A DNA stretch of 32,191 nucleotides, taken from assembly GCA_021204025.1 (NCBI GenBank), contig JAJQAC010000083.1, positions 1 through 32,191 on the forward strand, written 5' to 3'. A model generated the notes under the pieces. The model saw only the letters and a list, made by a program, of their open reading frames with translations. It had not been told where the DNA came from and made no database searches. The DNA is from Clostridiales bacterium (GTDB lineage: Bacteria; Bacillota; Clostridia; Lachnospirales; Lachnospiraceae). Shown here piece by piece: positions 1-32,191 of the stretch (within the stretch, counting starts at the first letter, position 1; every line of letters begins with the position of its first letter). The position numbers and the translations under genes are program-made.

Positions 1-250
1 CCTGAATCAAGGCTTTGAGAGGATTTGAATTCAATTCAACTGTCGAAGACCCGATGTAAGAGAAAAAGAATGATCATTTAAGGAGGATTCTTTATATTTG
101 GTATAGATAGTAGTTTTACGTCATATTAAGGGCATGCCATTAAAGTAGTTTCCCGGAGAATATTCTCTCTTCTCAGGGACGGATGGGTTCACCAGGATCA
201 CATGAAGCCAATTTAAAAAAACAGGAAAATGAAAAAAATTCAGAATTCAC
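1..250. other. Gene-free left edge of window
   Basis: All three forward frames are interrupted early and no reverse frame carries a recognisable protein. The stretch contains an AAGGAGG-like motif near 79-86, but it is followed within a few codons by stops, so I do not call a gene there. It probably belongs to the intergenic region upstream of the decarboxylase operon. Nothing else is seen. Confidence 0.5.
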
Positions 251-279
251 TTGAATTTTCCAACCAGTCATTATATTAT
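251..279 (+). promoter_or_regulatory. Candidate promoter of the carboxyltransferase/Na+ pump operon
   Basis: TTGAAT at 251-256 and TATTAT at 274-279 are separated by 17 bp. An alternative -10, TATACT, lies at 280-285. Transcription from here would give a leader of about 200 nt that carries the inverted repeat at 315-350 and repeat copy A before the first start codon at 486. Only the sequence match supports it. Confidence 0.4.
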
Positions 280-314
280 TATACTCGGTGGAAATTTGAG
301 TTTACCGGACACAT

Positions 315-350
315 TTTTATCTTACAGTAAGTGCGTCCTGTAAGATAAAA
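315..350. repeat. Perfect 13-bp inverted repeat
   Basis: The left arm 315-327 and right arm 338-350 are exact reverse complements around a 10-nt loop. The arms are A+T-rich at their outer ends and no downstream T tract follows, so it is a poor intrinsic terminator. It lies in the predicted leader of the operon and directly abuts repeat copy A, so it may be part of that element or a leader RNA structure. Confidence 0.6.
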
Positions 351-352
351 AG

Positions 353-447
353 CCCTCCGGGCGGGATCGCACTGCAGCGGAGTGGAATATGTCGCGAAAG
401 CGACCCGCCGCAGGCGGAGAATTTCGCTTTGCGGAATTCTTTGTTCC
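353..447 (-). repeat. Dispersed palindromic repeat, copy A
   Basis: Read on the minus strand, this segment aligns with 16498-16640 on the plus strand. One 27-nt block (421-447 versus 16498-16524) matches at 23 positions. A second block (364-395 versus 16602-16633) matches at 27 of 32. The shared ends contain a 9-bp-arm hairpin (GAATTTCGC/GCGGAATTC) and a GC-rich CCGCCGCAGGCGG segment. The middle differs: here a short GTCGCGAAAGCGAC hairpin, in copy B a long palindrome. It encodes nothing and looks like a small intergenic repeat family. Confidence 0.6.
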
Positions 448-485
448 AAATGTGTACAAATATTTACAATATGGAGGAGTGCAAT

Positions 486-1940
486 ATGAGCAATTCAACA
501 CAGACATCAGCAATCGACAGAATCACAGCATTGCTTGATGACAGCAGTTTCGTTGAAGTCGGTTCTTACGTTACGGCACGAAGCACGGATTTCAACCTGA
601 CTGACAGGGAGACTCCGGCAGATGGCGTAATCACCGGTTATGGTACCATCAACGGCTGTCTTGTGTATGTGTACAGCCAGAATGCCGCCGTACTCGGCGG
701 GTCTCTTGGCGAGATGCATGCAAAAAAGATTTCCAACGTTTATTTCATGGCGATCAAGATGGGAGCGCCGGTAGTCGGCCTGATCGACTGCGCGGGTTTA
801 CGTCTTCAGGAAGCTACGGATGCCCTGAACGGATTCGGACAGGTTTATTTCAGTCAGGCGATGGCCAGCGGCGTCGTTCCGCAGATCACAGCGATCTTTG
901 GTACCTGCGGCGGCGGTATGGCAGTGTCGGCGGCGATGGCAGACTTTATTTTTATGGAGAGTAAAAAGGCAAAATTATTTGTCAACGCGCCGAACGCGAT
1001 CGCGGGCAACCGGGCAGAAGTCTGTGATACTTCCAAAGCAGATTTCCAGAGCAAAGAAACCGGGCTGGTAGACTTTACCGGTACCGAGGATGAAGTCCTT
1101 GCGGGTATCCGTGAACTGATTTCCATTCTTCCGGCTAATAATGAGGATGATCTGTCTTATGATGAGTGTACCGATGATCTGAACCGCACGATTGCGGATA
1201 TGGCAAATTATGTGGGGGCATCAGATCTTGGTCTGGCTCAGATTTCCGATGACAATTTCTTTGTAGAAGTTAAGAAAGCCTATGCGCCGGAGATGGTGAC
1301 CGGTTTTATCCGCCTGAATGGCTGCACCGTCGGCTGTGTGGCGAACCGTACTGAGGAGTATGATGAGAACGGTGAGAAGAGCGCGGAGTATGAAGCGGCT
1401 CTTACGGCAAACGGCTGCGAGAAGGCTGCGAAGTTTGTTTCTTTCTGTGATGCGTTTAATATCCCGGTTCTGACGCTTGTGAATGTAAAGGGATATAAAG
1501 CATGCAAATGCACAGAGCGCAGAATCGCAAAGAGCGCAGGCCGCCTGACTTACGCTTATGCCAACGCAAGTGTTCCGAAGATCACTGTAGTTACGGGAAC
1601 CGCTTATGGTACGGCTTATCTGGTCATGGGAAGTAAGGCGCTGGGAGCCGATATCGTTTATGCATGGCCGGATGCGCAGATCGGCATGATGGACGCGCAG
1701 GCTGCCGCGAAGATTATGTATGCGGATGAGATTGACAAGGCTGATGACAGTGTGGCTCTGATTCATGAAAAAGCTGCCGCTTACAGCGAACTTCAGTCCA
1801 GCGCGATTTCCGCTGCAAAGAGAGGATATGTGGATGATATTATCGAAGCGGGCGACACTCGTAAGCGGGTGATTGCTGCTTTTGAGATGCTTTATACAAA
1901 GAGAGAGGATCGTCCGGACAGAAAACATGGCACGGTTTAG
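486..1940 (+). CDS. Acyl-CoA carboxyltransferase subunit (12S / MmdA-like) of a biotin-dependent decarboxylase
   Basis: The 484-residue product has the two-lobed crotonase fold arrangement of biotin-dependent carboxyltransferases: an N-lobe with YGTINGCLVYVYSQ and LGGSLGEMHAKKI (about 52-81) and a C-lobe with GTAYGTAYLVM and GADIVYAWP (371-395). In family members this subunit moves CO2 between an acyl-CoA such as methylmalonyl-CoA and carrier-bound biotin in the cytoplasm. Landmark loops are unusual. The usual SGGARIQEG-type oxyanion loop reads CAGLRLQE (102-109) and the usual DxPGFxPG loop reads VNVKGYKACKC (332-342), so the acyl-CoA substrate may differ from methylmalonyl-CoA. Start: an ATG at 429 is in frame, but ATG 486 has GGAGG 8 bp upstream and matches family N-termini. 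It is the first gene of a five-gene operon. Confidence 0.85.
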   Translation: MSNSTQTSAIDRITALLDDSSFVEVGSYVTARSTDFNLTDRETPADGVITGYGTINGCLVYVYSQNAAVLGGSLGEMHAKKISNVYFMAIKMGAPVVGLIDCAGLRLQEATDALNGFGQVYFSQAMASGVVPQITAIFGTCGGGMAVSAAMADFIFMESKKAKLFVNAPNAIAGNRAEVCDTSKADFQSKETGLVDFTGTEDEVLAGIRELISILPANNEDDLSYDECTDDLNRTIADMANYVGASDLGLAQISDDNFFVEVKKAYAPEMVTGFIRLNGCTVGCVANRTEEYDENGEKSAEYEAALTANGCEKAAKFVSFCDAFNIPVLTLVNVKGYKACKCTERRIAKSAGRLTYAYANASVPKITVVTGTAYGTAYLVMGSKALGADIVYAWPDAQIGMMDAQAAAKIMYADEIDKADDSVALIHEKAAAYSELQSSAISAAKRGYVDDIIEAGDTRKRVIAAFEMLYTKREDRPDRKHGTV

Positions 1941-1956
1941 AACGAGGTGACAGGGA

Positions 1957-2751
1957 ATGAAACAGAATATCAAACGATTTGTCGTATTATTAATGCTGAC
2001 AGTCTGCGTCTTTTCCATGACGGCCTGCGGTTCTAAGAACAATACTTCTGAGGTGGATATGCTGGATCCGCAGACGGCCAGCTATGTCTGCCAGGTGTCG
2101 GAGGACCTTCTGAGACAGATCTGCTCTTTTACAGAGGAGCAGGCGGTTCAGGTTGAGGCAGATCTGAGAAAAGAAAAGCAGACAGCTCTGGCGGACGGCG
2201 TTGCGGCCTGGGTGAATGTCATGGATGATACCGGAGCCTATATCGGCGCGATATCTTCTGAGACTACGCTGAATGAGGATGAGGAATATGTCTGTGTGAT
2301 TTATGCTCAGTATGCAAATCGCAACGTCGAATATAAGATCTTTTACACTCTGGACGATCAGAGTCTTGCTCCGGCAAGTATGACATTTTCTCCTGAGTAT
2401 ACCGTCGCTGAGAATATGACGAAGGCGGCGTTAAATACGCTGATGGGTATGGGGATTGTATTTGTAGTGCTTATTTTCTTAAGCCTGTTGATCAGTTGCT
2501 TCAAGTACATCCATATCGCGGAAGAAAAGATGCGTCAGAAAAAAGAGCCGGCCCCTGCGGCAGCGGCTCCCGCTCAGGCAGCGCCGATCGTTGCGGAAGA
2601 GCCTGCGGCAGAAGAAGAGGAACTTGTTGATGATCTGGAACTGGTAGCGGTCATTACCGCAGCAATTGCTGCCGCTGCCGATACTCCGGCGGACGGTCTG
2701 GTGGTTCGCTCCATCAGAAGAGCGTCAGCCGCAAAATGGAAAAGAGCCTAA
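1957..2751 (+). CDS. OadG/MmdD-like small membrane subunit with lipoprotein signal
   Basis: The 264-residue product begins with a lipoprotein signal peptide (lipobox MTAC, Cys24). An acidic extracytoplasmic region of about 130 residues follows, then one transmembrane helix around 161-185 (MGMGIVFVVLIFLSLLI, typical of the OadG family). It ends in an Ala/Pro/Glu-rich cytoplasmic tail. OadG/MmdD subunits stabilise the decarboxylase complex and tether the soluble carboxyltransferase and biotin carrier to the membrane pump. The gene starts 16 bp after the previous stop, with GAGG upstream. The N-terminal lipoprotein domain is an addition to the short OadG of Klebsiella. Its place between the carboxyltransferase and biotin carrier genes supports the assignment. 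Confidence 0.75.
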   Translation: MKQNIKRFVVLLMLTVCVFSMTACGSKNNTSEVDMLDPQTASYVCQVSEDLLRQICSFTEEQAVQVEADLRKEKQTALADGVAAWVNVMDDTGAYIGAISSETTLNEDEEYVCVIYAQYANRNVEYKIFYTLDDQSLAPASMTFSPEYTVAENMTKAALNTLMGMGIVFVVLIFLSLLISCFKYIHIAEEKMRQKKEPAPAAAAPAQAAPIVAEEPAAEEEELVDDLELVAVITAAIAAAADTPADGLVVRSIRRASAAKWKRA

Positions 2752-2772
2752 ACAAATCAGGAGGATGAAATC

Positions 2773-3150
2773 ATGAAAAATTATACAATTACTGTAAATG
2801 GTAATGTTTATGAAGTAACAGTAGAAGAAGGTATCACAGGCGCTGCAGCGGCAGCCCCGAAAGCAGCTCCCAAGGCGGCTCCGAAAGCGGCTCCTGCGGC
2901 AGCGCCGAAGGCAGCGGCTCCGACAGGTGCGGCAGGCGCGGTCAGCATCGTTTCCCCGATGCCGGGTAAGATCCTTTCTGTCAAGGTAAAAGCCGGTGAG
3001 GCAGTTAAGAAGGGTGATGTTCTGATGATTCTGGAAGCGATGAAGATGGAAAATGACATCGTTGCTCCTCAGGACGGAGCGATCGTAACGGTCAATGTTG
3101 CGGTAGGCGATTCCGTGGAGTCCGGAGCGACTCTTGCAACCATGAACTAA
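2773..3150 (+). CDS. Biotin carboxyl carrier protein (1.3S / MmdC-like)
   Basis: This 125-residue protein has a short N-terminal strand region (1-20), a flexible Ala/Pro/Lys linker (about 24-55, built from repeated APKA units), and a C-terminal biotinyl domain (57-125) with MPGKI and the biotinylation motif AMKM. The modified Lys would be residue 91, 34 residues from the C-terminus as is usual for such domains. It carries carboxybiotin between the carboxyltransferases and the membrane pump. It is preceded by AGGAGG and lies 21 bp after the OadG-like gene. No biotin ligase or biotin carboxylase is encoded in the window. Confidence 0.93.
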   Translation: MKNYTITVNGNVYEVTVEEGITGAAAAAPKAAPKAAPKAAPAAAPKAAAPTGAAGAVSIVSPMPGKILSVKVKAGEAVKKGDVLMILEAMKMENDIVAPQDGAIVTVNVAVGDSVESGATLATMN

Positions 3151-3197
3151 GATCGATCTGCTGAAATCATTTACAATATCCATATGGAGGGATAAAA

Positions 3198-4346
3198 ATG
3201 GATTATATTGCTACAACACTGGCGAATCTTGTTCAGCAGACAGCCTTTTGTAACCTGACGGTTGGCAACTTTATCATGATTATGGTAGCGTTTGTCTTTC
3301 TGTATCTGGCGATTGCGAAGGGCTTTGAACCGCTCCTTCTGGTTCCGATTGCGTTTGGTATGCTCCTGGTAAATATTTATCCGGACATCATGGCTTCTCC
3401 GGAAGAGACGTCGAACGGTACTGGCGGATTGCTGTATTATTTCTTTATGCTGGATGAATGGAGTATTCTTCCATCACTGATTTTCATGGGCGTCGGGGCG
3501 ATGACCGACTTTGGTCCGCTGATCGCGAATCCGATGAGCTTCCTGCTTGGAGCGGCGGCCCAGTTTGGTATCTATATGGCTTATTTTATGGCGATATTTA
3601 TGGGCTTCAATGATAAGGCGGCTGCGGCGATCTCGATCATCGGCGGTGCGGATGGCCCGACATCCATCTTCCTGGCCGGTAAGCTGGGTCAGACCGAGTT
3701 CATGGGACCGATCGCAGTGGCAGCGTATTCGTATATGGCGCTGGTTCCGATTATCCAGCCTCCGATTATGAAGCTGCTGATCTCCGAAGATGAGCGCAAG
3801 ATTAAGATGGAGCAGCTGCGTCCGGTATCCAAGCTGGAGAAGATTCTGTTCCCAATCATTGTTACCGTAGTTGTCTGTCTGATCCTTCCGACGACCGCGC
3901 CGTTAGTCGGTATGCTGATGCTCGGAAATCTCTTCCGTGAGTCCGGCGTGGTCAAGCAGCTCCAGGAAACGGCAAGCAATGCAATGATGTATATTGTTGT
4001 TATTCTGCTTGGTACTTCGGTAGGAGCGAATACCAGCGCGGAAGCTTTCTTAAAGGCAACAACCTTAAAGATTGTCGCTCTTGGTCTGATCGCGTTCGCT
4101 TTTGGTACGGCGGCCGGCTGTATCTTTGGCAAACTTATGTGCAAGGCGACCGGAGGTAAGGTCAATCCGCTGATTGGGTCAGCGGGCGTATCGGCAGTAC
4201 CGATGGCGGCCCGTGTTTCCCAGAAGGTGGGAGCGGAAGCTGACCCGACCAACTTCCTGCTGATGCACGCGATGGGACCGAATGTTGCCGGTGTCATCGG
4301 TACTGCGGTTGCTGCCGGTACATTTATGGCGATTTTCGGCGTATAA
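3198..4346 (+). CDS. Na+-translocating decarboxylase beta subunit (OadB/MmdB family)
   Basis: The 382-residue polytopic membrane protein carries the family hallmark [10 protein letters not shown] (149-158). Its Asp152 corresponds, from memory of the family, to the essential Na+/H+-linked Asp203 of Klebsiella OadB. Several hydrophobic segments flank it, and Gly-rich segments near the C-terminus ([31 protein letters not shown]) are also typical. The subunit decarboxylates carboxybiotin and couples that to Na+ export, conserving energy as a sodium gradient. The length matches the short gut-clostridial type. The ribosome site is TGGAGGGATAAAA before ATG 3198. Fourth gene of the operon. Confidence 0.93.
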
Positions 4347-4417
4347 GAAATGCTTATCACAGGGGCCAGATGTGTTTGACCCCGACATCTTGATCTATTA
4401 TTTAGGAGGAAAATAAA

Positions 4418-5827
4418 ATGGCAATAGAGAAAAAGCCGGTGAAAATCGTGGAAACCGTCCTTCGTGACGCCCATCAGTCTCTGATTGCGACCAGGATGAC
4501 CACGGAACAGATGCTTCCGATTATCGAGAAGATGGATAAGGTCGGCTATCACGCGGTGGAGTGCTGGGGCGGCGCAACGTTTGACGCCAGCCTTCGATTC
4601 CTGAAAGAGGATCCGTGGGACAGACTGAGAAAACTGAGAGCCGGATTTAAGAATACAAAGCTGCAGATGCTTTTCCGCGGACAGAACATTCTGGGTTATA
4701 ATCATTATGCGGATGATGTAGTGGAATATTTTGTTCAGAAATCTGTGGCAAACGGAATCGATATTATTCGTATTTTTGACTGCCTGAATGACCTGCGTAA
4801 TCTCCAGACTGCAGTGACGGCGGCAAATAAAGAAGGCGCTCATGCCCAGATCGCGTTAAGCTATACGCTGGGTGAGGCCTATACATTGGATTACTGGAAA
4901 GATATCGCGAAGAGAATCGAGGATATGGGAGCGAATTCTATCTGTATCAAGGATATGGCAGGTCTGCTGACCCCGTATGCGGCAGAGGAACTGGTGAGTG
5001 CGCTGAAAGAATCTACGCATCTGCCGATTGACCTGCACACTCATTATACCTCCGGCGTCGCTTCGATGACTTACTTAAAGGCTGTGGAGAGCGGCTGTGA
5101 TATCATCGACACCGCGATGTCCCCGTTTGCGCTGGGAACCAGCCAGCCGGCGACAGAGGTTATGGTTGAAACCTTCCGCGGCACTCCGTATGATACCGGA
5201 CTGGATCAGTCACTTCTCGCTGAGATCGCGGATTATTTTGCTCCGCTGCGTGAAGAGGCGTTAAAGAGCGGACTTCTGAATCCAAAGGTTCTGGGCGTTA
5301 ATATCAAGACCCTGCAGTATCAGGTGCCGGGTGGTATGCTGTCCAACCTGGTCAGCCAGCTCAAAGAGGCTGGTAAAGAGGATAAGTATCGTGAGGTGCT
5401 TGAGGAGATCCCGAGAGTGCGTAAGGATTTCGGCGAACCGCCGTTAGTAACCCCGTCTTCTCAGATCGTAGGTACACAGGCTGTTATGAACGTAATCTCC
5501 GGCGAGCGTTATAAACTGGTTCCGAAGGAATCCAAAAAGATCATGCTTGGTGAATTCGGACAGACGGTAAAACCGTTTAATCCGGAAGTTCAGAAAAAGA
5601 TCATCGGTGATGAGACTCCGATCACCTGCCGTCCGGCGGATCTGATCGAGCCGCAGCTTCCCAAATTCGAGAAGGAGTGTGCGCGCTGGAAACAGCAGGA
5701 TGAAGATGTGCTGTCTTACGCGCTGTTCCCGAAGGTTGCGGAGGAGTATTTCAAATACAGAGAAGCACAGCAGACAAAGGTAGATCCGACCGAGGCGGAT
5801 ACCGCGGATAAGGCTTATCCTGTCTGA
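4418..5827 (+). CDS. Pyruvate/oxaloacetate carboxyltransferase (5S / OadA-N / PycB-like)
   Basis: The 469-residue product has the DRE-TIM-metallolyase fold: VLRDAHQS (metal ligand Asp17), the metal/CO2-binding lysine in SICIKDMAGL (Lys178), and metal-binding His207 and His209 in DLHTHYTSG. The C-terminal conserved carboxylase region follows (LGVNIKTLQYQVPGGMLSN, about 295-315). It stops before any biotinyl domain, so it is the free-standing 5S type that uses the separate carrier at 2773. It exchanges CO2 between carboxybiotin and pyruvate/oxaloacetate. It follows the pump gene by 71 bp with AGGAGG upstream and ends at a hairpin terminator. Whether it works as oxaloacetate decarboxylase, transcarboxylase or both cannot be read from sequence. 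Confidence 0.9.
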   Translation: MAIEKKPVKIVETVLRDAHQSLIATRMTTEQMLPIIEKMDKVGYHAVECWGGATFDASLRFLKEDPWDRLRKLRAGFKNTKLQMLFRGQNILGYNHYADDVVEYFVQKSVANGIDIIRIFDCLNDLRNLQTAVTAANKEGAHAQIALSYTLGEAYTLDYWKDIAKRIEDMGANSICIKDMAGLLTPYAAEELVSALKESTHLPIDLHTHYTSGVASMTYLKAVESGCDIIDTAMSPFALGTSQPATEVMVETFRGTPYDTGLDQSLLAEIADYFAPLREEALKSGLLNPKVLGVNIKTLQYQVPGGMLSNLVSQLKEAGKEDKYREVLEEIPRVRKDFGEPPLVTPSSQIVGTQAVMNVISGERYKLVPKESKKIMLGEFGQTVKPFNPEVQKKIIGDETPITCRPADLIEPQLPKFEKECARWKQQDEDVLSYALFPKVAEEYFKYREAQQTKVDPTEADTADKAYPV

Positions 5828-5847
5828 TCAAAGGAAAACAGAGTATA

Positions 5848-5886
5848 ACGAAAGGGAACTATGGAATCATCATGGTTCCCTTTCGT
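5848..5886 (+). terminator. Hairpin terminator of the decarboxylase operon
   Basis: ACGAAAGGGAAC (5848-5859) pairs perfectly with GTTCCCTTTCGT (5875-5886). It starts 20 bp after the last stop codon. The following T-rich run is short (TTGTGTG), so termination may be partial. Confidence 0.7.
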
Positions 5887-5931
5887 TTGTGTGAAATAAA
5901 TATACAATTCTATGAAGATTTTTTGAATTTG

Positions 5932-5960
5932 TTGACTCTGTCAGGTTTTGTCATTATAAT
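5932..5960 (+). promoter_or_regulatory. Promoter of the glucosaminidase / cohesin operon
   Basis: TTGACT (5932-5937), 17-bp spacer, perfect TATAAT (5955-5960). It lies about 48 bp upstream of the chosen start codon at 6008. Confidence 0.75.
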
Positions 5961-6007
5961 AATATCTGTATGATTTCGCAGTGATTCCGATGATAATGGA
6001 GAAAGCA

Positions 6008-8173
6008 ATGAAAAGACGAAATTGGAAAAAAGGACTTGCCGTTCTGCTTGGCGTGATCCTGGGAGTTCAGCTTCCGGTAACGCCGTATGTTCCGGCTGTG
6101 TCTTTTGCCTATACGCAGCAGTCGGCCACGATTAACGCGACGACGTTAAACGTCCGCAGCGGGGCCGGAACCGGTTATTCTTCGATCGCGAAGCTCGCGC
6201 GGGGGACATCTGTTACGGTGATTGACGAGACGACAGGTACGGATGGGAAAACCTGGTATCAGATCCGTTTTACAAGCGGGGGCACGACTCAGACCGGGTA
6301 TGTACTTGGTACTTACATACATTTTGCCGTTACCTATCAGTACGATTCCAGCTTTGAGGCTCAGCTTTCCGCACAGGGATTCCCGGAAAGCTATAAAGAT
6401 GGTCTGAGACAGCTTCACGCGCAGTTCCCGAACTGGGTATTTGAGGCGAAGCAGACGGGTCTTGACTGGTCTGAGGTGATCAGTAATGAAATGGTTTTGC
6501 CGAGGAGCCTGATCGGTACAGAGAGTATTTCCTCTTATAAGTCTCTGGCTGACGGCGCTTATGACTGGGACAGCAGTACATGGACCGGGTTTGACGGGAG
6601 CGACTGGGTGGCAGCGTCCGAGGAGTTGCTCTGCTATTATATGGATCCGCGTAATTTTCTGGATGAAGTTTTTGTTTTTCAGTTTTTGAGTCATCAGTAT
6701 GATTCATCTCTGCAGACGAAAGAAGGTCTGCAGGAGATGGTGAAGGATACTTTCCTGGAGGGAAGCGTGATTACGGCGGGTTCCTCGTCTTCTTCGACGA
6801 CATCCTCGACGACATCTTCTTCCTCATCCTCGACTTCCTCCTCATCTTCCGGTGTGATTATTCAGGGAGGAAGCCAGCCAGGCAGTTCGACCTCATCAGG
6901 AGGTCCGGGAGTTACCCAGGCGAATCCGGGCACATCAGACAGCAGCTCTTCTTCGGGAGTCGTTGTGGCATCCCCGGTAGCCTCGATCAGCAGGAAGGAC
7001 ACGGCGCTTCTGATGTCATCAGTGACTGTGGGCGCGATGCCGGGAAGCGGGAGTTCCGTTTCTACGTCGGACAGTCCATCATCGGGAAGTTCGGTTATCG
7101 TGCAGGGCTCGGGAAGTACGGTCGTGAGTTCGGATCCCGGCAGTACCGGTGCGGTATCTTCGGATTCCGGAAGTACGACAGTCTCTTACGTAGATATGAT
7201 TATGCAGGCGGCACAGGAGTCAGGAGTCAATCCTTATGTGCTGGCTGCCATGATTCTGCAGGAGCAGGGGTACGATGGCCGCGGCAGTTCGATTTCTGGG
7301 ACTGTGTCTGGTTATTATGGCTATTATAATTATTTTAATGTGGGCGCGTATGCGTCAGATGGCATGACGGCAATTCAAAGGGGAATGTGGTATGCTTCCC
7401 AGAATGATACATATGGCAGACCATGGGATACGCCTCAGAAATCCATCTCAGGCGGCGCGGCGTTCTATGGAGAAAATTATGTTTCAGCAGGACAGGATAC
7501 GTTTTATCTGAAGAAATATAATGTTCAGGGCAGCAACATGTATAAGCATCAGTATATGACGAATGTAGACGGAGCCGCGTCAGAAGCTGCTCTTTTCGCA
7601 GAGGCATATTCCGATAATATGCGCAATTCTGCTCTCCGTTTTCAGATCCCGGTTTACAGCAATATGCCGGAGACCGCATGTGCGATTCCGACCGGAGACG
7701 GCTGTCCGAATAACAAACTGAAGAGTCTTACGGTAGATGGGTTTACGCTGACGCCTACCTTTGGCCGTGATACGACATCTTATAATCTGATCGTTGATCA
7801 GTCTGTAACCCAGATTACTGTGTCGGCGTCTGTGATCAATTCGACGGCATCCGTGCAGGGAATCGGCACGATTGCACTTGCCGGGAACGAGACAGATGTG
7901 ACGGTTGCGGTGACAGCTCAGAATGGAAGTGTACGTAATTACACGATCCATGTGGTGAAACAGGCAGGAGGTCCGACCTATGCGGGATCGGCAGATACGA
8001 CTGTGACCGGGGATACCGGGACATCGTCCTCCGGGCAGACAACAGAGACGTCGTCCGGCCCTGGCGTATCATTGGGTCCGGGAGCGGGAAGCAGTACAAC
8101 ATCAGGAAGCGGTACTTCCGGTGTTGTGTCTTCAGATCCGGTAGTGGGAAGTAATGTTACAATAATAAATTAA
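6008..8173 (+). CDS. Secreted SH3 / N-acetylglucosaminidase cell-wall hydrolase with cadherin-like domain
   Basis: The 721-residue product starts with a Sec signal peptide (cleavage probably after SFA near 36). A bacterial SH3 domain follows (about 40-102; TLNVRSGAGTGYSS), then a conserved region (116-250), then a long Ser/Thr/Gly linker (257-389). The glucosaminidase catalytic domain is at about 394-540, with likely acid Glu419 in MILQEQGYDG. After it come a cadherin-like beta-sandwich (568-652) and a Ser/Gly tail. Such enzymes cut the glycan strands of peptidoglycan. An in-frame GTG exists at 5981, but ATG 6008 has GGAG 6 bp upstream and directly precedes the Lys/Arg-rich signal peptide. 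There is no LPXTG motif or choline repeat, so wall retention probably relies on SH3 binding. The gene is co-transcribed with the cohesin-like gene 15 bp downstream. Confidence 0.85.
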   Translation: MKRRNWKKGLAVLLGVILGVQLPVTPYVPAVSFAYTQQSATINATTLNVRSGAGTGYSSIAKLARGTSVTVIDETTGTDGKTWYQIRFTSGGTTQTGYVLGTYIHFAVTYQYDSSFEAQLSAQGFPESYKDGLRQLHAQFPNWVFEAKQTGLDWSEVISNEMVLPRSLIGTESISSYKSLADGAYDWDSSTWTGFDGSDWVAASEELLCYYMDPRNFLDEVFVFQFLSHQYDSSLQTKEGLQEMVKDTFLEGSVITAGSSSSSTTSSTTSSSSSSTSSSSSGVIIQGGSQPGSSTSSGGPGVTQANPGTSDSSSSSGVVVASPVASISRKDTALLMSSVTVGAMPGSGSSVSTSDSPSSGSSVIVQGSGSTVVSSDPGSTGAVSSDSGSTTVSYVDMIMQAAQESGVNPYVLAAMILQEQGYDGRGSSISGTVSGYYGYYNYFNVGAYASDGMTAIQRGMWYASQNDTYGRPWDTPQKSISGGAAFYGENYVSAGQDTFYLKKYNVQGSNMYKHQYMTNVDGAASEAALFAEAYSDNMRNSALRFQIPVYSNMPETACAIPTGDGCPNNKLKSLTVDGFTLTPTFGRDTTSYNLIVDQSVTQITVSASVINSTASVQGIGTIALAGNETDVTVAVTAQNGSVRNYTIHVVKQAGGPTYAGSADTTVTGDTGTSSSGQTTETSSGPGVSLGPGAGSSTTSGSGTSGVVSSDPVVGSNVTIIN

Positions 8174-8188
8174 TGGTGGTAAAAGAAA

Positions 8189-9634
8189 ATGAAGAGTATG
8201 ATGAAACGAATCGGGATTCGATTATTGATGGTGACGGCGCTTTTACTTGCATTGTCTTTCCAGAGCTTTGCGGCTTCCGGAAGAATCGCTTTCTCGGATC
8301 CGTCCGCGCAGGTAGGAGAAGAAGTCAGTGTTACCGTAAAATTCAGTACGACTGGGGGAGAATCCCTGGGAAATACGGATATTATGCTGTCTTATGATCC
8401 GGAGATCCTGGAGTATATTAACGAAACGGAGAACGCAAGCGGCGGTGCCGGCGCGATCCGCGTCTGGAGCGCTCCGACAGGCAGTTCGGAAGCAACAACG
8501 ATCCTGCGTTTTCAGGCGTTAAAAGCCGGTACAGCGACGATCTCCGTGTCCTCCTGGGAGGCTTATGACAATAACGGCCAGTCTCTGGATGAGGTGAGAG
8601 AGGGGTCTTCAACGGTTACAGTCAGTGCGCTGGCGACGTCTTCTACGGATGCAACTCTTGCTTCTATGACAGTTTCGCCGGGCAGCCTGACCCCATCCTT
8701 TACCCCGTTAACGGATAGCTATGCGGTGACCGTTGGTCTGGATACGACTCAGCTTACTGTGAGCGCTGTTGCGAACAATGATAAGGCGACGGTTGCCCTG
8801 GAAGGCGGAGATGATCTGCAGGAAGGAGAAAATACTGTGATCTGCCGCGTCACCGCTGAGGATGGTACAACGGTAAAAGAATACACAATTACGGTAACGC
8901 GTGTAGAAGGCGGGGAAACCGCCGCCTCGGAGGCAGGTGAAACTGGTACAGAGGCGCCGGAAGTTCTGGCTGAACTCACTGTGACGGCGAGAAAGATCCA
9001 GATTATCGAACTGCCGGAAGGTGTGGAAGTACCGGCAGGATTCAGGGAAAGTTCGATCGCGATTGGTGATACCAAGGTTCCGGGCTGGACCTGGGCGGCG
9101 GATGAAACTCCGAGATATTGCGTATTTTACGGAATGAATGATAATGACGAACAGAACTTCTATCGATATGATCTGACTGAAAAGACCATTCAGCGTTACT
9201 TCGAGGAAGACAATGCGGGCGTCACCTCAGAAGAATACGAGACGCTGGCAGATAATTATAACAGCTTGGTGGGCGATTATCAGAAGGTGAAGATTCTGAT
9301 GTTTGTATTGATCGGTATCGCTGTCATTTTACTGGTGATGCTTTTGCTCAGCAGAAGAGGAACGGGACGCAGAGAAAATGAGCGTTATCAGAATTATGAT
9401 CGTGAAACAGCAAAAAATACGGACCGTGCAGCAGTTTCCCGCAGCGCCGGGGGAAGAAAACTCTCTAAGGAAGAACGATATATGAGAGGAGAGGAAGAAG
9501 AATACGAGGAAGAAGGTACAGATATGGATCAGGAGACTCCGGGAGACTCCGCGATTCCCGTGTCGGCCCAAATGGCAGCCACTGCGGAGGATGAGAAAGA
9601 CGGAGATGATGATTTTGAGTTCTTCGACCTGTAA
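8189..9634 (+). CDS. Membrane-anchored cohesin-domain protein with cadherin-like domain
   Basis: The 481-residue protein has an N-terminal signal peptide (ending near FAASG). A cohesin-like beta domain follows (about 30-150; SDPSAQVGEEVSVTVKF, IMLSYDPEILEY), then a cadherin-like beta-sandwich (about 155-245), a further extracellular region, one transmembrane helix (about 369-391), and a highly charged cytoplasmic tail of about 90 residues rich in Glu/Asp. Cohesin domains bind dockerins in cellulosomes, but cohesin-like folds also occur in unrelated surface proteins, and no dockerin is visible in the neighbouring hydrolase. The cadherin-like domain resembles the one in the upstream glucosaminidase, suggesting the two operate together at the cell surface. 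Function otherwise unknown. Confidence 0.75.
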   Translation: MKSMMKRIGIRLLMVTALLLALSFQSFAASGRIAFSDPSAQVGEEVSVTVKFSTTGGESLGNTDIMLSYDPEILEYINETENASGGAGAIRVWSAPTGSSEATTILRFQALKAGTATISVSSWEAYDNNGQSLDEVREGSSTVTVSALATSSTDATLASMTVSPGSLTPSFTPLTDSYAVTVGLDTTQLTVSAVANNDKATVALEGGDDLQEGENTVICRVTAEDGTTVKEYTITVTRVEGGETAASEAGETGTEAPEVLAELTVTARKIQIIELPEGVEVPAGFRESSIAIGDTKVPGWTWAADETPRYCVFYGMNDNDEQNFYRYDLTEKTIQRYFEEDNAGVTSEEYETLADNYNSLVGDYQKVKILMFVLIGIAVILLVMLLLSRRGTGRRENERYQNYDRETAKNTDRAAVSRSAGGRKLSKEERYMRGEEEEYEEEGTDMDQETPGDSAIPVSAQMAATAEDEKDGDDDFEFFDL

Positions 9635-9659
9635 CTGTCGGGCAGCATTCTGAAATGTC

Positions 9660-9691
9660 AAAAGCGGCGTATTGACAACGCCGCTTTTTTT
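9660..9691 (+). terminator. Strong intrinsic terminator, overlapping the next promoter
   Basis: AAAGCGGCG (9661-9669) pairs with CGCCGCTTT (9679-9687), and a run of seven T follows. The 9-nt loop contains TTGACA, the -35 box of the following gene. Confidence 0.9.
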
Positions 9692-9699
9692 GATATAAT
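9672..9699 (+). promoter_or_regulatory. Consensus promoter of the GntR-mcsAB-clpC region embedded in a terminator
   Basis: A perfect TTGACA (9672-9677) lies in the loop of the preceding terminator. The spacer is 16 bp and is made of the terminator's 3' arm and T tract. A perfect TATAAT lies at 9694-9699. The start codon of the GntR gene follows at 9750. This is the strongest promoter match in the window. Confidence 0.85.
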
Positions 9700-9749
9700 T
9701 AAACAGGTGTTATAGGTTCTGTAGAACAAAAAGAAAAAATGGTGAGATC

Positions 9750-10160
9750 ATGACATGGAGAATTGACTTTGAAAGCGACGAGGCGATTTATCTTCAGCTG
9801 CGTAATCAGATTATTATCGGGATTGCGTCCGACCGTATTCATGAAGGAGATTCCCTTCCTTCGGTACGGCAGCTGGCTGACAATATCGGGATTAATATGC
9901 ATACGGTAAATAAGGCATATTCCGTATTAAGACAGGAGGGCTTTATCAAACTGGACCGGCGCAGGGGCGCTGTGATTTCTCTTGATATTGAAAAAATATG
10001 CGCAATTCAGGAAATGCGCAAGGAGATGTATGTGATGCTGGCTCGCTGCATCTGTAAGCAGGTGAGTCGCGAGGAAGTACACGATCTGGTCGATGAAGTT
10101 TATGATTATTATATGACGATACAAGGGACAAAAGGTCATGAATCAGATGCCGGCATCTGA
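9750..10160 (+). CDS. GntR-family (YtrA-type) transcriptional regulator
   Basis: The 136-residue protein has the GntR winged helix at its N-terminus (about 8-75; EAIYLQLRNQIIIG, LPSVRQLADNIGINMHTVNKAY, RRGAVIS). Only a short helical C-terminus follows (about 80-128), which defines the YtrA subfamily of small dimerising regulators. YtrA regulators normally sit beside ABC transporter genes; none is here. The gene lies immediately upstream of mcsA-mcsB-clpC, the place usually taken by ctsR, and its own promoter could drive the whole group. The last eight codons run into a large palindrome (10135-10169), so the native C-terminus may have been altered by insertion of that element. The effector is unknown. 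Confidence 0.85.
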   Translation: MTWRIDFESDEAIYLQLRNQIIIGIASDRIHEGDSLPSVRQLADNIGINMHTVNKAYSVLRQEGFIKLDRRRGAVISLDIEKICAIQEMRKEMYVMLARCICKQVSREEVHDLVDEVYDYYMTIQGTKGHESDAGI

Positions 10161-10169
10161 ATTCATGAC
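10135..10169. repeat. Near-perfect palindrome across the GntR stop codon
   Basis: GTCATGAATCAGATGCC (10135-10151) pairs with 10152-10169, with a single bulged A and no loop (centre GCCGGC). It covers the last codons and the TGA of the GntR gene. It could extrude as a cruciform, act as an attenuator ahead of mcsA, or mark the edge of an inserted repeat element. Confidence 0.7.
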
Positions 10170-10252
10170 TTTGGGTCCCGGAAAACATGAGTAAGTAGCC
10201 CGATTAGGGCGGATTACGAATGTTTTCAGGATTTCGGGAGCACGAAGCGCGT

Positions 10253-10360
10253 ATAAGTGAGATAGAAAATCTTTGATTTTCGTAATCGAACTTATGCTTT
10301 GCAGAAATCCGTTGTATCGTGGCGACAAAATACTTTTTGTCGCCTACATTATTCAACGGA
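10253..10360. repeat. Cluster of hairpins in the mcsA leader
   Basis: Two further structures fill the 242-bp gap before mcsA. The first is an imperfect stem (ATAAGT 10253-10258 with ACTTAT 10290-10295) enclosing GAAAATC/GATTTTC (10265-10271/10275-10281). The second is a perfect 10-bp hairpin, GGCGACAAAA (10321-10330) with TTTTGTCGCC (10335-10344), nested inside TCCGTTG/CAACGGA (10308-10314/10354-10360). No open frame of interest and no CtsR-type tandem GGTCAAA operator were seen. Confidence 0.6.
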
Positions 10361-10402
10361 AAATGCACAGAATAAAGGATAGTAAGATTTTGGAGGACAG
10401 GT

Positions 10403-10972
10403 ATGCTTTGTGAGCGATGCAAAATCAGAGAAGCAAATATTCAGTATACTGAGGTGATTGGCGGAGTAAAGACGGAACATCACTTCTGCGCACAGTGCGC
10501 GAAAGAACTGGATTTTGGTCCATATTCCGCGATCTTTGACACAGACTTCCCTTTGGGTAAACTTTTATCAGGGCTCCTGGGAGTCATGGGATCCGATGAG
10601 CAGGAGGAGAAGGAGACGCCTCAGATCGTCTGTCCGACCTGCAAAACGAGTTATGAGGAATTTATCAAGGACAGTCGTTTCGGATGTCCGGACTGTTATG
10701 GAGTTTTTGACCTGCTGATTACAGAAAATATGAAACAGCTTCAGGGAAGTGATACTCATAAGGGTAAGCGTCCGCGGGGACTGCAGAAGATCAAACCGGT
10801 ACCGGTCGTCGTTTCTGCCAGGGGTGCCGAGACCGCATCCGGTACAGATGCAGAGCAGATTCAGAGTTTTGAACAGAAATTAAAAGAGGCACTGAGACTG
10901 GAAGACTATGAAACGGCTGCCCGATGCCGGGATGAGATCCGAAGACTGAGAGAAGGAAGTGCGGCAGAATGA
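10403..10972 (+). CDS. mcsA: McsA-like zinc-finger / UVR-domain activator of McsB
   Basis: The 189-residue protein has two paired zinc-binding Cys motifs (CERC 3-6 with CAQC 29-32; CPTC 77-80 with CPDC 95-98). It ends in a C-terminal UVR motif (about 155-185; QKLKEALRLEDYETAARCRDEIRRL). In Bacillus McsA binds and stimulates the protein-arginine kinase McsB, and the UVR motif contacts partners such as ClpC. GGAGG lies 8 bp before ATG 10403. The stop overlaps the mcsB start (ATGA, 10969-10972), indicating translational coupling. All eight cysteines are present, so this partner looks intact even though the McsB next door is divergent. Confidence 0.9.
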   Translation: MLCERCKIREANIQYTEVIGGVKTEHHFCAQCAKELDFGPYSAIFDTDFPLGKLLSGLLGVMGSDEQEEKETPQIVCPTCKTSYEEFIKDSRFGCPDCYGVFDLLITENMKQLQGSDTHKGKRPRGLQKIKPVPVVVSARGAETASGTDAEQIQSFEQKLKEALRLEDYETAARCRDEIRRLREGSAAE

Positions 10973-12003
10973 AATGGTACGAATATGTAGACTCGGATCG
11001 TCCCGGAGTGATTTCCAGCAGGGTGCGGCTGGTGAGAAACCTGGACCACTGTGTTTTTCCCGCTAAACTATCCGTAAAGGAAAATGAAGAGATGATACGC
11101 CGTCTGGAATATGGACTGCAGGATATTGGTTCTGTTGACGGCAGAAATTATCAGTTTTCGATGCTGCAGGATATGAGCGACCTGGAACGAAAGTCTCTGA
11201 GAGAACGCCATGTGTTTAATTCAACAATTGCATCCCGCAAGTCGCCGGTAGGACTGATTCTGAGCGACACCGAAGACTGCGGCATTATATTAGGAGGAAC
11301 GGATCATATCCGGATTCAGATTCTCTCATCGGGACTCTGCCTGGAGAAGTTATGGGAAGATTGTGATAAAATGGATGATTATATCGGGGAACGGTTTCCA
11401 TATGCATTTGATGAAAAATATGGATATCTGACGTCTTTCCCCACCAATGTAGGTACGGGCCTGCGTGCGTCTGTGACGATCCATCTGCCAAATCTGTCCA
11501 AGGGAAAGAAATTTAGCGGTCTGACCGCGGAGATGGGACGTTTTGGAGCAAAAGTCTGGGGGATTTACGGAGAGGGAAACGAAAATTATGGTTCTCTTTA
11601 TGAAGTGTCGAATCAGAAAACACTTGGTCTGACGGAAAAGGAAATACTGGATCTGGTCAACCGTCTTGCTCTGCAGCTGCTTTCACAGGAAAATCAGGTG
11701 CGGAAACTGGCGTTGGAAAAGCATCGGTTAGAATGTGAGGATGAAGCGTATAAATCTTACGGGGTGCTGAAGTATGCGCGCCGGCTTTCTTCAAAAGATG
11801 CGATGGTCTTTCTGTCACAGCTGATGCAGGGAATCCATGATCATATTCTTGTCATGGAGGAGCCGTGTCCGGTGTACCGCCTGATGCTGGGGATCCAGCC
11901 GGCAAATCTTCAGAAGGATTCCAGCCGTCCGCTCAGCAAAGAAGAACTGGACGTGGAGCGTGCGGCTTACATCCGTGCAGCACTTCCGGATCTGAAACAA
12001 TAA
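10969..12003 (+). CDS. mcsB: McsB-like guanidino-kinase-fold protein, catalytic residues substituted
   Basis: The 344-residue protein aligns along its whole length with protein-arginine kinase McsB: SSRVRLVRNL (16-25), TDHIRIQ (111-117), PTNVGTGLRAS (158-168), GIYGEG (198-203), SNQKTLG (214-220), SYGVLKYARR (263-272). In Bacillus, McsB phosphorylates arginines to mark proteins for ClpC-ClpP. Several residues conserved in Bacillus and Clostridium McsB (from memory) are changed. NEEDHIRIQ reads GGTDHIRIQ (109-117), removing both Glu. CPTN reads FPTN (Phe157). VRG reads VWG (Trp197). The RDxxRA phosphoarginine-sensing motif reads LDVERA (327-332). Glu205 and Arg166 remain. It may therefore be a weak kinase or a pseudokinase adaptor. 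It overlaps mcsA by 4 nt and lies 18 bp before clpC. Confidence 0.88.
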   Translation: MKWYEYVDSDRPGVISSRVRLVRNLDHCVFPAKLSVKENEEMIRRLEYGLQDIGSVDGRNYQFSMLQDMSDLERKSLRERHVFNSTIASRKSPVGLILSDTEDCGIILGGTDHIRIQILSSGLCLEKLWEDCDKMDDYIGERFPYAFDEKYGYLTSFPTNVGTGLRASVTIHLPNLSKGKKFSGLTAEMGRFGAKVWGIYGEGNENYGSLYEVSNQKTLGLTEKEILDLVNRLALQLLSQENQVRKLALEKHRLECEDEAYKSYGVLKYARRLSSKDAMVFLSQLMQGIHDHILVMEEPCPVYRLMLGIQPANLQKDSSRPLSKEELDVERAAYIRAALPDLKQ

Positions 12004-12021
12004 AAGGAGGATATCAGACCG

Positions 12022-14493
12022 ATGGTCGATCGATTTACCGAACAGGCCCGAGAGGCAATCCGGCTGGCAGTTGAGGCTGCCGGGGATCTGGGGCATAATT
12101 ATGTAGGGACAGAGCATCTCCTGCTGGGATTACTTCGTCAGGAGAGCGGCGTGGCCGCGCGAGTGCTGGATAATAATGGCGTTACAGCTGATCGGGTTCA
12201 GGATCTGGTGAGTCAGCTGATCTCGCCGAATCAGACAGTACGGACTGACGGCCCGACCACTTATACGCCAAGCGCTGCCCGTGTGCTCGACAACAGCTAT
12301 CGTGAAGCGGTGCGGTTCAAGGCACCGTTGATTGGTACGGAACATTTACTGATTTCGATGATCCGGGACAATGACTGCGTGGCGTCACGGTTATTAAATA
12401 CGCTGGGAATCAGCATTCAGAAGCTGTATGTGGAACTTCTGGCAGCCATGGGTGAGGATGCGCCGAAAAACAGAGAAGATTTTCAGCCGTTCCGCGGAGC
12501 AAAAAAAACATCGACGCCAACACTCGATAATTACAGCCGCGATCTGACTGCAATGGCGCGGGAGGATCGACTGGATCCGGTGATCGGGAGAGAATCCGAG
12601 ATCCAGCGTGTGATTCAGATTTTAAGCCGGAGAACCAAAAATAATCCCTGTCTGATTGGGGAGCCCGGAGTTGGTAAAACAGCAGTCGTTGAAGGTCTGG
12701 CTCAGCTGATTGCATCGGGTGAGGTGCCTGAGATCATCGCCGGCAAGCGTGTGATGACGCTGGATTTATCCGCGATGGTTGCCGGTTCCAAGTATCGCGG
12801 CGAATTTGAAGAAAGGATTAAGCGGGTCCTTGCGGAAGTAAAGGAGGACGGCGAGATTCTGCTTTTTATTGATGAGATCCATACGATTATCGGCGCCGGT
12901 GGAGCGGAGGGCGCGTTGGACGCGTCCAATATCCTGAAACCATCTCTGGCGCGCGGCGAGATCCAGTTGATCGGCGCTACGACGATTGACGAATATCGTA
13001 AGTATATTGAGAAAGATGCGGCGCTGGAACGCCGGTTTCAGTCCGTCATGGTGGAGGAACCGGGCGAAGAACATTCTATCAGCATTTTAAAGGGACTTCG
13101 TCCAAAATATGAGGCTCATCATAAGGTGACGATTACCGATGAGGCGTTAGTGGCTGCAGTTCGTCTGTCTGCCCGCTATATCAATGACCGCTTTTTGCCG
13201 GATAAGGCAATTGATCTGGTGGATGAGGCGGCTTCCAAGGTTCGTCTGACGACTTATGTCGAGCCATCGGAGATCCGGGAGCTGGAAGAAGAAATCGCTG
13301 ATCTGGAAAAGAACAAAGAGAACGCAATCCGTGAAGAAGAATATGAAAAGGCCGGTGAGATTAAGAAAGCTCAGCAGGAATGCCGCGAGAAGATTACTGA
13401 GATCCGCGAAAACTGGAAGAAGGAGAAAAATTCCCGCAAACTGGTTGTCGGTGAGAGTGAGATCGCGGATGTCGTGTCGGCGTGGACGCGGATACCGGTA
13501 CGAAAGCTGGAAGAAGAGGAGTCGGAACGTCTGAAACGTCTGGAACAGATTCTGCACGAGCGCGTGGTGGGGCAGGAGGAAGCAGTTACGGCTGTTTCCC
13601 GGGCGATCCGCAGGGGACGCGTCGGGCTCAAGGATCCGAAACGTCCGGTTGGTTCTTTCCTGTTCCTTGGTCCTACCGGTGTCGGTAAAACGGAACTCTG
13701 CAAAGCGCTTGCGGAGGCGATGTTCGGGACGGAAAGCGCATTGATCCGTGTTGATATGTCGGAATATATGGAGAAGCACAGCGTGTCCAAGATGATTGGT
13801 TCGCCGCCTGGTTATGTCGGTTATGAGGAAGGCGGGCAACTGAGTGAAAAGGTGCGCCGGAATCCATACTCGGTGATCCTTTTTGATGAAATTGAGAAAG
13901 CGCATCCGGATGTCTTTAATATCCTGCTGCAGGTGCTTGACGACGGCCATATCACGGACGCGCAGGGAAGAAAGATCGACTTTAAGAATACGATTCTCAT
14001 CATGACGTCCAATGCCGGAGCAGAAAATATTATTGCTCCGAAGCGGCTTGGATTTGCATCTAAGGATGATGAGAAAGAACGTTACCGCTTTATGAAGGAC
14101 CGTGTGATGGAGGAAACCAGACGGATCTTTAAACCGGAGTTTCTGAACCGGATCGACGAGGTTATGGTTTTCCATCCTCTGAATCAGGATCACATGAAGC
14201 AAATTGTTGAAATTATGCTGAACAGTATCATCAAGCGTACGATGCGTCAGATGAATATGAAGCTGGATGTGGAGGAAGCAGCGAAGGAATTCCTTGTGAC
14301 AAAGGGTTACGATGAGAAATATGGAGCAAGACCGCTCAGACGTGCGATCCAGAATTATCTGGAGGATGGTCTGGCGGAGGCGCTGCTTGACGGTAAAGTG
14401 CAGGCCGGCGATGAGGTCATGGTGACGCGGGCAGAAGATGGTCTGGCGTTCTCAAAACCCGAAAAAATGCCTGCGCTGGCAGAAACAAAATAA
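12022..14493 (+). CDS. clpC: ClpC-type Hsp100 AAA+ unfoldase
   Basis: The 823-residue protein has the full ClpC architecture. The N-domain with two Clp repeats occupies about 1-145 (FTEQAREAIRLA, GTEHLLLGLLRQ). AAA-1 has Walker A GEPGVGKT (213-220) and Walker B FIDE (282-285). The middle domain carries a UVR-like coiled coil (about 415-460). AAA-2 has Walker A GPTGVGKT (550-557), and a C-terminal domain follows. ClpC unfolds substrates and feeds them into ClpP; McsA/McsB normally act as adaptors and markers. AAGGAGG lies 11 bp before ATG 12022. It is the last gene of the mcsA-mcsB-clpC run. No clear terminator follows. Length and motifs look intact. Confidence 0.95.
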   Translation: MVDRFTEQAREAIRLAVEAAGDLGHNYVGTEHLLLGLLRQESGVAARVLDNNGVTADRVQDLVSQLISPNQTVRTDGPTTYTPSAARVLDNSYREAVRFKAPLIGTEHLLISMIRDNDCVASRLLNTLGISIQKLYVELLAAMGEDAPKNREDFQPFRGAKKTSTPTLDNYSRDLTAMAREDRLDPVIGRESEIQRVIQILSRRTKNNPCLIGEPGVGKTAVVEGLAQLIASGEVPEIIAGKRVMTLDLSAMVAGSKYRGEFEERIKRVLAEVKEDGEILLFIDEIHTIIGAGGAEGALDASNILKPSLARGEIQLIGATTIDEYRKYIEKDAALERRFQSVMVEEPGEEHSISILKGLRPKYEAHHKVTITDEALVAAVRLSARYINDRFLPDKAIDLVDEAASKVRLTTYVEPSEIRELEEEIADLEKNKENAIREEEYEKAGEIKKAQQECREKITEIRENWKKEKNSRKLVVGESEIADVVSAWTRIPVRKLEEEESERLKRLEQILHERVVGQEEAVTAVSRAIRRGRVGLKDPKRPVGSFLFLGPTGVGKTELCKALAEAMFGTESALIRVDMSEYMEKHSVSKMIGSPPGYVGYEEGGQLSEKVRRNPYSVILFDEIEKAHPDVFNILLQVLDDGHITDAQGRKIDFKNTILIMTSNAGAENIIAPKRLGFASKDDEKERYRFMKDRVMEETRRIFKPEFLNRIDEVMVFHPLNQDHMKQIVEIMLNSIIKRTMRQMNMKLDVEEAAKEFLVTKGYDEKYGARPLRRAIQNYLEDGLAEALLDGKVQAGDEVMVTRAEDGLAFSKPEKMPALAETK

Positions 14494-14507
14494 GCTCGAT
14501 AAATGTC

Positions 14508-14536
14508 TGGTCATTTGAGTCAGAATCGTGTATAAT
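14508..14536 (+). promoter_or_regulatory. Candidate promoter upstream of the hypothetical gene and radA
   Basis: A perfect TATAAT (14531-14536) is preceded at 17 bp by TGGTCA (14508-14513), a 4/6 match to the -35 consensus. It starts just after the clpC stop and would give a leader of about 115 nt before the next gene. Confidence 0.5.
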
Positions 14537-14571
14537 CAGGCTGCACAGCAATGATCAGGCAGACGATCGTT

Positions 14572-14604
14572 CCCTGAGAGGGAAGAATCTCTTTTCTCTC
14601 GGGG
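14572..14604 (+). other. Leader hairpin
   Basis: CCCTGAGAG (14572-14580) pairs with CTCTCGGGG (14596-14604), including one G-T pair, around a 15-nt loop in the predicted leader RNA. No T tract follows, so it is more likely an RNA-stability or regulatory structure than a terminator. It might weakly attenuate read-through from clpC. Confidence 0.45.
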
Positions 14605-14660
14605 AATAAGAGAAAGGTTTGCGTTTGCAGGCATGAATCCGATTACAGGAGGTTAATAAT

Positions 14661-15074
14661 ATGGCAGTAGTAGAGAGTTTGATCCGGTCTGAGATGGATG
14701 GGAGTCTGAGTTTTGGCAATTATAAGCTGGCTCAAAAATCCAAACTTCAGGATTTTGAACACAGAGGCGATTATTATAAGATTAAAACTTATGATGAGAT
14801 TACGAAGCTGGAGCGCAACGGGGCCTTTGTTTATGAGTCGGTTCCGGGTACCGCGGTTTCGGAATTTACGGTGACAAATAATGGGGTCGCTTTTGGTGTG
14901 GAGGGCGCGAAAGACGCGCAGATCACGTTGCAGCTGGATGACGATACGGAATACGAGGTTTATGTAGACGGGATCGGGATCGGTTCTATGAGAACCAATC
15001 GGAGCGGCAAGCTGATGGTCAGCGTAGAACTGTCCGAAGGCCGTGAATCCACAGTGAAGATTGTGAGACGTTAA
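14661..15074 (+). CDS. Conserved hypothetical protein upstream of radA
   Basis: I do not recognise a characterised family. The 137-residue protein is soluble, with no signal peptide or transmembrane helix. Its first half is charged and aromatic (residues about 14-60). The second half looks like a small beta domain with alternating hydrophobic residues and two glycine-rich turns (DGIGIGSMRTNRSGK near 107-121). Similar clostridial proteins have, from memory, sometimes carried an 'endosialidase' label, but nothing catalytic is visible here. AGGAGG lies 8 bp before the ATG. The stop is only 16 bp before radA, so the two are probably co-transcribed from the promoter at 14508. Confidence 0.8.
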   Translation: MAVVESLIRSEMDGSLSFGNYKLAQKSKLQDFEHRGDYYKIKTYDEITKLERNGAFVYESVPGTAVSEFTVTNNGVAFGVEGAKDAQITLQLDDDTEYEVYVDGIGIGSMRTNRSGKLMVSVELSEGRESTVKIVRR

Positions 15075-15090
15075 AAGGAACAGTACATAA

Positions 15091-16461
15091 ATGGCAAAGG
15101 GTAAAATCACCGCTTTTTTCTGTAAGGAATGTGGATATGAATCTGCTAAATGGATGGGACAGTGTCCGGCATGCAGACAATGGAATACGATGGTGGAGGA
15201 ACCGGTTGTCAGAAAGGAGCCGTCGGCAAGAAAAACCGGCGGCTTTGGACTGTCAGTCGCGTCCAGACCGATGAAACTGTCAGAGGTCTCTCTCGATGAT
15301 GAGAAGCGTACGGGTACTGGTTTTACGGAACTGGATCGCGTACTGGGAGGCGGTCTGGTAGCCGGTTCTCTGATCCTTGTGGGAGGTGATCCCGGCATTG
15401 GCAAATCGACAATCCTTCTGCAGGTATGCCGGAATCTGGCAGAACAGAATCATAAGGTTCTCTATATTTCCGGCGAGGAATCCTTAAAGCAGATTAAGAT
15501 CCGGGCAAACCGGATCGGGATGGCGGGAGGCGACCTGTCATTTTTGTGTGAAACCAGCCTCGACCGGATTGAAGAGGTGATCCGGCAGGAAAAGCCGGAG
15601 ATTGCGATTATTGATTCGATTCAGACGATGTATCGTGAAGATGTGGCATCCGCGCCGGGCAGTGTCGGACAGGTGCGGGAATCTACCAATGTCCTGCTGC
15701 AGATCGCAAAAGGATGCGGCATTACCGTTTTTATCGTTGGACATGTGACGAAAGAGGGAGTTGTGGCCGGTCCGAAGGTGCTGGAGCATATGGTAGACAC
15801 CGTCCTTTATTTTGAAGGAGACCGTAACGATAATTACCGTATTCTGAGAAGCGTGAAAAACCGCTTTGGTTCGACCAATGAGATCGGCGTCTTTGAGATG
15901 AGAGAACAGGGACTGGTACAGGTGGAGAATCCATCCGAATATCTGCTCAGTGGTCGGCCGGAGGAGGCATCCGGAGCAGTGGTAGCCTGTTCGCTGGAAG
16001 GCACGCGGCCGATTCTGCTGGAGGTACAGGCACTGGTGACCCAGTCAAATTTTGGGATGCCGAGGCGGACAGCAGCCGGTACGGATTATAACCGTGTCAA
16101 TCTGCTGATGGCTGTGATGGAAAAACGCTGCCATCTGGCAATGTCCCGTTATGACGCATATGTAAATATCGCGGGTGGAATCAAGATGAACGAGCCGGCG
16201 CTGGATCTCGCGATCATCATGGCGTTGGTATCGAGCCTGAAAGATAAACCGGTAAATCCCAAATGCATGATATTCGGTGAGGTCGGTTTATCCGGTGAGG
16301 TGCGCGCAGTATCGATGGCAGAGCAGAGAGTGAATGAAGCAGTCAAAATGGGCTTTGAATATTGCATCCTGCCCAAAGTATGCCTGAGTAAGTGTAAAAA
16401 CGCGGATGGGATTGTGCTTTATGGAGTGAGTAATGTAAAAGAAGCAATTGGCGTGCTGTAA
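15091..16461 (+). CDS. radA: DNA repair protein RadA
   Basis: The 456-residue protein shows the canonical RadA/Sms order. An N-terminal zinc finger (CKEC 11-14, CPAC 25-28) is followed by a RecA-like ATPase with Walker A GGDPGIGKST (98-107). The RadA-specific KNRFG motif lies at 256-260, and a C-terminal Lon-protease-like domain covers about 285-456. RadA promotes branch migration during recombinational repair. The length equals that of typical bacterial RadA. The ribosome site is AAGGA before the ATG. It is convergent with the flavin oxidoreductase gene, and a palindromic repeat fills the gap between them. Confidence 0.96.
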   Translation: MAKGKITAFFCKECGYESAKWMGQCPACRQWNTMVEEPVVRKEPSARKTGGFGLSVASRPMKLSEVSLDDEKRTGTGFTELDRVLGGGLVAGSLILVGGDPGIGKSTILLQVCRNLAEQNHKVLYISGEESLKQIKIRANRIGMAGGDLSFLCETSLDRIEEVIRQEKPEIAIIDSIQTMYREDVASAPGSVGQVRESTNVLLQIAKGCGITVFIVGHVTKEGVVAGPKVLEHMVDTVLYFEGDRNDNYRILRSVKNRFGSTNEIGVFEMREQGLVQVENPSEYLLSGRPEEASGAVVACSLEGTRPILLEVQALVTQSNFGMPRRTAAGTDYNRVNLLMAVMEKRCHLAMSRYDAYVNIAGGIKMNEPALDLAIIMALVSSLKDKPVNPKCMIFGEVGLSGEVRAVSMAEQRVNEAVKMGFEYCILPKVCLSKCKNADGIVLYGVSNVKEAIGVL

Positions 16462-16497
16462 GAACAACCTCAGAAAATTAATATCCTGCGTATGCCA

Positions 16498-16640
16498 GGA
16501 ACAAAGAATTTCGCTTTGCGAAATTCCTGCCTGCGGCGGTTGCTAAACGTGTGCCATTGGCACACGTTTAGCAACCGCCGAAACGGAGCGTAGACGCGAC
16601 AGCGACATCTTCCTTTCCGCCGCAGCGCGATCCATCGGAG
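16498..16640 (+). repeat. Dispersed palindromic repeat, copy B
   Basis: The ends match copy A (353-447, opposite strand): a 27-nt block at 16498-16524 and a 32-nt block at 16602-16633. The left end holds a perfect hairpin GAATTTCGC-TTT-GCGAAATTC (16506-16526). Relative to copy A, about 60 bp including the long palindrome at 16534-16580 are inserted in the middle. It lies between the convergent genes radA and the flavin oxidoreductase and could serve as a bidirectional terminator. Confidence 0.6.
16534..16580. repeat. 47-bp palindrome with 23-bp perfect arms
   Basis: The arms 16534-16556 and 16558-16580 are exact reverse complements around a single T at 16557. This is the longest perfect inverted repeat I found in the window. 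It sits inside repeat copy B, 73 bp after the radA stop. Confidence 0.9.
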
Positions 16641-16666
16641 ACAGACAGATGAAAACCATTTCAAAA

Positions 16667-17740
16667 TCACAGAATCGACGCAATCACATCTTTCACCGTC
16701 GTGATCCGGGTCAGATACTGAGCGTTATCGCCGCAGAAGACTAATCCATTGTCAACGTCTCCCTGAACCGCGCGGATCAGAGCCTGTGTAATACAATAAG
16801 GCGCAGTCGATGGATTACACCGTTCAAGACAACGGAAGCAGCGGGAGATCGAGTCTTTCCCCTGGCTGATGCGGTCGAGAAAACGGTTGTGGATGGCACG
16901 TCCCGGCATACCTACCGGACTTTTGATGATCTCGATATCGTCCTTTGAGGCGTGGATGTAGGCTTCCTTAAATTCGCGGCTGGCGTCGCATTCCTCAGTG
17001 GTAACAAAGGGAGTAGCGACCTGAACGCCGTCTGCGCCAAGGGAAAAGGCATGGTCAGCCTGCGCGCGGTTCATAATACCACCGGCGACAATAACCGGGA
17101 TTTTGGTGAGGTACTTATTTGCGTACCGGCGGACGCACTCAATGATTTTTTTAATTTCAAGGTCATAGTTTTTTTCATAATCGTCATCATTCAGATGGGA
17201 GAGCTGTTCCTGGGAAAAGCCGAGATGTCCGCCTGCGTGAGCCCCCTCAATGACGACAAAATCAGCGGTACGTTTATAATTACGATCCCAGCGCTTGAGA
17301 ATAATATTGGCAGCCTTTTCAGAGGAAACGATCGGAGCGATCTTGGTGTCATAGCCCTCCACATAGGCAGGCATATCAACCGGAAGACCGGCACCGGAGA
17401 TAATCACATCCGCTCCGGCTTCGGCGGCGGTGCGGATATATTCCGGATAATCCTTTGTTGCAACCATGATGTTATAACCGATCAGACCATGAGAATCAGG
17501 TCCGGCGATCTCACGGGCTTTTTTCAGCTCATCTGTCATAGCGCGGAGATTGGCTGCTTTGGAATCCGTCATAAAATCCGGTTCACGAAAACCAATCTGG
17601 GCAGTAGAGATAATCCCGATACCGCCTTCCTTTGCGACTGCGCCCGCGAGCTTTGACAGGCTGACGCCAACTCCCATACCACCCTGGATGAGTGGTAGCT
17701 TTGCGCATTTATTTCCAATTTGAAGTACGCGTTCAATCAT
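16667..17740 (-). CDS. FMN-dependent nitronate monooxygenase / enoyl-ACP reductase II-like oxidoreductase
   Basis: The 357-residue TIM-barrel flavoprotein belongs to the 2-nitropropane dioxygenase/FabK family. IQGGMGVGVS lies at 18-27, and the flavin-site motif GAHAGGHLG (167-174) contains His172, the usual catalytic His. The phosphate-binding segment VIVAGGI follows (216-222), then GADGVQVATPFVTTEE. It uses reduced flavin to oxidise nitronates, or reduces enoyl-ACP if it acts like FabK; sequence alone does not decide. The C-terminus carries a Cys cluster (C301, C304, C308, C316) absent from short FabK proteins. An upstream in-frame ATG at 17779 is rejected because ATG 17740 has GGAGG 7 bp upstream. 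The operator-like repeats in its promoter resemble fatty-acid repressor sites, which slightly favours a lipid role. Confidence 0.85.
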   Translation of the reverse strand: MIERVLQIGNKCAKLPLIQGGMGVGVSLSKLAGAVAKEGGIGIISTAQIGFREPDFMTDSKAANLRAMTDELKKAREIAGPDSHGLIGYNIMVATKDYPEYIRTAAEAGADVIISGAGLPVDMPAYVEGYDTKIAPIVSSEKAANIILKRWDRNYKRTADFVVIEGAHAGGHLGFSQEQLSHLNDDDYEKNYDLEIKKIIECVRRYANKYLTKIPVIVAGGIMNRAQADHAFSLGADGVQVATPFVTTEECDASREFKEAYIHASKDDIEIIKSPVGMPGRAIHNRFLDRISQGKDSISRCFRCLERCNPSTAPYCITQALIRAVQGDVDNGLVFCGDNAQYLTRITTVKDVIASIL

Positions 17741-17781
17741 TACGAAGCCTCCATTCAATTCAATCAATAGACAGGACAAAT

Positions 17782-17850
17782 GTTTTGAATTTCAAACTAT
17801 TTATATCACAGATAGGGTGCAGTGTCAATACAAATAGTTTTGAAAACCAG
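17782..17850. promoter_or_regulatory. Pair of inverted operator-like sites flanking the oxidoreductase promoter
   Basis: TTTGAATTTCAAA (17784-17796) is a perfect palindrome at the expected transcription start. The minus-strand reading AAATAGTTTGAAAT there recurs on the plus strand as AAATAGTTTTGAAA (17832-17845), just upstream of the -35 box. Two related sites bracketing a strong promoter indicate repression. The AGTTTGA/TCAAACT character recalls MarR-type FabT sites. No MarR gene is in the window. Confidence 0.5.
17800..17828 (-). promoter_or_regulatory. Promoter of the flavin oxidoreductase gene
   Basis: On the minus strand, a perfect TTGACA (17828-17823), a 17-bp spacer and TATAAA (17805-17800). 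The start codon is at 17740. Confidence 0.8.
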
Positions 17851-17917
17851 ATAAAACGGAAATAAATACGAGATCAGGGATAAGAAAACTACGACAGGAA
17901 AAGGGGAAGAGACTACG

Positions 17918-19294
17918 ATGAATGATGATAACAAGATCCTGTTATTTGAACAGATGCCGATCCCGAGAGCAGTGGCGAAGCTGGCAATTCCGACGATCTT
18001 AAGTTCGCTGGTGATGGTACTTTACAATCTGGCGGATACTTATTTTGTCGGCATGCTGAACGACCCGGTCCAGAACGCGGCGGTAACGCTGGCGGCTCCG
18101 GTTCTTCTCGCGTTCAATGCGGTAAATAACCTTTTTGGCGTGGGATCGTCAAGTATGATGAGCCGGGCGCTGGGAAGAAAGGATTATGAAGCGGTAAAAC
18201 GAAGCTCCGCGTTTGGATTTTACTGTGCTGTTTTCAGCGGCCTGTTTTTTGCGTTTGCCTGTACGGTGTGGAAAGAAAATCTCCTTGCCCTGCTGGGAGC
18301 GAGTGAGACCACCAGGGAAGCGACGGACAGTTATATGTTCTGGACAGTGACCTGCGGCGCGACGCCGGCCATCCTGAATGTCGTTATGGCTTATATGGTC
18401 CGCGCGGAAGGCGCTTCCCTCCATGCCAGTATCGGGACGATGAGCGGTTGTCTTTTAAACATTCTTCTGGATCCGTTTTTTATTCTGCCGTTTGGTCTCC
18501 ATATGGGAGCGGCGGGCGCGGGTATGGCAACCTTTATTTCCAATTGTGTTGCCTGTTTGTATTTTTTTGCTCTGCTTTACAAAAAGCGGAAAAATACCTG
18601 TGTGTGTGTCAATCCGAAAAAATTTGGTTTTCAAAAGGCAATTGTGCTGGGGGTCTGCGGTGTTGGAGTGCCGGCGTCCATACAGAACCTGCTGAATGTT
18701 ACCGGTATGACGTTGCTGAATAATTTTGCGGCGGCGTTTGGCGCGGACGCGGTGGCGTCCATCGGGATCTCTCATAAAATCTATACGGTCGTATTTCAGA
18801 TCGCGCTTGGTTTTTCTCAGGGGATCATGCCGCTTGTCAGCTATAATTATGCGAGCGGAAACCGCAGAAGAATGAAAGATGTCATACTTTTCGCGATCCG
18901 GCTGATGATGCCGATTATGGTTGGCGTAACCGTATTGTATTATATCTTTGCGGGAACATTGATCCGGCTCTTTATGGATAATGAAGTGATTGTCGCTTAT
19001 GGGACAAGATTCCTGCGGGGAGAATGCCTGGGTATCCCATTGATTGTTATGGATTTTCTGGCTGTCGGTGTTTTTCAGGCGCTTGGTATGGGCCGGAGGG
19101 CATTGATGTTTGCCGTCATGAGAAAGATCGTGCTGGAGATTCCCGCACTGATTATCTTAAATCACCTGTTTCCTCTGTACGGCCTTGTATATGCGCAGCC
19201 CTGCGCGGAACTGGTTCTTGCCACGGCGGCGGTTATCATGTTGATCCGGATCTTTCAGGAAGAACCTGCAAAACAGACAGATCATCGTTCCTGA
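17918..19294 (+). CDS. MATE-family multidrug / metabolite exporter
   Basis: The 458-residue protein has about 12 hydrophobic segments and two homologous MatE halves (about 20-180 and 240-400). Features include PTILSSLVMVLYNLADTYFVG near the start and ASIQNLLNVTGMTLLNNFAAAFGADAVASIGI at the start of the second half. MATE proteins export drugs or metabolites in exchange for Na+ or H+. A Na+ gradient could be supplied by the decarboxylase pump encoded at 3198, but that link is only inference. AGGGGAAG precedes ATG 17918. The gene runs convergently toward the rrf2 gene with only 9 bp between stops. The substrate is unknown. Confidence 0.92.
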   Translation: MNDDNKILLFEQMPIPRAVAKLAIPTILSSLVMVLYNLADTYFVGMLNDPVQNAAVTLAAPVLLAFNAVNNLFGVGSSSMMSRALGRKDYEAVKRSSAFGFYCAVFSGLFFAFACTVWKENLLALLGASETTREATDSYMFWTVTCGATPAILNVVMAYMVRAEGASLHASIGTMSGCLLNILLDPFFILPFGLHMGAAGAGMATFISNCVACLYFFALLYKKRKNTCVCVNPKKFGFQKAIVLGVCGVGVPASIQNLLNVTGMTLLNNFAAAFGADAVASIGISHKIYTVVFQIALGFSQGIMPLVSYNYASGNRRRMKDVILFAIRLMMPIMVGVTVLYYIFAGTLIRLFMDNEVIVAYGTRFLRGECLGIPLIVMDFLAVGVFQALGMGRRALMFAVMRKIVLEIPALIILNHLFPLYGLVYAQPCAELVLATAAVIMLIRIFQEEPAKQTDHRS

Positions 19295-19303
19295 AAGCTC
19301 CGG

Positions 19304-19735
19304 TCAGGTGATATCGTGATCTTTGGATGCGGAAGGGATCATCAGATCCGCAATGGTGATATGCTTAAAATAGTCACGGATCATATCATCAAGTTTTTGC
19401 CACATGGGCAATGTGCGGCATTCTGCGGCCCGTTCGCACGATGGCGCATCGGCTGTGAGACAGGAAACCGGGGAAAGGGAATCTTCCGTCAGGATCAGGA
19501 CGCTCCAGACGGTGTATTGTTCGGGGGCGTGGTTCAGCCGGTAGCCGCCGCCTTTGCCGCGGAGACCGGTGAGAAGTTTTCCTTTGACCAGCAGCTTTAA
19601 GATGCTTTCGAGATATTTTTCGGATATTTCCTGGCGCTCTGCGATTTCTTTTAACGGGATATAGCCGGTGGTCTGGTGCTCGGCCAGGTCAATCATAACA
19701 CGCAGCGCGTACCGTCCTCTTGTAGATACGATCAT
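19304..19735 (-). CDS. Rrf2-family transcriptional regulator with Fe-S-type cysteines
   Basis: The 143-residue protein has an N-terminal winged helix (STRGRYALRVMIDLAEH, KEIAERQEISEKYLESIL) and the Rrf2 wing (GLRGKGGGYRL, 57-67). Three cysteines at 92, 100 and 106 resemble the C92/C98/C104 cluster ligands of IscR. Rrf2 members such as IscR, CymR and NsrR sense Fe-S status, cysteine or NO. The start is firm: GGAGG lies 7 bp before ATG 19735. Its promoter contains two AACCTATT boxes, and the same box occurs at the cysK promoter at 22146. This points to an autoregulated sulfur/Fe-S regulator. It is divergent from the thiM operon. Confidence 0.88.
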   Translation of the reverse strand: MIVSTRGRYALRVMIDLAEHQTTGYIPLKEIAERQEISEKYLESILKLLVKGKLLTGLRGKGGGYRLNHAPEQYTVWSVLILTEDSLSPVSCLTADAPSCERAAECRTLPMWQKLDDMIRDYFKHITIADLMIPSASKDHDIT

Positions 19736-19751
19736 ATGAGTTCCTCCTTAT

Positions 19752-19793
19752 AACCTATTAACCTATTATATAACGAGGAATAAAGAATGACAA
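19752..19793 (-). promoter_or_regulatory. rrf2 promoter with tandem AACCTATT boxes
   Basis: On the minus strand, TTGTCA (19793-19788), a 17-bp spacer and perfect TATAAT (19770-19765). On the plus strand, two AACCTATT copies (19752-19759 and 19760-19767) overlap the -10 and start site, a position suited to autorepression. Confidence 0.65.
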
Positions 19794-19861
19794 GGAATAT
19801 TTCCCGGAATGAGGCTGTCAAAACCTCTTGCACAGAAATTGGCTTTGAGTTACTATGAAAG

Positions 19862-19953
19862 CAGATGATACCGGCCCTTTGTGGGGAAGCACGGGAGAAT
19901 CGTATGAAATAAAGCAGTTCTTTCATCACGATCTGTACCGCCAACCAAAGGGC
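19862..19953 (+). other. Structured leader upstream of thiM
   Basis: GCCCTTTG (19874-19881) can pair with CAAAGGGC (19946-19953), which directly abuts the thiM ribosome-binding region. CAGAT (19862-19866) and ATCTG (19931-19935) could add pairs, and ATGAAA/TTTCAT (19904-19909/19921-19926) form an inner hairpin. The layout suits translational control. I see no TPP-riboswitch (THI box) core. No T tract follows, which argues against the terminator-embedded thiS-motif type. Confidence 0.35.
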
Positions 19954-19970
19954 GGGGAATGGAGATTAGA

Positions 19971-20819
19971 ATGGAAATGATAGATTTTGTGGGTTCACTT
20001 GCCAGAGTGAGGGAAAAAGAGCCCCTGGTACAGTGCATTACAAATTTTGTAACAGTAAATGATTGCGCGAATATGATACTGGCGGCCGGCGCTTCTCCGT
20101 CGATGGCCAGAGATATCCGTGAAGTGGCGGAGGCAGTCAGCGGTGCGGATGCCCTGGTCTGTAATCTGGGAGCCATAGATCTGGTTGATTCGATGGTGGC
20201 AGCGGGAAAGCGGGCAAATGAGCTGCGTTTACCTGTCATTCTGGATCCGGTCGGCGTGGGAGGCACCCGTCTGCGCCGCGATGCAGGCAGCCGTCTGCTT
20301 AAAGAGGTATCATTTGCGGTTATCCGCGGTAACGCGTCCGAGATCCGGTATCTGGCAGAGCATAAAGAAACATCGAGGAGCGGCGTGGATGTCAATATTC
20401 TTGATGTGGTATCTCAGCAAAATCTGCCGGAGGCCGCCGCAAGGGTAAAAAGACTTGCCGCACATACCGGCAGCGTGATTGCGCTCTCCGGGGAACTGGA
20501 TGTGATTTCGGACGGAAATACTACAGTCGTGCTGGAGAATGGCTGCCCGATGATGTCCCGGATTACCGGGAGCGGTTGTATGCTGACCTCGTTAATCGGG
20601 GCTTTTTGCGGAGCAAATCCGGATGATATTTTATCGGCTGCCTGTACGGCAGTGGCCGTCATGGGCGTTGGCGGAGAAATGGCGGAGAAACTGCGTCTGC
20701 GAAAAGGAAGCGGCAATGCAACCTTCCGCTCGGATCTGATTGACTCCGTGTTTAATATGACGCCGGAAAAATTATTGGAGGAAATTCATTATGAGATATT
20801 CCAGGGAGGAGATTCGTAA
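19971..20819 (+). CDS. thiM: Hydroxyethylthiazole kinase
   Basis: The 282-residue product matches ThiM throughout: PLVQCITNFVTVNDCANMILAAGASPSMA (split across 19-46), VILDPVGVGGT, VIRGNASEI, and the ATP/anion-hole segment RITGSGCMLTS with catalytic-loop Cys203. It phosphorylates 4-methyl-5-(2-hydroxyethyl)thiazole for thiamine salvage. Two other in-frame ATGs (19959, 19977) flank the start; 19971 is chosen for TGGAG at a 6-bp spacing and family length. It overlaps thiE by 29 nt and heads a thiM-thiE-HAD operon. No thiD or thiL is present in the window. Confidence 0.93.
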   Translation: MEMIDFVGSLARVREKEPLVQCITNFVTVNDCANMILAAGASPSMARDIREVAEAVSGADALVCNLGAIDLVDSMVAAGKRANELRLPVILDPVGVGGTRLRRDAGSRLLKEVSFAVIRGNASEIRYLAEHKETSRSGVDVNILDVVSQQNLPEAAARVKRLAAHTGSVIALSGELDVISDGNTTVVLENGCPMMSRITGSGCMLTSLIGAFCGANPDDILSAACTAVAVMGVGGEMAEKLRLRKGSGNATFRSDLIDSVFNMTPEKLLEEIHYEIFQGGDS

Positions 20820-21450
20820 GGCAATGCTTCTGTACGCTGTGTCGGATCGGACGTGGCTCAGGGAAGGTGAGAGCCTGACCGACGTTTGCAGACAGGTACT
20901 CCAAAATGGAGCTACTTTTTTACAGGTGCGTGAAAAGGATCTGGGTATGGATGAGTTTGAGTCAGAGGCTGTCGGATTGAAACGTCTGTGTTCGGAGTAC
21001 CATGTGCCGTTTGTAGTCAATGACAGTGTGGAGATCGCGATGGATATCGATGCAGATGGTGTTCATGTCGGTCAATCCGATATTCAGGGAAGGGATATCC
21101 GGTCGATGATCGGGCCGGATAAAATCCTGGGAATGACGGCAAGGACCGTAGAAGAGGCAGTATGCGCACAAAAAGCCGGGGCAGATTATATCGGAGTCGG
21201 AGCGGTATTTCCTACCAGCACCAAGAAGGATACCAGGCATCTGAGCATGGAGGAGCTTCGCGAAATCTGTGTGGCGGTCAGTATCCCGGTGGTAGCGATT
21301 GGCGGTATCAACGAGAACAATATATCCGGGCTTGGAGGAAGCGGAGTGGCGGGAGTCGCTGTGGTATCGGCGATCTTTGCGGCCGATGATCCGGGAGCGG
21401 CAACCGCTCATTTGCTGAAACTCGCGAAGGAGGCTGCCGGACATGAATAA
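20791..21450 (+). CDS. thiE: Thiamine-phosphate synthase
   Basis: The 219-residue TIM barrel carries the ThiE signatures: FLQVREKDL for diphosphate binding, VPFVVNDSVEIAMDIDADGVHVGQ, and GADYIGVGAVFPTSTKKD. The phosphate-loop segments IPVVAIGGI and GVAGVAVVSAIF follow. It joins HMP-PP with thiazole phosphate (the ThiM product) to give thiamine monophosphate. GGAGG lies 9 bp before ATG 20791, inside the 3' end of thiM, so translation is likely coupled. The stop overlaps the HAD gene by 8 nt. Confidence 0.94.
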   Translation: MRYSREEIRKAMLLYAVSDRTWLREGESLTDVCRQVLQNGATFLQVREKDLGMDEFESEAVGLKRLCSEYHVPFVVNDSVEIAMDIDADGVHVGQSDIQGRDIRSMIGPDKILGMTARTVEEAVCAQKAGADYIGVGAVFPTSTKKDTRHLSMEELREICVAVSIPVVAIGGINENNISGLGGSGVAGVAVVSAIFAADDPGAATAHLLKLAKEAAGHE

Positions 21451-22087
21451 AAAGTATGCGATCTTTGATATGGATGGTACGCTGATCGATTCCATGCCAT
21501 ATTGGGAAAGGCTTGCATCGGATTATCTGGTAAGTAAGGGTGCAGGAGCGATCACACCGGAATTATTTGAACGGATTATTCCGATGACGATGAAGGAGTC
21601 TGCAGCTCTCTTTATCCGGGAGCTTGGTCTGTCAGGGACGCCGGAGAGCGTGGCCCGCGAGATGTATGAGATGATTGAAAACCGTTATAGAAATGATATT
21701 CCATTAAAGCCGGGAGTCAGAGAATATCTGATCAAGCTCCGGAGGGATGGAGTGCGCATGGGCGTCGCGTCTGCAACGGCAGAACCCTTATTGAGACTCT
21801 GTCTGGGACGTCTGGGCGTACTGGATTGCTTTGAGTTTCTCCTCTCCTGTGAAATGGTGGGCGCGGGAAAGAAGCAGCCGGACATCTATCTGGAAGCGGC
21901 TCGCAGACTGGGCTCGCTGCCGGAAGAGACGGCAGTGTTTGAAGATGCTTTCTTTGCGGCACAGACAGCGGCAAACGCCGGGTTTTATGTTGTTGGAATT
22001 TATGATAAGAGCTCGGATGAGAGCTGGGAATCGATGAAGAAGGTTGCGAATGAGACGATACAGGATTTTCGCTTTGCCCATCAGTAA
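21443..22087 (+). CDS. HAD-superfamily phosphatase in the thiamine operon
   Basis: The 214-residue hydrolase has the HAD motifs FDMDGT (nucleophile Asp9, acid Asp11), VASATAE (motif II), the Lys in GKKQPDIY and VFEDAFFAAQTA (motif IV). A helical cap lies between motifs I and II, as in beta-phosphoglucomutase-like enzymes. Its overlap with thiE suggests a dephosphorylation in thiamine metabolism, for example of thiamine monophosphate or HMP-phosphate, but the substrate cannot be read from sequence. No terminator is evident after it. Confidence 0.85.
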   Translation: MNKKYAIFDMDGTLIDSMPYWERLASDYLVSKGAGAITPELFERIIPMTMKESAALFIRELGLSGTPESVAREMYEMIENRYRNDIPLKPGVREYLIKLRRDGVRMGVASATAEPLLRLCLGRLGVLDCFEFLLSCEMVGAGKKQPDIYLEAARRLGSLPEETAVFEDAFFAAQTAANAGFYVVGIYDKSSDESWESMKKVANETIQDFRFAHQ

Positions 22088-22100
22088 AGCCATGGGATAT

Positions 22101-22178
22101 AACCTGTGAACCTATTCGGAGGATTTGTTTGGAAAGCCCGGTAAACCTATTGACAAAGTAGGAATATGGTGCTATATT
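22101..22178 (+). promoter_or_regulatory. cysK promoter with Rrf2-type operator
   Basis: TTGACA (22150-22155), a 17-bp spacer and TATATT (22173-22178) form a strong promoter. The interrupted palindrome CCTATTGACAAAGTAGG (22146-22162) covers the -35 box. A related pair, AACCTGTGAACCTATT, lies at 22101-22116. The shared AACCTATT box with the rrf2 promoter suggests repression by that Rrf2 protein. Confidence 0.7.
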
Positions 22179-22258
22179 TCAGACAATTTAATATGAGAAA
22201 CATGGTAATTGCCGCAGGTTGGATCTGTGCGGCTGTCTGTTGAGCAGGAGGCGTTATT

Positions 22259-23191
22259 ATGGGAAAAATTTATACATCGGCGGATCAGTTAATCGGACAC
22301 ACTCCGCTGTTGGAACTGACCAATCTTGAGAAAAAATATGCTCTTGAAGCAAAGATACTGGCAAAACTTGAATATCTGAATCCGGCCGGATCGGTTAAAG
22401 ATCGTATTGCAAAAGCTATGATTGATGATGCAGAGCAGAAAGGATTGTTAAATTCAGATTCTGTGATCATAGAGCCGACTTCCGGAAATACGGGGATCGG
22501 TCTTGCGTCTGTGGCTGCGGCCAGAGGTTATCGCATTATCATTGTGATGCCGGAAACCATGAGTCTGGAGCGCAGACAGCTGATGAAGGCTTACGGCGCG
22601 GAACTGGTGCTGACCGACGGAGCGAAAGGAATGGCAGGAGCGATTGCAAAAGCGGAAGAACTGGCGAAAGAGATCCCGGACAGCCTGATTGCGGGACAAT
22701 TTGTGAATCCTGCTAACCCGGCGATCCACAGGGCGACGACCGGACCGGAGATCTGGGAAGACACTGACGGCACGGTGGATATTTTTGTTGCAGGTGTGGG
22801 CACGGGAGGTACGCTGACCGGAGTGGGAGAGTATCTGAAGTCTCAGAATCCGGAGGTGAAGGTGGTAGCGGTAGAGCCGGCATCATCGCCGGTGTTAAGC
22901 CAGGGCAGATCCGGCGCGCATAAGATTCAGGGGATCGGAGCCGGTTTTGTACCGGAAGTACTGAATACGCATATTTATGATGAAATCGTTGCCGTGGAGA
23001 ATGATGACGCGTTTCGGATCGGACGTGAGATCGGACGCCTGGAGGGGGTTCTGGTCGGCATTTCCGCCGGGGCTGCTGTCTATGCGGCAGTAGAACTTGC
23101 CGGACGGCCGGAAAATAAAGGAAAAACGATCGTCGTTATTTTGCCGGATACGGGAGACCGTTATCTGTCAACGGAACTGTTTTCTGAGTGA
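22259..23191 (+). CDS. cysK: Cysteine synthase A (O-acetylserine sulfhydrylase)
   Basis: The 310-residue fold-type II PLP enzyme has the Schiff-base lysine in [10 protein letters not shown] (Lys47). The substrate loop TSGNTGIG follows, then the PLP-phosphate loop [10 protein letters not shown], the [14 protein letters not shown] segment and the C-terminal [10 protein letters not shown]. It makes cysteine from O-acetylserine and sulfide. The length is typical of CysK and there is no CBS domain. GGAGG precedes ATG 22259. It has its own promoter with an Rrf2-type operator. No cysE is in the window. Confidence 0.95.
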
Positions 23192-23218
23192 ATTTAAGAA
23201 AAATCGGGAGTGAACGAT

Positions 23219-23251
23219 ATCCAGGATGTGTGAGGGCATGTCCTGGATTTT
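23219..23251 (+). terminator. cysK terminator
   Basis: ATCCAGGA (23219-23226) pairs with TCCTGGAT (23241-23248), extended inside by a short ATG/CAT pairing, and a short T run follows. It lies 28 bp after the cysK stop. Confidence 0.7.
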
Positions 23252-23300
23252 GACTTTATTTAGAAAAGTGCTGTAAAAATCATTTTTATGGTGGTACAAT
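23250..23300 (+). promoter_or_regulatory. Candidate promoter of the tannase-like gene
   Basis: Two options exist: TTGACT (23250-23255) with TAAAAA (23274-23279) at 18 bp, or an extended -10, TGGTACAAT (23292-23300), without a good -35. Either gives a leader of about 100 nt before 23402. Confidence 0.35.
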
Positions 23301-23401
23301 GCGAGTTAAGAAAGAATTGTTGCATATTATTTTTGAGGAGTAATCAAAGGAAACTTTGAGAACCATATAGAGTACGAAATGTACAAGGAGGAATTAGCAG
23401 C

Positions 23402-25417
23402 ATGAAGCAAAGAGAGACAGGAAAAAAGTTGATGGCGGTATCCGTGACGGCCGCGCTTATCCTGACCGGTTGTTCCGGCGGAACAAAAACGACAGAGACA
23501 GAAGCGCCGCAGACGGAACCGGTGGCCTCACAGGAAACTACACAGGAGACAGAGACAGAACAGGCAGAGAATGCAAAAAGTTCAGGAAATGGATTCGGTT
23601 CCATCGATCATGCCGGATGGCAGTATCAGGAGGACGATGATGTATACTGGCAGATTGGCATTTCGTACTGCGAGACGCCAGCCGATGAGACTTATGAGAC
23701 ATTGGGAATATTTGTACCGGGAGCTTATATGGATGCAGTGGAAAATGGAGACGGCTCCTACACCTGCACGATAAATGATACGGCACAGGTGGAAGGCTTT
23801 ACGGCATCGACAGCGCCGATCGTCATTCCGGTGAATACGCCGGGATATTCGGCAATGTCGGCGCCGACCGATTATGTCAGCGGCGCGGCGGACTATACCA
23901 GTGCCGGTTTTATCTATGTCAATGCCGGCTGCAGAGGCCGCGATCATGGCGCACCTGCGGGGGTAACGGACCTGAAGGCCGCAGTGCGCTATATCCGTTC
24001 CAATGAAGGCAGTATTCCCGGAAGTATGGATCGGATTTTTACTTTTGGTATGAGCGGCGGCGGAGCGCAGAGCGCGCTGATGGGCGCGACCGGAGACAGC
24101 GATCTCTATACGCCGTATCTGGAAGCAATCGGGGCTGTCGAAGGCTTCAGTGACGCGGTGGCCGGGTCCATGTGCTGGTGCCCGATCACCAATCTGGATT
24201 ATGCCAATGAAGCGTATGAGTGGAATCTGGGTATCAGCCGGACGGATCTGGATGAAGAGATGCAGGCGCTTTCTGATGGGATGGCTGAGGCTTTTGTAAC
24301 TTATATGAATGAACTGGGACTGAAGGACAGTGAGGGCAATGTCCTTACTCTGGCGGAATCAGATAATGGTATCTGTCAGGCAGGAAGTTACTATGATTAT
24401 CTTAAATCGGAGATTGAACGTTCGCTGAATCATTTCCTGGAGGATACGGAATTCCCATATACATCGGGCGGAAGCCAGATGGGTGGCGGCATGGGCGGCC
24501 AGATGGGCGGTATGCGAGGAGAAGGTGGTCCTGACGGCGGAAACCGGACGCAGGGCGGTATGCCTGACCGGGGAGACGCGCAGGATATGCCGGAGAGAGG
24601 TGAGAGACCGGAGGGAAATATGCCTGAGGGAGGTATGCCACAGGCAGACAGTCCGGAAGGTGAACTGCCGGGTGGCGGCAACAGACCGGAAGCAGCAGGT
24701 GAGGCTGCCGGCGGCAATGGCCCGGACAATCAGCAGGGCGGATTTGTCGATGAAAACGGCCAGATGCAGAATGACGGCATCATGAGAAATGAAACCGGAA
24801 GCGGATCCCAGGAGGCAGTCACATATGAGACGGCGCAGGATTATATCGACAGCCTGAATGCGGACGGCGAGTGGATTCATTATGACAGCGCATCCAATAC
24901 TGCAACGATAACCAGTGTGGAAGACTTTGTGAAAAACTGTAAGAATGCTTCCAAAAATGTAGGAGCATTTGATGATCTGGATAAGGCGCAGGGAGAAAAT
25001 ACTCTGTTTGGTTATGCGGACGGCGAAGGCGCGCATTTTGACGCAATTATGGCGGAACTGCTCGCAGATCATGAGACCTATGGTGCAGCGTATGCTCAGG
25101 ATCTTACCAGGACGGACGCTCTCGGCAATACGGTGGATTACCGGATCAATATGTATAACCCGATGTACTATCTGTGTGATTACTATGAAGGCTTTGGCAC
25201 CGCACAGCCGGTGAAATACTGGCGGATCCGTACCGGTATCAATCAGGGAGACACCGCGCTTTGTACAGAAGTGAATCTGGCGCTCGCGCTGCAAAGCTAT
25301 GAAGGCTGTGAAGTTGACTTTGAGACGATCTGGGGAGAGGGTCATACGATGGCAGAGCGGACCGGGAGTTCAACGGAGAATTTTATTGAATGGGTAAAGG
25401 AATGTCTGAATGGCTGA
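23402..25417 (+). CDS. Tannase-like alpha/beta-hydrolase lipoprotein (subtype B tannase family)
   Basis: The 671-residue protein begins with a lipoprotein signal (lipobox LTGC) and a Thr/Glu/Gln-rich spacer (about 25-60). An alpha/beta-hydrolase domain follows, with nucleophile elbow GMSGG (Ser218) in GMSGGGAQSALMGATGDS, characteristic of subtype B tannases. The catalytic His is probably His648 in GEGHT. Residues about 357-447 are a Gly/Met/Pro/Asp/Glu-rich low-complexity insert in the lid region. Such enzymes hydrolyse galloyl or other aryl esters of plant polyphenols. Lipid anchoring would place it outside the membrane. AAGGAGG lies upstream of ATG 23402. The true substrate may be another aryl or sugar ester. 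Confidence 0.8.
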   Translation: MKQRETGKKLMAVSVTAALILTGCSGGTKTTETEAPQTEPVASQETTQETETEQAENAKSSGNGFGSIDHAGWQYQEDDDVYWQIGISYCETPADETYETLGIFVPGAYMDAVENGDGSYTCTINDTAQVEGFTASTAPIVIPVNTPGYSAMSAPTDYVSGAADYTSAGFIYVNAGCRGRDHGAPAGVTDLKAAVRYIRSNEGSIPGSMDRIFTFGMSGGGAQSALMGATGDSDLYTPYLEAIGAVEGFSDAVAGSMCWCPITNLDYANEAYEWNLGISRTDLDEEMQALSDGMAEAFVTYMNELGLKDSEGNVLTLAESDNGICQAGSYYDYLKSEIERSLNHFLEDTEFPYTSGGSQMGGGMGGQMGGMRGEGGPDGGNRTQGGMPDRGDAQDMPERGERPEGNMPEGGMPQADSPEGELPGGGNRPEAAGEAAGGNGPDNQQGGFVDENGQMQNDGIMRNETGSGSQEAVTYETAQDYIDSLNADGEWIHYDSASNTATITSVEDFVKNCKNASKNVGAFDDLDKAQGENTLFGYADGEGAHFDAIMAELLADHETYGAAYAQDLTRTDALGNTVDYRINMYNPMYYLCDYYEGFGTAQPVKYWRIRTGINQGDTALCTEVNLALALQSYEGCEVDFETIWGEGHTMAERTGSSTENFIEWVKECLNG

Positions 25418-25436
25418 CAGACCTTCAATAAAATGA

Positions 25437-25658
25437 AGGATTCCGCTTTCTCCGATCCTGCTGGCTCTGATCCTGGGACCGATGTGCGAGAAGAACTTCG
25501 TGAGGTTCATGAATATCCAGAGAGGTAACTTCTGGGCGATTACCCAGTCCCCAATCGCGATGACGTTCTTTATCGTGGCGGTTGCGGTTATACTCTTCTC
25601 GATCTATAATCAGCAGAAGATTAATAAACGGACGATGGCTGCGGGTGATTCCAAATAA
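25437..25658 (+). pseudogene. 3' remnant of a TctA-type tripartite tricarboxylate transporter gene
   Basis: An open frame of 73 codons without a usable start encodes a transporter C-terminus. LALILGPMCEKNF near its start is a TctA hallmark, followed by ITQSPIAMTFFIVAVAVILFS and a charged tail ending in TAA at 25656. An in-frame TGA lies immediately upstream (25434), and the 5' 85% or so of the gene is missing. It begins about 20 bp after the tannase-like stop, so that gene, or a deletion, has replaced the rest. The reading frame has no internal stop, suggesting recent truncation. No tctB or tctC is nearby. Confidence 0.8.
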
Positions 25659-25708
25659 AGTGGAATGACGCTGAGTTTGAGAAAATACATTGAAAGAACA
25701 AAGAATAG

Positions 25709-25740
25709 AAGAGCAGCCGTCAGACTGCTCTTTGCTTTTC
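25709..25740 (+). terminator. Hairpin terminator after the tctA remnant
   Basis: AAGAGCAG (25709-25716) pairs with CTGCTCTT (25725-25732) around 8 nt, followed by TGCTTTTC. It probably once ended the tctA-containing operon. Confidence 0.7.
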
Positions 25741-25806
25741 GGATTGCAGAACAGGGAAGGTTATTACTTCAGATATGAAAACCCTTACATTTTTTACACC
25801 TTTTTA

Positions 25807-25835
25807 TTGAAACATTTGTCCAAATAAGGTAAAAT
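25807..25835 (+). promoter_or_regulatory. Promoter of the PfkB sugar kinase gene
   Basis: TTGAAA (25807-25812), 17-bp spacer, TAAAAT (25830-25835). The start codon follows 51 bp downstream. Confidence 0.65.
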
Positions 25836-25886
25836 AAATGCAACTATTACAGGCAGATTGTCTTATCTGATCAGGAGGTATTTCTT

Positions 25887-26975
25887 ATGGAACATCATAA
25901 TCCGCTTTTATCCGGCAACGTGAGCCCACAGAAGTTCATCACTATCGGGGAAGTGATGCTTCGTCTCACTCCGCCAAACTATGAAAAGATCCGTATGGCG
26001 TCCAGCTTTGAAGCAAGCTACGGCGGCAGTGAGGCCAACATCGCGCTGGCTCTTGCTAATCTTGGTGTGGATTCTACCTTTTTCAGTGTTGTGCCCAATA
26101 ACTCTCTCGGTAAAAGTGCAATCCGTTGGCTCCGCTCTAACGATGTCCACTGCACGCCGATGATCCTGGCATCGCCGGAGGAGGTTCCGACCCATCGTCT
26201 CGGTACTTATTATCTGGAGACCGGCTATGGTATTCGTGCCAGCAAGGTAACCTATGACCGCAAGCACAGTGCGATCACCGAGTATGATCTGTCGAAGGTC
26301 GATCTGGACGCGTTGCTTGACGGTTTTGACTGGCTGCATCTTTCCGGCATTACCCCGGCGCTGTGTCCGACCTGTGCTGATTTTATCTTTGAGTGCATTA
26401 AGAAAGCAAAGGAGAAAGGGCTTACGGTGAGTTTTGACGGCAACTTCCGCAGTCTGCTCTGGACCTGGGAGGAAGCCCGGGATTATTGCACGAAATGTCT
26501 TCCGTATATTGATGTCCTCTTTGGCATTGAGCCGTATCATCTGTGGAGGGATGAAGAGGATCACAGCAGAGGAGACTATAAGGACGGTGTTCCGCTGCAG
26601 CCGAGTTATGAGCAGCAGGATGAGATCTTCCAGGCGTTTATCAGTAAATATCCTAATCTCCGCTGCATTGCCCGCCATGTCCGCTACGCTCATTCCGGCA
26701 GTGAGAACAGTTTGAAGGCATTTATGTGGTATGACGGACATACCTTTGAGAGCAAGCTCTTTACTTTCAATATCCTTGACCGCGTAGGCGGCGGCGACGC
26801 ATTCGCGAGCGGATTGATCTATGCGATGATGCACAATTACCGCGCGATGGATATGGTAAACTTTGCGGTGGCAAGCAGCGTGATCAAACACACGATCCAT
26901 GGCGACGCCAACATCACCGATGACGTTGAGACCATCCGCAATCTGATGAATATGAATTATGATATCAAGCGATGA
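25887..26975 (+). CDS. PfkB-family sugar kinase, probably 2-keto-3-deoxygluconate kinase
   Basis: The 362-residue ribokinase-fold protein has the PfkB N-terminal signature (YGGSEANIALALANLGVD) and the C-terminal signature DRVGGGDAFASGL, with catalytic base Asp304. The segment LGTYYLETG, where the sugar-lid residues lie, and the region after GEVMLRL are like KDG kinases (KdgK), which phosphorylate 2-keto-3-deoxygluconate in hexuronate breakdown. No aldolase (kdgA) or hexuronate gene is adjacent, so the substrate is an inference. It is somewhat longer than E. coli KdgK, with an extra segment around 220-260. AGGAGG precedes ATG 25887 and it has its own promoter. Confidence 0.82.
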   Translation: MEHHNPLLSGNVSPQKFITIGEVMLRLTPPNYEKIRMASSFEASYGGSEANIALALANLGVDSTFFSVVPNNSLGKSAIRWLRSNDVHCTPMILASPEEVPTHRLGTYYLETGYGIRASKVTYDRKHSAITEYDLSKVDLDALLDGFDWLHLSGITPALCPTCADFIFECIKKAKEKGLTVSFDGNFRSLLWTWEEARDYCTKCLPYIDVLFGIEPYHLWRDEEDHSRGDYKDGVPLQPSYEQQDEIFQAFISKYPNLRCIARHVRYAHSGSENSLKAFMWYDGHTFESKLFTFNILDRVGGGDAFASGLIYAMMHNYRAMDMVNFAVASSVIKHTIHGDANITDDVETIRNLMNMNYDIKR

Positions 26976-27000
26976 TACTGTAAGATCAATGAATTACTAT

Positions 27001-27037
27001 AGGAAACGTCATAAATCTTTTCCTTATGACGTTTCCT
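27001..27037. repeat. 14-bp perfect hairpin after the sugar kinase gene
   Basis: AGGAAACGTCATAA (27001-27014) pairs perfectly with TTATGACGTTTCCT (27024-27037). It lies 26 bp after the PfkB stop but has no T tract directly after it. It may still act as a 3'-end stabiliser or weak terminator. Confidence 0.7.
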
Positions 27038-27092
27038 GCGCCGATTTTTGCTGCATGTAAATGCAGGTTCTACCTCTCAAAAATCGTGCGCA
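27036..27092. repeat. Compound hairpin
   Basis: Outer arms CGATTTTTG (27042-27050) and CAAAAATCG (27078-27086) are extended by TGCGC/GCGCA with one bulge. They enclose an inner CTGCAT-GTAA-ATGCAG hairpin (27051-27066). Confidence 0.65.
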
Positions 27093-27106
27093 TCCCCGGA
27101 TGGATT

Positions 27107-27140
27107 ATAGTAAACGGCAAATTTATTTGTCGTTTACTAT
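27107..27140. repeat. 16-bp hairpin with two-base loop
   Basis: The arms 27107-27122 and 27125-27140 are complementary except for one G-T pair. The outer sequence ATAGTAAACG/CGTTTACTAT shares the TTACTATA motif with 26994-27001, so the hairpin array may derive from one element. Confidence 0.7.
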
Positions 27141-27164
27141 AAGTAGTTATATGCCAGATAAGTA

Positions 27165-27197
27165 GCCCCTGAGAGGATAGACTTCCCTCTCAGGGGC
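27165..27197 (+). promoter_or_regulatory. GC-rich hairpin ahead of the PNPOx-like gene
   Basis: GCCCCTGAGAGG (27165-27176) pairs perfectly with CCTCTCAGGGGC (27186-27197) around 9 nt. It ends about 27 bp before the AAGGAG ribosome site and has no T tract, so it may modulate translation or RNA stability. Confidence 0.55.
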
Positions 27198-27236
27198 GGA
27201 AATCTGCCAATACTATGAACAAAAAGGAGACCTCGG

Positions 27237-27728
27237 ATGAAATTCAGCATCGATAAAAATTTAAGTTTTCCGGACGCGGTAGCGCTCATGTTTGATAAAC
27301 TTGGTACGGACAAAATCATGGCGCTGGCTTCCAGTGTCAATGATTATGTTATGGTTCGCAATGTCAGCTGCCTTTTTTATGATGGGAAGATCTGGTTTAA
27401 AACCGATAAAAATTTCCGTAAGACCAGACAGCTTTTACAAAACCCGAATGTTGCGCTGTGCTGGAGCGGCGTCCAGGTCGAGGGGACCGCGCGAAACTGT
27501 GGTCTGGTCGTGGATGAGCCGGAGCGGAGATTTGAGAAGGCTTACCGGCAGTATCTGTGGGGGAGTTATAACAAGTACAGCCACGAAGATACGGAGATTA
27601 TCATCGAGGTGACTCCCCGCTATGTGGAGATCTGGGATACCAGTGACGACCAGTATGCTTACCAGATCTTTCTGGACTTTGAAAAGGAGTCCGTTGAAGT
27701 AAAACCTTATGATAAAAAAGATGCATGA
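27237..27728 (+). CDS. PNPOx-like FMN-binding split-barrel protein
   Basis: The 163-residue protein has the pyridoxamine-5'-phosphate-oxidase-like split beta-barrel pattern. An N-terminal strand pair about 28-55 (IMALASSVNDYVMVRNVSCLFYDGKIWFKTD) is followed by KTRQLLQNPNVALCW (residues about 62-76) and VEGTARNCG. Such proteins bind FMN, F420 or haem and act in redox reactions; a true PNP oxidase is unlikely because its C-terminal signature is missing. AAGGAG precedes ATG 27237. Its 3' end overlaps the convergent gene by 22 nt. Confidence 0.8.
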   Translation: MKFSIDKNLSFPDAVALMFDKLGTDKIMALASSVNDYVMVRNVSCLFYDGKIWFKTDKNFRKTRQLLQNPNVALCWSGVQVEGTARNCGLVVDEPERRFEKAYRQYLWGSYNKYSHEDTEIIIEVTPRYVEIWDTSDDQYAYQIFLDFEKESVEVKPYDKKDA

Positions 27729-28168
27729 CGCATACGTGCCCGGATCCCGTTGATATCCCGGTTCTTTTCCACGCCGGCCAGACGGGGCAGCCCATCCGGT
27801 GCAAAGGGTCGGATCAGGGTTCGTGTCCAGACATATCGGTTCAGTTCCTCCTGATACAGGAAGATTTCAAATTCCTGCATCAGGGGGATTTTTATGCCGT
27901 CAAGCAGGATGTCGCCGTTGGTATCCCGGCTCAGTATCCCTTCGTGTTCGATCTTACTTCCCATGTATGTAATCAACTGGCTTACCCGTTTCATTTTATC
28001 GTTTAATTCCAGGAGGATTTCCTGAAGCAGAGCTTCTTCGGGAGTTACGGTTTCCTTTTCGAGCAGGCGCAGGAGAGCTTCCTCGTTGTTATCAAAAAAA
28101 CAGTCGTTTTTTTCTTTCACGGCCAGCAAATCCCGGATCATTTTTTCATTATCTGTTTGTATTTCCAC
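27707..28168 (-). CDS. Uncharacterised small protein
   Basis: I do not recognise a well-characterised family. From a GTG start at 28168 (GAGGT 7 bp upstream) the product has 153 residues. The N-terminal half is helical and charged (a probable coiled coil around 5-75). The C-terminal half looks beta-rich and basic (EFEIFLYQEELNRYVWTRT, then several Arg). The middle segment DGIKIPLMQEFEIFLY loosely recalls small DUF5348-type domains, a weak impression. An upstream in-frame ATG at 28255 would lie inside the divergent regulatory region and has no ribosome site. It overlaps the PNPOx-like gene tail to tail and is divergent from the HTH gene. Confidence 0.6.
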   Translation of the reverse strand: MEIQTDNEKMIRDLLAVKEKNDCFFDNNEEALLRLLEKETVTPEEALLQEILLELNDKMKRVSQLITYMGSKIEHEGILSRDTNGDILLDGIKIPLMQEFEIFLYQEELNRYVWTRTLIRPFAPDGLPRLAGVEKNRDINGIRARMRHASFLS

Positions 28169-28195
28169 ATGAATTACCTCTTTTATTTGTATGGG

Positions 28196-28213
28196 GTTTC
28201 CGATTTCGGAAAC
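28196..28213. promoter_or_regulatory. 18-bp palindrome between divergent genes, candidate operator
   Basis: GTTTCCGA (28196-28203) and TCGGAAAC (28206-28213) are perfect inverted repeats with a 2-bp centre. They lie between the minus-strand gene (start 28168) and the HTH gene (start 28286). A GATAAT (28237-28242) downstream could be the -10 of the HTH gene. The small HTH protein is the obvious candidate binder. Confidence 0.5.
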
Positions 28214-28285
28214 TTTTGTAATTGCAATATTAATGGGATAATACAAAAGAAGCAACTACTTTTTTACAATGTCCGGAATAACTGC

Positions 28286-28516
28286 ATGATAATTTACGAT
28301 AAGCTATGGGAAACCATGCGCTCGAAAGGAATTTCCCAAAATAAACTTTATAAAGAATATGGCGTCAGCCGCGCCCAGATCGACCGTTTAAAGCATAACA
28401 GAACCGTATATACATCGACACTTGATATGCTGTGCGGCATTTTGGGATGTGATGATATCAGTGACGTTGTTACCTATATTCCGGACGGAAAAAAAGAAGA
28501 TCCGAATGGTGAGTAA
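28286..28516 (+). CDS. Small HTH (Cro/C1-type) DNA-binding protein
   Basis: The 76-residue product is almost entirely an XRE helix-turn-helix: LWETMRSKGISQNKLYKEYGVSRAQIDRLKHN, then TSTLDMLCGILGC, the usual helix-4/5 region. Such single-domain proteins are common clostridial repressors. A longer in-frame reading begins at 28157 but lacks HTH homology in its first 43 codons and a ribosome site, so ATG 28286 is chosen although its own site (CGGAA) is weak. It is divergent from the uncharacterised gene, with an 18-bp palindrome between. Confidence 0.8.
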   Translation: MIIYDKLWETMRSKGISQNKLYKEYGVSRAQIDRLKHNRTVYTSTLDMLCGILGCDDISDVVTYIPDGKKEDPNGE

Positions 28517-28568
28517 TCCTGATGGATCATTCCGACTTTTAAATTCTGACTTTTAACAGAAATGTTTC

Positions 28569-28610
28569 TTGACACGGGGTCTGTATATCGCTTAAAATTG
28601 TTTTAACAAT
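28569..28610 (+). promoter_or_regulatory. Promoter and operator-like palindrome of the GH1 gene
   Basis: TTGACA (28569-28574), 18-bp spacer, TAAAAT (28593-28598). ATTGTT-TT-AACAAT (28597-28610) is a perfect palindrome at the -10/start-site, well placed for a repressor of the beta-glucoside gene. Confidence 0.65.
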
Positions 28611-28615
28611 ATTGA

Positions 28616-30109
<1,494 letters not shown>

Positions 30110-30167
30110 GCAAATTGCCAAAGGATTCAGGATGCTGATGATTCGATTGAGGGAACATCAATAATTT

Positions 30168-30208
30168 CAGGGAGTGATTTCATCAAGGCAGGAATCACTC
30201 CCTGTTTA
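30168..30208 (+). terminator. Terminator of the GH1 gene
   Basis: CAGGGAGTGATT (30168-30179) pairs perfectly with AATCACTCCCTG (30193-30204), followed by TTTATA. It lies about 58 bp after the GH1 stop. Confidence 0.8.
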
Positions 30209-30238
30209 TAGAAAAATGGTGGAGAGGATCGTGAACAG

Positions 30239-31852
30239 ATGGGATATTATTTAAACAGTAATAAGATGTTTTCTCTTTATAAAAGCGAAGTAGACAGTCC
30301 GTATTTTGTTGACAAAACGATGCTTTTGACAGAACTGATTCCACTCGTTGAATCTGGCAATAAACACATTTGCATTACCAGACCGCGACGCTTTGGAAAA
30401 TCTGTGATGGCGGCAATGATCGGAGCCTTCTTTAGCAGAGGGGGTGAAAGTAGCTGTATTTTTGATTCATTGAAAATATCCCTCAATGAAAAGTATCGAG
30501 ATCATTTAAATCACCACGATGTCATTTATATCGATTTTAGCGAAGCAGCAAATATCAGTGATAATTATCAGGATTTTATTGATTTTGTCACTGAAATTTT
30601 AAGGGAGGATTTACATGAGGCGTATCCAGACGTCAGTTTCTGGAAACATGGCGCTGTAGTGCAGGATTTGAGAAGAATTTATGAAAAGAAGAAAACCCCC
30701 TTTATCTTTGTGTTTGATGAATGGGATTGCATTTTTCATAAAAAATATACAACGTCAAAGAATAAAGAAAGTTTTATCAATTTTCTTGCAGCATTAACGA
30801 AAGGGACGGGATATGTTTCTCTGAGTTATATGACAGGGGTCCTTCCGATAGCGAAGTATTCAAGTGGTTCTACAATCAATCATTTTGTAGAATATACGAT
30901 GGCAGGGCAGCCAAAATACAGTGAATATTTTGGGTTTTCTGATGCGGAAGTTGATATGTTATATGCGCGTTATCTGAAAAATGAAAAGAAGCCGGCTGTC
31001 GGAAGAGAAGATTTGAAATTTTGGTACGACGGTTATTATACAGCGGGAGGAATCCGGTTATATAATCCTCGTTCGGTAGTACTGGCTTTAAGTAATAATT
31101 GTCTGGCAAGTTACTGGACGACAACAGGTCCATATTCAGAAATTTCTACGTATATTGTAGGCGATATAGACGGAGTAAAAAAGGATATTGCGCTGATGGC
31201 TGCAGGAGAGTCTGTGAAATCAAATGTTGAGGAATTTGCAGCCACGGCAATGCAACTTAGTACAAGGGATGAGATTTTCTCTGCAATGGTGGTTTATGGA
31301 TTCTTAAATTATGAAGATGGGAAAGTCCGTATTCCAAATAAAGAATTGATGGACGAGTTTGCTAAGACGATCCGAAAGGAAAAGAAACTCGGTTATATAT
31401 ACAATCTGGCAAATGCGTCAGAACGCATGATACAGGCGACGCTAACCGGCGATACCGTGACGATGGAAAAAATTCTGGAATATGCGCATAATACAGAGAC
31501 GCCACTTCTGGATTATAATAATGAGACAGAACTGACTGCGATTGTAAATCTTGTTTATCTGGCGGCAAGAGACAGTTATTATGTGGAACGCGAAGAAAAA
31601 GCTGGTAAAGGGTATGTGGATTTTATCTTTTATCCGGAAAGACGGGGGGATGATGGCATTATCCTAGAGTTGAAGGTCGATGATACGCCAGAGGAGGCAA
31701 TCCGTCAAATCAAGGACAGAAATTATGTACTCAGATTCCGTGGAAAGATGGGGGAACGGAAAGGCCATATTGGGCGAATTCTTCTGGTGGGGATTGGATA
31801 TGATAAAAAGAATAAAGATCATCATTGCAAAATAGAAATTCTGGAACAATGA
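30239..31852 (+). CDS. AAA-ATPase-like / PD-(D/E)XK nuclease family protein
   Basis: The 537-residue protein starts with the AAA-ATPase-like domain of this family (VDKTMLLTELI, degenerate Walker A RPRRFGKS with Lys54, FVFDEWDCIF as Walker-B-like). It ends in a PD-(D/E)XK nuclease-like domain with GYVDFIF (Asp461) and ILELKVD (Glu477, Lys479), followed by a conserved Gln (EEAIRQIKDRNY). All three nuclease-site residues are present. The family is abundant and often multicopy in gut Bacteroidetes and Lachnospiraceae, with no established function; mobile-element or defence roles have been suggested. It is visibly more A+T-rich than its neighbours, which hints at transfer. GGAGAGGA precedes ATG 30239. 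No partner gene is nearby. Confidence 0.88.
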   Translation: MGYYLNSNKMFSLYKSEVDSPYFVDKTMLLTELIPLVESGNKHICITRPRRFGKSVMAAMIGAFFSRGGESSCIFDSLKISLNEKYRDHLNHHDVIYIDFSEAANISDNYQDFIDFVTEILREDLHEAYPDVSFWKHGAVVQDLRRIYEKKKTPFIFVFDEWDCIFHKKYTTSKNKESFINFLAALTKGTGYVSLSYMTGVLPIAKYSSGSTINHFVEYTMAGQPKYSEYFGFSDAEVDMLYARYLKNEKKPAVGREDLKFWYDGYYTAGGIRLYNPRSVVLALSNNCLASYWTTTGPYSEISTYIVGDIDGVKKDIALMAAGESVKSNVEEFAATAMQLSTRDEIFSAMVVYGFLNYEDGKVRIPNKELMDEFAKTIRKEKKLGYIYNLANASERMIQATLTGDTVTMEKILEYAHNTETPLLDYNNETELTAIVNLVYLAARDSYYVEREEKAGKGYVDFIFYPERRGDDGIILELKVDDTPEEAIRQIKDRNYVLRFRGKMGERKGHIGRILLVGIGYDKKNKDHHCKIEILEQ

Positions 31853-31887
31853 GTGTTTCGTAGTGCTATCCTTCGCTGTTTTTTAAC

Positions 31888-31916
31888 TTTACAATTCTGA
31901 AGCGTTGAGATAAAAT
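31888..31916 (+). promoter_or_regulatory. Promoter of the truncated secreted-protein gene
   Basis: TTTACA (31888-31893), 17-bp spacer, TAAAAT (31911-31916). The start codon is at 31967. Confidence 0.6.
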
Positions 31917-31966
31917 AATATCAACCGATGTTACGGGGAAGTATTTTTATCAGGAGGAGGATGGAA

Positions 31967-32191
31967 ATGAAGAAAGGATTGAAACAGAATGTAGCGTGGC
32001 TGCTGATTGCGTCTGTATTGGCCGGGACGGGGATACCGGACAATATTGCCGCATGGGCAGCTGCCGTATCCAATGGCGATAGTCGGACTGCGACTGCGTC
32101 TGACGCGCTGGGGGGGGGGGGTAATGAATGGTGACGCGGCGCCCGATAGTCATGCGGGGCAGGGGGTGGATGCAAGTGCGGGCGTTGCGTT
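31967..32191 (+). CDS. 5' end of a secreted protein gene, frame broken at a G12 tract
   Basis: ATG 31967 (AGGAGG just upstream) opens a signal peptide: KKGLKQ, a hydrophobic core (VAWLLIASVLAGTGI) and an Ala-rich cleavage region (AAWAAA, about residue 33). The mature N-terminus follows (SNGDSRTATASDAL), a sequence style seen in Lachnospiraceae surface proteins. A run of 12 G (32110-32121) follows codon 47. As written, the frame ends seven codons into the tract region (TGA at 32132-32134). With 11 G the frame stays open to the window edge, encoding a Gly/Ala/Asp-rich stretch. With 13 G it stops at once. The gene is therefore off in this sequence, either by phase variation or because of a homopolymer error. 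The product continues beyond the window and cannot be named. Confidence 0.65.
32110..32121 (+). repeat. Poly-G tract (12 G)
   Basis: Twelve consecutive G lie within the coding start of the secreted protein. Tracts of this length are prone to slipped-strand change and to sequencing miscalls. Of the three frames, only the one reached by losing one G (or gaining two) reads through. Confidence 0.9.

Follow-up and report, generated by a model that had tools for sequence, protein, structure and literature searches.

A conserved clade of Lachnospiraceae McsB proteins with substituted active sites, read as probable pseudokinases

McsB normally marks damaged bacterial proteins by arginine phosphorylation. 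In the protein arginine kinase McsB of Bacillus subtilis, exchange of R29, R31, R34, R125, R176, R207 or R337 for lysine abolishes the kinase signal, and exchange of R272 or R341, among others, leaves a weak signal that McsA does not stimulate (PMC7235348). The C167S mutant of the same protein is kinase-inactive and keeps its adaptor effect on MgsR, whose half-life is 12.3 min with C167S against 17.7 min in the deletion; deletion of clpC left the half-life of MgsR unchanged, and the authors suspect ClpX (PMC7235348). A function of McsB apart from phosphoarginine is argued there from this laboratory mutant (PMC7235348), and because MgsR is not stabilised by clpC deletion and ClpX is suspected, the effect lends no support to ClpC as such. 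In arginine kinase, Glu225, Glu314 and Cys271 hold and polarise the guanidinium group (PMC11075012), and in Staphylococcus aureus the binding of McsA orients the catalytic Cys157 of McsB (PMC12467219). Among the matches listed in our literature search, titles and the beginnings of abstracts mentioned no natural McsB pseudokinase, and we found no literature treating McsB together with Lachnospiraceae.

We analysed a window of 32,191 nucleotides (the whole stretch of DNA under study, to which all coordinates refer) from a Lachnospiraceae genome, in which an mcsB-like gene lies in an operon-like order of mcsA, mcsB and clpC, the 3' end of mcsA overlapping the start of mcsB (Table 1). A preliminary description, made from the letters alone, had called the protein full length and colinear with McsB and its mcsA and clpC neighbours apparently intact, and both statements hold: the mcsB frame has no internal stop, residues 3-339 of its product align with solved McsB proteins (phmmer E = 1.9e-63 to 8wtb and 2.1e-63 to 6tv6; PF00217 match, E = 1.3e-49), and mcsA and clpC are open frames with the expected domains. 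An AlphaFold model of the protein, built with 20 related sequences, has a mean pLDDT of 92.1 and matches both domains of McsB 6fh1 and of B. subtilis 6tv6 with a TM of 0.90, predicting the two-domain McsB fold over its full length. The protein falls short of the cut-offs of the NCBIfam McsB equivalog models (314.4 bits against 385 for NF002194, 290.3 against 500 for NF053707, with three more McsB models also below cut-off). The window's genome has one PF00217 gene in a 98.5% complete assembly, which ruled out a second canonical McsB there; this and other absences are somewhat doubtful, as the B. subtilis control genome matched LMWPc and MecA, yet no control matched PF00217. B. subtilis carries both a PF00217 gene and a CtsR gene, and CtsR was matched among the control genomes in Lactococcus lactis only, the B. 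subtilis control being silent, so that control seems to be incomplete.

Table 1. Coordinates of the mcsB-like gene, its diagnostic sites and its neighbours in the window
Feature	Position	Strand	Remarks
GntR-family gene	9750-10160		upstream of mcsB
mcsA-like gene	10403..10972	+	189 aa; two CxxC...CxxC zinc-finger motifs and a UVR motif
mcsB-like gene, predicted pseudokinase	10969..12003	+	344 aa; ATG 10969, stop 12003
RVRLVRN	11020..11040	+	residues 18-24; equivalents of R29, R31 and R34 kept
GGTDH	11293..11307	+	residues 109-113; replaces NEEDH, both Glu gone
F157	11437..11439	+	at the place of the catalytic Cys (C167 in B. subtilis)
W197	11557..11559	+	at the R207 place; seen in this genome only
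E202	11572..11574	+	lid Glu of GEG, kept
LDVERA	11947..11964	+	residues 327-332; replaces RDxxRA; L327 for R337, R331 for R341 kept
clpC	12022..14493	+	823 aa; both N-terminal-domain GTEH glutamates kept
RadA-like gene	15091-16461		downstream of mcsB; name read from its domains

Elsewhere in the window, the genes at 429-5827 look like those of a biotin-dependent Na+-pumping decarboxylase, with a carboxyltransferase, OAD gamma, a biotin carrier, OAD beta and a PYC/OADA subunit, and 30239-31852 encodes a predicted AAA-ATPase/PD-(D/E)XK nuclease protein (PF09820, PF08011).

The substitutions listed in the preliminary description (GGTDH, F157, W197 and LDVERA) are all where it placed them. Window residues convert to B. 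subtilis numbering with an offset of 10 (F157 = C167, R115 = R125, R166 = R176, W197 = R207, L327 = R337, R331 = R341), and R18, R20 and R23 correspond to R29, R31 and R34. Neither NEEDH glutamate is present, the catalytic cysteine that corresponds to Cys157 of S. aureus McsB is a phenylalanine, and five of the six arginines essential in B. subtilis (R29, R31, R34, R125, R176 and R207) are kept, tryptophan standing at R207. We take Glu225 of arginine kinase to be the second glutamate of NEEDH, and E121 and E212 to be the McsB counterparts of the guanidinium-holding glutamates, which presumably correspond to T111 and E202 of the window protein. The RDxxRA phosphoarginine-receptor motif is also lost, which is weak evidence because 7 of 81 McsBs with both glutamates and the cysteine likewise have leucine at R337, a place that is not arginine in 16 of those 81 canonical rows. 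Loss of the autophosphorylation site R194 was considered as a sign of a dead kinase and set aside, arginine occurring there in just 12 of the 81.

Named genomes were scanned, and of 212 relatives the best 80 were kept; the clade alignment contains 80 rows (79 readable loci and the window, with L017/L064 excluded for an in-frame TAG). Among these rows, drawn from the best 80 of 212 relatives, the first NEEDH glutamate is kept in none and the second in one, R337 is kept in none, and the cysteine is kept in none (F in 61, Y in 19) at a site where the set is biased, one of the two scan patterns having required F or Y there. Members of the clade with altered McsB include Hungatella hathewayi DSM 13479, Lacrimispora species, Enterocloster bolteae, [Clostridium] asparagiforme and Brotaphodocola catenula. 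Within the genus, one PF00217 gene is present in each of 22 genomes out of 24, and all 21 full-length proteins are without both glutamates and the cysteine; the 22nd (genome G009) has the in-frame TAG, which may be a true loss or an assembly error, and was not counted. Judged from these alignments, the losses other than W197 are the mark of a Lachnospiraceae clade comprising Hungatella, Lacrimispora, Enterocloster and Brotaphodocola, and the idea that they are peculiar to this one genome was ruled out by the clade relatives that share them. W197 is unique to the window among genus and clade rows; the 98%-identical sister genome has arginine at its place (codon CGG, against TGG in the window).

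PF00217 occurs in 44 of 200 genomes of the family, an unselected sample in which all 44 were typed; both glutamates and the cysteine are intact in 10, and at least one is missing in 34. Across the class Clostridia it occurs in 105 of 148 genomes, of which 15, the window's own included, were left untyped; the 90 typed McsBs, which include one from the window's own family, show xEEDH in 85 cases, the cysteine in 82 and both glutamates and the cysteine in 81. The claim that the sites of the window protein are substituted stands, and their loss exceeds what chance would give (85/90 and 82/90 retention in the class), with the correction that the losses are clade-wide and W197 alone has been seen in this genome only.

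An McsB tree of 62 rows, computed after removal of the active-site columns and with the root not inferred (L035, a partial second G086 locus, was excluded from tree and tables), separates 31 rows, the window's among them, from the rest by a branch supported at 97/90. Inside this group, L034 (genome G196) keeps NEEDH and has phenylalanine for the cysteine together with a lid-loop deletion; the other 30 rows (support 99/96) are all without the cysteine, and 29 of them lack both glutamates, L042 keeping the second. On this tree the cysteine seems to have been lost first, an order that rests on one row, L034. The genome of L034 also carries a broken YwlE (see below), and this locus may represent an early stage of site loss. 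Partial site losses occur outside the 31-row group as well (L040/L052, L037, L043, L026, L038, L166, L175/L176), and the whole-site state requires a minimum of 5 changes on the tree.

Such losses could in principle reflect neutral decay of a dispensable gene, given that PF00217 is absent from 156 of the 200 family genomes, which means that the gene can be lost, and that genus member G009 has the in-frame TAG; the pattern of substitution argues strongly the other way. Between the window and its sister genome (L053), dN/dS by the Nei-Gojobori method is 0.024 for mcsB (91 synonymous and 9 nonsynonymous differences), against 0.073 for mcsA and 0.030 for clpC, and the medians over 95 close pairs (of 149, those with dS between 0.05 and 1.5 in all three genes) are 0.082, 0.091 and 0.029, respectively. 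The mcsB gene is under strong purifying selection by the dN/dS comparison that the preliminary description had proposed. Gene order is conserved too: mcsA and clpC lie beside mcsB in 80 of 80 clade loci, the gap between mcsB and clpC is below 100 bases in 70, 100-500 in 8 and above 500 in 1, with a 4-base overlap in 1, and the largest gap between mcsA and mcsB is 2547 bases, the next 256. The eight zinc-finger cysteines of McsA are conserved at 0.99-1.00 in the clade alignment. With this dN/dS, a conserved fold and a conserved operon, neutral decay is very improbable, and pseudogene decay of the window gene was ruled out by the dN/dS value; the earlier judgement that the losses are not simple decay is thus borne out, and the combination that would have refuted the earlier reading, a second canonical mcsB beside a copy evolving neutrally, was looked for in the window's genome and neither part was found.

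Selection has not preserved all parts of the kinase equally. Among the clade rows, R31, R34 and H123 are each kept in 80 of 80, R125 in 79, R176 in 77, R29 in 69 and R207 in 62 (with lysine in 16), and the E202 place of the lid GEG holds Glu in 74 rows and Asp in the other 6. At least one of R29, R31, R34, R125, R176 and R207 is replaced in 28 of 80 clade rows, compared with 1 of 81 canonical rows, so that constraint at these six sites, as read from the alignment, is relaxed in some members of the clade; lysine stands at the R272-aligned position in 79 of 80 clade rows, and arginine in 81 of 81 canonical ones. That E202 and the ATP-site arginines are mostly kept, although a scaffold would have no need of them, is evidence against a mere scaffold, and the kept ATP site suggests that nucleotide binding still matters. 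These same residues could also serve a phosphotransferase with altered chemistry, in which the conserved ATP site would act on another acceptor and the Phe/Tyr, the Asp/Thr and the lid Asn would form a new pocket. Consistent with such a pocket, N206 is found in 80 of 80 clade rows (the place is alanine in 51 of 81 canonical rows) and 22 positions are near-invariant in the clade (at least 95%) and rare in canonical class rows (below 10%), though these positions may mark lineage rather than function. We give altered chemistry little weight, as the 28 rows are changed at arginines where lysine alone kills the B. subtilis kinase (PMC7235348) and the scanned genes of the window suggest no acceptor or partner enzyme.

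We then considered the YwlE phosphatase, the eraser of the system. LMW phosphatases were sought in 51 genomes, of which 46 had a match, and all matched places but one (a weak LMWPc match, G189:C53) were read. Among the 44 family genomes that have PF00217, 10 have an intact McsB, and 8 of these carry an intact YwlE, defined by a CxGNTCRS loop; of the 34 whose McsB is altered, 1 does (Fisher p = 2e-6). Broken homologues, which have SRGxVVLFxEP and a P-loop without its cysteine and/or arginine (CEDNTCQS, CSDNTCAS, CTENTYQS and SMNNTCMG among others), occur in 10 of these 44. Among 25 typed clade genomes, none has intact YwlE, 4 have a broken one (G030, G096, G118, G196) and 21 are without YwlE; these 21 have only a general phosphatase (CxGNICRS and similar), a match that we presume to be arsenate-reductase-like, or no match, and score at most 53 bits against the YwlE-group model, compared with 101-235 bits for YwlE-like proteins (SRGxVVLFxEP) in 19 genomes. 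In 11 genomes of clade members, each with one PF00217 gene, the best YwlE match reaches 48.5 bits, and the window's genome has no YwlE match. Across the class, 71 of the 81 genomes whose McsB is intact carry the CTGNTCR signature, as do 1 of the 9 whose McsB is altered (p = 5e-6 between these two groups) and 2 of the 43 that have no McsB; a control pattern was found 0 times in every genome.

The association is less firm once phylogeny is taken into account. With phylogenetic correction, the link between McsB and YwlE is not significant in either direction: 4 pairs on supported branches are on average 2.2 or 3.1 concordant, with almost none discordant, and the reverse direction gives 3 and 9 pairs, of which 1.8 and 2.3 are concordant. 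Exceptions also exist on both sides. McsB is intact but an intact YwlE is missing in genomes G066 and G090, the signature is missing from 10 of the 81 class genomes in which McsB is intact, and G189 combines an intact YwlE with an altered McsB in which Asp replaces the second Glu and Ser the Cys. Since some genomes with intact McsB are without intact YwlE or its signature, absence of YwlE alone is no proof that the kinase is absent. YwlE-like proteins are also present in many family genomes without McsB, and so have some other use there.

Apparent pseudophosphatases that keep SRGxVVLFxEP, or nearly so, and have lost the P-loop cysteine and/or arginine are found both in PF00217 genomes (L199, L201-L205, L209, L212-L214) and in genomes without PF00217 (L256, L259, L260, L262). 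A YwlE-like domain is fused behind a Sua5/YrdC threonylcarbamoyl-AMP synthase (PF01300, PF03481, PF01451) at L252:1498-3111 (-) and L265:442-1950 (+), and other open frames of 511-554 aa with a YwlE-like match may be the same fusion.

Absence of the eraser bears on a further alternative, that the proteins remain arginine kinases with residual activity, making some phosphoarginine by means of E202 and, in many members, an Asp in place of E121. Some activity survives in arginine-kinase mutants of Glu225, Asp stands at E121 in 49 of 80 clade rows, E202 is Glu or Asp in all 80, and genomes with intact McsB and no intact YwlE or signature (2/10 in the family, 10/81 in the class) do exist. The window protein, however, has Thr rather than Asp there, its Cys, R207 and R337 places are taken by Phe, Trp and Leu, its genome yields no YwlE match, and mutation of the cysteine, R207 or R337 inactivates B. 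subtilis McsB (PMC7235348), so we regard residual kinase activity as unlikely. As far as sequence can tell, loss of arginine kinase activity, which the preliminary description had raised, appears well supported by clade-wide loss of residues essential in B. subtilis together with the lack of intact YwlE, and the window protein most likely no longer makes phosphoarginine.

Loss of the phosphoarginine pockets of ClpC, considered as support for a dead McsB, was rejected: both GTEH glutamates, which we take to be the pocket residues E32 and E106, are kept in 79 of 79 rows. These pockets also help to hold the resting state of ClpC and bind MecA (PMC12583610), so their retention need not imply phosphoarginine. 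MecA, another ClpC adaptor, was found in 50 of 51 genomes, and a role of McsB as the sole ClpC adaptor was discarded on that count. CtsR was matched in 0 of 200 family genomes, the window's and those with canonical McsB included (the B. subtilis control being silent too), and since it is missing from canonical-McsB genomes as well, its absence does not discriminate.

With the guanidinium site and the regulatory arginine gone, the eraser gone or broken, and sequence, fold and gene order under selection, the window protein is best read as a pseudokinase, that is, a kinase homologue that has lost its catalytic residues and is maintained by selection. We consider it reasonably probable that it is a conserved pseudokinase that works with McsA and ClpC in a non-catalytic role. 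With the guanidinium-binding and -activating side chains lost (both NEEDH glutamates, and the cysteine by its change to phenylalanine), together with the regulatory R337, the protein would probably be unable to form phosphoarginine; as a partner of McsA and ClpC it would then deliver substrates to ClpC or set ClpC activity, with bound ATP perhaps serving as a conformational switch. A role as ClpC adaptor is plausible, by analogy with the C167S effect and from gene order, the step to ClpC itself being drawn from gene order. A pseudokinase could instead regulate McsA, hold ClpC inactive or serve another unfoldase such as ClpX, rather than deliver substrates to ClpC; in its favour are the conserved operon and the C167S effect on MgsR, which implicates ClpX (PMC7235348), but the position beside clpC favours ClpC, and we think this version rather doubtful.

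More tentatively, the phosphoarginine system of Lachnospiraceae may have been dismantled several times, writer McsB and eraser YwlE both turning into catalytically dead but conserved proteins and leaving a phosphoarginine-free McsA-McsB-ClpC targeting route in which the McsB ATP site is a nucleotide-sensing switch; this is a possibility that we raise without favouring it. Writer and eraser sites are, in any case, lost in the same lineages. For many gut bacteria, the annotation as protein arginine kinase probably misstates the activity, and because this natural clade of apparently dead McsBs has cultured members (Hungatella hathewayi, Lacrimispora, Enterocloster), direct tests are possible.

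Compared with the McsB of Bacillus, Geobacillus and Staphylococcus, the window protein shares fold, length, five of the six essential arginines and the mcsA and clpC neighbours, and differs in the missing NEEDH glutamates, in Phe for Cys, Leu for R337 and Trp for R207, and in a genome with no YwlE match and no CtsR match. Bacterial Ser/Thr pseudokinases have another kinase fold. They are likewise relatives of kinases with regulatory roles, described in a review that has McsB in its reference list (PMC12599244). Catalytic residues are likewise missing from the homologues of the eraser YwlE in 10 of the 44 family PF00217 genomes; the window's genome has no YwlE match. A further counterpart is the C167S laboratory mutant of B. 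subtilis, which has lost the same cysteine; its published adaptor effect concerns MgsR and is tied to ClpX, not ClpC (PMC7235348), whereas the loss in the window protein is natural, clade-wide and accompanied by further losses.
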